Source: Elusimicrobiota bacterium
GTDB taxonomy: Bacteria; Elusimicrobiota; Elusimicrobia; Elusimicrobiales; UBA9959
NCBI GenBank assembly: GCA_019135865.1
Contig: JAGVVD010000039.1
Location: 1 to 46,374, forward strand
Direction of reading: 5' to 3'
Length of the DNA stretch: 46,374 nt
Positions within the stretch are counted from its first letter, which is position 1; every line of letters starts with the position of its first letter. Shown piece by piece: positions 1-46,374 of this stretch. A program made the position numbers and the translations under genes. The notes beneath the pieces were generated by a model. The model ran no database searches and had not been told where the DNA came from. It saw only the letters and a program-made list of their open reading frames with translations.

Positions 1-1413
1 CGGCGCCGGGCGGGGGGCGGCCGCCGGGCCGCCGGGCCTGGGCGCCGCGCCGGGCCTGCCCAGGGTTATCAGGCCTTCTTTTATGAGCCTCTTCAGCGCG
101 CGGGTCACCTTGAGCCGCTCTTCGCGCTGGGCTTCCGGCGGGAGATTGCGGGTGAGGTCTATCTCCTCTTTTATGCGCTCCAGGAATCCGCCGGAGAGCT
201 TGGAGAGGAAAGGCTGAAGGACGTCGGACCCTTTCAGAGCCGCCGCCATGGTACGGGGCGGGACCCTGCGGGCCAGCGTGAGGGCCTGGGTCTGGTCCAG
301 CAGTTTCAGCGAGGAGAACTTTATCAAGGTCCCGGATACCTTCCGGGAGAAGACGGGGTCCGTGACCATCATGGCCGAGACGGCCCTGTCCTGCATGGCG
401 TCCGGCAGGGTCTCCAGGAGTTCGACGGTCTTCTGCTCGCCGCCCACCACGTAATCCAGCGCGGAGGCTATTTCGGATTCCACCTTGCGCACTTTCTCCT
501 CCGGCATGAGGGTCACTTTGGGAAGCTGGGCGACGGCCTCAAGGCTGGCGGGATAGAGCATCTCCACCAGGCGGGCGGAGACTTCGCGGGGGGAATAACT
601 GAGAACGATCGTCAGGTCCTGGGCGGGCCTGTCCCTGAGTATGAAAGCCAGGTTCGGTACGACGGAATCGTTGATGAACCAGAAAGGCGGCTTCTTCCCG
701 TCCTCGCCGGAGGCGGCCTGCGGCGCGGCCTGGCGGGCCGCGGCGGCTTCTTCGTCCTGCTTCGCCCTGGCCTCGAGAGCGGCTTCGCGGGCGCCGCCGT
801 TCTGTGAGAGTTCGGACATTTTCGCGCTGACCATGCTGACGACGTTGCGGGCGGTCCCGGAGAGGGGGGAGAAGAAAGTGGAGACCGTCAGCCAGGCGAA
901 GAGGGTTATGATGATGGTCCAGAGCAGGTACCAGAGGTTCGGCGGGCGGAAAAGGTCGACGGGGTCGAAGGGCTGCGCCCTGCGGAAGTTCATGCGTTCT
1001 ATGGAGATCAGGTCCTCCCTGTCGGCCGGAACTTCGAGCAGTCCGGCGGCGAGCTTGCGCGCCAGCTGCACGTCCTCTTCCGGGAGGGATTTGTCCAGGA
1101 TGACCGTGGCGGAGATCTTCTTCACCATGCTCAGCGAGCGGGAGATGCTGGTCTCGCCGGGACGGGAGCGCTCGGGAATGCCGGGGAGTATATCGAGGGC
1201 GCCCTTCTTCTTCTCCTCGAGCATCTCCGCCGAGATCATGACTATGATATCCTCGGAGCCGAGGGCCTCGGAGAGGACCAGTTTGAGCTTCTTCTCCAGG
1301 GAATTCTCCAGGGCCAGTTTGGCCTCGAGAGAGGAACTGGCCTGCTGCGCCGCCGCGGGCTGGGTAAGGAATATGGCGGACAGTACGACCGCCGGCAGAA
1401 TGTTGAAGCTCAT
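1..1413 (-). CDS. FliF-like/FliG-like fused membrane protein (3' end outside window)
   Basis: The frame stays open from the ATG at 1413 to the window edge (about 471 codons). Residues 1-23 form a signal peptide ending near AQPAAAQ-type residues. Residues about 40-155 resemble the C-terminal periplasmic part of the flagellar MS-ring protein FliF, including ISATVILDKSLPEEDVQLA followed by a VPADREDLISIERMNF stretch. A transmembrane helix (LWYLLWTIIITLFAW) lies near residues 160-182. After an Ala/Glu-rich linker, residues about 250-455 resemble FliG middle and C-terminal domains, including YVVGGEQKTVELLETLPD and RALKRLIKEG near the end. In flagella FliF is the MS ring and FliG the rotor/switch protein, normally separate. 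Here one polypeptide would place a FliG-like domain on the cytoplasmic face of a membrane anchor. No other flagellar gene is visible. A strong promoter lies upstream. The role (rotor, gliding or secretion scaffold) is inference. Confidence 0.75.
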   Translation of the reverse strand, partial: MSFNILPAVVLSAIFLTQPAAAQQASSSLEAKLALENSLEKKLKLVLSEALGSEDIIVMISAEMLEEKKKGALDILPGIPERSRPGETSISRSLSMVKKISATVILDKSLPEEDVQLARKLAAGLLEVPADREDLISIERMNFRRAQPFDPVDLFRPPNLWYLLWTIIITLFAWLTVSTFFSPLSGTARNVVSMVSAKMSELSQNGGAREAALEARAKQDEEAAAARQAAPQAASGEDGKKPPFWFINDSVVPNLAFILRDRPAQDLTIVLSYSPREVSARLVEMLYPASLEAVAQLPKVTLMPEEKVRKVESEIASALDYVVGGEQKTVELLETLPDAMQDRAVSAMMVTDPVFSRKVSGTLIKFSSLKLLDQTQALTLARRVPPRTMAAALKGSDVLQPFLSKLSGGFLERIKEEIDLTRNLPPEAQREERLKVTRALKRLIKEGLITLGRPGAAPRPGGPAAAPRPAP

Positions 1414-1449
1414 TTTCGGCAAAAGCCCCCTCTGGTTCTTTAGCGTACC

Positions 1450-1478
1450 ATTATAATATTTTAAAAGTATGAGAGCAA
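1450..1478 (-). promoter_or_regulatory. Sigma70-type promoter of the FliF/FliG-like gene
   Basis: On the minus strand, a perfect -10 TATAAT (1450-1455) is preceded by a weak -35 TTGCTC (1473-1478) with a 17-base spacer. It sits about 37 bases before the ATG at 1413. Confidence 0.6.
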
Positions 1479-1510
1479 AACCCCGGTGAGCCGCCGGCGG
1501 AGCCTTTTCA

Positions 1511-1563
1511 GGGTCCCGCCGGCGCGGGACCCGACGGCGGGGAGGCCTTCACCGGGCCTCCCC
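1511..1563. repeat. Two adjacent strong hairpins in the divergent intergenic region
   Basis: GGGTCCCGC/GCGGGACCC (1511-1532, 9-bp stem, 4-base loop) is followed by GGGGAGGCC/GGCCTCCCC (1539-1563, 9-bp stem, 7-base loop). Neither has a T-run on either strand. They lie between two divergent promoters, so they are not obvious terminators. They could insulate the promoters or bind a protein. Confidence 0.5.
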
Positions 1564-1579
1564 TGTAACAATTCCGTCA

Positions 1580-1607
1580 TTGAAAAGCACTTCGCGTAGT
1601 GTATACT
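1580..1607 (+). promoter_or_regulatory. Sigma70-type promoter of the PorV-like gene
   Basis: TTGAAA (1580-1585) and TATACT (1602-1607) are separated by 16 bases, giving a predicted start near 1614. A TTG in the same frame as the gene coincides with the -35 box, so translation cannot begin there. The ATG at 1655 is the better start. Confidence 0.6.
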
Positions 1608-1654
1608 ATATTCGCGACGAAGCGGCCGGCCGCAGCCGGTCCGCCAGCGCTTTT

Positions 1655-2695
1655 ATGGGAAGATCCCCGTATACGGTACGACCGCTGCTCCTCTCCTACG
1701 TTCTGGCCGTTTGGGCGGCCGGCCCCGTCATGGGCGCGGGGTCGCCGGGGCTTACCGGAGCCAATTTCCTGAAGATCCCGGTGGCGGCCCTGCCCACCGC
1801 TCTGGGCGAAAGCTACACGGCCCTTATCGGTCCCGATTCGGCCCTTTACAACCCCGGCGCGCTGGGCCTGCTGGGGTACTCCTCGTTCTCCGGAACCCAC
1901 AATACTTATGTGGCGGGGATAACGCAGGAATACGCCGCGCTGGCCGTCCGCACCCGCTACGGGACGGCCGGGCTCACCTTTTCCTCTCTTTCGAGCGGCA
2001 AGATAACCGCCTACGATTCCGAAGACCAGACGATCGGGGATACGGACACCTCCCACCGCATGGTCGGCCTGACCATCGCCCGCTCCTGGCCCGATTTCCC
2101 GGAAGACATCGGCATGATAGACCCGATGATAATCCCGCCGAGCTGGACGCGCGTCCCGCCGGTCATCGACTACCGTCCCAAGGCCTACCGTTTCTCGGCG
2201 GGCGCGACCATCAAGCGCGTTATGGAGGAACTGGACGGTCTGTCTTCGGCGGTGTGGGCGGTCGACGCGGGAGCGATGCTCGTGCTGCCCGGCCGGGTGC
2301 AGTTCGGGGCCTCCGCGCTAAACGTGGGCGGGGAGCAGGATTTCTATTCCGAGGCGGCGCCTCTCCCCAGGTCCTACCGTTTCGGTATCGCCAAGGATTT
2401 CCGCACGGTAAAGGACCTCATCGTCTTCACGGTCTCGGCGGACGCCGCGAAGTATTCCGACACCGACCTTTACTATTCCTTCGGCGTGGAAACGGATTTT
2501 CTGCGATTCCTGCAGCTCAGGGCCGGGTACAGGGGGCTGGAGAGCGCCGGCTCCCGCGGCACGGTCGGGTTCGGCCTGAACTTCGACAAGTTCACCGAAG
2601 GGGGTTTTCTCAAAGGCATCCGGGTCGACTACGCCCATATCAGTTACGGGCCCCTGGGCGCCACCAACCGGATAGGTATGCAGGCCGTCTGGTGA
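1655..2695 (+). CDS. PorV/PorQ-like (UPF0164-type) outer-membrane beta-barrel protein
   Basis: This protein of 346 residues begins with a signal peptide (about residues 1-27, ending VMGAG). The following GANFLKIPVAALPTALGESY and ALYNPGALGLL are the hallmark N-terminal motifs of the PorV/PorQ/UPF0164 family, FadL-like barrels of the outer membrane. In Bacteroidetes PorV acts in type IX secretion. Relatives elsewhere are multicopy and mostly uncharacterised. The rest alternates short hydrophobic strands with turns and ends in aromatic residues (MQAVW), as barrels do. The start at 1655 was chosen because the promoter lies at 1580-1607 and because the signal peptide begins there. It precedes ispA by 58 bases but that gene has its own -10 box. 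Whether a type IX system exists cannot be judged from this window. Confidence 0.75.
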   Translation: MGRSPYTVRPLLLSYVLAVWAAGPVMGAGSPGLTGANFLKIPVAALPTALGESYTALIGPDSALYNPGALGLLGYSSFSGTHNTYVAGITQEYAALAVRTRYGTAGLTFSSLSSGKITAYDSEDQTIGDTDTSHRMVGLTIARSWPDFPEDIGMIDPMIIPPSWTRVPPVIDYRPKAYRFSAGATIKRVMEELDGLSSAVWAVDAGAMLVLPGRVQFGASALNVGGEQDFYSEAAPLPRSYRFGIAKDFRTVKDLIVFTVSADAAKYSDTDLYYSFGVETDFLRFLQLRAGYRGLESAGSRGTVGFGLNFDKFTEGGFLKGIRVDYAHISYGPLGATNRIGMQAVW

Positions 2696-2734
2696 TCCCC
2701 GGGTACCGCCGCTTTTCCCCTGTTCCGGCATTAT

Positions 2735-2743
2735 TGCTATAAT
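2735..2743 (+). promoter_or_regulatory. Extended -10 promoter for ispA
   Basis: TGCTATAAT occupies 2735-2743 and the ATG follows at 2754. A start of transcription near 2750 would leave only a few untranslated bases, so the ispA-dxs message may be nearly leaderless. No Shine-Dalgarno sequence is visible before the ATG. Confidence 0.5.
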
Positions 2744-2753
2744 TTTTCTTCGC

Positions 2754-3662
2754 ATGGATATATCTCGCTATATCGCGGAGCGGGCCGGGCTCGCCGACAG
2801 AGCCCTGTCCGCGGCCGTCAAGTCGCTCCCTTTCGTCCATCCCCCGCTGCGGGAGGCCATGCTCTATCCGCTCGCCGCCGGCGGCAAGCGGATACGCCCG
2901 GTGCTGCTGGGCGCCGCCTACGAGATGTACGGCGGGAGTTTCCGCGAAGTGCTGCCGGCCGCCTGCGCGCTGGAAATGGTCCATACCTACTCGCTGGTGC
3001 ACGACGACCTGCCGGCCATGGACGACGACGACCTGCGGCGCGGAAAACCGACCTGCCACAGGGTCTTCGGCGAGGCCGGGGCCATACTGGCCGGGGACGC
3101 CCTGCTGACCAGCGCTTTCACCGTGCTGGCCTCCTGCCGGTCGCGCGGAATACCCGCAGACCGCGTGCTCAAGGCCGTTTCCGTCCTGGCCGCCCGCGCT
3201 GGAGCTTCCGGTATGGTGGCCGGCCAGTCGGCGGACCTGGAAGCGGAAGGCTTCCTGTCGAAAAAAGGCGTTCCGCGCGCCAGGGCTTCCGCGCTGCTGA
3301 GATACATCCATCTGCACAAGACGGCCGACCTGATAGCGGCTCCGCTCGAGATGGGCGCCGCGCTGGCCGGCGCGCCGGACCGCGAATACCGGGCGCTTTC
3401 GGAATTCGGCGTAAGGCTGGGACTGGTCTTCCAGGCCGCGGACGATATACTCGACGTGGCCGGCGACAAGAGGAAACTGGGCAAAAGCGGCAGCGACGCC
3501 CGGAACAGGAAACTGACCTACGTCTCCCTCTACGGGTTGGAAGGGGCGCGCCGCAGGCTGCGCTCGCTGACCCTGCGCGCCAAAGACGCCCTGAAGCCGT
3601 TCGGCGGCAGGGCCGGGGTGTTCCGAGCGCTCACGGATTTCTTCGCGGAACGAGACAGATGA
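2754..3662 (+). CDS. ispA: Polyprenyl (farnesyl/geranylgeranyl-type) diphosphate synthase
   Basis: This 302-residue protein is the usual length for short-chain trans-prenyltransferases, which condense isopentenyl diphosphate with allylic diphosphates in the cytoplasm. GGKRIRP (about residue 43) binds diphosphate. The first aspartate-rich motif DDLPAMDDDDLRRGKPT (about 84-100) and the second, DDILDVAGD (about 228-236), bind Mg and substrate. The spacing of DDxx(xx)D in the first motif is that of bacterial FPP/GGPP synthases. The stop overlaps the dxs start by four bases (ATGA), so supply of C5 units (dxs) and their condensation are translationally coupled. Product chain length cannot be fixed from sequence alone, so ispA is the conventional symbol. 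Confidence 0.92.
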   Translation: MDISRYIAERAGLADRALSAAVKSLPFVHPPLREAMLYPLAAGGKRIRPVLLGAAYEMYGGSFREVLPAACALEMVHTYSLVHDDLPAMDDDDLRRGKPTCHRVFGEAGAILAGDALLTSAFTVLASCRSRGIPADRVLKAVSVLAARAGASGMVAGQSADLEAEGFLSKKGVPRARASALLRYIHLHKTADLIAAPLEMGAALAGAPDREYRALSEFGVRLGLVFQAADDILDVAGDKRKLGKSGSDARNRKLTYVSLYGLEGARRRLRSLTLRAKDALKPFGGRAGVFRALTDFFAERDR

Positions 3663-5590
3663 GCGGAGAGGGGAAGATGGAATTCCTGTCCAAGATACGC
3701 GGTCCCAAGGACCTGAAGAAACTGCCCGTGGAGCACCTGGCGAAGGTCGCCGGCGAAGTGCGCTCGCTGATGCTGCGGGGCGTCAGCCGCACGGGTGGCC
3801 ACCTGGCTTCCAGCCTGGGAGCCGCCGATCTCATAACGGCGCTGCATTACGTTTACGAGAGCCCCGAGGACAAGATCGTCTTCGATACCGGGCATCAGGC
3901 CTATGCCCACAAGATACTTACGGGCCGCGCCGGCGCCTTCTCCACCATACGCCAGAAGGGGGGGCTTTCCGGCTTCCTCAAGCGCCACGAATCGGAACAC
4001 GACGCTTTCGGCGCCGGCCACGCTTCGACCGCTCTTTCCGCCGCCGCCGGCCTGGCGGTGGCCCGCGACCATAACAGGGAGGATTTCAAGGTCGTCGCCG
4101 TGGTGGCCGACGGCTGCATGACCGGAGGCATGGCCTGGGAGGCCATGCAGAACGTCGGGCAGGCGGGCACGGACATGCTGGTCGTTCTCAACGACAACCA
4201 GATGTTCATCAGCCGCCGCGTCGGGCAGTTCGGCAAGATCCTGACCAAACTGCTGACGCTGGGCACGGTGCGCGACGCCGGCAAGAAGGCCGAACTCTTC
4301 CTCGACCGCTTCCAGTTCTGGGGCAAGAAGATGCTGCGCATAGCCAAGCGCGCGCGCGTGCTGTTCTTCCCCGGCATGATCTTCGAGGAGATGGGCTTCT
4401 CCTATTTCGGCCCCGTCGACGGCCACAATATACCCGAGCTGGTCGAGGTGCTGGGCTATCTCAAGGAGCTCAGGGGACCGGTCCTGCTGCACGTGGTCAC
4501 CAAGAAGGGCAAGGGTTACGAGCCGGCAGAGGACCAGCCCATAGATTTCCACGGCACGGGCTGTTTCGACGTGGAGACGGGGCTGGCCAGCGGCCGGAAG
4601 GACTGCTCCGGCGTGCCGACCTATACTCGCGTCTTCTCCGACACGCTGCTGCGCCTCGCGAAGGAGGACCGCCGCATCACGGCCATAACGGCGGCCATGC
4701 CGGAGGGCACCGGGCTGGACGCCTTCCGCGACAAATACCCGCGCCGTTATTACGATGTCGGAATAGCCGAGGAGCACGCCGTTACCTTCGCGGCCGGCAT
4801 GGCCTGCGAGGGGCTCAAGCCCGTCGTGGCCATCTATTCCTCCTTCATGCAGCGCTCCTTCGACCAGGTCATGCACGACATCGCCCTGCAGAAGCTGCCG
4901 GTCGTCATCGCCATGGACCGCGCGGGCATAGTCGGCGAGGACGGACCCACCCATCACGGGGTCTTCGACCTGGGACTTTTCCGCATGCTGCCCGGCGTGA
5001 CCGTCATGGCCCCCGCCGACGAGAACGAACTGCAGCATATGCTCAAGACCGCCCTGCACCTCAACTCGCCGGTCGTGCTGCGCTATCCGCGCGGCAAGGC
5101 CGCCGGCGTGCCGCTGGACCCGGAGCCCGGGATACTGGAGACGGGCAAGGCGCGCATCCTGCGCCGCGGCGGGGATATTTCCATACTGGCCGTCGGCAAC
5201 CGCGTTCATCCCGCCCTGCGCGCGGCCGAGCTGCTGGCGGAGAAGGGCGTGGACGCCGGCGTGGCCGATATGCGGTTCATAAAGCCGCTCGACGAGGCCT
5301 GCGTGCGGGAGATGCTGGAACTCTCGGGCGGCCGCCTGCTGACCGTGGAGGATAACGCCCTGGCCACGGGCTTCGGCTCGTCCGTGCTTGAATATCTCAA
5401 CGCCGCCGGCCTGCGCGCCGACGTGCTGCGCCTGGGCATCCCCGACCGGTACGTGGAGCACGGGCGGCCGGAAGAGCTTTACGCCGAACTGAAGATCGAT
5501 CCCGCCGGCATCGCCGCCTCGGCCGCCGGCTGGCTGCGGAAAGAACACGCGGCCGCCCTACAGCCTGACGACAAGGAGACAACACCGTGA
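3659..5590 (+). CDS. dxs: 1-deoxy-D-xylulose-5-phosphate synthase
   Basis: This 643-residue thiamine-diphosphate enzyme condenses pyruvate and glyceraldehyde 3-phosphate, the first step of the MEP isoprenoid pathway. Visible family motifs are DTGHQAYAHKILTGR (about 79-93), EHDAFGAGHASTALSAAAGLA (about 118-138), the cofactor motif ADGCMTGGMAWEAMQN, DGHN before the linker, the transketolase-like GIAEEHAVTFAAGMACEG, DRAGIVGEDGPTHHGVFD, and a C-terminal transketolase domain. The cofactor motif reads ADG where DXS enzymes normally have GDG, a small substitution worth noting; the downstream Asn is present. The start overlaps ispA and the stop overlaps the next gene's GTG start, so ispA, dxs and the LOG gene form one coupled operon. 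Confidence 0.93.
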   Translation: MSGEGKMEFLSKIRGPKDLKKLPVEHLAKVAGEVRSLMLRGVSRTGGHLASSLGAADLITALHYVYESPEDKIVFDTGHQAYAHKILTGRAGAFSTIRQKGGLSGFLKRHESEHDAFGAGHASTALSAAAGLAVARDHNREDFKVVAVVADGCMTGGMAWEAMQNVGQAGTDMLVVLNDNQMFISRRVGQFGKILTKLLTLGTVRDAGKKAELFLDRFQFWGKKMLRIAKRARVLFFPGMIFEEMGFSYFGPVDGHNIPELVEVLGYLKELRGPVLLHVVTKKGKGYEPAEDQPIDFHGTGCFDVETGLASGRKDCSGVPTYTRVFSDTLLRLAKEDRRITAITAAMPEGTGLDAFRDKYPRRYYDVGIAEEHAVTFAAGMACEGLKPVVAIYSSFMQRSFDQVMHDIALQKLPVVIAMDRAGIVGEDGPTHHGVFDLGLFRMLPGVTVMAPADENELQHMLKTALHLNSPVVLRYPRGKAAGVPLDPEPGILETGKARILRRGGDISILAVGNRVHPALRAAELLAEKGVDAGVADMRFIKPLDEACVREMLELSGGRLLTVEDNALATGFGSSVLEYLNAAGLRADVLRLGIPDRYVEHGRPEELYAELKIDPAGIAASAAGWLRKEHAAALQPDDKETTP

Positions 5591-6438
5591 AGCCTGAACT
5601 CATGAAACAGGTCCTGGCGCTGCGCCGGGCCAAGTCCTACCGCCGGGCCTATAACGACGCGGAATTCCTCAGCAGGCCGGAACAGAGACCGATACGGCTG
5701 CAGCTCGAACTGCTCAAGCCCGAGACCGTGCTGGCCGAGCACGGCGTGAAGACTACCGTGGTGGTCTTCGGCAGCGCACGCACCATGCCGCTCGAAGAGT
5801 CGAAGGCGAGGGTCGCGAAACTGGCCTCGGCGTTGCGCAAGGACCGCGGCAACAAGGACCTCCAGTCCCGCCTGGCGGGGGCCCGCCGCCTTCTCCGCTC
5901 GGCGAAGTATTACGAGGAGGCCCGCAGGTTCTCGGCCCTCGTCGCCCGCAACGGCAGTATCGGTTCGGCGCACTTCATCACGGTCACCGGCGGCGGCCCC
6001 GGCATCATGGAAGCGGCCAACCGCGGCGCCTGGGAAAGCGGCGCGAAGAGCATAGGGCTCAACATCACGCTGCCCTGCGAGCAGGGGCCGAACCCCTATG
6101 TGTCGCCCGAGTTCTGCTTCCGCTTCCATTATTTCGCGATACGCAAGATGCATTTCGTCATGCGCGCCCGCGCCCTGGTCGCGTTCCCCGGCGGCTTCGG
6201 CACGATGGACGAGCTCTTCGAGGTGCTGACGCTGGTGCAGACCGGCAAGAAGCGTCACCTTCCCATCATACTGATGGGCAGGCGGTACTGGAAGGACGTC
6301 ATGAACTTCCGCAACATGGCCAAGTGGGGCTATATCTCCTACGAGGACCTGGACCTCTTCCATTTCGCCGACACGGCGGAGGAGGCGTGGGAGATCATCG
6401 AGAAGTTCTACAGGAAGAACCCGCGGGAACTGGAGTAG
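5587..6438 (+). CDS. LOG-family (TIGR00730-type) Rossmann-fold protein
   Basis: This 283-residue protein carries VTGGGPGIMEAANRGA (about 137-152) and PGGFGTMDELFEVLTL (about 200-216), the nucleotide-binding and PGGxGTxxE motifs of the lysine-decarboxylase-like / LOG family. Characterised members are cytokinin riboside 5'-monophosphate phosphoribohydrolases, and bacterial ones act on nucleoside monophosphates. About 45 residues precede the Rossmann core and a charged insertion (about 75-115) separates the first strand from the core, which makes it the longer subtype. The GTG start at 5587 overlaps the dxs stop by four bases and has AAGGAG at 5572-5577. The real substrate in this organism is unknown. 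Confidence 0.85.
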   Translation: MKPELMKQVLALRRAKSYRRAYNDAEFLSRPEQRPIRLQLELLKPETVLAEHGVKTTVVVFGSARTMPLEESKARVAKLASALRKDRGNKDLQSRLAGARRLLRSAKYYEEARRFSALVARNGSIGSAHFITVTGGGPGIMEAANRGAWESGAKSIGLNITLPCEQGPNPYVSPEFCFRFHYFAIRKMHFVMRARALVAFPGGFGTMDELFEVLTLVQTGKKRHLPIILMGRRYWKDVMNFRNMAKWGYISYEDLDLFHFADTAEEAWEIIEKFYRKNPRELE

Positions 6439-6444
6439 ATCCCG

Positions 6445-7665
6445 ATGAGACCCCTCCCGACGGCCGCCGCGCTGGCCATGCTCGCCCTGAGCCTGGCCTT
6501 CGCGGCGGCCGTCGCCAAGTATCCTCCGCCCGCCACGGTCTCCGCGCTGGTCCCGGCGGAGAACCGCTGGGTGCGCGAGGGCAGCTTTTACCGCCGCTCC
6601 TGCAACGGCGCGCAGTGCAATCTCTGCCCTTTCAACTGTTTCCTGCCGGAAGGCGCTCGCGGCGTCTGCAAGGTGCGCGTCAATCACGGCGGCAAGGTGC
6701 GCACCGTCGTCTACGGCAAGACCGTTTCGGCCCACCTGGACCCGATAGAGAAAAAGCCCGTTTTCCACCTGCTGCCGGGCAGCCTCATCTATTCGATAGC
6801 GGCCCCGGGCTGCAATCTCAAATGCGCCGGCTGTCAGAACTGGGAGATCTCGCAGATCTGGCCCGAACAGGCGCCGCCGACGGTCCCTGCGCCGACCGGC
6901 CTGGAGATCGTCCGGGACGCGGCCAGCGGCCTGGTCTACGGCCGGGTGAAGACCGCCGACTACGGGTTCCTTTCCCCGTCCGACATAGTCGCCAACGCCC
7001 TGGCCACCGGCTGCAAGTCCATCGCCTACACCTACTCCGAGCCGGTGGTGTTCTACGAGTACATGCGCGATACCGCGGAGCTGGCCAGGAAGAAAGGCCT
7101 GAAGAACGTCATGGTCAGCGCGGGCTACATCAACCGGGAGCCGCTGCTCGGACTGCTGCCCTATTTCGACGTAGTAAAGATAGACCTGAAGGGTTTTTCG
7201 GAGGATTTCTACCGCTCCTATTCCGGCGGGGGACTGGAGCCGGTGAAGCGCACGCTGCTGGCGCTCAAGGAGAACGGGAAACCGTTCGAGATAGTCAACC
7301 TCGTGGTCCCTTCGCTGAACGATTCCCCGGAAGACCTTTCCGCGCTGGCCGCCTGGGTCAGAAAAGACCTCGGGCCCGACTCCCCGCTTTTTTTTTCGAA
7401 ATTCACGCCTGATTACCGCCTGCGCAACCTGGAGCCGACGCCCGAGCGGACCATAAGCGGGGCCCGGCGGACGGCGATGAAGGCGGGGCTGAGGTACGTG
7501 TACGCCGGGAACCTCCCCGGCCACGAGGGGGAGACGACCTATTGCCCCGAATGCGGGCGGCCGCTGGTGGTGCGGCGCGGCTACGCGGTCCTTCAGGACC
7601 TGCTGACGCCCAACGGCGGCCGCTGTCCTTACGACGGGACCCGCGTGCCGGGCGTCTGGAAGTAG
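6445..7665 (+). CDS. amrS: AmmeMemoRadiSam system radical SAM enzyme with N-terminal signal/anchor
   Basis: This 406-residue protein starts seven bases after the LOG gene. The radical SAM cluster motif is CNLKCAGCQN (CxxxCxxC, near residues 123-130). An N-terminal Cys-rich segment CNGAQCNLCPFNC (about 53-65) and a C-terminal CPECG...CPYDG pair could hold more metal or an extra cluster. The AmmeMemoRadiSam assignment rests on this architecture and on the AmrB-AmrA gene that follows. Residues 5-24 are a continuous hydrophobic Ala/Leu stretch ending AAAVAK, a signal peptide or membrane anchor, and no later Met could start the protein before the cluster. Radical SAM chemistry needs SAM and a low-potential electron donor, so an exported or membrane-tethered location is odd. 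The physiological substrate is not known to me. Confidence 0.85.
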   Translation: MRPLPTAAALAMLALSLAFAAAVAKYPPPATVSALVPAENRWVREGSFYRRSCNGAQCNLCPFNCFLPEGARGVCKVRVNHGGKVRTVVYGKTVSAHLDPIEKKPVFHLLPGSLIYSIAAPGCNLKCAGCQNWEISQIWPEQAPPTVPAPTGLEIVRDAASGLVYGRVKTADYGFLSPSDIVANALATGCKSIAYTYSEPVVFYEYMRDTAELARKKGLKNVMVSAGYINREPLLGLLPYFDVVKIDLKGFSEDFYRSYSGGGLEPVKRTLLALKENGKPFEIVNLVVPSLNDSPEDLSALAAWVRKDLGPDSPLFFSKFTPDYRLRNLEPTPERTISGARRTAMKAGLRYVYAGNLPGHEGETTYCPECGRPLVVRRGYAVLQDLLTPNGGRCPYDGTRVPGVWK

Positions 7666-7883
7666 TTTGTATGCCACCGCCCGCACAGCGCTCGCTCCCT
7701 GCCGGTTTTTGGGCCCACCGGCCTCCGGCTCGGCGGGCACGAACTCGGCCCGGGCGCATAGCGCCTCGGGCCTCAGACAATCATGCCCGTCCGGCAGTGC
7801 CGGTGCCCTCGCCTGCGGCCGGAAAACCTTACGTCCGCTCGCCGCTGTGCGGGCGGCGGCGACGACCCGTGAGGATGACTAAT
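7666..7883. other. GC-rich intergenic block between amrS and amrB-amrA
   Basis: This 218-bp block breaks the operon-like run. It is rich in overlapping GC inverted repeats (for example CGCCGCT...GGCGGCG near 7839-7860) and contains the string CTCGGCCC. An open frame upstream of 7884 runs through it but has no signal peptide or family similarity and would bury the real one. It looks non-coding and resembles the block at 20830-20979. Confidence 0.45.
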
Positions 7884-9359
7884 ATGCTTAAAAAAATAAC
7901 GTGCCTTGTTTTTCCGCTGCTTCTGGCCGGTACGGCGGGAGCGAGGGAGGCGCGGTTCGCCGGGTCCTTTTACCCCGCCGACCCGGCGGAGCTCGCCGCG
8001 GCCGTCGATAAAGCGCTCGCGGAGGCCGGACCGTACAAGGGTAAAGGCAAGGTCGCCGGCATACTTGTGCCGCACGCCGGCTATGTCTTTTCGGGCGGCG
8101 TGGCGGCTCACGCTTTCGCTTCGCTGAAGGAGCGGTACGACACCGTCGTCCTCCTGGGCTCGGCGCACGCCGAAGGGTTCGCGGGCGCCGCCGTCATGGC
8201 CTCGGGGCATTACGCCACGCCCCTCGGGAGGGCCGAAGTCGACGGGAAACTGGCCGCCGCGCTTATGGAGAAGAACCCTTTCTTCCGCGACTATCAGCGC
8301 GCGCATGAAAAGGACCATACGCTGGAGGTGGAGCTGCCTTTCCTGCAGCGCAGGCTGAAGGGACCTTTCAAAATTCTCCCGGTCCTTTTCGGCCGCGCCG
8401 ACGAGAAGGAGCTGGAGGCGGCGGGGCGCGCCCTCGGCCGCCTGCTCAAAGGGCGCAAAGTCCTGCTCCTGATCTCCACCGATCTCTCCCATTACCCATC
8501 GAGCGCCGACGCGCGCCGCTCAGACCTGGCCCTGCTCAAGGCCCTGGAGAAGATGGACCCCGGCTATTTCCGCCTGGCCCATTCGGTGCTGGCCTCGAAG
8601 CGGCCTAAGGGGCTGGAGACCCCGGCCTGCGGAGAGTCCGCCGTGGAGGCGGGCCTGTACGCCCTGCGCGAGATGGGCGCGGCCCGCTTCGAACTGCTCG
8701 CGCACTCCGACTCTCACCGGGAGTATCCCGCCGGCGCGCCGGAGGACCGCGTGGTCGGCTACGGCTCCGGGGTCTTCCTTTCGGGGGCCGGCCCGGCTTC
8801 CTTCTCCTCCTCGCCCTCGCCGGCCCAGCGCGGGGAACTGCTGCGCCTGGCCCGCTGGACGGTGGAGCGCGCCTTCGACGAGACGCAGCCCGCCCTGCCC
8901 GTCCTCTCCGACGAGCCTTCCTTCAACCTGCCCGCGGCGCTTTTCGTGACGCTCAACAGGTCCGGCCGTCTCCGCGGCTGTATAGGCAATGTTTCGCCGT
9001 CCTTCACGCTGCGCGACGCGGTGGTCCGCAACTCCCTCTCGGCCGCCTTCGAAGACCGCCGTTTCGAGCCGCTTTCCGCCGGGGAGCTGCCGCTGGTAAG
9101 GTTCGAGATATCGCTGCTCTCTCCGCTGGAGCGCGCCGCCGGGCACGGCGAGGTGAAGCCGGGGGTTCACGGGGTGGCCATTGCGCGGGAGGGAAAGAGC
9201 GGGCTGTTCCTGCCGCAGGTCTGGGGGCAGCTGCCGTCCAAGGAACTTTTCCTCGGAGAGTTGTGCGAGCAGAAGGCCGGACTTCCGCGCGACTGCTGGA
9301 AGGACAAGGCGACGGAATTCTATCTTTTCACTTCGGAGTCTTTCGAAGAGCCGCGCTGA
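7884..9359 (+). CDS. AmmeMemoRadiSam proteins B and A fused (MEMO1-like plus AMMECR1), secreted
   Basis: The 491-residue product has a signal peptide (MLKKITCLVFPLLLAGTAGA, residues 1-20), then a MEMO1/AmrB domain (about 22-295): FAGSFYPAD, VPHAGYVFSGGVAAHAF, LLGSAHAEGF, EKDHTLEVELPFLQ and STDLSHYPS carry the His residues that bind metal in this dioxygenase-like fold. A Ser/Pro linker leads to an AMMECR1/AmrA domain (about 310-490) with GCIGN and FEDRRFEPL. Start 7884 has GAGG nine bases upstream; the ATG at 7875 abuts the same GAGG too closely. Together with amrS this gives all three parts of the conserved AMMECR1-MEMO-radical SAM set, here as two exported polypeptides. The gene overlaps the convergent gene by 40 bases. 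Confidence 0.88.
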   Translation: MLKKITCLVFPLLLAGTAGAREARFAGSFYPADPAELAAAVDKALAEAGPYKGKGKVAGILVPHAGYVFSGGVAAHAFASLKERYDTVVLLGSAHAEGFAGAAVMASGHYATPLGRAEVDGKLAAALMEKNPFFRDYQRAHEKDHTLEVELPFLQRRLKGPFKILPVLFGRADEKELEAAGRALGRLLKGRKVLLLISTDLSHYPSSADARRSDLALLKALEKMDPGYFRLAHSVLASKRPKGLETPACGESAVEAGLYALREMGAARFELLAHSDSHREYPAGAPEDRVVGYGSGVFLSGAGPASFSSSPSPAQRGELLRLARWTVERAFDETQPALPVLSDEPSFNLPAALFVTLNRSGRLRGCIGNVSPSFTLRDAVVRNSLSAAFEDRRFEPLSAGELPLVRFEISLLSPLERAAGHGEVKPGVHGVAIAREGKSGLFLPQVWGQLPSKELFLGELCEQKAGLPRDCWKDKATEFYLFTSESFEEPR

Positions 9360-11410
9360 AACAGGGCCGCCGCCAGCGGCGGCGCGCAGGAGAACGCGCC
9401 GAGGGCCGCGCAGGCCCGGAGCGCGTTCTCTATTCCCAGCAGCGGCACGGCGGCCGCCGAGACGATAAGACCTCCGGCCGCGCCGCCGTAAAGGTCGGCC
9501 GAGTAGATCCCGCCCGCCCCGTCCGGGGCGCGTCCCGCCGCGGCGGGGAAGTAGGAGCCCGCGGCGAATCCTCCGGCGGCCAGCAGGAGCGAGCAGGCCG
9601 CCGCGAAAAGATCCCGCCCCTGCCCGGCGAAGGCCGCCGGGAGCCAGAGCGCCGTTCCGGCCGATACCGCCGCCATAAGCGCGGCGGAGAGAACGACCCC
9701 GCCCCGCCGCCGGAAAGCGGCCGCCCCGGCGGCCATGCCGCCGAGGAAGAGGGTGAAGATCAGCCCCAGCGAAGAGGCCAGCGTCCCCAGCCTGGCCTCC
9801 CAGGCCAGCATCAGGCAGATCTCGAAGGCCATTCCCCAGGCCCCGGCCAGGAAAGCGCCGGTCATAAGTCCCCCGCGGGACGATCCCTTCAGTCCGGCCG
9901 CCAGCCGCCGCGAGGCCCAGACCAGGGCGATGAGCAGGGCCGCGAGGCCCAGGAACTGGTCCGGCCCGGCGTACATCGAGACCCACACCTTCCAGCTGAG
10001 GAAATAGGCCAGCGGCCGCAGGGCCGAGTTGACCGGCGTGCCTCCGGCCGCGTCCAGGCGGGAGGAGTACCAGGCCTTCCTGTACGGATGCAGGATAAAG
10101 GGCAGGGTCTCCTCTTTTACCGTGCGCGTTCTTATTCCCCGGGACCTGAGCCGCCTGCCCAGCAGGCCGGGGTCCGTGCTCAACTCCTTTTCCGAAGCCA
10201 GCAATAGCGCCCTGCCGCCGGGTATCACTTCGACATGCGAGAATACGGACCCGGCCGTGGCGCGCAGGCAGGCCGCCGCGTAAGCCTCCGGCGGAGAGAG
10301 GTAGTTCTCGGCGGAGGAGAAGGCGAAGGCGGCTATGCCGCCGGGTTTGAGCGCGGTCTTCACGGCCGTCATGAATTCGGCGGTGTAGTAGCGGTTGAGC
10401 GAGGAGTTGGACGGATCGCCGGCCGGCACTATCACCGCGTCGTAAACCGCCGCGCGCGAGAGGCAGTCCGCGGCGCTGCAGAGGGACGCCCGCCCGCCGG
10501 AGCGTTCCAGCAGGCGCGCGGCGGCCGGGATGTCGTCGGAGCCGGCGAAAAGTTCCGCGGGAGAATGGCGGCCCGCCTCTGCCGCGTAGAGCGGCGCGGC
10601 CGGACCCAGCAGCAGGACGGACTCCGGCGCCGGGTGGGCCAGCAGCGGGATGTGCACCGGCGCCTCGCCGGCCTCGCCGGCCGGGACTTCTCCCAGGGCG
10701 AAGCCGTCGGCGTGAACGGTGAGGGCGCCCTCCCTTTCGACGAAGACCAGGCGGGTCTCGCGCGACTGGAAGACCTCCTTCACCTCGCCCCGGCCGTAAA
10801 GCGCGGGGTAGACCCGCCGGCCGGCCCAGACGGAGAGCAGAGCCAGGGGGATGAAAAGCGCGGCCAGCGCGGTCCCGCGCCGGGGATAGCCGGCCTCGCG
10901 CAGGCAGAGGAGAAGGGCGGCGGCGGCCGTGACCGAGCCGGCCGCGACATAGTCGGTCCCGGGAAGCGCGGCGAAGAGCAGGACCGCGCCCAGGCCGCCG
11001 GCCGCGGCGCCGCAGCTCTCGAGCAGGTAGAACCGCCGGGGCGCGAGCGCGTCAAGGCCGGCCGCGATAGCGGCGCCGTTGAGCAGTCCGAAAGGAAGGG
11101 TCAGTAGCGCCCCGAGCAGGACGGTGCCGAACAGACCGGGCGGCGTCCCGACGGCCAGCGGCAGCGCGGCCGCCCTGCAGAGCGCCAGGGCAGCCGGCGA
11201 GGCCGCCGCGAAAAGCGCCGTCCAGAAGAGCAGGGAGCGCGGGGTCCCGCGCCGGGCCAGCGCTATGCCCGCCGCGGTCCAGAGCAGCCAGGCGGCCAGC
11301 GCCCCGGAAACGGAAAGCTCGCCCGCGCTGAAGAGCAGGCCTATCTCCCGCAGGGCGAGGGTCTGAGCGAAAAGCGAGTGGAACCCGAGCGCGAAAGCGG
11401 CCGTACTCAT
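9320..11410 (-). CDS. Membrane protein with spermidine/spermine synthase-like domain
   Basis: This 696-residue protein has about seven hydrophobic helices at the N-terminus (MSTAAFALGFHSLFAQTLAL onward). A soluble Rossmann methyltransferase-like region (about 200-430) follows, with PESVLLLGPAAPLYA, YDAVIVPAGDPSNSSLNRYY and FMTAVKTALKPGGIAAF. A second membrane half (about 475-690) has another seven or so helices. The middle matches the spermidine synthase fold, in which Asp and Tyr bind polyamine and decarboxylated SAM. The architecture is that of proteins annotated as fused MFS/spermidine synthase, whose activity is mostly untested. The canonical GGGDG loop reads LLLGPAAP, so polyamine synthesis is doubtful. 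It is divergent from the 4Fe-4S gene with only 27 bases between start codons. Confidence 0.7.
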   Translation of the reverse strand: MSTAAFALGFHSLFAQTLALREIGLLFSAGELSVSGALAAWLLWTAAGIALARRGTPRSLLFWTALFAAASPAALALCRAAALPLAVGTPPGLFGTVLLGALLTLPFGLLNGAAIAAGLDALAPRRFYLLESCGAAAGGLGAVLLFAALPGTDYVAAGSVTAAAALLLCLREAGYPRRGTALAALFIPLALLSVWAGRRVYPALYGRGEVKEVFQSRETRLVFVEREGALTVHADGFALGEVPAGEAGEAPVHIPLLAHPAPESVLLLGPAAPLYAAEAGRHSPAELFAGSDDIPAAARLLERSGGRASLCSAADCLSRAAVYDAVIVPAGDPSNSSLNRYYTAEFMTAVKTALKPGGIAAFAFSSAENYLSPPEAYAAACLRATAGSVFSHVEVIPGGRALLLASEKELSTDPGLLGRRLRSRGIRTRTVKEETLPFILHPYRKAWYSSRLDAAGGTPVNSALRPLAYFLSWKVWVSMYAGPDQFLGLAALLIALVWASRRLAAGLKGSSRGGLMTGAFLAGAWGMAFEICLMLAWEARLGTLASSLGLIFTLFLGGMAAGAAAFRRRGGVVLSAALMAAVSAGTALWLPAAFAGQGRDLFAAACSLLLAAGGFAAGSYFPAAAGRAPDGAGGIYSADLYGGAAGGLIVSAAAVPLLGIENALRACAALGAFSCAPPLAAALFQRGSSKDSEVKR

Positions 11411-11424
11411 AGCGCCATCTATAC

Positions 11425-11430
11425 TATAAT
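11425..11430 (+). promoter_or_regulatory. -10 box of the membrane 4Fe-4S gene
   Basis: TATAAT at 11425-11430 (overlapping a TATACT at 11420-11425) lies seven bases before the only plausible start codon, GTG at 11438. The transcript would be leaderless or nearly so. The same 27 bp must also drive the divergent gene starting at 11410. Confidence 0.45.
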
Positions 11431-11437
11431 ATCCTCC

Positions 11438-12568
11438 GTGAAAGGCAAAAGAGAGGACCTCTTCCCTTCGCTGGCTTACGCCGCCGCGGCCCTGGCCGTC
11501 GTTCTTCCTTTAGGCCTCAAACTCGCCTCGGGACAGCTTCACCCCGCCTATGTCTGGGCCTGGTCCCTCTTCTCCGCCTTCGTCGCTTTCGCGATCTCCT
11601 ATACCCGCGACATCGCCCCCTGGCGGCGGCTTTTTTTCATCGTCTCGGCTTTCGCCTTCCTCGTCCATTTCAAGTTCGCCCTTTTCTCGGAAATGTTCAA
11701 GGCGCAGTGTTTCCAGGATACGCCGTATTGCCATATAGCGCTGGCCCCGTCCTTCCTGAACTACCTCTACCAGCAGTACCTGGCGCTGATGAGCGGCGAC
11801 TGGAAGGTATGGGGGCCGCTCTCGCTGGGCTTCGTCTGGCTTTTCGCCACCATTATCGTCGGCAGGGCCTGGTGCTCGTGGACCTGCTTCTACGGCGGGC
11901 TCGACGAGTTCTTCTCGCGCCTCTCCCCGGTAAAGGGACCGCCGGCCGCCGTGCGGACCTGGGCGGCGCGGCTGCGCGATCTGCCGATGGCCCTGCTGAT
12001 CTTCTTCATGCTTATCTCGCTGGCCTACATGACGCCGATGTTCTGCTACTGGCTCTGCCCTTTCAAGCTGGGCGGGGAATTCCTCGACGAGGGCGCGCGC
12101 CGTTCCTTCCAGCTGGGCCTGATGTGGCTGGCGCTGGGCTTCGTGGTCCTGCTGCCGCTGCTCACCGCCAGGAGGTCCTTCTGCTCTTTCCTCTGCCCTT
12201 TCGGCGCCTGGCAGTCGTTCTGGGGCAGGCTCAATCCCTTCCGCGTGAAGTTCGACGAGGCGGTCTGCACGGGCTGCGGGCTCTGCGAGGCCGCCTGCCC
12301 GATGTTCGCGATAAAAAAAGGCGCGGAAGGAAAGCCGGAGATACTGGACTACTGCAATATGTGCGCCTCCTGCTTCTCCGCCTGTCCCGGGGGCGGGATA
12401 GGGTATTATATCTTCGGCGTGAAAGCCGCCGATCCCCGCCGCGGCTGGGGGAGGCTCCTCTCCCCGGGAGCGCTTTTTATTTTCTCGGTCCTGACCTTCA
12501 GCGCCGTCTTCGCCTCGCTCTGGGCTCCGGCGGCGCTGTCCGATCTGGTCAGGATGATCGGCGGATGA
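11438..12568 (+). CDS. Membrane 4Fe-4S ferredoxin-type protein (NapH/CcoG-like)
   Basis: The 376-residue product has five or six membrane helices. Two Cys motifs at membrane boundaries, GRAWCSWTCFYGG (about residues 144-156) and SFCSFLCPFGAW (about 247-258), are typical of NapH/RdxA/CcoG quinol-oxidising or electron-transfer proteins. A C-terminal ferredoxin domain follows, CTGCGLCEAACP and CNMCASCFSACPGG (about 278-325), holding two 4Fe-4S clusters. Such proteins pass electrons between quinol or cytoplasmic donors and periplasmic partners. The GTG at 11438 was chosen because an earlier start at 11378 would lie upstream of the -10 box. It is followed by a zinc-ribbon gene and a DsbD/TauE-like gene and probably forms an operon with them. 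Confidence 0.82.
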   Translation: MKGKREDLFPSLAYAAAALAVVLPLGLKLASGQLHPAYVWAWSLFSAFVAFAISYTRDIAPWRRLFFIVSAFAFLVHFKFALFSEMFKAQCFQDTPYCHIALAPSFLNYLYQQYLALMSGDWKVWGPLSLGFVWLFATIIVGRAWCSWTCFYGGLDEFFSRLSPVKGPPAAVRTWAARLRDLPMALLIFFMLISLAYMTPMFCYWLCPFKLGGEFLDEGARRSFQLGLMWLALGFVVLLPLLTARRSFCSFLCPFGAWQSFWGRLNPFRVKFDEAVCTGCGLCEAACPMFAIKKGAEGKPEILDYCNMCASCFSACPGGGIGYYIFGVKAADPRRGWGRLLSPGALFIFSVLTFSAVFASLWAPAALSDLVRMIGG

Positions 12569-12590
12569 TCGCGACCGGAGGACATTCGAT

Positions 12591-12785
12591 ATGAAGGACG
12601 GTAAATGGCTGGAGCCGAGGCATACCAGCAAGGAGATCTTCGACAAGGACTACCCGCAGCTGGACTTCTCCGGCGGCGAGGTCAGGTGCCCCGGCTGCAG
12701 GTCCGGGGTGGCGCTTAACCGGAAGAACGCCGCCATGAGGCGCGCCGGCTGGTGCAAGGCCTGCAACCGGGCGGTGACGCTCTGA
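12591..12785 (+). CDS. Small zinc-ribbon protein
   Basis: This 64-residue protein has CPGC and CKAC pairs (about residues 33-36 and 55-58), the spacing of a one-zinc ribbon, with a basic stretch between. A good GGAGG lies before the ATG. It sits between the membrane 4Fe-4S gene and the DsbD/TauE-like gene, overlapping the latter, which argues for a shared operon. No specific function can be assigned; an accessory or metal-delivery role is guesswork. Confidence 0.65.
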   Translation: MKDGKWLEPRHTSKEIFDKDYPQLDFSGGEVRCPGCRSGVALNRKNAAMRRAGWCKACNRAVTL

Positions 12786-13387
12786 CACCGGCGCTGGCCC
12801 TGGCCGAAGGCTGGACGCTCGGCCTCTCGACCGGAGCCTATTGCGCGGTTTCCTGCCTGCCGGTACTGGCCCCCTACATCATGGGGGCGGGGGAGAGGTC
12901 GCTGCCCCGCGGCCTGCTGATCTTCTCCATCTTTCTCGGCGGCCGCCTGGCCGCTTATCTCGGCTTCGCGGCCGCAGCCATGCTGCTGGGCCGGCTGGCC
13001 GCGCCGTCGCTGCCGGCCTGGGCGGGGGGAGCCGCCATGCTCGCCGCCGGACTCATCCTGCTGGCCGCGCCTTTCCTGAAGCTTTCACGCGGCTGTCCGG
13101 CGGCCCTGCCCGCCGCCGGCAAGGCGATGCCGTTCTCGCTGGGTTTTCTTACCGGCCTCAATTTCTGTCCGCCGGTGCTGGCCGGGCTGGTTCGTCTGAC
13201 CTCGTTCCCCGACTTCGTCCCCGGCCTCGTCTATTTCGGCGGCTTCTTCTCCGCGACGGCGCTTTTCCTCCTGCCCGCGCTCATCCCGGTCCCCTTCCTG
13301 ACGGACCGGGTGAAGGGCATCGGCCGCATGGCTCTCTTCCTCTCCGGCCTCTGGCTGGCCGGCAACGGCATCGCCTCTCTCGTTTGA
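12752..13387 (+). CDS. Polytopic membrane protein, TauE/SafE or DsbD/UreH-like
   Basis: About 210 residues with six membrane helices. The first helix carries GAYCAVSCLPVLAPYIMG and a later one TGLNFCPPVLAGL, Cys-Pro pairs as in the DsbD/CcdA and UreH_2 families that relay electrons or metals across the membrane. The GTG at 12752 overlaps the zinc-ribbon gene by 34 bases. A CTG at 12782 overlapping its stop is another possibility. Its place after a NapH/CcoG-like 4Fe-4S protein matches gene pairs in which such proteins mature or feed copper or heme enzymes. The cargo here is unknown. Confidence 0.68.
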   Translation: MQGLQPGGDALTPALALAEGWTLGLSTGAYCAVSCLPVLAPYIMGAGERSLPRGLLIFSIFLGGRLAAYLGFAAAAMLLGRLAAPSLPAWAGGAAMLAAGLILLAAPFLKLSRGCPAALPAAGKAMPFSLGFLTGLNFCPPVLAGLVRLTSFPDFVPGLVYFGGFFSATALFLLPALIPVPFLTDRVKGIGRMALFLSGLWLAGNGIASLV

Positions 13388-13404
13388 CTAAGATCATGGG
13401 CCTT

Positions 13405-13428
13405 TGGGCCCAGGCCGGACTGGGCCCA
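13405..13428 (+). terminator. GC hairpin after the 4Fe-4S/TauE-like operon
   Basis: TGGGCCCAG (13405-13413) and CTGGGCCCA (13420-13428) form a perfect 9-bp stem with a 6-base loop, 18 bases after the stop. There is no T-run, so termination would be factor-dependent or the hairpin protects the 3' end. Confidence 0.4.
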
Positions 13429-13434
13429 TTGACC

Positions 13435-13463
13435 TTGTTGACAAAAGTCATGTAGGATACAAT
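13435..13463 (+). promoter_or_regulatory. Promoter of the M14 carboxypeptidase gene
   Basis: TTGTTGACA at 13435-13443 contains two overlapping -35 candidates. TTGTTG (13435-13440) is 17 bases from TACAAT (13458-13463), while the perfect TTGACA (13438-13443) is only 14 bases away. The AGGAGAA ribosome site and ATG follow at 13511. Confidence 0.5.
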
Positions 13464-13510
13464 CTATAAGTATTGAGCATAGTCAACCGGGCCGTATCCA
13501 GGAGAAACGA

Positions 13511-14848
13511 ATGATCAGGCTGCTGCTGTCGCTAACTTTCTTGGCCTCCCTCTCGGTGAACGCTTTCGCTTCCGAAGCTCCCGAAAGATCGTCCCTTTCT
13601 TTCGACCAGCTCCTGAAATCCATCTCCTCCGCCTATGAGGCTCCGCCGGCCCCGGTCGTGGAGGAGAGGTCCTCGACCGCGGCGCGGACCCTGGAGAACG
13701 ACCCGCGTCTCTGGATCAGCGTGGCCGCTTCCACCAAAGAGGAGCGCACCCGCCTGCTGGAGATGGGCCTTTCGATCGAGGCGATCTCGGCCAACTCGGT
13801 GTCCGGTATCGTTCACCGCGACTCGCTGCCAGCCTTCCAGACCAAGAGCGTAAGCGTGCTGGCCAGCATCCCGCTGGCGCAGTTCGCCTCCTCCTCGCTT
13901 AAGGATTTCCCGACGCAGGACGCCGCTTATCACAACTACCAGGAGATGTACGGCCGGTTGAAAGCCCTGGAGTCGGCCAATCCCGACATCGCGTCGCTGT
14001 TCTCGATAGGCAGGACCACCGAGGGCCGCGAGATCTGGACCCTGCGCATAAACTCGTCGGCGAAGGGCACGAAGCCTTCCTCCAAGCCCGGCGCGGTCTT
14101 CCAGGGCGCGCATCACGCCCGCGAGCATCTCAGCGTCGAGGTGCCCCTGCTCTTCGCCGTCTGGCTGCTGGAGAACCGCGATAACGCCGAAGTGCGGAAG
14201 TATATCGACACCCTGGACATCTATATACAGCCGATGATCAACCCCGACGGCGCGGAGTTCGATATCAGCACCGGGAAGTACCAGTGGTGGCGCAAGACCC
14301 GCAGCCCCCAGGCGAGCGGCAACTTCGGGGCCGACCTCAACCGCAACTACGATTCCTGGTGGTGCCAGGCCGGCGCCTCGAATTCGCCGTGGGCGGACAC
14401 CTACTGCGGTCCCTCCGCCTTCTCCGAGCCGGAGAGCCGCGCGGTGCGCGATTTCGTGAAAGCCCGCCCCAACCTCAAGACGATGATCAGCTATCACACC
14501 TACGCCGAGCTGATACTCTATCCCTGGGGCGGCAAGTACGAGGACATCCCGAACCAGGACGACCTCAGGGTCTTTAGGACCCTGGCCGAGGGGATGGCCC
14601 GCCTTACCGGCTATACGGCGCAGAAGTCCAGCGACCTTTACGCCGCCACCGGAGATTCCTGCGACTGGGCCTATGCCGAGGCCGGCATCTTCGCCTTCAC
14701 TATCGAGCTCTCGCCGGCCGGCGGGGGCTGGGGCGGCGGTGGGACCTTCTACCCCGGCGCCGGCGTGATAGATAAGACCGTGCGCGACAATGTGCAGGCG
14801 GCGCTCTACCTGCTCCGTAATACCAGCGATCCCCGCCGCGCTATCTGA
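13511..14848 (+). CDS. Secreted M14-family zinc carboxypeptidase
   Basis: This 445-residue protein begins with a signal peptide (about residues 1-21, ending NAFASEA). A prodomain of about 110 residues precedes the M14 peptidase domain. The zinc ligands are in GAHHAREHLSVEV (HxxE, near 199-211) and SYHTYAELILYPWGG (His near 330). Substrate-binding residues appear in MINPDGAEF, WWRKTRS and GADLNRNYD, and the catalytic Glu in FTIELSPAG near 397. All key residues of carboxypeptidase A/T-type enzymes are present, so it should release C-terminal amino acids from peptides outside the cytoplasm. It has its own promoter and ends at a shared bidirectional terminator. Confidence 0.9.
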   Translation: MIRLLLSLTFLASLSVNAFASEAPERSSLSFDQLLKSISSAYEAPPAPVVEERSSTAARTLENDPRLWISVAASTKEERTRLLEMGLSIEAISANSVSGIVHRDSLPAFQTKSVSVLASIPLAQFASSSLKDFPTQDAAYHNYQEMYGRLKALESANPDIASLFSIGRTTEGREIWTLRINSSAKGTKPSSKPGAVFQGAHHAREHLSVEVPLLFAVWLLENRDNAEVRKYIDTLDIYIQPMINPDGAEFDISTGKYQWWRKTRSPQASGNFGADLNRNYDSWWCQAGASNSPWADTYCGPSAFSEPESRAVRDFVKARPNLKTMISYHTYAELILYPWGGKYEDIPNQDDLRVFRTLAEGMARLTGYTAQKSSDLYAATGDSCDWAYAEAGIFAFTIELSPAGGGWGGGGTFYPGAGVIDKTVRDNVQAALYLLRNTSDPRRAI

Positions 14849-17375
14849 TTTGCCGGACAGTATGAGAAAAGCCCGGGCCTTGCCCGGGCTTTTTTACGGT
14901 CAGATCAAGCCGCGGCGCCGCTGCCTCAAGTCTTTTTCCCCGGCCATGGCGGCTCCTTGCCGGCGATCTTGAGCCACGCGGGGAGAGAGAGAGATGTTCC
15001 GGGGGATGCCCGGTGACCAGCGTTATGTCCGTAAATCCCATCGCGCGCAGTTCCGCCGCGACGCTCGCGCCGGAAAGACCGGCGCCTAATTCAAAATCGA
15101 CGTAGAGGGGAGTGCTCCTTGGCAGCTTCGCCGCGGCGGATACGGCCTCGGCGGGGGCGGCGCAGGCGAGCAACTCTACGCCGGCGCCGCGGGCCGCCGT
15201 TTTCCACGTAAGGCGCGCCAAGGGGTCGTCGTCTATCAGCACCGCCGTCGTTGCGGAGGAAGCGGGCGCGTCTACATGGATAGGGATCAGGCCGGCCAGG
15301 TTCTTGGGGAGCAGGGGTATCCCAAGGCGCCTGCAGGCGTCCCTGATCCCCGGCTCTTCATAGCGGCTGGTTGCCAGTATCGTCCTGGAGGCAACTCCCA
15401 GTTGCTTCGCCAGTTCCAGACCGGTATTTCCAGACCCCGGGAGTTCGTAGTCGAAAAGAAACAGGCCGGGGCCGGCGCCGCCTTCTTCCCCGAGCCAGCG
15501 CTTCAGGGCTTCCGGCGAGGAAAAACCGTAGAAACGAACCCCCCTTTCTCCCGCGCGGCAGGAATCGAAGCGGCCTTTCCACAACTGGTGGATGGTGGCG
15601 TCGTCGTCGAGTATCACGACCGCGGAGCCGGCGGCCAGGGACAGGGAAGACGCGAACCAGTCCGGCTGCGGAGCGAGGGGGACGGTCAGCGTTATTTCGG
15701 TCCCTTCGCCCGCCACGGACGATATCGAGAGCGACCCGCCCCATTTCTCCGCCGAACCCCGGGCGTGATAAAGCCCCAGGCCGGACCCGCCCTTCTTGCC
15801 GTAGGTCGCGCCCCGGTTCCCCAGGCTGGCGATCAGGGAAGGAGGGATGCCTTTGCCGTCGTCGCGAACCGTTATAACGCCCGAGCCGTCCCTGCGGGAA
15901 AGGGTTATCGAGACAGTGCCGCCGCCCGGCATGGCCTCCACCGAGTTGTTGACCAGGTTGGAAAGAACACGCGCGAGATCCACCGGGTCGACCAGCCCGA
16001 AAAGCCCGTAGGCGTCCCTGTCCATCGCCGATCCTATCGAAACATCGCTCCTGTCCCTGTATTGCAGCCGCTTTTCGGTGATCACCGGTTCGATGAGCCC
16101 GGAAAGAAGCAGCGGGCCCCGGTCTTCCGGACCCCTGACCCCGCTGCCGACGGACCTGTTGCGCTCAAGGAGGTTGTTGGCTATATCCCTGATGCGTCCC
16201 GTCGCGTTCCTTATCAACAGGCGCTTGTCCTCCGGCAGGCGGGACAGGTCCCTGAGCGCGGAATCCAGCGCCGCGAGCGGACTCCTTATATCGTGCGCCA
16301 CCTGCGCCGAAACCGCGGCCAGAGCGGATAATTCCGTCTGGGCCCTTATCGTCGCGTAGGCGGCTTTCAGCCTTTCCGCGAACAGTTCCACCTCGTGTAT
16401 GTCCAGCCGGAACACTTTCCCGGAATCGGGGTCCGAGCCGGTACGGAGGGAATCGAGCACCGAATGGATGTCTTCCGATATCCTGAAAGAGATCAGGTTG
16501 GCCACTATCCACAACCCCAGGACCGCCAGCAGAAGGGAAGAGAGGTGGAAGGCGTCGGGGGCGGCCGTCAGCGCGCGTGTGGCGTAAAGCATGGCAAGCA
16601 GGCCCATGTTGAAGACGAATATCAGCCAGACGAGTCGGACCCTGGCGCTGTGCCAGCGGGCGAAGTTTTCTTCTTCTTGCGGGTAGGTCCTGGCGGCGAG
16701 CAGGCAAAGCAGGCCCCAGAGCCAGCCGTATTCCTGGAACGGGAACGAGATCCTCTCCTCGTTGAGCACTCCGGTATTATAGCCCAGCGCCAGGGAAGAA
16801 ACTGCCAGCAGGATGAGGCCGTTGAGGGTAAGCATCCAGTAACGGGAGAGGGCTTTCATGCCAAGGAGGACGGCGAGCGCAACTACCAGCGCCTCGGTGG
16901 CCCTGTATACGGTAGAGGTTGCGTAGAAATAGGGCGAGGCGAAATTGCCGGACGCGAAAAAAGGGAAAAGGACGTATTTAGCCGAGATCCAGGAAAAGCC
17001 GGCCAGCAGGAAGCCCAGCGTAATCTTTTCGGCCGTGGCAAGGGCGGCCTCCCGTCGGCAGGTCTGCAGGAGGTACCCGGCCATCGCCAGTATATAGATC
17101 GTGTAGGCGCCCTCTTCAACGGGGAACAATATGTCCGGTAATATCTTCAGGTTGCCGTTCACGAAGTAAAGCAGGTCGCCGCAGAAAAGCGCCGCGGCGG
17201 CCGCCAGCAGGGGACGGTCGGCGCGGGTTCTGCGCGCGGAGACGGCGGCCAGCAGGATAAAGGAGAGCGCCGCTTCCGCCGGCCGAAGGAGTTCCGCCCG
17301 GCTGCTCTCGCCGACCAGCAGCGCCGCCGCCCCGCCTGCCAGCAGGGCCAGCCGGATAAGCGCCGGAACCGTCAT
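14841..17375 (-). CDS. Membrane hybrid sensor histidine kinase with two receiver domains (C-terminal frameshift)
   Basis: The start at 17375 overlaps the FkbH-like stop (ATGA). Residues 1-310 hold eight to ten membrane helices. The kinase core shows the H-box AQVAHDIRSPLAALD (about 355-370), N-box LSNLVNNSVEAM, G1 VRDDGKGIPP and G2 GGSGLGLYHARG. Receiver 1 (about 580-690) has ILDDD, FDYELPGSG and LLPKN. Receiver 2 (from about 714) has LIDDD and YVDFELGAG but loses its conserved Lys because the frame shifts at a CT repeat near 14981-14995. Removing one CT unit gives LPAWLKIAGKEPPW and a stop at 14926, upstream of the terminator. As read, the last 50 or so residues are Arg/Ser-rich and are coded partly by the terminator. 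Input signal and output regulator are unknown. Confidence 0.8.
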   Translation of the reverse strand: MTVPALIRLALLAGGAAALLVGESSRAELLRPAEAALSFILLAAVSARRTRADRPLLAAAAALFCGDLLYFVNGNLKILPDILFPVEEGAYTIYILAMAGYLLQTCRREAALATAEKITLGFLLAGFSWISAKYVLFPFFASGNFASPYFYATSTVYRATEALVVALAVLLGMKALSRYWMLTLNGLILLAVSSLALGYNTGVLNEERISFPFQEYGWLWGLLCLLAARTYPQEEENFARWHSARVRLVWLIFVFNMGLLAMLYATRALTAAPDAFHLSSLLLAVLGLWIVANLISFRISEDIHSVLDSLRTGSDPDSGKVFRLDIHEVELFAERLKAAYATIRAQTELSALAAVSAQVAHDIRSPLAALDSALRDLSRLPEDKRLLIRNATGRIRDIANNLLERNRSVGSGVRGPEDRGPLLLSGLIEPVITEKRLQYRDRSDVSIGSAMDRDAYGLFGLVDPVDLARVLSNLVNNSVEAMPGGGTVSITLSRRDGSGVITVRDDGKGIPPSLIASLGNRGATYGKKGGSGLGLYHARGSAEKWGGSLSISSVAGEGTEITLTVPLAPQPDWFASSLSLAAGSAVVILDDDATIHQLWKGRFDSCRAGERGVRFYGFSSPEALKRWLGEEGGAGPGLFLFDYELPGSGNTGLELAKQLGVASRTILATSRYEEPGIRDACRRLGIPLLPKNLAGLIPIHVDAPASSATTAVLIDDDPLARLTWKTAARGAGVELLACAAPAEAVSAAAKLPRSTPLYVDFELGAGLSGASVAAELRAMGFTDITLVTGHPPEHLSLSPRGSRSPARSRHGRGKRLEAAAPRLDLTVKKPGQGPGFSHTVRQIR
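14867..14895. terminator. Bidirectional rho-independent terminator
   Basis: AAAAGCCCGGGC, a CTT loop and GCCCGGGCTTTTTT form a perfect stem with A-run and T-run on both sides. It separates two convergent genes. The minus-strand kinase frame as read runs right through it, which is evidence that its true stop lies upstream at 14926. Confidence 0.85.
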
Positions 17376-19045
17376 CCGGCCCGCCGGGAGGAGGGACGGG
17401 AGACTTCTATCCAGGAGGGGGAGGGGATGGGGCCGGAAGCGTTCCGGTAGGACCAGCGCCCGTTCCTGAGTTTGAACCCGGCTTCGCGGTAAAAAGGCTC
17501 CGCAACGCCGTTCCGCCCGGTCGGGATGAAGTCTCCGCAGAGGTATGCCGCCCCGGCCGAGGCGCAATCGGCCTGTATGACGGAGAGGAACGCTTTTTCC
17601 GCGGTCCTGCCCAGTACGCGGCAGCTCAGGAGAAAAGCTTCGAGCTCCCATTCGTCCGGGCCTTTCAGGATCACGGCGACGCCCACTATCCCGCTGTCGC
17701 CGAACCGGTCGGAGAGCCGGAGTGAATATACGGCGCGGGAGGAGGAGTTCATGGCGGCGGAGATCTCTCCTTGCGAATAGCGGCGCGTGGTAAGATTGAA
17801 TTGGTTGGTCTTCTGGGTCAGCTGGGCGACGCGGGGCGCGGCGGCCGGGTCGGAGACGGATATTTCCGCCTTCATGCGGAGGTCCCGGTAATAGGCTTCC
17901 AGGGTGGTGCAACCGGTGCGGGCGGCGGCCCGGCCGCGCTCCGCGGCGTAATGGTCCTTGCGGCGCATATCCTCTTCGGAGAAGACCAGGAAATCGAAAT
18001 ACGGCATCGAGCGGAAAATCCTGAGGCGCGAGACCGGGGGGCCTCCCAGAAGGACAGTCGCGACCTGGGGGAGGGCGCGCCGGACCAGTTCTATCTCATG
18101 CGGGCTGTCGTCCGCGAAGACCAGGCTGTCGAGGCCTATGTTCAGCTCCCCCGCTATAGCGCGCAGGTTGGAGGCCTTGTCGGTCCAGTTAATGCGGTGC
18201 GCCGCGAAATGGTCCCACTTGAGGACCATGCCCGGATGCGAGGCGAAGACCTCCCGGACGGCCGCCTCGTCGTTCTTGCTGTTGACGGCCAGCAGTATGC
18301 CCTGGTCGGCGAGTTGCAGCGCTTCCCTCTGCAGATCTCTGAACACGGCTCCCTCGCCCTTGTCCCCCAGCTTTATGCCCCGGAGGCCGTTCTCGCCCAG
18401 CACGCCGCCCCACAGGGTATTGTCCAGGTCCAGTACCAGGCATTTCTTCCGCGGCCGGAGCATGGCCGCGAGCAGCCGGGCCAGGGCCGCTCCAAGGCGC
18501 CTTTCGAAAGCGGGAGAGAACCGGGCTCCGCGGTAATAGGACGCCGAATTCCTGTAAGCCCTCTCCGCACCGTAAAGGAACATCTCATGGTGCAGGCCGA
18601 AAAGATAAACTTCCCGCCTGGATTCCGCGAAAGTGAGGAGCCGGGCGTTGAGGCGCTCCGTCCAAGCGAGCTGGCCTTCGGAATTCTGGTGGTCGAATAT
18701 GCCGGTGCCCAGCCTGACGGGATAAGGGAAAGTGGAGATGACGGTGCGGCCCCCGGACGCCGTATGCGGGTCCACCAGGGTCCCTATCCCTTCTATTACG
18801 GCGTTGCAGCGGGTCTCTATCTCGCTGCAGTGCATCGGGAGCAGTTTGTAATAGAAATCAGGGAAAAGACTTTCGAGGTCCGGTATAAGCAGCAGTATCG
18901 AGTCCGGCGGCGGGGCGGCTCCTTCCGCTATGAGGGAAACCGAGGGGTTAAGTCCGAGGGCGGACGCTTCCCGCTCCAGGGCCGCAATGAGGCCTTCGGT
19001 CCGGAAACGGCACGATACCGCTATTTTAGTCCTGTTCATCGGCAT
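17372..19045 (-). CDS. FkbH-like HAD-IIIC family protein
   Basis: This 557-residue protein has the HAD motif LDLDNTLWGGVLGENG (about residues 200-215), then LAVNSKNDE (motif II) and FADDSPHEIELVRRALP (motif III/IV), all typical of the FkbH/HAD-IIIC family. The C-terminal 150 residues (RLSDRFGDSGIVGVA, CRVLGRTAEKAFL) form the GNAT-like domain found after the HAD domain in this family. FkbH proteins load glyceryl units from 1,3-bisphosphoglycerate onto acyl carrier proteins in polyketide pathways; relatives also occur in surface-glycan loci. No carrier protein or polyketide gene lies nearby. It is translationally coupled to the sensor kinase downstream, an unusual partnership. The start is Met at 19045, or 19039. 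Confidence 0.8.
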   Translation of the reverse strand: MPMNRTKIAVSCRFRTEGLIAALEREASALGLNPSVSLIAEGAAPPPDSILLLIPDLESLFPDFYYKLLPMHCSEIETRCNAVIEGIGTLVDPHTASGGRTVISTFPYPVRLGTGIFDHQNSEGQLAWTERLNARLLTFAESRREVYLFGLHHEMFLYGAERAYRNSASYYRGARFSPAFERRLGAALARLLAAMLRPRKKCLVLDLDNTLWGGVLGENGLRGIKLGDKGEGAVFRDLQREALQLADQGILLAVNSKNDEAAVREVFASHPGMVLKWDHFAAHRINWTDKASNLRAIAGELNIGLDSLVFADDSPHEIELVRRALPQVATVLLGGPPVSRLRIFRSMPYFDFLVFSEEDMRRKDHYAAERGRAAARTGCTTLEAYYRDLRMKAEISVSDPAAAPRVAQLTQKTNQFNLTTRRYSQGEISAAMNSSSRAVYSLRLSDRFGDSGIVGVAVILKGPDEWELEAFLLSCRVLGRTAEKAFLSVIQADCASAGAAYLCGDFIPTGRNGVAEPFYREAGFKLRNGRWSYRNASGPIPSPSWIEVSRPSSRRAG

Positions 19046-19140
19046 ACGGCGCGCGCAGGGAGGTTTGACCCCCGGCGGCAGATAATATACGATTTACTTC
19101 CAAAGAATTATAACAATTCCCCGGGGTACAGACGCTCCCG

Positions 19141-20046
19141 ATGCCCAACTTCCATAAATTGACCCCCGGCGACTACGGCCGCCTGAAAGCTTATTTCACG
19201 GGGCGGGGCTATCCGCTCTGCCCGTATTCGCTGGCCTCGATGATCATCTGGGCCGGCTGTATTTACGACGCCTTTTTCCTGGAAGAGGACGGCCGGGTCT
19301 GGTTCGCCGAGCACGAGCAGGAGAAAGGCGGGCGGCGCCGCCTGCTGCTCCCGGTCTGCCGTCCTTTCCGCATGCCGTCGCCGGCGGAACTGGCCGACGG
19401 GGCCGCCAGGCTGGGCTACCGCGAGTTCCGCTACGCGCCGCAGGACTGGCTGGACGTGGTCGGCCGGGGGGAGGCTGAAAAACTTTTCGTCGTCCGGGAA
19501 GAGGACGGTTTCCACGACTATATTTACGAGCGGGAGGCCCTGGTCTCGCTCGGCGGCCGGCGTTACGCCAAGAAACGCAACCTCATAGCCCAGTTCGAGA
19601 AGGCCTACGGCGCCACCGCCGCCGTCGGCGCGATGAAGGGCGCCTGCCTGAAGAGCTGCCTCGACCTCTTCGACCACTGGGAGAGATCCCGGGGCGCCGC
19701 GATGGACATAAGCAAATGCGAGCGCAAGGCCATAGCCAACGCCCTGGCCAATTTCAAGGAACTGGAGATGTCCGGCGTCGCGGTGGAGATCGGCGGCCGG
19801 CTGGCCGGCTTCGCCTTCGGCTCGCGGGTCAACGACGACATCTGGGCGCTGAACTTCGAGAAGGCCGATATCGCTTACAAGGGTCTCTACCAGTTCCTGG
19901 ACCGCGAGGCGGCCCGCGCCGTGCCCGCCTCCTACCCGTTCCTCGACAAGGAGAACGACCTGGGCCTGGCCGGCCTTAAGAAGGCCAAGGAATCCTATTT
20001 CCCCTGCAGGACGGTGAAGTCGTACACGCTGGAACTCAAGGACTAG
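19141..20046 (+). CDS. DUF2156 (GNAT-like, lysyltransferase C-terminal type) protein
   Basis: The 301-residue protein matches the DUF2156 family, related to the C-terminal aminoacyl-transferase domain of MprF. Evidence is the GNAT-like order: ELADGAARLGYREF, YIYEREALVSLGG, GRRYAKKRNLIAQFEKAYG, GVAVEIGGRLAGFAFGSRVN and a final region with FLDKENDLGLAGLKKAKESY. There are no membrane helices, unlike full MprF. The family is thought to transfer aminoacyl or related groups, but no member of this subtype has a firm substrate known to me. The start at 19141 has no strong ribosome site. pgeF begins immediately after its stop, so the two are co-translated. Confidence 0.75.
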   Translation: MPNFHKLTPGDYGRLKAYFTGRGYPLCPYSLASMIIWAGCIYDAFFLEEDGRVWFAEHEQEKGGRRRLLLPVCRPFRMPSPAELADGAARLGYREFRYAPQDWLDVVGRGEAEKLFVVREEDGFHDYIYEREALVSLGGRRYAKKRNLIAQFEKAYGATAAVGAMKGACLKSCLDLFDHWERSRGAAMDISKCERKAIANALANFKELEMSGVAVEIGGRLAGFAFGSRVNDDIWALNFEKADIAYKGLYQFLDREAARAVPASYPFLDKENDLGLAGLKKAKESYFPCRTVKSYTLELKD

Positions 20047-20829
20047 ATGGGCGTAGAACTGCTTGAATTCGACAACCTTTCGGACGAAGCGGGACTGGTC
20101 CACGCGGTCTCCACGCGCGCCGGCGGCGTCAGCGCCGGCCCATACTCCTCGCTCAATCTCGGCGAGTCCGCCGGCGACGAGCCGGAAAAGGCGGCCGAGA
20201 ACCTGCGCCGTTTCCTGACGGCCGCGGCGATGCCGCCCGGAAGACTGGCCGCCATGCGCCAGGACCATACCGCCAACGTGGCCGAGGTGAAGGCGGACTG
20301 GCCCTTCGGCCCGCCCGGCGAGCCCGTTCTCCAGCCGCATATCGACGGGATGGTGACCCGCCTGAAGAACACCCCGCTGATCGCTTTCTCCGCCGACTGC
20401 GCCACCGCGGTCTTCTACGACGGGCGCAACTCCGCCCTCGGCGTGATGCACGCCGGCTGGCGGGGCGCGGCACAGAACATCTTCCGCGCGGCCTTCGAGC
20501 GTATGGCGCTGCTCTACGGCAGCCGCCCGGGCGATATCATCGCCGGCGTGGGCCCCTGCATCTGCGCCGCGCACTACCCCGTGGGGACCGACTTCACCGA
20601 AAGCCTGAAGGGCCTTTTCGGCCCGGAGAAGGCCGCGCGCCTGCTGCGCCGGCGGGACGGCGTCGACCGCTTCGACCTGCGCGCGCTGCTGCGGGAACAG
20701 CTGCTGGAGCTGGGTATCGAGAACTTCGAATTCTCGCCTCTCTGCACCTGGGAGGACGAAAGGCTGTTCTCGTGGAGGCGCGACAAGGGCGTGACCGGAC
20801 GCTTCGCCCTCGCCGCTATGCTGAAATAG
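20047..20829 (+). CDS. pgeF: Peptidoglycan editing factor / laccase-domain (YfiH) protein
   Basis: This 260-residue protein has the metal and catalytic residues of the YfiH/PgeF/LACC1 family: RQDHTANV, SADCATAVFYD (about 115-125), MHAGWRGAAQNIF (about 135-147) and GPCICAAHYPVG (about 170-181) supply His, Cys and His. Members cleave wrongly incorporated residues during cell-wall precursor synthesis in E. coli, and others act as purine nucleoside-phosphorylase or adenosine deaminase-like enzymes. The ATG directly follows the stop of the DUF2156 gene with no gap. The neighbouring adenine deaminase makes a purine-related role conceivable, but that is inference. Confidence 0.88.
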   Translation: MGVELLEFDNLSDEAGLVHAVSTRAGGVSAGPYSSLNLGESAGDEPEKAAENLRRFLTAAAMPPGRLAAMRQDHTANVAEVKADWPFGPPGEPVLQPHIDGMVTRLKNTPLIAFSADCATAVFYDGRNSALGVMHAGWRGAAQNIFRAAFERMALLYGSRPGDIIAGVGPCICAAHYPVGTDFTESLKGLFGPEKAARLLRRRDGVDRFDLRALLREQLLELGIENFEFSPLCTWEDERLFSWRRDKGVTGRFALAAMLK

Positions 20830-20979
20830 GGAGAATTATTACGGGGGCTGAGGGCGGCTCACCACGAAAAAACGCCGCTCGCACACCGTGCTCGCGCTCC
20901 GACCTCGGCCCTCGCGCTCGTATGCGCCTCCGCTCCGCGAGGAGCAAAGCACCGTCAGCTGCGGCGCATAATTGAATCT
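20830..20979. other. GC-rich intergenic block before the TSUP gene
   Basis: This 150-bp stretch contains GCTCGCGCTC, CTCGGCCCTCGCGCTCG and CTCCGCTCCGCGAGGAGC with several short overlapping inverted repeats. It shares TCGGCCCTCGCG with the block at 30450-30600 inside the mobile element. A CATAAT at 20967-20972 could be the -10 of the next gene, again leaving almost no leader. No open frame of note. Confidence 0.4.
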
Positions 20980-21759
20980 ATGCCTTACTTTGAGAACCTG
21001 ACGCCGGAGACCTTCGCCCTGCTGGCCGCGCTGGTGGCGCTGGCCGGTTTCATCGACTCGATGGCGGGGGGAGGCGGCCTCATCACTCTGCCCGCCTATC
21101 TCTCGGCCGGCCTGCCGCTCGACCTGCTGCTGGGCACCAACAAGCTCTCTTCCAGCATGGGGACCCTCGTCGCCGCGGCCCGCTTCCTGCGTTCCTCGGT
21201 CTTCCCGCTCCGCTACCTGCTCTTCGTCTCCGTACTGGCCGCCGCTTTCTCGGCCGCCGGCGCCGCGCTCATCTCGGCGGTGCCGCCGGAGACCGTGCGC
21301 TACCTGCTGATAATCTTCCTGCCGCCGGCCGCGCTGTTCCTGGTAGCCCGCAAGGACCTGGGCCTGCGCGACACCAGCGCGCACAAGTCGCCCGAACGCA
21401 TCTGGTTCGGCTCCGGCGTCATCTCGTCGGTGATAAGTTTCTACGACGGGCTCCTGGGCCCCGGCACCGGCACCTTCCTGGCCCTTTCTTTCGCCAAGGT
21501 CTGCGGCTACGACCTGCTGCGCGCCACGGCGCTCAGCAAACTGCTCAACCTGATGTCCAACGTTTTTTCCCTCGCCATGTTCCTGTGGCTGGGGAGAGTG
21601 GACATAAAGTTGGGCCTGGTCATGGGGCTTTTCGGCATGGCGGGGAACTGGCTGGGCGCGCATGTCGCCCTGAAGCGCGGCGCCTGGGCGATACGTACCA
21701 TGCTCATCGTCGTCTCGTTCGCCCTGCTCGGCAAAGTGGCCTGGGACATGATTAAATAG
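20980..21759 (+). CDS. TSUP-family (TauE/SafE-type) membrane permease
   Basis: The 259-residue protein has seven or eight predicted helices and the family motifs GFIDSMAGGGGLITLP (about residues 23-38) and GTNKLSSSMGTLVAA (about 51-65). A second-half repeat has GFYDGLLGPGTG-like residues (SFYDGLLGPGTGTFLAL, about 155-171) and ATALSKLLNLMSN. TSUP proteins move sulfite, sulfoacetate or other organosulfur anions across the inner membrane. Nothing next to it identifies its substrate. No Shine-Dalgarno is visible; the start lies just after a possible -10 box. Confidence 0.85.
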   Translation: MPYFENLTPETFALLAALVALAGFIDSMAGGGGLITLPAYLSAGLPLDLLLGTNKLSSSMGTLVAAARFLRSSVFPLRYLLFVSVLAAAFSAAGAALISAVPPETVRYLLIIFLPPAALFLVARKDLGLRDTSAHKSPERIWFGSGVISSVISFYDGLLGPGTGTFLALSFAKVCGYDLLRATALSKLLNLMSNVFSLAMFLWLGRVDIKLGLVMGLFGMAGNWLGAHVALKRGAWAIRTMLIVVSFALLGKVAWDMIK

Positions 21760-21809
21760 GGCAAAATAGGTAAAATTTAGGGATATCCAGGGATAACGGG
21801 AGAGGCAAC

Positions 21810-23549
21810 ATGGACATCGAGAATTCCGTCAAAGAACTCAAATCCACCATCGAACTTTCCGGCGGCGCCAAGCGCGTCGACCTGCTGCTCAAGAACGCCA
21901 GGGTGGTCAACACCTTCTCCGGGGACATACATAAGACCCATGTAGCCGTGCACAACGGGCGCGTCATCGGCTTCGGCCTCTATCCAGCCAAGAAGACCAT
22001 CGACCTCAGGGGCTCCTACCTCGCCCCCGGCTTCATCGACGGCCACGTCCATATCGAGAGCTCGATGGTCAAGATCCCCGAGTTCGCCCGCACCGTGCTG
22101 CCCTGCGGCACCACCTCCGTGGTGATCGACCCGCACGAGATAGCCAACGTGCTGGGCCTCGACGGTATCAAGTACATGCTTTCCTCCAGCCATAACTCCG
22201 TGCTGGGCGTCTACGTCATGCTGCCTTCCTGCGTGCCGGCCACCCACCTGGAGACCGCCGGCGCCGACCTGGACGCCCACGACCTGGCGCTGCTGCTGGG
22301 CGACGAGCGCGTGCTGGGCATAGGCGAGATGATGAACTATCCCGGCGTCATCTACCAGGACAAGGGCGTGCTGGAGAAGATAGCCATAGCCGGCAACAAG
22401 GTCATAGACGGCCACGCGCCGATGCTGAAGGACAAGCAGCTTTACGCCTATGTTTCGGCCGGCATCAAGAGCGACCACGAATGCACCGACGTGGCCGAGG
22501 CCCGCGAGAAACTGCGCGCCGGCATGTATATCATGATACGCGAGGGCACCGCCGCCAAGAACCTCAAGGGGCTGCTGCCGCTGGTCAATTCCGAGAATTC
22601 GCGCAAGTTCATCCTGGTCACCGACGACCGTCACCTCGAGGATATCGAGAAGCAGGGGCATATCGATTACCTGGTCCGTTCCGCCATAAAGATGGGCGTG
22701 GACCCGATACGCGCCATACAGATGGCGACGATAAACACCGCCGAGTACTTCGGCCTCAAGCAGCTGGGCGCCATCGCCCCCGGCTACCAGGCCGACCTGA
22801 TAGTGGTGGACGACCTGAAGAGGCTGGCGATATCCCGCGTCTTCAAGAAGGGCCGCCAGGTCGCGGTCAACCGCCGCATCGAGCCCGGCGTCATCAAGGA
22901 GTACGAGGGCAAGGTGCGCGGCACCGTCAACGTGAAGTGGATAGAGCACGAGGATTTCGCCCTGCGGGCCGAGGGTAAGTTCGCCAAGGTCATCAACGTC
23001 GTCCCCGACCAGATCGTAACGAAGCAGACCATCGAACCGGTCAAGCAGGACGGCGGCTTCGTCTCCGCCGACACCGACCGCGACATACTCAAGATAGCCG
23101 TGATAGAGCGGCACATGGCCTCCGGCCGCATCGCCAAGGGCCTGGTCCGCGGCTTCGGCCTCAAGAAGGGCGCGATAGCCTCGTCGGTCTCGCACGACTC
23201 CCACAACATCGTGGTCATCGGCACGCACGACGGAGACATGTATACCGCGGCCGTGCAGGTGGTCAAGATGCAGGGCGGCATAGTGGCCGCGCTCAACGGC
23301 CAGGTCCTCGAGGCCCTGCCGCTGCCCGTCGCGGGCCTGATGTCCGACCGCAGTTCCGACTACGTCAAGGAGAAGCTCAAGCGGCTGGCCGAGGCGGCGC
23401 GCATGCTGGGCTCCAGACTCTCCGACCCGTTCATGGCGATGGCTTTCCTCACCCTGCCGCCGATACCCGAGATCCGCATCACCGACAGGGGCGTCATCGA
23501 CGCCGTGAAGTTCAGCGTCACCGACCTCTTCTGCAAGGGCAGGAAATGA
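21810..23549 (+). CDS. ade: Adenine deaminase
   Basis: The 579-residue protein has the full bacterial adenine deaminase layout. Metal ligands sit in APGFIDGHVHIESSM (about 72-86), followed by VVIDPHEIANVLG, GEMMNYPGVI, DGHAPML and TDDRHLEDI. The C-terminal part contains GFGLKKGAIASSVSHDSHN (about 442-460), the family's second conserved region. It converts adenine to hypoxanthine and ammonia in purine salvage, in the cytoplasm. GGGAGAGG precedes the ATG. Its stop overlaps the start of the metallophosphoesterase-like gene by four bases (ATGA). Confidence 0.93.
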   Translation: MDIENSVKELKSTIELSGGAKRVDLLLKNARVVNTFSGDIHKTHVAVHNGRVIGFGLYPAKKTIDLRGSYLAPGFIDGHVHIESSMVKIPEFARTVLPCGTTSVVIDPHEIANVLGLDGIKYMLSSSHNSVLGVYVMLPSCVPATHLETAGADLDAHDLALLLGDERVLGIGEMMNYPGVIYQDKGVLEKIAIAGNKVIDGHAPMLKDKQLYAYVSAGIKSDHECTDVAEAREKLRAGMYIMIREGTAAKNLKGLLPLVNSENSRKFILVTDDRHLEDIEKQGHIDYLVRSAIKMGVDPIRAIQMATINTAEYFGLKQLGAIAPGYQADLIVVDDLKRLAISRVFKKGRQVAVNRRIEPGVIKEYEGKVRGTVNVKWIEHEDFALRAEGKFAKVINVVPDQIVTKQTIEPVKQDGGFVSADTDRDILKIAVIERHMASGRIAKGLVRGFGLKKGAIASSVSHDSHNIVVIGTHDGDMYTAAVQVVKMQGGIVAALNGQVLEALPLPVAGLMSDRSSDYVKEKLKRLAEAARMLGSRLSDPFMAMAFLTLPPIPEIRITDRGVIDAVKFSVTDLFCKGRK

Positions 23550-24724
23550 GGTTCGCGGCGCTGCTGCTCCTGGTGCTTTCCGCGCCGGCCGGGGCCGCCC
23601 AGCTGGTCCGCGGCCCCTACCTGGCGGCGGGGGCGCACGATTCCATGACGGTGCGTTTCAGGATCGACGCCCCGACGGTAGCCTGGCTGCGCTACGGCAT
23701 AGACCCGGACTGCGAGCGCGTTACGACGATAAATTACGCCACCCGCGAGCACCGCTTCCCGCTGTTCGGGCTCCTTCCCGATACGACCTACTGCTACCGC
23801 GTCTTCCTGCCCGAACCCACCGGCCAGGCCGTCTACAAGGCCGCCGAGGGGCGGTTCCGGACCTTCCCGCCGGAAGAGAAGGACTCATTTACGTTCCTGG
23901 TCCTGGGCGAGTCCGGGGCCGGTTCACCGGAACAGGCGGAACTGGCCGCGCAGATGGAACGTCTTTCTCCCGGTTTCGTGGTCCATACCGGAGGCCTGGT
24001 AGACAGCGGGCTGGACGCGGACGCCGACGCGCAGTATTTCGGTCCTTACGCGGGGCTGCTCCGCCGGGCGCCTTTCTTCCCGGTGCCCGGCTCGTCGGAA
24101 TACGGCCCCGAAGCCGGGACCGCGGAGGGGAAAGGCTTCCTGCGGGAGAACTATTCCCCTTTCCAGAGCGTGCCGCTCAACGGCCTGCCGCCGCATTACT
24201 ACTATTTCGACACCGCCAACGCCCGCTTCATCGCGCTCGACTCCAACGCCTTCGGCGGCGCCTCCGCCGCGCCGTCTCTGGACAGGACTTCCAAACAGTA
24301 CAAGTGGCTCGATCACGTCCTTGCCCGCACGAAGAAGGACTGGAAATTCGTCGTCATACATCACCCGCTGTATTCGAGCGGCGAGCACGGTATCATCGAG
24401 GAAATGAACGAGACGCTGCGTCCGCTTTTCGAGAAACACCGGGTGGACGCGGTGTTCCAGGGCCGCGAGCGGGTCTATGAGCGCAGTTATCCGCTGACGG
24501 AGGACGCGGTCGCCGAGGGGGGGATAGTCTACATCACTCTCGGCGGCGGCGGGCGCCCCGTGTCCGCGCCGCTCGAGGAGACCGGCGAATGGTCGGAGAA
24601 GTTCCTCGCCGAGCCTCATTTCGCCGAGGGCCGGGTCAACGGCCGCCTGTTCACGCTGATGGTCTACGGCAGGGACGGCACGGTGCTGGACATCTTCCGG
24701 CTGGAGAAGCCGGCCGCGCCCTGA
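23546..24724 (+). CDS. Secreted purple-acid-phosphatase-like protein with degenerate active site
   Basis: The 392-residue protein has a signal peptide (residues 1-17, ending AGAAQ). An N-terminal fibronectin-like domain follows (about 20-105; QLVRGPYLAAGAHDSMTVRF, WLRYGIDPD). The rest has the fold order of calcineurin-like phosphoesterases with FN3 domains. The metal-ligand motifs are altered: GESG for GDxG, TGGLVDSG for GDxxY, PGSSEYG for GNHE and QGRERVYER for GHxHxYER. Only the VIHHPLYSSG histidines persist. It therefore probably lacks phosphatase activity and may bind or act structurally. The start overlaps the ade stop; no functional link between the two is known. Confidence 0.8.
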   Translation: MRFAALLLLVLSAPAGAAQLVRGPYLAAGAHDSMTVRFRIDAPTVAWLRYGIDPDCERVTTINYATREHRFPLFGLLPDTTYCYRVFLPEPTGQAVYKAAEGRFRTFPPEEKDSFTFLVLGESGAGSPEQAELAAQMERLSPGFVVHTGGLVDSGLDADADAQYFGPYAGLLRRAPFFPVPGSSEYGPEAGTAEGKGFLRENYSPFQSVPLNGLPPHYYYFDTANARFIALDSNAFGGASAAPSLDRTSKQYKWLDHVLARTKKDWKFVVIHHPLYSSGEHGIIEEMNETLRPLFEKHRVDAVFQGRERVYERSYPLTEDAVAEGGIVYITLGGGGRPVSAPLEETGEWSEKFLAEPHFAEGRVNGRLFTLMVYGRDGTVLDIFRLEKPAAP

Positions 24725-24743
24725 CGACGGGCGCCTCTCCGCT

Positions 24744-26411
24744 TCAGTCGGGGTCCGGATCGAGCAGTACCGGTTCGGCCGCCCCTCGGGCGGTCCCCGC
24801 GGCGGGGTCGGGATCTCCGGCAAGCCCTTTCAAACTCAGCACTATCATGCGGGCCGACTGGGTGAAAAGGCGGTTGGCCATCAGCAGGCGCGTCACCTCC
24901 CCCTTGCGTATGGCGCCGCCGGCCACCGCTTCGGCGCACGAGGCGATGAACCTCCGGTCGGCCTCCTCGGCCGTCCTGTACAAAGCGTCCAGTTCCCGCG
25001 GAGCGCCGGAGCCTTCGGGTATGCGCGCCAGCCTTTCCGAAAAATCCCTCAACTCGGCCAGTCTTTCCTTGAGGCCCCTGCCCGCGTCGGCCAGGAACTC
25101 GTTCTCGTCCGAGGCCAGGTCTTCCACCTGTCCGCGCAGGTCGTAGAAATTCCTGGTGGCGTTCATCACGCTGCGGCTGGCGCGTATTACGGGCTCCAGC
25201 TGCAGCGCTTCCAGTTCTTCCGTGCCCTGCGCCTGTGCCTGCGCGTAAAAGGCGAAGATCTCCGCGTGCAGGCGCTCGAGATCGTAGTAGTGGATCTCTT
25301 CCTCCTCCTCCCCGGCGGTTTCCGCGGCCGGCGGCTGAAGGCCGTACCTGCCGGCGGTATAGCGCAGGGAAAGATAAAGCTGGTTGAGGACCTCGTTGCG
25401 CAGGGCGTGCACCGCGGCCTCGGGGACCTGCGGGGAGGCGTTGGGTATGAAGCGGGCGAGCACCATCCGCCTCTCCGGGAAGAACTCCTTGAGGCGCCGC
25501 GCCAGCGGGGGTATGGCCGGGTAGAAGAACGCCACGGCCACGAGGTTGAAGAGGGTGTGGAAAGCCGCCACGGCCAGCGCGGGGCTGGCCGCCGGGTCGA
25601 AGAAGAACTCCACCGCCCGGGACAGGAGCGGCAGGGCCGGCATGACGATGAGGGCCGTTCCCGTCTTGAGGGCCAGGGAACCCAGGGCCGTCTGTTTCTT
25701 GGCCGGGATGCCGCCTATCGAGACCAGCAGCAGGGGTACCACGCTGCCGACATTGGCGCCTATGACCATGCCCGCGGCCTGCCTGAAGTCGATCAGCCCG
25801 CCGAAGACGGCCGTGAGCACCACCGCTATCGAAGCCGTGCTGGACTGCATCACGGCGGTGAGGACCAGGCCCGCCAGCGCGTAGATCCAGAGGCCGAGGT
25901 CGGGCAGCGCGGCGAGGTCCGTACCCGCCGCCAGGACTTCCGCGGCGTTCTTCATGTAGTCGAGTCCGAGGAAGAGGAGGCCGAAGGCGAAAAGGAGCTT
26001 CCCCGCGTTCGTCCAGCGCGGCGACCCGCCGAAGAGGACCAGCCCGAGGCCGCCCAGCCCCACCAGCGGCAGGGCGAAGTGGTCTATCTTGACGGAAAAG
26101 CCGAGGAAGGCCACTATCCAGGCCGTCCCCGTGGTGCCGACCATGGCGCCAAGGAGCGTGGCCAGGGCGTTGGAGAGCGCCAACATGCCGGCGCCCACGA
26201 AAGCCATGGCCATCAGCCCGACTGCGGAACTGCTCTGGAGGATTGAGGTGGTCGCGAAGCCGGTCAGCAGCGCCCTGCCGCGGGTGCCGGTGAAGCGGCG
26301 TATCAGGGTCTTGAGCGACCGGCCCGCCAGCGCCTTTATCGATTCTTCGAGCAGGAACATGCCGAAGAGGAACATGCCCAGCCCCGCTAAAAAGCTCCAC
26401 GCGTCGAACAC
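24744..26411 (-). CDS. Na/Pi cotransporter family protein with PhoU-like C-terminus
   Basis: The 555-residue protein begins with a membrane half (about residues 1-310) of eight or more helices carrying the two family repeats, FATTSILQSSSAVGLMAMAF (about 55-74) and ALAGLVLTAVMQSSTASIAVV (about 178-198). The QSSS and QSST signatures are those of the NptA/SLC34 sodium-phosphate transporters. Residues about 380-540 are helical and PhoU-like, as in the common bacterial NptA-PhoU fusion, and presumably gate transport by phosphate status. The gene converges on the phosphoesterase-like gene and lies next to the tRNA promoter. It moves phosphate, or exports it. Confidence 0.88.
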   Translation of the reverse strand: MFDAWSFLAGLGMFLFGMFLLEESIKALAGRSLKTLIRRFTGTRGRALLTGFATTSILQSSSAVGLMAMAFVGAGMLALSNALATLLGAMVGTTGTAWIVAFLGFSVKIDHFALPLVGLGGLGLVLFGGSPRWTNAGKLLFAFGLLFLGLDYMKNAAEVLAAGTDLAALPDLGLWIYALAGLVLTAVMQSSTASIAVVLTAVFGGLIDFRQAAGMVIGANVGSVVPLLLVSIGGIPAKKQTALGSLALKTGTALIVMPALPLLSRAVEFFFDPAASPALAVAAFHTLFNLVAVAFFYPAIPPLARRLKEFFPERRMVLARFIPNASPQVPEAAVHALRNEVLNQLYLSLRYTAGRYGLQPPAAETAGEEEEEIHYYDLERLHAEIFAFYAQAQAQGTEELEALQLEPVIRASRSVMNATRNFYDLRGQVEDLASDENEFLADAGRGLKERLAELRDFSERLARIPEGSGAPRELDALYRTAEEADRRFIASCAEAVAGGAIRKGEVTRLLMANRLFTQSARMIVLSLKGLAGDPDPAAGTARGAAEPVLLDPDPD

Positions 26412-26495
26412 CTGTATCCCTCCCGCGGCTCCGTGATCGCAGCCGCAAGATTTTAGCAGTTTTGCGTCCCGGTCTCTTCCCGTCCGTCAGGAGTA

Positions 26496-26525
26496 TTGCT
26501 TTGTCCGGGGCTCTTGTGCTACAAT
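26496..26525 (+). promoter_or_regulatory. Promoter of the tRNA-Met gene
   Basis: TTGCTT (26496-26501) and TACAAT (26520-26525) are 18 bases apart, and TGC directly precedes the -10 (extended -10). The predicted start falls at or beside the first tRNA base (26531), so a precursor leader would be very short. Confidence 0.5.
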
Positions 26526-28258
26526 AATCCTGCGGGGTAGAGCAGCCTGGTAGCTCGCAAGGCCCATAACCTTGAGGTCGTTGGTTCAAATCCAACCCCC
26601 GCAACCAGTTTTACAGATAAGCCTCTACTTGAATCGCCGTTCGGAATACTCCGGGCGGCGTTTTCATTTGGTGCCGTCGGGATATGGTAGAAGTGGAAAA
26701 TCAGTTTGCGCTCCGTGGGATCCACCTCGATCTTTTCAATATGGGCGCGTATAGCCAGTTTGCGCTGTTCATTGGTCCCATTGGCCATAACCTTCGGGAA
26801 GCTTGCCATAACCTCTTCCACGCGCGCCAGAATGGCCTCAGAATCGGTTTTAAGGCTGGGTTTGGCCCGTTCTGCCGCCAGAGCCTGTTCCAGGTCCTTC
26901 CGCTGATCTTCGAGCCTTCCAAGTTCGTCCAGGAGCGCGGGGGAACTTCTTCCCTGTTTAAGCGCCTCCACCAGATTATGTATCTGGCGTTTGGCGTTCT
27001 CTATACCGGCCTCAAGCGGAGCGATATTCCGGACATCGGTCTTGCCCTCAGCCTCAAGCTTTGCCTTTATTCTGGCCTTGATAGAATCCATTACCTCGCG
27101 CGAGCTGAGCCGGGCCTGTATCTCGCGCAGGGCGAACTCTTCCGCCGCCTGCGCAGGTATGGAGAAGCATGCGCAGACCTGACGGCCCTTTGCCACATAC
27201 CCGCCGCAGGTGTAATAGCGCTTACGGTATTCTCCGTGGTGTTTTGAAAGGCCCTGATAGTTGTGCCCGCAGTTCAGGCACTTCATAAGCCCGGAAAAAA
27301 GGTATTCGTTGTAATACTGTTTGCCTGCGCCCGCCTTGCGGATTTTAAAATAAGACTGAGCCCTGTCGAACAGGTCTTTGGAAATAAGGGCGGGGTGCGC
27401 GTTCTCTTTGAAGACCCACTCCGACTTCGGGTTGAGCGTGTAGCCGCCTTTGTTGCGGTTCTTCCAGCTCCGCACGTTGTAGGTGCGCAGTCCGGTGTAG
27501 GCCGGGTTCTTGAGTATGGCCCTTACCGTGCCCTTGGCCCATTTGCCGTTGTAGGGAGAGGGGATTTTCTTCTCGTTCAGCTTGTCGGTAATGGTGGTCA
27601 TCCCGATGCCGTTGGCGAAATCCTCGAAAATGGAGGTAAGGACGGCGACGGCGGCGGCGCTGCCCTTCGTCCAGATGACGCGCTGTAACTTGTCCGCCTT
27701 GTGCTCGCCGGACTTGAGAATCTTTACGGGGCTGCCGGCGTTGTCTATCAGCAGTCGGTCGTAGCCGTAGGGTGCGCTGCCGCCGGCGCTGTGGCCCTGC
27801 TCAGAGTGGCTCTTACAACCGCGCAGAGTGGTCTGCGAGAGCTTAACCGAATACTCGTGCGCCTCGGAGTGCTTTACTATCTTGGTGACGATGTCGCCGA
27901 TGGAACCGTCGTTCTTGAAGGCGTCCTTTACGTAGACCACCTGGAGCTTGCCCTGTTTCTTGAAGCGCTGTTCCCAGTATATCTTCTCCTCGGCGTCCAG
28001 GCGGCCGAAGCGGCTGACGTCGTAGACGATTAGGAACTTCGCGCCGTGGCTGGTAGTCTCGGCGAGGCGTACCATCTCAAGGAACTGTGAATCCCTGTCG
28101 ATGGTGAGGCCGGAGGCGTAGCCTTTCTCCGGCGTGAACTCTTTCGTTATGGCCCAGCCGTTCTGTTCCGCAAAAAGGCGACAGGCCTTTTTCTGGTCCT
28201 CGATTGAGAACTCCTGAAGGTCCGTCGACCTGCGGTAGAACGCCCAGGCGTAAATCAT
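26519..28258 (-). CDS. Large serine recombinase of the integrated element
   Basis: The 579-residue frame has an N-terminal resolvase domain (catalytic Ser near residue 11, AFYRRSTDLQEFSIEDQKKAC; YDVSRFGR and AHEYSVKLSQ later). A recombinase domain (about 170-290) and a zinc ribbon (CLNCG and, 20-odd residues on, CGGYVAKGRQVC, about 338-370) follow, then a coiled coil rich in Ala, Glu and Leu (about 400-510). Such enzymes integrate and excise phages and conjugative elements between att sites. The last 29 codons are antisense to the tRNA-Met gene, ending in its promoter, so the natural C-terminus was probably replaced on integration. The ATG overlaps the stop of the upstream MerR-like gene by four bases. 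Confidence 0.88.
   Translation of the reverse strand: MIYAWAFYRRSTDLQEFSIEDQKKACRLFAEQNGWAITKEFTPEKGYASGLTIDRDSQFLEMVRLAETTSHGAKFLIVYDVSRFGRLDAEEKIYWEQRFKKQGKLQVVYVKDAFKNDGSIGDIVTKIVKHSEAHEYSVKLSQTTLRGCKSHSEQGHSAGGSAPYGYDRLLIDNAGSPVKILKSGEHKADKLQRVIWTKGSAAAVAVLTSIFEDFANGIGMTTITDKLNEKKIPSPYNGKWAKGTVRAILKNPAYTGLRTYNVRSWKNRNKGGYTLNPKSEWVFKENAHPALISKDLFDRAQSYFKIRKAGAGKQYYNEYLFSGLMKCLNCGHNYQGLSKHHGEYRKRYYTCGGYVAKGRQVCACFSIPAQAAEEFALREIQARLSSREVMDSIKARIKAKLEAEGKTDVRNIAPLEAGIENAKRQIHNLVEALKQGRSSPALLDELGRLEDQRKDLEQALAAERAKPSLKTDSEAILARVEEVMASFPKVMANGTNEQRKLAIRAHIEKIEVDPTERKLIFHFYHIPTAPNENAARSIPNGDSSRGLSVKLVAGVGFEPTTSRLWALRATRLLYPAGLL
26531..26607 (+). tRNA. tRNA-Met(CAT), initiator type, with encoded CCA
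   Basis: The 77-nt cloverleaf has acceptor stem TGCGGGG/CCCCGCA, D-stem GAGC/GCTC with A11:U24 and the initiator-type loop AGCCTGGTA. The anticodon loop is CCCATAA (CAT at 26565-26567), the T-arm GTTGG-TTCAAAT-CCAAC, the discriminator A, and CCA is encoded. The D-arm and T-arm match initiators. Two hallmarks differ: position 1 is U and can pair with A72, where bacterial initiators usually have an unpaired C1-A72. The anticodon stem has A29:U41 instead of the first of three G:C pairs. The gene also serves as the integration target of the element to its right. Confidence 0.9.
26531..26607. other. Attachment site of the element in tRNA-Met
   Basis: The recombinase frame crosses from element DNA into the tRNA with no intervening gap, which places one att junction within or at the 3' end of the tRNA gene. 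The tRNA stays intact, including CCA, as expected if the element carried a matching 3' segment. No second copy of the tRNA 3' end is present in the window, so the other junction lies beyond 46,374. Confidence 0.5.
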
Positions 28259-28473
28259 TTCTTTATCTTCCGTCCTGTGGCCTTTTCTATAACCTTCAAA
28301 TCTTCGTCGGTGTAGTAGCGGTACTCGTTCATTGGGTCACGCGAGGCCATCGGTATCTTGTGCGCTGCCTCCCAACGGTAGAGCGTCTTTTTCGAGATGC
28401 CCAGCATATCAGCCAGGTCCTGAGTTGAAACTCTGTCGCGGTAAGGGGGGATGCTTCTCTTCTTTATGTCCAT
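28255..28473 (-). CDS. MerR-like winged-helix small protein, candidate recombination directionality factor
   Basis: The 72-residue protein contains STQDLADMLGISKKTLYRWE, a MerR/excisionase-type helix-turn-helix, followed by a wing (SRDPMNEYRYYTDEDLKVIE). Its stop overlaps the recombinase start (ATGA), so it is made together with the recombinase. Small MerR-fold proteins in this position are often excisionases or regulators of the recombinase; which one cannot be told here. Confidence 0.75.
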   Translation of the reverse strand: MDIKKRSIPPYRDRVSTQDLADMLGISKKTLYRWEAAHKIPMASRDPMNEYRYYTDEDLKVIEKATGRKIKK

Positions 28474-28479
28474 AGTTGT

Positions 28480-28656
28480 CTATAGTATACCATCTGGATT
28501 GCTTTTGTCAACGCCCGCCGCCCTATCCGCCTCAATTCTGTTCCGGCAATCCTCGATAACCCAGCCAGCAATAAGGTCAAGATGCGCCTCCCAGGCGGAC
28601 TTTTCCACCGAGGGAGCCTCTTTGCCTTTCTGATATGCTGGTTCAGGGCTGTTCAT
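28480..28656 (-). CDS. Hypothetical 58-residue protein
   Basis: An ATG at 28656 opens a frame ending TAG at 28480-28482, seven bases before the MerR-like start. The product is acidic-to-neutral, with a helical middle (SAWEAHLDLIAGWVIED). No family is recognised and the ribosome site is poor. Position in a four-gene minus-strand run supports it. Confidence 0.45.
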   Translation of the reverse strand: MNSPEPAYQKGKEAPSVEKSAWEAHLDLIAGWVIEDCRNRIEADRAAGVDKSNPDGIL

Positions 28657-28680
28657 GCTGATAGCAGTTAGCGGCGCTGG

Positions 28681-28875
28681 CTAGGCCGATACCTCCACTT
28701 TACCGGATGGGTGCGCGCCTTTCTCTAACGGGTGCGCGGCTTTTGGTCTGCCGCCAAGCCGACCGGAGCAATGGGGGGAGCAACAACGTCCTCTGTTGGG
28801 CCGTTTGTCGGCAGCTCTGGCTGAAAAGTCCTTTCCGCATACGGGGCAGGTTCTTGTGATTAACTTGTGTCTGTT
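28681..28875 (-). CDS. Small Cys-rich (zinc-finger-like) protein
   Basis: Starting from the Met at 28875, 64 residues contain CPVCGKDFSARAA and CCSPHCSGRLGG, two Cys pairs of treble-clef or zinc-finger spacing, with many Arg/Lys. A longer frame to 29007 lacks such features. It is the first gene of the putative minus-strand run leading to the recombinase. DNA or RNA binding is likely from composition only. Confidence 0.5.
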   Translation of the reverse strand, partial: NRHKLITRTCPVCGKDFSARAADKRPNRGRCCSPHCSGRLGGRPKAAHPLEKGAHPSGKVEVSA

Positions 28876-29005
28876 CATTTGTGCTAGTAACCGAGCTTTC
28901 TCGACGGCGAAATTCCTATAATGAAATGGTACATTAGGCGGAATAAATATGGCAGTTCGGTAAGAATGATATTTTGACTGGTTTCCGAACCATTGGAGTC
29001 GCTGC

Positions 29006-29887
29006 ATGAAAGGCGTTGGCAGACATCATGGGGAGAGAACGAAGCTCCCGGCAAGACAGGAACTAAAACAGATTGGTGGTGATTTGAGATTCTGGGACTA
29101 TTTTAAGTCTCAGTTCCCGACTTATACTGGAGCCAATTTCCGGTATTCCAAAAAAGCCGCATTTGAAAAAGTCCGTCAGGATGCGCAGTCTTTACACGGC
29201 AACCTGAGCAAACTGGGGATATCTGAAAATGAGCCGGTAATGCAGATGCTTCGCAATTTGCAGTGGTTGTTTGCAGAAGGGAATAGATTTGCAGTGGATC
29301 TTAAACGCGTAAGACGGAATCATCTCCTGAATCCGGAGGTCCTTAGCCTGGACCAAAACGAGTTCTTCTGGGCGCACTTGTTTGGGGCGGCAAATCTGGG
29401 CTACGGAGAAGCTGCGGCTGTGGGGAGTGGGCGGTTCCCGAAAAATCTGCGGCTATACTATTTTGTGCCTGCACTGGTTGTGTACACGAAATATTTGTGC
29501 GGCAAGCCTCGTTGGAATCTGATTTTGCGGTTGTTGTCTGAGGAGCTGGGGTTTGCATACAAGGGTTCTGGTCTGAAACGCTGGTGGGCGGAAGGTATCG
29601 AACAATTGACACGGAAAGGCTATGCGAAGCTTGACCCAGCACGGAAAGAGCTGATTAGCGCCGTTTATATGTACCCCTGGTGGCAAAGGTCCTCAAGGTT
29701 AAACTTGCTGGATAAGAGTCGGAATCTCATTGGCGTGCGAGATGTTAAAGACAGCAATCGGTTGAGTTCTGACGAAAAGCGGTATTATGGTGTTCTTATG
29801 GATGTATGCCGCTTCTATGTTCCTGAGGGAATGCCTCGCAGATTCGCCTTGCCGAACAAGGTACTTCCCGGTAACTTTGTGGATTAA
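29006..29887 (+). CDS. Unrecognised 293-residue protein of the element
   Basis: The gene is divergent from the zinc-finger-like gene. GGAG sits seven bases before the ATG at 29006. The protein is basic and rich in aromatic residues (DLRFWDYFKSQFPTYTG, YPWWQRSSRLNLL, DEKRYYGVLMDVCRFYVPEG) and shows no signal peptide or membrane helix. I do not recognise a family or a catalytic motif. The base composition is more A+T-rich than the core genes. Its place next to a repeat-rich non-coding region could suit a DNA-binding replication or transfer protein, but nothing in the sequence proves it. Confidence 0.65.
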   Translation: MKGVGRHHGERTKLPARQELKQIGGDLRFWDYFKSQFPTYTGANFRYSKKAAFEKVRQDAQSLHGNLSKLGISENEPVMQMLRNLQWLFAEGNRFAVDLKRVRRNHLLNPEVLSLDQNEFFWAHLFGAANLGYGEAAAVGSGRFPKNLRLYYFVPALVVYTKYLCGKPRWNLILRLLSEELGFAYKGSGLKRWWAEGIEQLTRKGYAKLDPARKELISAVYMYPWWQRSSRLNLLDKSRNLIGVRDVKDSNRLSSDEKRYYGVLMDVCRFYVPEGMPRRFALPNKVLPGNFVD

Positions 29888-30009
29888 ATAGCTGTTTTTT
29901 TACGGGAAAATATGTACTTTTCGGATTGACCCGGAACTGCTCTAAGTGTCCATTTTTTAAAAAGTTCTCCGACGATATAATCTAGTATGGCCGGGTAGGA
30001 ATCCTCCAC

Positions 30010-30076
30010 AGGGGGGGTGGGGGTCCTATATTATTACTATAGGACTCTATGGGGAGAAGAGAAGGGGGGCGGGAGT
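30010..30076 (+). repeat. G-tract cluster and palindrome
   Basis: Runs of seven and five G (30011-30023) are followed by GTCCTATA-TTATTAC-TATAGGAC (30023-30045, perfect 8-bp arms) and then by runs of four, six and three G up to 30073. The runs could form a G-quadruplex on the plus strand with the palindrome looped out. Confidence 0.4.
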
Positions 30077-30187
30077 GTATCGCTCTCGACACTACAGCCC
30101 TCGCCTGCGTGAGGCAGGGCGGACGTGTGTTGCTGCTGTCCACTCCAACTCTATACGAGATTACTCCCCTAACAACAGTAGCCCTTA

Positions 30188-30261
30188 ATAGCTATTACTG
30201 GACTACTTCCCTGTAGTAGTTTCTATAGCTATTGCTAGACTGCTCCCCTGTAGTAGTCTCT
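30188..30261. repeat. Two 37-bp tandem repeats with conserved hairpin
   Basis: Units 30188-30224 and 30225-30261 agree at 32 of 37 positions and all five differences are transitions. Each unit starts ATAGCTATT and ends with a hairpin: ACTACT/AGTAGT in the first, ACTGCT/AGTAGT in the second, where the change keeps a G-U pair. A degenerate third hairpin (TACT...AGTA) precedes them near 30162-30180. Confidence 0.6.
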
Positions 30262-30570
30262 AGTTTATAGACGTGTTAAAGACAAGTAATATTCTTCCAC
30301 CAGAAGTGATATACGGGTTGTGTATGGACAACTGTCTTTGCGCCTGAGGCACGTGAGCAAGGTAAAAAGGCACTTATCCGGCTGGTTTGCCCTCCTGTTG
30401 TGTCCGGTTCGATTTCCTTTGCGCGGTGTCGCCTCGCGTTATTTTTCCCTCCGCCTAATATAGCAGACCGACCTGTCGCCGTGGGCCAGATGTTTCGGCC
30501 GTCGGCCAGAGGAGCCGGCGCTTTCAGCGCCGTCTCGCTCGGCCGTCGCCTCAACTTCGGCCCTCGCGAC

Positions 30571-30665
30571 TTTTGAGCTGGCAAGGGCTTCGCAAGTTTA
30601 GCCGCCAGGAGGAGGCGTGGGGTGCCTCGCCTCAACTCGGCGGCTAAACCCTTGCCATCTCAAAA
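30571..30665. repeat. Large imperfect inverted repeat with three-way-junction shape
   Basis: TTTTGAGCTGGCAAGGG (30571-30587) pairs with CCCTTGCCATCTCAAAA (30649-30665), 16 of 17 positions. Inside lie a mini-hairpin CTT-CGC-AAG (30588-30596), a perfect 10-bp stem TTTAGCCGCC/GGCGGCTAAA (30597-30606, 30639-30648) and an inner GAGGC/GCCTC. It ends 21 bases before the next gene. Confidence 0.6.
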
Positions 30666-30686
30666 TCGGTCTGCCGTTGTTTGGCT

Positions 30687-30938
30687 ATGGAAAAAATACC
30701 GCAAGTCGCCCCCGAGCAGGAAATCCTGAGCCCTTCTGTCATCCGGTCAAACCAGCCGGAGAAGAAGAACCCTGATGAATGGGACACAGAGGTCCTTCTC
30801 GGGACGTTGTCCGACCGCCATCGGCCGGTTGAGCGTTACGACCGTCATAACTACCGGCAGACCTGCCCCGAGTGCGGCTCTGTCGTGCCTGCCGGCGCAG
30901 AGCGCTGCGCTTGCGGCCTCGATCTGGAGGACATGTGA
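30687..30938 (+). CDS. Small zinc-ribbon protein
   Basis: This 83-residue protein has a charged, Pro-rich N-terminal half and a C-terminal ribbon CPECGSVVPAGAERCACG (about residues 61-78). The ATG at 30687 is preferred to a TTG at 30681; neither has a strong ribosome site. Its last codons form the left arm of a 29-base palindrome. Function unknown; the ribbon resembles those of small accessory proteins on mobile elements. Confidence 0.6.
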   Translation: MEKIPQVAPEQEILSPSVIRSNQPEKKNPDEWDTEVLLGTLSDRHRPVERYDRHNYRQTCPECGSVVPAGAERCACGLDLEDM

Positions 30939-30953
30939 TTCACATGTCCTCCA
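30925..30953. promoter_or_regulatory. 29-base near-perfect palindrome at a gene junction
   Basis: TGGAGGACATGTGA (30925-30938) and TCACATGTCCTCCA (30940-30953) are exact reverse complements around one base. The left arm includes the end and stop of the zinc-ribbon gene. It may be a regulator site or an RNA hairpin between the two cistrons. Confidence 0.55.
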
Positions 30954-30979
30954 ATAATGCAGAAACCAAGGAGAAACTT

Positions 30980-31243
30980 ATGAAAGAGAATAATGCAAAA
31001 CTGAAGGTGAACAAGCAGTCCGCCGCGGCGGCGCCCCAGCCCGTGATAATGGACCTGTTCTACCGCAAAGAAGGCGTCCCCGGCACACGGATATTCACCG
31101 GCGAGATAACAGCCAAGTACGTCACGTCTTCCGGGATCTCGATGATAGAACTTACCCAGATAGACCCGGAAACGGGTGACTGGCGCGTCTTCAAGATACG
31201 CGAAGAGAACGTCAAGCATATGCAACCCACGCGCATGGCCTAG
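30980..31243 (+). CDS. Hypothetical 87-residue protein
   Basis: AAGGAG (30968-30973) lies at good spacing from the ATG at 30980, which is preferred to an ATG at 30944 buried in the palindrome. The product has a Lys/Ala-rich start, then a compact beta-rich part (VIMDLFYRKEGVPGTRIF, GEITAKYVTSSGISMIELTQ). No family is recognised; the fold may be a small beta barrel or WYL/SH3-like. It is followed by a strong terminator. Confidence 0.6.
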   Translation: MKENNAKLKVNKQSAAAAPQPVIMDLFYRKEGVPGTRIFTGEITAKYVTSSGISMIELTQIDPETGDWRVFKIREENVKHMQPTRMA

Positions 31244-31259
31244 CCTGCCGGGTTCATCC

Positions 31260-31296
31260 GAGGGCCGACCCCAAAAGGGTCGGCCCTCTTTATTTT
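31260..31296 (+). terminator. Rho-independent terminator
   Basis: GAGGGCCGACCC and GGGTCGGCCCTC flank a CAAAA loop and are followed by TTTATTTT. It ends the small-gene unit beginning at 30687. Confidence 0.85.
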
Positions 31297-31367
31297 CAGT
31301 AGAGGAGTTCCCTAATTGCGCAGGGGAGTTATCTCAATTTACAGGGAACCGCAAATAAGGAGCGGAT

Positions 31368-31544
31368 ATGACGGAATCGGACGAGAAAGACCTGAATGTT
31401 TGCATCAAGTGCAACCACATGTTTTGTGCGCAGTACGCTAACGGGGAACCGTGCCCTGGATTCGTGATGGCTCCACGGGGGGAACTTCAGTTGCGGACAG
31501 GGTGGGAGTCGGTTATCGAAGTTCTGGCGGAGCCGTTGTTTTAA
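31368..31544 (+). CDS. Small Cys-containing hypothetical protein
   Basis: A 58-residue frame begins at the ATG at 31368 with AAGGAGC nearby. Its Cys residues (CIKCNHMFCAQYANGEPC) have spacing suited to one zinc. No family recognised. A leader with GTTCCCT/AGGGAAC arms (31307-31349) precedes it. Confidence 0.5.
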   Translation: MTESDEKDLNVCIKCNHMFCAQYANGEPCPGFVMAPRGELQLRTGWESVIEVLAEPLF

Positions 31545-31568
31545 GTCTGAAAAAGGAAGGTGCGTATT

Positions 31569-31850
31569 ATGAGGCAAAAAAGCCTGGGGAGACATGAAAA
31601 GAGAAATCACTGCCCGGAGATAGAAAAGGAAAGGAAGCTGTACCGGTTGCTGCTGATACTGCGGAAGGCGGGAGAGGTGCTTTATGTGCGAGAGCTCTCG
31701 AATGAGTTCGGTGTTTCAGAGCGATCCATAGAGCGCGACCTGATGGTGCTGGAAGGCGCGGGCTTCGGATTGGAGAACGTGGCTAAGGGTGCCTATGCCT
31801 TCGTCGAGACGAACCTGCTGCCGCCCAGGAGGCGGCTGGTAAGAGCGTGA
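31569..31850 (+). CDS. Helix-turn-helix protein of the DeoR/HTH_11 type
   Basis: The 93-residue protein contains YRLLLILRKAGEVLYVRELS and NEFGVSERSIERDLMVLEGA, the helix-turn-helix of DeoR/HTH_11 regulators, with no ligand-binding domain. The ATG at 31569 has GGAAGG eight bases upstream and is preferred to a GTG at 31560. It probably regulates nearby element genes; the RadC-like gene follows after 25 bases. Confidence 0.7.
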   Translation: MRQKSLGRHEKRNHCPEIEKERKLYRLLLILRKAGEVLYVRELSNEFGVSERSIERDLMVLEGAGFGLENVAKGAYAFVETNLLPPRRRLVRA

Positions 31851-31875
31851 TGCAAGATAACAAAGGAGAATGAAT

Positions 31876-32589
31876 ATGGAAATGCTGAATAACTGGATGG
31901 AACTGGTTTGCGCGGAGATAGGCCGCCAGCGCGAAGAAGGGGTTAAGAACGAGAACGGTGTCGTGGAGCACCCTACGGATAAAGAGCTGGCCGAGACAAA
32001 GATGGCGATGCTGGAGCCGGTAGACAAGATGAAGACGCAAGACCTGGTGCGGCTCATACTCGGCGTGAGAAAAGGCGAACACGGGAAATGGGCCGTGCTC
32101 GCCCGGGACCTTACGAGAAGGCTGGAAACGCCGGGCATGTTCGAGCCGCTGGCCGAAGACCCTCTGCCGCTTAAAGCGATATGGGAGCTGTCCAAACGCT
32201 TCACCGGCAAGAAGCTCAACGTCTATCTCAAGCCGAGGGACGTGTGGGAGGAACTGCGCGACGTGCGCGGCCTGAAGAAAGAACACTTCATGGCGTTCTT
32301 CCTCGACACGCGCAATCAGGAGATACGCCGCGAGACTATCTCGGTGGGAACCCTGAACTACAACCTGGTGCACCCGCGCGAGGTGTTCGAGCCCGCCGTG
32401 AAGAACCTCGCGGCCGGCATCATCGTTGCCCATAACCATCCCTCCGGCTGCCTGGAGCCGTCGGACGAGGACCTGTCGCTGACCAAGCGGTTAACGCAGG
32501 CGGGCAAGCTGCTGGGGATAGAACTGCTCGATCACGTGATAGTGACGCGGGACGGGTTCATGAGCTTCAAGCAGAAGGGGCTTATCTGA
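31876..32589 (+). CDS. radC: RadC/JAB-domain protein
   Basis: The 237-residue protein ends in a JAB/MPN metalloprotein domain: AHNHPSGCLEPSDEDLSLT (about residues 184-202) supplies the HxHx7SxxD zinc motif, and LLDHVIVTRDGFMSF completes the RadC signature. About 80 N-terminal residues are helical and not part of usual RadC. The ATG at 31876 has AAAGGAG seven bases upstream, better than the ATG at 31870. RadC genes are common on integrative and conjugative elements; their role in DNA repair or element biology is not settled. Confidence 0.85.
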   Translation: MEMLNNWMELVCAEIGRQREEGVKNENGVVEHPTDKELAETKMAMLEPVDKMKTQDLVRLILGVRKGEHGKWAVLARDLTRRLETPGMFEPLAEDPLPLKAIWELSKRFTGKKLNVYLKPRDVWEELRDVRGLKKEHFMAFFLDTRNQEIRRETISVGTLNYNLVHPREVFEPAVKNLAAGIIVAHNHPSGCLEPSDEDLSLTKRLTQAGKLLGIELLDHVIVTRDGFMSFKQKGLI

Positions 32590-32597
32590 AAATGAAA

Positions 32598-32628
32598 CCG
32601 GCCTCCCTCGGTTAGCGGGGGAGGCCGG
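32598..32628. terminator. Hairpin terminator between convergent genes
   Basis: CCGGCCTCCC (32598-32607) pairs with GGGAGGCCGG (32619-32628). On the minus strand it is followed by TTTCATTTTC, so it ends the XRE regulator gene and may also stop the RadC transcript. Confidence 0.65.
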
Positions 32629-32647
32629 GAGTAGTAAGGTTCAGAAG

Positions 32648-32872
32648 TCAGGGAACCGCTTCGAAGTAGCTTAGCGGTTTCTTGTAGAGTTCCGCGAGAA
32701 AGCGCAGTTCTACAAAATCCACCCGGCGTTCGCCGGATTCGCACTTGGAGACGAAGGACTGGGGCTTTTTGAGCTTCTTGGCGACTTCCTCCTGGGTTAA
32801 CCCGGCAGCGAGGCGCGCGGCTTTAAGCTTTTTCAGGAACTCCTGATACTGTTTCGAGTGGACATTAGACAT
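32648..32872 (-). CDS. XRE-family (Cro/CI-type) regulator
   Basis: The 74-residue protein is a single HTH domain: ARLAAGLTQEEVAKKLKKPQ and SFVSKCESGERRVDFVELRF, typical of XRE repressors and of antitoxins. A short palindrome (TTGGGTTATCCCAA, 32898-32911) lies between its start and the divergent gene at 32943 and may be its operator. Confidence 0.8.
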   Translation of the reverse strand: MSNVHSKQYQEFLKKLKAARLAAGLTQEEVAKKLKKPQSFVSKCESGERRVDFVELRFLAELYKKPLSYFEAVP

Positions 32873-32942
32873 TGCCCTTGTAGTTTATTATCCTCTATTG
32901 GGTTATCCCAAAATCGGATGATGGCGTGTCGAAGGGGAAAAG

Positions 32943-33785
32943 ATGAAACTGCTTATATCAATTCTGTTTATGTGCGTCGGCTTAGCGAATGCTGAAGTTA
33001 TCACAGTGACGGGAGATTATGTCGTTGTCGGCAAAATCGTTGAATCGACGGAAAGTTATATTACGGTGCAAACCCCGAAGGAACAATTCCGGATTTATCG
33101 GAGCAATATTATTAGTATCAAGCAGGAATTGGATGTGTCGGCGTTGCCCGCTCCCAAGAGTGTGGGGAATTCCTCTGCACCGGTGCGTACTGCGGCTGCT
33201 ATAGGCCCGCAGCAAAACAGCGAATGGCGCTATTCCGGCGAGAGCCTGCTGGAATTGAACGGCGGTTGGAGGGCCGCTAACAAGGAACTGAAAAGCGGGC
33301 TGTGGGGGGAAGTTGCCCGGATGTGGTACATGGATTGCGTTGGTTCGATGGGTCTTGCGGTCGGTTATTCCAAGTCGGACAACAAGATCAGGAGTCTGTC
33401 GAAAGGTGACGTGACAATATGGTCTTTCCTGGGCAAGGTAAGGTTGCATACAGACCCGGAGAAGCAGATTGGTTACTTCGGGGAGGTAAGCGGCGGCGTC
33501 TACGCCTTTGTGCATAGACTGGATTCGGATGTTACCGACGCTCTTGCCGCGAGTGGTTATTCCGCAAGCGAAGATGTGAGTCCGACGTTTGGTGGCTCTG
33601 TTGGCGCTGGAGTTCGCTATGGTCCGCCGAACTGCAATTTTGCACTGGGTATTTTCCGTCACTTAATGCGGCCTGAGAGCAAAGTGACGGTCACTAACCA
33701 TAATACGCACACGACGCGCACGTCCAAGGAACACCTCGACCTGAACTCCACGGTTATTCAGGCCGCCTTTCGCTTCCAGTATTAA
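32943..33785 (+). CDS. Exported hypothetical protein, probable outer-membrane beta barrel
   Basis: The 280-residue protein begins with a signal peptide (residues 1-17, ending GLANAE), then a small beta domain (EVITVTGDYVVVGKIVEST). Alternating strands, as in OmpA-type barrels, follow and end in Phe-Arg-Phe-Gln-Tyr. AAGGGG precedes the ATG. No family is recognised. A surface protein on a mobile island could alter phage adsorption or surface exclusion, but this is only a guess. Confidence 0.6.
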   Translation: MKLLISILFMCVGLANAEVITVTGDYVVVGKIVESTESYITVQTPKEQFRIYRSNIISIKQELDVSALPAPKSVGNSSAPVRTAAAIGPQQNSEWRYSGESLLELNGGWRAANKELKSGLWGEVARMWYMDCVGSMGLAVGYSKSDNKIRSLSKGDVTIWSFLGKVRLHTDPEKQIGYFGEVSGGVYAFVHRLDSDVTDALAASGYSASEDVSPTFGGSVGAGVRYGPPNCNFALGIFRHLMRPESKVTVTNHNTHTTRTSKEHLDLNSTVIQAAFRFQY

Positions 33786-33817
33786 AATCAGCCTAAAAAC
33801 GCCGAAATAGCCATTTG

Positions 33818-33845
33818 CCAACCCGACAGACCGTTGTCGGGTTGG
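33818..33845 (+). terminator. Strong hairpin after the exported-protein gene
   Basis: CCAACCCGACA (33818-33828) and TGTCGGGTTGG (33835-33845) form an 11-bp perfect stem. A T-rich stretch follows at 33856-33862, so it is a probable terminator placed just before the HEPN-like gene. Confidence 0.6.
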
Positions 33846-33909
33846 TGTAGTATGCTATTTTTGAAAACCGGACGGATATCCGTGTCACTGGAGGTATGAA
33901 TGCGAGTAA

Positions 33910-34347
33910 GTGGAAAATATTTTTTTTGAGCTTTTGTCGGCAGATCAGGAATTTTGCGCGCAACTTGGGCGAACAATGTTGGCTTCAGGGGTGCTCGAAT
34001 CAGAACTGAAATTGTATCTTAAAGCAAAATCCTTTGAAGCCCCGAATCGTGCAACTTTCGGCCAATTGATTGCGCTTCTAAAAAAACATCATCTCCTAGT
34101 GAAGATGCTACCGGCACTAGAGTCGCTTAAAACACAAAGGAACTATCTGGCACATAATCTCCATGCACTTCTAAATGGGCTGATAGAGGAGTCGCTATTG
34201 CCGAGGGAAAACCTGATTGCCTTGGATGTCCATACATACAGGGACCGCGCAAGAGAATCAGAGGAAAACCTCCTTGGATTGGCCGATATAATATCCAAAG
34301 AACGCCGGGGCAGGGCGACGCATATTGCACTCTCGGATAGTAAATGA
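33910..34347 (+). CDS. HEPN-like protein (candidate ribonuclease)
   Basis: The 145-residue all-helical protein has QRNYLAHNLHALL, giving R-x4-H (R77, H82), the catalytic signature of HEPN ribonucleases found in toxins and abortive-infection systems. The start is uncertain. GTG 33910 is 15 bases from GGAGG, while ATG 33900 has ideal spacing but is out of frame beyond a run of eight T (33920-33927). Losing one T would join them. The gene lies directly before the MORC-Z1-AIPR system. No partner antitoxin is evident, unless the neighbours act as one. Confidence 0.6.
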   Translation: MENIFFELLSADQEFCAQLGRTMLASGVLESELKLYLKAKSFEAPNRATFGQLIALLKKHHLLVKMLPALESLKTQRNYLAHNLHALLNGLIEESLLPRENLIALDVHTYRDRARESEENLLGLADIISKERRGRATHIALSDSK

Positions 34348-34414
34348 AATCTCTGTTTCGGCACGGCAATCACGGAATTTCAGGACTTGCCAATCGCCAA
34401 GTACGGCGAGGCAG

Positions 34415-34423
34415 TGCTATAAT
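34415..34423 (+). promoter_or_regulatory. Extended -10 promoter of the defence operon
   Basis: TGCTATAAT at 34415-34423, the same extended -10 as before ispA, lies 112 bases before the MORC-like ATG. The long leader (about 34430-34535) contains no gene. Confidence 0.5.
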
Positions 34424-34535
34424 AATTATATTAGGGCATAACTCTGAATGGTGTAATCCGGTCTGTCTGGGCAGGCTGTTTTGGTCACTCCCTTGTTGAC
34501 TTTCAGGGGGTTCGGTCGCTTCTTGGGGCACAATA

Positions 34536-36038
34536 ATGACAAGAATAATCAATCCGATTCCGGCGGCACTTCTTGAGGCTCTGCGTAGCATCGGGTATAC
34601 CCTGGATACTGCACTCGCCGATATAATTGATAATTCAATCACGGCGCAGGCCAGTAAAATTTCCGTCCGTTTCCTCTGGGATGCCGGGAAACCGTGGATT
34701 GCTGTTTGCGACGATGGCTTTGGGATGTCCCAGGACGAACTTGTGGAAGCCATGCGCTTCGGATCTAAGAGCCCGATTGAGAACCGTGACTCGGATGACC
34801 TCGGAAGATTCGGGCTTGGCATGAAGACCGCATCCATCTCTCAGTGTCGCAGAATGACGGTTCTATCAAGCGATAAGGGGAGAATCTCCGCCTGTGAGTG
34901 GAATCTGAATTGCTTGAGCAAGGACGATAAGGCAGAGTGCGGAACCCAGGTGCTGTCTGAAGATGACTGGCGCAAGGATGCTGTTCTTAGGGAGCTCTCC
35001 AAGGAATTCTTCGGAAAAAACAAATCGGGAACAATCATTCTATGGCGCGACCTAGACCCCGGACTGGGCGACCCTAAAGAGGCTAATGGAGAACAACGGT
35101 TTTCGGCTCAGATGGATATTGCACGGAAGCATCTGGAATTGGTCTTTCACAGGTTCCTTTCTCCGTCGGTCGGTCAGAAAAAGATTGGCGTAGACTTCAA
35201 CGATACCCCGTTGGAAGCATTCAATCCATTCGGCCCGTCGGTCCCGGCACGGCAGGAATTACCTGTTGAAAAAATAATGGTTCAGGGGCATGCCATTGTT
35301 GTCCAGCCATATGTGTTGCCCCATCATTCGAAAGCCGGTTCGGTTGCCGAGTATCAGAAGTATGCCGGCGATGAGGGCTATCTGCATAATCAGGGGTTCT
35401 ACATTTACAGGAACAGGCGTCTGATTATCAAAGCGACATGGTTCCGCCTTATCCCGAAGGATGAACTGAACAAACTGATCCGGATTCGCGTCGACATCCC
35501 CAACGCGCTGGATGATATGTGGCGCATTGATGTGAAGAAGTCGCAGGCGAATCCTCCTGAAATCGTGCGTAGAGAACTGAAGAGAGTCATAAATAAAATT
35601 TCCGGCGCGGGTCGTATTGTCTTTACAAATAGGGCTACCCGGTTGCAGAACCGGACAATAACTCCTGTCTGGGCCAGGGAGGTCGTCGATGGCCAGGTAA
35701 AGTACTTGGTTAATGAAGCACATCCGCTTCTGAAAGCTCTGCTTAAAGACATGCCTGATGAACAGAGCGACAGGTTGCGGGCGTGCCTTGAGCTTGTTAA
35801 CTCAACATTCCCGTATGATATGTACTATGCGGACGCTGCGGACGATAAAACAGAATTCGCGGAGTCCGCGCCTGGCGATGAAACAGTCAGGCAGGTTGGC
35901 CTTCAGTTGGTTAAGGCTCTGCGGTCGTGCGGTTTTGATGGGGCAGAACTCCGCAAGCAGCTTGAAAATGCCGAGTTCTTCAAATGTTCCCCTGAAATGC
36001 TCGAGGAAATACTTTCACTTGAGGGGAGCGCTCAATGA
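34536..36038 (+). CDS. MORC/MutL-type GHKL ATPase of a defence system
   Basis: The 500-residue protein has all the GHKL ATPase motifs: LADIIDNSITA (about 26-36, Mg-binding Asn), VCDDGFGM (about 57-64) and RFGLGMKTASISQC (about 90-103). A transducer-like middle follows (YRNRRLIIKATWFR, VDIPNALDDMWRIDVKKS). MORC and MutL ATPases dimerise on ATP and clamp or scan DNA. In prokaryotes such genes are found next to Z1 ATPases, nucleases and DNA methylases in restriction-like systems, exactly as here. It overlaps the Z1 gene start by four bases. A weak ribosome site precedes the ATG at 34536. Confidence 0.88.
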   Translation: MTRIINPIPAALLEALRSIGYTLDTALADIIDNSITAQASKISVRFLWDAGKPWIAVCDDGFGMSQDELVEAMRFGSKSPIENRDSDDLGRFGLGMKTASISQCRRMTVLSSDKGRISACEWNLNCLSKDDKAECGTQVLSEDDWRKDAVLRELSKEFFGKNKSGTIILWRDLDPGLGDPKEANGEQRFSAQMDIARKHLELVFHRFLSPSVGQKKIGVDFNDTPLEAFNPFGPSVPARQELPVEKIMVQGHAIVVQPYVLPHHSKAGSVAEYQKYAGDEGYLHNQGFYIYRNRRLIIKATWFRLIPKDELNKLIRIRVDIPNALDDMWRIDVKKSQANPPEIVRRELKRVINKISGAGRIVFTNRATRLQNRTITPVWAREVVDGQVKYLVNEAHPLLKALLKDMPDEQSDRLRACLELVNSTFPYDMYYADAADDKTEFAESAPGDETVRQVGLQLVKALRSCGFDGAELRKQLENAEFFKCSPEMLEEILSLEGSAQ

Positions 36039-38707
36039 CCAATCTTGAGAAACTTGTCGATTCGGTGTCGGGTATCCTGGCGGACCGGCGGGAACCACCC
36101 ACAGAGGAAGCATTGCTCGGCATCGTTAAGGCCCAGGCCGGAACATTGGCGATGGCCATGGAAAAGTCTGTCAGTGAGCTGTTTACGGAGAAGGATTATG
36201 CCGATGCTGTAAAGGCGGTTGAAACACGTTTTTCAATCCGCATGACTTTGGGGACCATGTTCCAAGCGGAGGATTATCGTCCATGGCTGGTTGCAAAGCA
36301 GGGACAGATCCAATGGTATTACTGGAACCGCTACAGGAAATACCTCCTGAAAAAAGGTTTTCCGCCCAATGTCGTCCGGTCGTTGGATGCACTTACAGAT
36401 AAGATTCTTGATCACACAGAGGACCCTCAGAAAGAAGGCGCATGGACAAGGCGTGGGATGGTTGTGGGCCATGTGCAATCCGGAAAAACTGCGAACTATA
36501 CCGGGCTGATGTGTAAAGCTGCCGATGCCGGCTATCGTGTTATTATTGTTCTTGCAGGGACGCTGAATTCACTTCGAAACCAGACACAGGAGAGAATCGA
36601 CAGCGATTTCATCGGGTGGTGTACCAGAACGAAGGTGCATATAGGGGCCTCAACGTTCGGTACGGAACGGCAACCGATTTGCTTCACTACAAGTGAGGGG
36701 GATTTCAGCCGCCAGACAGCGAACGCTATCGCAATGAAACTCGATGCTGTGAAAGAGCCTGTAGTCCTAATCATCAAGAAGAATAAATCCACTCTTGAGA
36801 ACCTGTACTCCTGGCTGACGGAGAATAACCGCCATAGTCTTCAGAATTTCCCGATGCTGCTGATTGATGACGAGGCTGACCATGCCTCCATTAACACCAA
36901 TTCCAAAGATGAAGACCCGACAGCGATAAATAAGGCGATCCGTAATCTGCTTTCCCTGTTCTCCCGGGCTTCTTTCGTGGGTTATACCGCCACTCCGTTC
37001 GCGAATATCTTCATCGACCCGGATTCTGTTGACGAGATGGAAAACGGCGAGGAATACAAGGATCTGTTCCCGAGGGATTTTATACTCAGTCTCGACCCTC
37101 CGGATAATTACGTCGGTCCTCAACAGCTTCTTGCTGATAATGCCAGCCTGGACTGCGTCAGAGACATAGAGGACAATGAGGAGTATCTCCCTGTCAGGCA
37201 TAAAATAGATTTCACTCCGGAGAAATTGCCTGAGTCTCTGAAAACTTCCATGGCATGTTTCTTTCTGGCAAAGACGATACGGCTGCTGAGGGGACAGCGG
37301 AATAAAAATCACTCAATGATGGTGAATGCCAGCAGGTTCACCAAGGTTCAGAATTCACTTGCGTTGATAATATCCGAACACCTCAAACAGTTTAAGCAAA
37401 GCGTTGTAAATTATGCCGGCCTTATCGAGGAGAAGGCATTACAGAACAGGGACCTCTCATTCCTCCATGATGTATTCATGGAAGAATTCCGGGAGGCCGG
37501 CTTCTCCTGGGCGGAGGTGCAGTCCGGACTCAGGGAGGCTGTTGATCCTATTGAGGTCGTTGTGGTGAATTCGGGTTCCAGGGACAGATTGGATTATAGC
37601 TCCAGAAATTATCCTGGTGGGCGCAGCCTTATCGCAGTCGGTGGCCTGGGTTTGTCCAGAGGTCTTACGTTGGAGGGGCTGATTACCAGCTACTTCCTGC
37701 GAAACTCCATTATGTATGACACTCTCATGCAGATGGGGCGCTGGTTCGGATACCGGGATGGATATGCTGATGTGTGCCGTATTTTCATGACCCCGACGGC
37801 GGCTTCATGGTATTCTCATATCGCTGATGCTACAGAGGAGCTCCGGAAAGATTTCAAAACCATGGAGCTGGCAAAGCTGACCCCGAAGGAGTTCGGACTC
37901 CGTATAAGGAGTCATCCGACTTCCCTTATTGTGACGGCTAGAAATAAGATGCGTACCGGGCGCAAGGTCCCGATGCAGATTGCCTTGGAGGGACGTCTGG
38001 CTGAAACAAGCGTTCTTCTCGCGGACGAGGAGAGCATCGCCCATAACAAGAGAATCCTTGAAGCTGTCTGCCATGAAGCAGAGAAGGAGACTGAAGGTAA
38101 GCTTGAGCAGAACCTGGGTTACCTCTGGAAATCTGTTTCTCCAGCTATTGTCGTTGCTGCAATCCAGGCATTCCGGTTTCATCCTGAAAACCTTCTGACC
38201 TATCCTGAACCATTGGTACAGTATATTGATTGGATGGTGTCGTCATCCGGAGCACGCTTTGACATACTTTTGAGATCCTCTTCGGATACAAGCGTGGGAA
38301 AATACCGGGTGGACGGAAAGGACATCTATCCTATCCGTCGGACTGTTCCTAACCAGGAAAGGAACCGGATAGAATTCACAAAGAGAAGGGTGGCTTCAAA
38401 AGGCGATGAGCGTGCGGGCCTTACCCCGGAACAAATTCTGAAAGTAAAACAGGAACATCCGGCGGATAATCTGCCTGATAGATATTACCGAAACGTTCCA
38501 GGCCGCAATCCATTGCTGATGATTTTCTTCGCCCGGGTTTCCAAAGAGGAGAAGGGGGAAGATTACAGGATTGTGCCGGCCTATGGCGTTAGTTTCCCGG
38601 GCGATTCCGGTTCCGGAAAACGTCCAGCGAAGCTTGTTGAATATGTCGTCAACACCACATGGTGGGAAAAGAATTATGATATGCCTGAAGATGACCCGGA
38701 GGAATAA
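36035..38707 (+). CDS. Z1-domain superfamily II helicase-like ATPase
   Basis: The 890-residue protein has Walker A GHVQSGKTANYTGLM (about 145-160), Walker B LLIDDEADHAS (about 273-283), motif III GYTATPFANIF (about 317-327) and motifs V/VI in GLSRGLTLEGL and LMQMGRWFGYRDGYAD (about 563-579). This is the layout of Z1-domain proteins, a helicase-like family associated with MORC/MutL ATPases. It may use ATP to translocate DNA or remodel the complex. Its ATG overlaps the previous stop and its stop abuts the PD-(D/E)XK gene, so translation is coupled throughout. Confidence 0.9.
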   Translation: MTNLEKLVDSVSGILADRREPPTEEALLGIVKAQAGTLAMAMEKSVSELFTEKDYADAVKAVETRFSIRMTLGTMFQAEDYRPWLVAKQGQIQWYYWNRYRKYLLKKGFPPNVVRSLDALTDKILDHTEDPQKEGAWTRRGMVVGHVQSGKTANYTGLMCKAADAGYRVIIVLAGTLNSLRNQTQERIDSDFIGWCTRTKVHIGASTFGTERQPICFTTSEGDFSRQTANAIAMKLDAVKEPVVLIIKKNKSTLENLYSWLTENNRHSLQNFPMLLIDDEADHASINTNSKDEDPTAINKAIRNLLSLFSRASFVGYTATPFANIFIDPDSVDEMENGEEYKDLFPRDFILSLDPPDNYVGPQQLLADNASLDCVRDIEDNEEYLPVRHKIDFTPEKLPESLKTSMACFFLAKTIRLLRGQRNKNHSMMVNASRFTKVQNSLALIISEHLKQFKQSVVNYAGLIEEKALQNRDLSFLHDVFMEEFREAGFSWAEVQSGLREAVDPIEVVVVNSGSRDRLDYSSRNYPGGRSLIAVGGLGLSRGLTLEGLITSYFLRNSIMYDTLMQMGRWFGYRDGYADVCRIFMTPTAASWYSHIADATEELRKDFKTMELAKLTPKEFGLRIRSHPTSLIVTARNKMRTGRKVPMQIALEGRLAETSVLLADEESIAHNKRILEAVCHEAEKETEGKLEQNLGYLWKSVSPAIVVAAIQAFRFHPENLLTYPEPLVQYIDWMVSSSGARFDILLRSSSDTSVGKYRVDGKDIYPIRRTVPNQERNRIEFTKRRVASKGDERAGLTPEQILKVKQEHPADNLPDRYYRNVPGRNPLLMIFFARVSKEEKGEDYRIVPAYGVSFPGDSGSGKRPAKLVEYVVNTTWWEKNYDMPEDDPEE

Positions 38708-39672
38708 TGATGCGTAACCCTTGGGCCGCAATAGATAAGCCGGATAAAGACTTCAATGTGATGCTTGTCAGTGCCGAGCATCCGCTCAAGCTGTTCTGGG
38801 GTGTTGATACACAGTTGCGCTATCTGTTCGCTTATGATTCTCACTTCGCAGGGCTTCCTCCGAAAAAGAATCTTCCGAACCTGGCCGGGATAGAGATGTA
38901 TGTCGTTCAGCAGGGGGACAGGGGGAAACTCCTGCTTGTTCTTCAGGACAAGGCTAACTGGGAACTTTTCCATGCGTTATGCTCCGACCTTGTGCGTGCC
39001 ACGGAAAAAATTTCCGACGAACATGCCGCTTCGATAGTTATTGTGCGTCGTCTCCAGCGGTGGCAGGAACTGCTCGGTAAGGTGCGCCCGTCATTGCTTT
39101 CCTCGGAACAGATAAAAGGACTGCTTGGTGAGCTGTTGTTCCTTTCCACTCCGCTTGCCGCTGCCTTCGGTTATGATGAGGCCATAACCGCCTGGAGGGG
39201 GCCGGAAGGTGCTCCTCAGGATTATTCAATAAAGGACACGGCTGTTGAAATTAAATGCCAGTCCGGCGGAACAAAGCCGGTTGTGAGAATCAGTTCTGCG
39301 GATCAGCTCAGTCCGCAGCTCCCTAACGGATACCTTGTGGTGTATACCCTTGCAAATCAGTCCAAGGACGATCCAGGTGCCGTGGACCTGAACTCTGTAG
39401 TGCAGGATGTCCGCAATAAATTAACTGCTGCTGCGGATACAAGCCGGGAGCGGTTCGAGGACCTTCTCTATTTGGCTGGTTATGTAACACGAGAGGAATA
39501 TTCTGATAAAAAATATACTGTCGTTTCTGTGCGGTGTTACCGTCTGAAGGACGGTTTCCCCAGGATTGTCAGTTCTGAACTTATTCCGGGCGTAGAGTCT
39601 GTCACTTATGATGTCCGTCTTGATCGCTGTGCAGAGTTCCAGGCGAAACCTGACTGGTGGACTGTGTCATGA
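38707..39672 (+). CDS. PD-(D/E)XK motif (DUF4420-type) nuclease protein
   Basis: The 321-residue protein contains DYSIKDTAVEIKCQSGG (about 170-187): an Asp followed by E-x-K in a strand, the core of the PD-(D/E)XK nuclease fold, after LLGELLFLS (a helical Glu motif). This and its place after Z1 match the DUF4420 family. It is the best candidate for DNA cleavage in this system. Starts at 38707 and 38710 are equally possible. Its stop overlaps the AIPR ATG. Confidence 0.85.
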   Translation: MMRNPWAAIDKPDKDFNVMLVSAEHPLKLFWGVDTQLRYLFAYDSHFAGLPPKKNLPNLAGIEMYVVQQGDRGKLLLVLQDKANWELFHALCSDLVRATEKISDEHAASIVIVRRLQRWQELLGKVRPSLLSSEQIKGLLGELLFLSTPLAAAFGYDEAITAWRGPEGAPQDYSIKDTAVEIKCQSGGTKPVVRISSADQLSPQLPNGYLVVYTLANQSKDDPGAVDLNSVVQDVRNKLTAAADTSRERFEDLLYLAGYVTREEYSDKKYTVVSVRCYRLKDGFPRIVSSELIPGVESVTYDVRLDRCAEFQAKPDWWTVS

Positions 39673-41723
39673 ATATAAACGAGTACTTTGAAGAATTTGC
39701 GCAGGAGTTGCGTGCTGAGGCCGGTGCCGAAGAGAATTTTCTCCGGAGCACATTTGTTGAGCATATGTGCTCCCTTATGGAGGCGGAAGGTTTTATTCCC
39801 GACTACACCTCCACCAACTTTAAGCATACATCAAAGGGACTCGCCGTGGACGCCTGGTCCTACGATGAGAATCTGATGAAGCTGACTTTGTTCGTGGCAG
39901 ATTATCGGGATTCCGGTAAACTGGAACCTTTGATACAAGGGGAGGTGAACGATAGCTTTAAGCGTTTGGGTAGATTTGTTGAGGCATGCTTTAAGCCGGA
40001 TTACGCGAGGTCATTGGACGAATCGATGCCTGTAACTGGACTCGCATGGCATATCTCGGAAACCAAGGACACCATCAAACAGTTGTCCCTTGTCATTATT
40101 TCCAATGCCGCGCTCAGTTCAAGGGTTGCAAAGCTTCCGAAAGAATCTGTTGCCGGGCTGAATACGCAGTATGACATATGGGATTTTGCGCGTATCTATC
40201 GTTCCGAAACTTCCGGACGTGAGCGGGAGGATATCGAAATCAACCTGAGTGAGTTCGATAAGGACGGGATTTCCTGTCTCCCGGCCTACCTCGGCGAGGA
40301 TTCCATGAAATCCTATCTGATGGTTATGCCTGGAAGTATTCTGGCTACGCTGTATGAAAGGCATGGAGAGCGTCTTCTTGAGCAGAATGTGCGAACTTTC
40401 CTCCAGTTCCGGGGAAACATTAATAAGGGAATGCGCAATACTATTATCAACGAGCCGCACATGTTCTTCTCATATAATAACGGCCTTTCTGCCACAGCCG
40501 AGGATGTCGCAACTAATAAAGACGGGGACAGGCTCCTTTCTATCCGCAACCTCCAGATTGTTAACGGCGGACAGACTACGGCTTCGATTTTCACAGCTGG
40601 CAGAAAGGAGCACGGGGATCTCTCAAAGGTCTATGTGCAGGTTAAGCTCTCCGTGGTCGCCCCTGAACAGGTCGAGGAGGTCGTGCCTAGGATTTCGGAG
40701 TACGCCAACACACAGAACAAGGTCAGCGCGGCGGACTTCTTCTCGAACCATCCGTTCCACCGGAAGATTGAAGAGTTTTCGCGCAGACTATGGGCGCCTG
40801 CCCCTGCCGGTCTTGTTCAGCAGACGCACTGGTTTTACGAGCGTGCACGCGGGCAGTTCATAAACAAATATGCGAGTCTTAAGTACGCTGAGGTGAAGAA
40901 GTTCCTGCTTAAGAACCCGAAAGCGCAGATGTTCACGAAGACCGATCTCGCCAAGTATGTCCGCACCTTTGATGAGCTCCCGCATGAGGTCAGTAAGGGC
41001 GCACAGAAGAACTTCAGCAGTTTTGCCGGTGAGCTGGGCCGTGCCTGGGAAAAGAATGCCGGGAATGACTTCAACGAACTGTGGTTCAAGCAGCTCGTGG
41101 GCAAGGCGATTCTATTCCGTCAGCTGGATTCCCGCATCCTGCGGGCTGGCTGGTATACCGGCTATAAAGCGAACATCGTTGCCTATGCCCTGGCGAAATT
41201 CTCCAACATGGTGGCGGACAGTGATTCCCATATAGATTTTCTGAAAATATGGGAGCTTCAGACGATGCCGGAGAGTTTGGCTGAACAGCTGATGCGGATT
41301 GCCGAGAAAGTTAACGGGATCCTGCTGAACCCGCCTGGCTCTGCGACATCGAACGTGAGCGAGTGGGCGAAAAGCGAGCGCTGCTGGAATGCTGTTAAAG
41401 CGGATAAAATGGAATTGGACGATTCGGTCAGCGAGTTCCTGATCGACGCAGAGCGCGAGCAGGAGCTGGAGTCTGATGCGGCAAAGGATGATGAAATACA
41501 GGTCGGTGTCCATACACAGACTTATGTAATCGAGAAAGGGGCGGACTACTGGAGAGGTCTTCTTGCCTGGGACAATACGAACCGGAAGCTCACTGAAAAA
41601 GAACTTGGGGTACTGAATACCGCGTGTCAGATTCCCAAGAAGCTGCCGTCGGAAAAACAGGCTGATGTTCTGGTCGCGGCGGAAAAACGCGCTAAGCTTG
41701 AGGGATTCTTCCCTGATAAATAG
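39669..41723 (+). CDS. AIPR (abortive infection phage resistance) family protein
   Basis: The 684-residue protein bears AIPR signatures: FSYNNGLSATAEDV (about 270-283), LQIVNGGQTTASIFTAG (about 296-312), EYANTQNKVSAADFF and HPFHRKIEEFSRRLW (about 340-375). Family members were first found in phage-resistance plasmids of lactococci, and the core is predicted to be nuclease-like. The ATG at 39669 overlaps the upstream stop; the GTG at 39657 is less likely. A coiled, charged C-terminus follows. The likely role is sensing or executing abortive infection within the MORC-Z1 system. Confidence 0.88.
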   Translation: MNINEYFEEFAQELRAEAGAEENFLRSTFVEHMCSLMEAEGFIPDYTSTNFKHTSKGLAVDAWSYDENLMKLTLFVADYRDSGKLEPLIQGEVNDSFKRLGRFVEACFKPDYARSLDESMPVTGLAWHISETKDTIKQLSLVIISNAALSSRVAKLPKESVAGLNTQYDIWDFARIYRSETSGREREDIEINLSEFDKDGISCLPAYLGEDSMKSYLMVMPGSILATLYERHGERLLEQNVRTFLQFRGNINKGMRNTIINEPHMFFSYNNGLSATAEDVATNKDGDRLLSIRNLQIVNGGQTTASIFTAGRKEHGDLSKVYVQVKLSVVAPEQVEEVVPRISEYANTQNKVSAADFFSNHPFHRKIEEFSRRLWAPAPAGLVQQTHWFYERARGQFINKYASLKYAEVKKFLLKNPKAQMFTKTDLAKYVRTFDELPHEVSKGAQKNFSSFAGELGRAWEKNAGNDFNELWFKQLVGKAILFRQLDSRILRAGWYTGYKANIVAYALAKFSNMVADSDSHIDFLKIWELQTMPESLAEQLMRIAEKVNGILLNPPGSATSNVSEWAKSERCWNAVKADKMELDDSVSEFLIDAEREQELESDAAKDDEIQVGVHTQTYVIEKGADYWRGLLAWDNTNRKLTEKELGVLNTACQIPKKLPSEKQADVLVAAEKRAKLEGFFPDK

Positions 41724-41741
41724 AGGCGATAACTGCATCAA

Positions 41742-43322
41742 ATGGCTATACCACTTATTGACTTATTTGCCGGCCCGGGCGGACTGAGTGAGGGGTTCAC
41801 CAGTCTCCGGAGACCGAAGGATGATGAGCGCTACTTTGACATTGCGATGTCGGTGGAGAAAGACCCTTTTGCTGTCCGTACCTTGCGTATGCGGTCTTTG
41901 TTCCGACAGTTGCATGACTCGTCAGGGGAGTATTCCAAGGCGCTTGATGAAACCATACGTCTCCGGCTTAAGGGGAAACTCTCCTATGAACAGATTTTCG
42001 AGTTCAAGCCCGAGTCCCCTTTAAGCAGGAAATTCAGCAGTCAGGTAGCCACTGCCGCAGGGCATGTTAAACACATGGCTCTTGGTGTGGCGTCGACGAC
42101 CAGTGAAATACGGAAGACCATCGATGCCCTTAAGTTGCGGCGCAACTGTATAGTTATCGGTGGTCCTCCATGCCAGGCATATTCGCTTGTAGGGCGTTCC
42201 AGAATGGTCGGCAAGCTTGGGCGTGCGGTTTTTGAAAAGGACCACAGGCATTTCCTCTACAAGGAGTATCTGAATGTTCTTCAGGAAGCCGAGCCAATGG
42301 CTTTCGTCATGGAGAATGTCCAGGGACTGCTTTCTGCAACTGTCGCAGAGAAGAGCATGTTCGATGCTATTCTGCATGACCTTTCCGGATTGAACTATCA
42401 GCTCTTCGGTCTTTCATGTGAGGATTCCGATTCTCATTCTTTTAAAAACGACCTCGGGGGCATTCTCCCGACAAAGGAATCACTGCTCCTGCGGGCTGAA
42501 CTCTATGGCGTTCCACAGGCCCGACATAGGGTAATTATCGTCGGTATCCGGAAAGATCTCCTGGCGAATGGCGAGGCTAATGCTCCGCGAAAACTACGTC
42601 GCCGCCCGCTGACAAGTGTTTCGGACGTTTTAGATGGTATGCCGATTATCCGCTCCGGTATATCCGGCGATATAGACGATGGCGAACATTGGCTTCGGGC
42701 CGTAAAGAGGGGCATTGAAGCCGCAAAGAAGGTTCCGGAACTTAAGGTGTCTGCTGAGAGACTTGAACAGAGAATGGAGACCTTCTGGATGGACAGGAAG
42801 GATGCCCGAGGTGGGCAGTATCTGGACCAGAAATCTCCTCGTGCCGGCAGCGGGAATCTCGGGAAATGGCTACACGGCAATATCTCTGTCGGAGTTGTGC
42901 AGCACGAGTCCCGAACACACATGGCCAGCGATCTGGCGCGCTATTTCTTCCTTTCGCTTTACGCTTCCAAGTTCGGGCATACACCTACGCTTAAGGATGA
43001 TAAGGAGTTCCCAAAGGCGCTGTGGCCTGACCATCAGAGTGTTGGGAAAGCTTTCCACGACAGGTTCAGGGTTCAGCTGGCTGACAAACCAGCAACCACA
43101 GTAACGTCTCATATTTCAAAGGATGGTCACTACTTTATTCATCCGAATCCCTTGCAGTGTCGTGCATTGACGGTACGTGAGGCGGCGAGAATCCAGACTT
43201 TCCCTGACGATTATATCTTTGAGGGAAATAGAACCCAGCAGTACCATCAGGTCGGGAATGCCGTCCCACCGTTTCTGGCCAGGCAGGTGGCTGAAAGGAT
43301 TGTTGAGGCGCTGGGGCTTTGA
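41742..43322 (+). CDS. dcm: DNA (cytosine-5) methyltransferase
   Basis: The 526-residue protein has all catalytic motifs: I DLFAGPGGLSEGF (about 6-18), IV GGPPCQAYSLVGRSR (about 138-152, catalytic Cys), VI FVMENVQGLLS, VIII QARHRVIIVG, IX LTVREAARIQTFPDDY and X QVGNAVPPFLARQV. The region between VIII and IX (about 270-440) is the target-recognition domain. It is long and unlike short bacteriophage types, so specificity is unknown. A Vsr gene follows, as is usual for m5C methylases whose product deaminates to T:G mismatches. It probably marks self DNA for the MORC-Z1-nuclease complex. Confidence 0.93.
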   Translation: MAIPLIDLFAGPGGLSEGFTSLRRPKDDERYFDIAMSVEKDPFAVRTLRMRSLFRQLHDSSGEYSKALDETIRLRLKGKLSYEQIFEFKPESPLSRKFSSQVATAAGHVKHMALGVASTTSEIRKTIDALKLRRNCIVIGGPPCQAYSLVGRSRMVGKLGRAVFEKDHRHFLYKEYLNVLQEAEPMAFVMENVQGLLSATVAEKSMFDAILHDLSGLNYQLFGLSCEDSDSHSFKNDLGGILPTKESLLLRAELYGVPQARHRVIIVGIRKDLLANGEANAPRKLRRRPLTSVSDVLDGMPIIRSGISGDIDDGEHWLRAVKRGIEAAKKVPELKVSAERLEQRMETFWMDRKDARGGQYLDQKSPRAGSGNLGKWLHGNISVGVVQHESRTHMASDLARYFFLSLYASKFGHTPTLKDDKEFPKALWPDHQSVGKAFHDRFRVQLADKPATTVTSHISKDGHYFIHPNPLQCRALTVREAARIQTFPDDYIFEGNRTQQYHQVGNAVPPFLARQVAERIVEALGL

Positions 43323-43347
43323 ACGTCTCCATGGCTTCGATATGTGT

Positions 43348-43788
43348 ATGACGACGAGGAAAGCACTTTCTCCGCATGTCATAGATCCAAAGCGCTCATA
43401 CAACATGAGTTGTATCCGCGCTAAAAACACCAAGCCGGAATTGATTCTTCGCAGGGAGCTTCGTCGGCAGGGGATTAGTGGTTATCGGCTGCATCCTAAA
43501 GCACTCCCTGGGAAACCCGATGTATATTTTCCCAAGCAGAAACTGGCTGTTTTCGTTAATGGTTGTTTCTGGCATCGGTGCCCATACTGCAAGCCGAGTA
43601 TGCCAAAGACCCGAAAGGTGTTCTGGTTGAAAAAACTGTCTGGTAACGCCGCGCGAGACAAAGAAAAGCGCACGATGCTTAAGAAACAAGGAATTCACTC
43701 TGTTGTGTTCTGGGAATGTCACATACGAAAGGATGTCTGCCGACTGGTTGCTAGACTGAAATCTAAAATGTCTGTACCACTAAAATAG
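43348..43788 (+). CDS. vsr: Very short patch repair endonuclease (Vsr)
   Basis: The 146-residue protein matches Vsr: NMSCIRAKNTKPELILRREL, PGKPDVYFPKQKLAVFVNG (catalytic Asp) and CFWHRCPYCKPSMPKT (His and zinc-binding Cys), and VVFWECHIRK at the C-terminus. Vsr nicks 5' of the T in T:G mismatches formed when methylcytosine deaminates. It starts at 43348, or 43342, and needs no separate promoter after dcm. The cognate methylase is the gene just before it. Confidence 0.88.
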   Translation: MTTRKALSPHVIDPKRSYNMSCIRAKNTKPELILRRELRRQGISGYRLHPKALPGKPDVYFPKQKLAVFVNGCFWHRCPYCKPSMPKTRKVFWLKKLSGNAARDKEKRTMLKKQGIHSVVFWECHIRKDVCRLVARLKSKMSVPLK

Positions 43789-43805
43789 TTTTATTAGGAG
43801 GGGAA

Positions 43806-44321
43806 ATGATTAATTGGCAATACTACCCGAAATCGGATCAGGCACCTCAGTTTGTGATTGATTTGGTTCGGGTATTTGAGAATAATGCTGCTTCAATTAC
43901 ATCCCCTGACACTGGAAAGGGCTTGGAAAGCAATCAGGTTTTGGCTGCACTACGCAATGATCTTAAGGTATTGGGATATAGAGTGGAGGAGGGAAAGAAG
44001 AAGTCTCAGAAGATTAAAATTCCCGTTCTCTTTGGAAGGAATGGTCGACTCGAGAAAAGTTTTGATGCTGATGCTGTGCATGATAGGAACATGATTGTTT
44101 TGGAGGTTGAGGCGGGAAGAGGATATTTAAATAATCAGTTTTTAAAAGATCTGTTCCAAGCGTGTATGATGCAGGATATAGAGTACTTTGCGATAGCAGT
44201 CAGAAATCTATATTTGGGGAAATCTCAGGATTTTGAGGAAGTAATTTCTTTCTTTGATAGTTTGTATGCAAGTGGCAGATTGAAGTTGCCGCTGAAGGGT
44301 GTACTGGTTATTGGTTATTAG
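43806..44321 (+). CDS. Putative PD-(D/E)XK-like restriction nuclease
   Basis: The 171-residue protein has a helical N-terminal region, then IPVLFGRNGRLEKSFDADAV, IVLEVEAGRGYLNNQ and FLKDLFQACMMQDIEYFAIA. An Asp in FDADAV followed by Glu-x-Glu in a beta strand (VLEVEAG) resembles a restriction-enzyme catalytic core. The length is that of small type II enzymes. AGGAGG precedes the ATG. It may be the restriction enzyme paired with the methylase, or a separate nuclease. I am not certain of the family. Confidence 0.5.
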   Translation: MINWQYYPKSDQAPQFVIDLVRVFENNAASITSPDTGKGLESNQVLAALRNDLKVLGYRVEEGKKKSQKIKIPVLFGRNGRLEKSFDADAVHDRNMIVLEVEAGRGYLNNQFLKDLFQACMMQDIEYFAIAVRNLYLGKSQDFEEVISFFDSLYASGRLKLPLKGVLVIGY

Positions 44322-44354
44322 CTAGTAGTAGTGAATGTTGGTGTAAAGGAACAA

Positions 44355-45416
44355 ATGGGACGCGCAGAAGATATCTTTGAGAATATAAAGCAGAATGGAC
44401 TCTCTGCAATTGATGAGTTTATTCTACAGCGACAATCTGAAGAGTTGTTCTTGGATTTTAAGATTTCGGGAGATGCTGGGAGAGGACCCAAATTGCATGA
44501 AAGTGACAGAAAAAATCTCGCAAAGATGATTTCTGCGTTCGGTAATTCCAGTGGGGGAGTAATAGTTTGGGGAGTAGATTGTTCTTACAATCCGCTGGAT
44601 TACTCAGACTTGCCTAGAGGGAAAAAACCTATTTTGGATGGTCATAGATTCATCGCGCGTCTTGAGGGTGCTGTGTCTGGGTGTACACTGCCGGCACATC
44701 AAAAAGTCATACATTTTCCGGTATGTGTTCCGAATTCAACGGAGGGATATGTTGTTACACTTATCCCAGAGAGTTCAATGGCCCCACACCAAGACCTAAA
44801 TGATGGGAATTACTATATTCGAGCTGGTTCAAATTGTGTGCGTGCGCCCCATTCGGTTCTTGCCGGGATGTTCGGGAAAAAACCGACCCCGAACATATTC
44901 CTGATGTTTATGAAGACGCCGGCCCAATTGTATGGCCCAATGGGTATGCCACGGACGGCTGCAAATACTTTGGTGAAGCTTCAATTCGGATTTATTCTCG
45001 CCCATCAGACTCCGATAATTGCTCGTGATCTCTATTTCTCATTGCAGTGTTTGCGGAGTCCAGGCCCCAAATGCAAAATTGAATGGGTTCCTGATAATAC
45101 CGGGAATTGGTCTGGACATGTTGCATTTGGAGTCCGTTATAGCGTGACCTCGGTTGATAAATTCAAGTTGCCACCCGAAACACATGCGAAACCTGGAGGT
45201 ATTCAGATAACTCTGATGCCGCCATTCGAAAAAGAGCTAGGGTTTGAGTGTTGGTGGGGATGTGCGAGTAGCCCTATCCAACATCTTAAGCACTTAACGC
45301 CTGCCGAGAAGCTTGTCGAGGCATGGGATAAATATATTCAGGATCCGGAAAGCAGAAAAAATGCGAATTGGGGACATAACTTTACCGATATGATATTGCC
45401 TTTGGGAGAGAAATAG
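44355..45416 (+). CDS. AlbA_2/Schlafen-type DNA-binding domain protein
   Basis: The protein of about 353 residues begins with an AlbA_2/Schlafen-like domain: SEELFLDFKISGD (E-x-L-D-x-K pattern), RKNLAKMISAFGNSSGGVIV and WGVDCS (about 20-90), then VVTLIPESSMAPHQ and YYIRAGSNCVRAPHSVLAGM. AlbA_2 domains occur in nucleases and regulators, including Schlafen-type tRNA nucleases. A C-terminal beta-rich half (from about 180) is unassigned. The ATG at 44355 has AAAGGA four bases upstream; a GTG at 44331 is an alternative. Its position suggests a defence effector. Confidence 0.65.
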   Translation: MGRAEDIFENIKQNGLSAIDEFILQRQSEELFLDFKISGDAGRGPKLHESDRKNLAKMISAFGNSSGGVIVWGVDCSYNPLDYSDLPRGKKPILDGHRFIARLEGAVSGCTLPAHQKVIHFPVCVPNSTEGYVVTLIPESSMAPHQDLNDGNYYIRAGSNCVRAPHSVLAGMFGKKPTPNIFLMFMKTPAQLYGPMGMPRTAANTLVKLQFGFILAHQTPIIARDLYFSLQCLRSPGPKCKIEWVPDNTGNWSGHVAFGVRYSVTSVDKFKLPPETHAKPGGIQITLMPPFEKELGFECWWGCASSPIQHLKHLTPAEKLVEAWDKYIQDPESRKNANWGHNFTDMILPLGEK

Positions 45417-45439
45417 CCCGTGGAGACTTGTGGGACATC

Positions 45440-46081
45440 ATGACACAACCAGAACTGGCAGTTTTTTTGCAGCAAATTTCGCAGCATGGAATTGGTTTAT
45501 CATTTTGGTCATATGTCTTAATGGGCGTAGTCGCACTTGTAGGAGGCTACTTGGGGGCATATCTTAAAAAACGTGGCGAAAATTATGCGATTCGTCAGGA
45601 CATGGGGAACATTTTGCTCCAGCTCAAGAATACAACTACAGTTGCCGAGCAAATACGCGGGGAAATTTCTAAGGGAATCTGGGTTGAACAAAACAGATGG
45701 AATCTGAAACGGGAGTATTACACAGTCTTGCTTGATAGTTTAAACAGGGCTGTTGATGCGATTGATGAGATAATCGAAATTGAGAGTGGGGAAAATCCAC
45801 AAAATGGTCAGGGTCATGAATATGAACTCTGGAAACAAATCAGCGAGTCAACACGTAAAATCCATGAGGCAATTGGCCCCGCACGTCTTTTTCTGGGAGA
45901 TGAGGCTGTGGCTGCTATAAAGAAGTACTACCAAGCACAGTACGCTGCGATTCAAACGCCAGATTGGTGGACGCATTTGGATGGGACACAAGGCGCCGCT
46001 AATAATGCCTACAATGAGCTTCTTGCCGCGGCCAAGAAAGATTTATCAATAAACGGAGCAGAATTTGACAAATCTGCTTAG
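45440..46081 (+). CDS. Membrane-anchored hypothetical protein
   Basis: The 213-residue protein has one N-terminal membrane helix (FWSYVLMGVVALVGGYLGAYL, about residues 21-41), then a basic cytoplasmic helical domain (about 50-210) probably coiled. A TTG at 45428 is an alternative start. Single-helix effectors next to sensor or nuclease genes often act in abortive infection by membrane damage, but no family is recognised here and it could be unrelated. Confidence 0.55.
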   Translation: MTQPELAVFLQQISQHGIGLSFWSYVLMGVVALVGGYLGAYLKKRGENYAIRQDMGNILLQLKNTTTVAEQIRGEISKGIWVEQNRWNLKREYYTVLLDSLNRAVDAIDEIIEIESGENPQNGQGHEYELWKQISESTRKIHEAIGPARLFLGDEAVAAIKKYYQAQYAAIQTPDWWTHLDGTQGAANNAYNELLAAAKKDLSINGAEFDKSA

Positions 46082-46120
46082 CCAGTGGACGCGCAACGGC
46101 TGCAAACCTATTGAGTGAAT

Positions 46121-46285
46121 ATGCTTGAATCTTCTCCATCTGCCATTAAACAGACTGTGGCCACAAAAGTAACACGTGGAATTGCTAAGTTCATCTTGAT
46201 TTGGTCTCTTTTGGGATGGGCTGTTTTCGTTGCACTTAAAATATATCTTGCCCTAATGGGGGGGAGTGTAAATCAGACTGTGTAA
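46121..46285 (+). CDS. Small single-pass membrane protein
   Basis: The 54-residue frame has a hydrophobic C-terminal helix (FILIWSLLGWAVFVALKIYL) after a polar N-terminus. It is 39 bases after the preceding gene. No strong ribosome site. It could be a holin-like or membrane partner of the gene before; this is weak. Confidence 0.4.
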   Translation: MLESSPSAIKQTVATKVTRGIAKFILIWSLLGWAVFVALKIYLALMGGSVNQTV

Positions 46286-46308
46286 GTGGGTTGTGCTAAT
46301 ATTACACA
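46279..46308. promoter_or_regulatory. Inverted repeat before the last gene
   Basis: TGTGTAA (46279-46285) and TTACACA (46302-46308) are exact reverse complements spaced 16 bases apart, immediately before the AGGAGG of the next gene. A dimeric regulator could bind here. Confidence 0.35.
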
Positions 46309-46321
46309 GGAGGTTTACGTT

Positions 46322-46374
46322 ATGAAACTGTCATTTGATATCCAGGCCGAGATGGCCAAGTGCAAGACGCTGGA
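46322..46374 (+). CDS. Start of an unidentified gene (runs off window)
   Basis: AGGAGG at 46309-46314 precedes the ATG at 46322. The 17 visible codons read MKLSFDIQAEMAKCKTL. Too little is seen to identify it. Confidence 0.5.
   Translation, partial: MKLSFDIQAEMAKCKTL

Follow-up and report, generated by a model that had tools for sequence, protein, structure and literature searches.

A FliF-FliG fusion gene with adjoining stator genes, and a candidate flagellum-independent motor, in Elusimicrobiota

Introduction

As far as we know, flagella are the only setting in which MotAB drives a FliG-type rotor. The AglRQS gliding motor of Myxococcus consists of one A-type and two B-type subunits of the MotAB family, of which AglQ and AglS are TolR/ExbD-like, and it works without a FliF/FliG rotor. 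In Bacteroidota, the GldLM motor is an inner-membrane, ion-driven machine thought to serve surface adhesins or secretion. The sole precedent that we found in the open-access literature, which otherwise returned general motor papers, is a FliF-FliG fusion from Chlamydia, which has FliG-M homology and occurs with an injectisome and few listed flagellar genes (FliF, FliL, FlhA) (PMC4768692).

Here, we describe a fusion gene from the Elusimicrobiota that has parts in common with each of these systems. It shares with the flagellar motor the FliF RBM3, FliG M/C, MotA, and MotB with plug and OmpA-like domains, as well as the order FlbD-motA-motB, which is found in one of its operon types (type II). 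Unlike in the flagellar motor, the FliF and FliG parts form one protein, RBM1/RBM2, FliG N, FliM, FliN and FlhA are lacking, another operon type (type I) encodes two MotBs, and genes for a barrel and giant surface proteins adjoin. The Chlamydia fusion, compared by its published description, differs in that FliG_C and dedicated stator operons are present here and FlhA is absent. With AglRQS our type I system shares the combination of one A-type with two B-type subunits, but these are of the flagellar type with OmpA-like anchors and come with a FliF/FliG rotor. With GldLM systems it shares the likely nature of the motor (inner-membrane and ion-driven) and the proximity of putative PorV-family and sorting-tail proteins. 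No earlier report of this motor was found in the open-access literature, and one may exist elsewhere.

Results and discussion

A single gene interrupted by a contig end

The analyzed stretch (hereafter, the window) covers positions 1-46,374 of contig C52 from genome G000 (hereafter, the own genome), a 2.95-Mb assembly with completeness rated 100%. The fusion frame starts with an ATG at 1413 and is stop-free down to window base 1, on the minus strand, which corrects the strand as first read. The window holds the 5' 471 codons of a gene of about 503 codons (Table 1), which is truncated at the contig end; the last ~32 codons and the stop are on another contig of this genome, C8, at the extreme end of which the type I motA is encoded. 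The overlap between the two contigs is GC-rich and codes for proline and alanine, and taken alone it could be a chance match, but the gene order is identical in every orthologue. In genomes of the same genus, contig breaks fall within the same fusion gene. The sequence-only reading had named a frameshift separating two genes as an observation that would count against a fusion; such a gene pair is ruled out, as each orthologue, across more than 20 genomes, is one uninterrupted frame of about 450-600 aa. Bin contamination is ruled out by phylum-wide synteny. Genes were called with a simple codon-usage script, so that a number of start sites (e.g., those of L036, L037 and L049) are uncertain and the spacing between genes in AT-rich loci is approximate.

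Table 1. Features of the fusion gene and its divergent neighbor, in window coordinates.
Feature	Position	Strand	Evidence
FliF(RBM3)-FliG(M/C) fusion gene, type I	1..1413	-	profile, PDB, AlphaFold2, Foldseek
Contig end common to the window and the end of C8	1..22		22-bp exact in-frame overlap; links fusion to motA-motB-motB-TPR
Predicted FliG middle and C-terminal domains, residues 244-452	58..684	-	Pfam, PDB, AlphaFold2, Foldseek
Predicted torque helix; G409 at the FliG R281 position, E417 at the FliG D289 position (codon 163-165)	154..189	-	type I alignment
Predicted single transmembrane helix, about residues 160-183	865..936	-	hydropathy, AlphaFold2 helix 159-204
Predicted periplasmic RBM3-type ring-building domain, shortened collar, residues 22-143	985..1350	-	profile A3, AlphaFold2
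Signal-peptide-like N-terminus, residues 1-22	1348..1413	-	sequence MSFNILPAVVLSAIFLTQPAAA; model helix 6-14
PorV/PorQ-family outer-membrane protein gene, divergent	1655..2695	+	NCBIfam PorV_fam 3.6e-22, below curated cut-off; synteny in most orthologous loci

Domain architecture of the fusion protein

A single frame with a signal peptide, a FliF-type periplasmic domain, one transmembrane helix and FliG M/C domains had been proposed from the letters of the sequence, and sequence, profile and predicted-structure searches all agree with this. Judged by these matches and by the model, the protein is a FliF S-ring motif (RBM3) joined to FliG M and C domains. Searched alone, it matched Pfam FliG_C above the cut-off (4.1e-9), NCBIfam fliG at 3.9e-4, and FliG entries of the PDB at 1.6e-9 (residues 242-456), while the single-sequence match to RBM3 was weak (YscJ_FliF_C, 0.022, below the cut-off). 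A profile of the N-terminal, periplasmic part built from 25 relatives (A3) reached FliF RBM3 in the PDB (9yh6, 2.9e-10), along with further FliF entries and SpoIIIAG (3.1e-6).

Structure prediction, which the sequence-only reading had proposed alongside the profile searches, returned the parts in the order that it gave. In the AlphaFold2 model (mean pLDDT 81.7), residues 22-141 adopt an RBM3-type fold (helix 22-51, strand 57-64, strand 97-107, helix 112-126, strand 136-141), one long membrane helix extends from residue 159 to 204, and a helical FliG M/C part covers residues 249-446, mostly with pLDDT >90. A Foldseek search against the PDB ranked FliG entries 1-13, and ranks 14-32 were mainly FliF RBM3/S-ring entries. 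RBM1, RBM2 and FliG N were not seen in the fusion protein. The claim that the N-terminal ring-building domains of FliF are missing holds for RBM1/RBM2, but not for RBM3, a ring-building motif that is retained.

A stator operon continues from the fusion gene

On C8, the end of the fusion gene is followed by genes for MotA (261 aa), MotB-a (224 aa), MotB-b (214 aa) and a TPR protein (295 aa), with a 4-bp overlap between consecutive genes of these four. The statement that no flagellar genes are near was correct inside the window, but motA, motB-a and motB-b come next once the adjoining contig is considered. The complete fusion-motA-motB-motB-TPR operon was detected in all 21 orthologous loci examined, from several families and with many 4-bp overlaps. 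The own MotA aligned end to end with a solved flagellar MotA (5e-52), and MotB-a and MotB-b matched a solved MotB (1.4e-29 and 4.6e-24, respectively), with the transmembrane (ion-binding) Asp aligned in both; Pfam identified MotB_plug and OmpA in the L034 homologues of the MotBs. It is nearly certain that the fusion gene has cognate stator genes, and there is a strong likelihood that the fusion and MotA/MotB are a true rotor-stator pair.

The ion-binding Asp is found in both MotBs in 18 of 22 type I loci and in at least one MotB in all 22, and no locus among the 22 has lost it from both. The replacing residue is C, C and G in MotB-a of L041, L045 and L048, respectively, and A in MotB-b of L046. 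The two different MotBs probably form a heterodimeric axle, and thus would make a heterodimeric stator; with the Asp lost from one MotB in four loci and never from both, the need for two ion sites would be directly testable.

These partners bear on whether the fusion rotates at all. It could instead be a static scaffold or a periplasmic channel, comparable to SpoIIIAG rings, with a FliG-like docking domain, as the SpoIIIAG match of the periplasmic profile and the missing FliM/FliN switch would allow. We regard this as improbable, given operon partners that are complete flagellar-type stators with the ion-binding Asp and the acidic residue retained on the torque helix.

Rotor-stator contact residues

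In the rotor-stator interface, MotA R90 contacts FliG D288-D289 and MotA E98 contacts FliG R281 (PMC12505986). With these E. coli residue numbers placed by us onto the type I alignment, all 22 type I fusions have Glu at the D289 position, and 21 of the 22 have Gly at the R281 position. In MotA, all 21 type I rows with a residue at the R90 position have a basic one, and E98 is replaced by Ala, Gln, Ser or Thr in almost every type I MotA. One FliG-MotA charge contact is thus retained (R90-D289), whereas the other has lost its charged residues on both sides. Glu occupies the D288 position in 24/24 type II fusions. The EHPQ motif of FliG_M, which binds FliM, is unconserved in the fusions, and this fits the absence of FliM/FliN.

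Flagellar genes are mostly missing

We searched for the flagellar genes FlhA, FliM/FliN and YscJ_FliF. FlhA, the type III export gate (PF00771, FHIPEP), was detected in 3 of 248 Elusimicrobiota genomes, with control genomes positive. In the own genome, the searches found no FlhA/SctV export gate of flagella or injectisomes (PF00771), no FliM/FliN (PF01052) and no FliF RBM1/RBM2 (PF01514); for each of the latter two, 2 of 41 family genomes were positive, i.e., the flagellar-gene-bearing G010 and G028. The flagellar features that are present are the FliG torque domain and the MotA/MotB stator with its ion-binding Asp. A part of an injectisome was also considered for the fusion and rejected; the FHIPEP export gate was not found in the own genome.

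Within this mostly non-flagellated family, FliM/FliN and true FliF are carried on G028:C78 and G010:C22. In G028, C78 encodes FlhA as well, and contig C132 carries a type II fusion operon.

Three deep clades of fusions

Among the 248 Elusimicrobiota genomes, 94 were matched by a profile of all fusion types, and these matches cover 49 of 76 genera. The best E value was about 1e-38 or lower in every positive genome except G082 and G021. G082 encodes FlhA, and its weak match may represent a genuine flagellar FliG. There are up to seven fusion copies per genome, and the stops reported for paralogues by the phylum-wide search were isolated only. A tblastn search against plasmids gave no matches. 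In a tree of 61 fusions, which has some long branches and a midpoint root for drawing only, three supported deep clades each span several families. Each clade usually has its own MotA/MotB, and the operons are clade-specific, i.e., fusion-motA-motB-motB-TPR (type I), PorV/TPR-fusion-coiled coil-FlbD-motA-motB-lipoprotein (type II), and PorV-fusion with motA and motB (type III); the own genome carries types I and II. For some paralogues (e.g., L052, L053 and L125), no MotA/MotB was found within the stretch examined. Very long predicted coiled-coil/repeat proteins (about 1,200-2,100 aa) adjoin the type II fusions of L108, L109, L110, L112 and L113.

With flagellar genes missing from most of the phylum and a few members that have FlhA, and so are probably flagellated, the fusion might be taken for the decaying remnant of a lost flagellum. 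We give this very little credence, as the fusions are long-conserved and multi-copy, fall into three deep clades with clade-specific partner genes, and in G028 exist on a separate contig from the flagellar genes.

Surface protein genes next to the fusion

Beyond the TPR gene on C8, and convergent to it, are a gene for an outer-membrane barrel (635 aa) and then one for a 1,535-aa kelch/fibronectin protein. The 635-aa barrel protein convergent to type I operons is predicted to have an N-terminal Ig-like domain, 26 beta strands and a terminal Phe (mean pLDDT 86.4). Its best fold match was 6r2q chain B of the Mtr complex (TM 0.53), which we take to be the outer-membrane porin of that complex. The neighboring giant proteins have kelch, fibronectin and carboxypeptidase-regulatory domains and type IX-like tails, the tail domain being above the cut-off in L034 and below it in the giant protein of the own genome.

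A proposed motor

On balance, we favor the view that the fusion supplies the rotor subunit for an ion-driven motor that is independent of flagella and acts on an outer-membrane or surface apparatus. The more general idea of a rotor outside the flagellum, raised in the sequence-only reading, is supported, as is the FliF-like and FliG-like architecture behind it. In the proposed motor, the RBM3 domains would assemble into a periplasmic ring, the membrane helix would span the inner membrane, and the fused FliG M/C domains would form a cytoplasmic track, pushed by a stator of MotA and two different peptidoglycan-anchored MotBs. In a cell that shows neither an export gate nor a FliM/FliN switch nor any sign of a flagellum, the ring would have to couple to an outer-membrane or surface assembly; from the gene neighborhood, we infer that this is the one encoded alongside, with the 26-stranded barrel, TPR, PorV-family and giant kelch/fibronectin-repeat proteins. 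The rotating ring would then move surface adhesins, i.e., drive gliding, with chemotaxis genes steering it in some relatives. The fusion gene and its adjoining motor genes suggest that the whole phylum reuses the flagellar motor for a non-flagellar surface task.

A family that has the rotor-stator core without the export gate and the switch would amount to a minimal flagellar motor occurring in nature, and would bear on how motor and export apparatus were joined. The one-gene rotor would be useful for structural work, and, under the proposal, bacteria considered non-flagellated would be expected to be motile or to run active transport at their surface.

Gliding or secretion

Gliding, secretion and another rotary device, the uses suggested earlier, are still the leading candidates as far as sequence comparison can tell. 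The main rival to our proposal is that the motor energizes a type IX-like secretion system, in which it replaces GldL/GldM and powers an SprA-like translocon that exports the giant proteins. PorV-family genes do adjoin the fusions, and the giant proteins nearby have sorting-tail matches. GldM (PF12081), a component of the GldLM motor, gave nothing significant in the 41 family genomes including the own, in a search made without a T9SS-positive control genome. An SprA-like protein is encoded in the own genome and in 40/41 family genomes; it is missed by Pfam SprA_N and detected by the full-length model (TIGR04189), which in the own genome matches a 1,813-codon frame only partially and below the curated cut-off (6.9e-23). 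This SprA-like gene, however, is single-copy where there are up to seven fusions, is also present in the fusion-less G009, G015, G019 and G023, and adjoins LptF/LptG-like permeases, and we consider the secretion reading unlikely, though less so than a static scaffold. In the own genome, the SprA-like gene is at G000:C43:13811-16675 (L157), encodes about 1,800 aa and has two LptF/LptG-permease-like genes beside it.

In three genomes, the fusion has chemotaxis genes as neighbors, namely G011 (CheB, CheR and two CheW), G134 (CheC and CheD) and G224 (CheB, CheR, CheW and MCP), and FlhA was not found in any of the three. The fusion was present in 22 of 26 CheW-bearing versus 72 of 222 CheW-less genomes (Fisher p 3.4e-7, ignoring genome size and kinship). 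As no CheW was found in the own genome, chemotactic control is not general. Because chemotaxis genes accompany the fusion, and the SprA-like gene occurs without it in several genomes, we rate gliding or adhesin transport above secretion; surface motility as the output is plausible, at slightly under even chances. More tentatively still, the fusions may represent a separate class of filament-less, trans-envelope rotary machine, with a one-piece rotor, a hetero-MotB axle in type I and barrel/adhesin-coupled gliding, of which at least three ancient paralogous motors would exist, often several per cell.

Other genes in the window

Four consecutive plus-strand genes at 34536-41723 match PADLOC MzaB (1e-79), MzaC (4e-145), MzaD (2e-18) and MzaE (9e-73), and probably encode an Mza anti-phage defense system. 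They are accompanied by a cytosine methyltransferase gene at 42204-43322, and a gene for a 579-aa protein is located nearby on the opposite strand (26519-28258).
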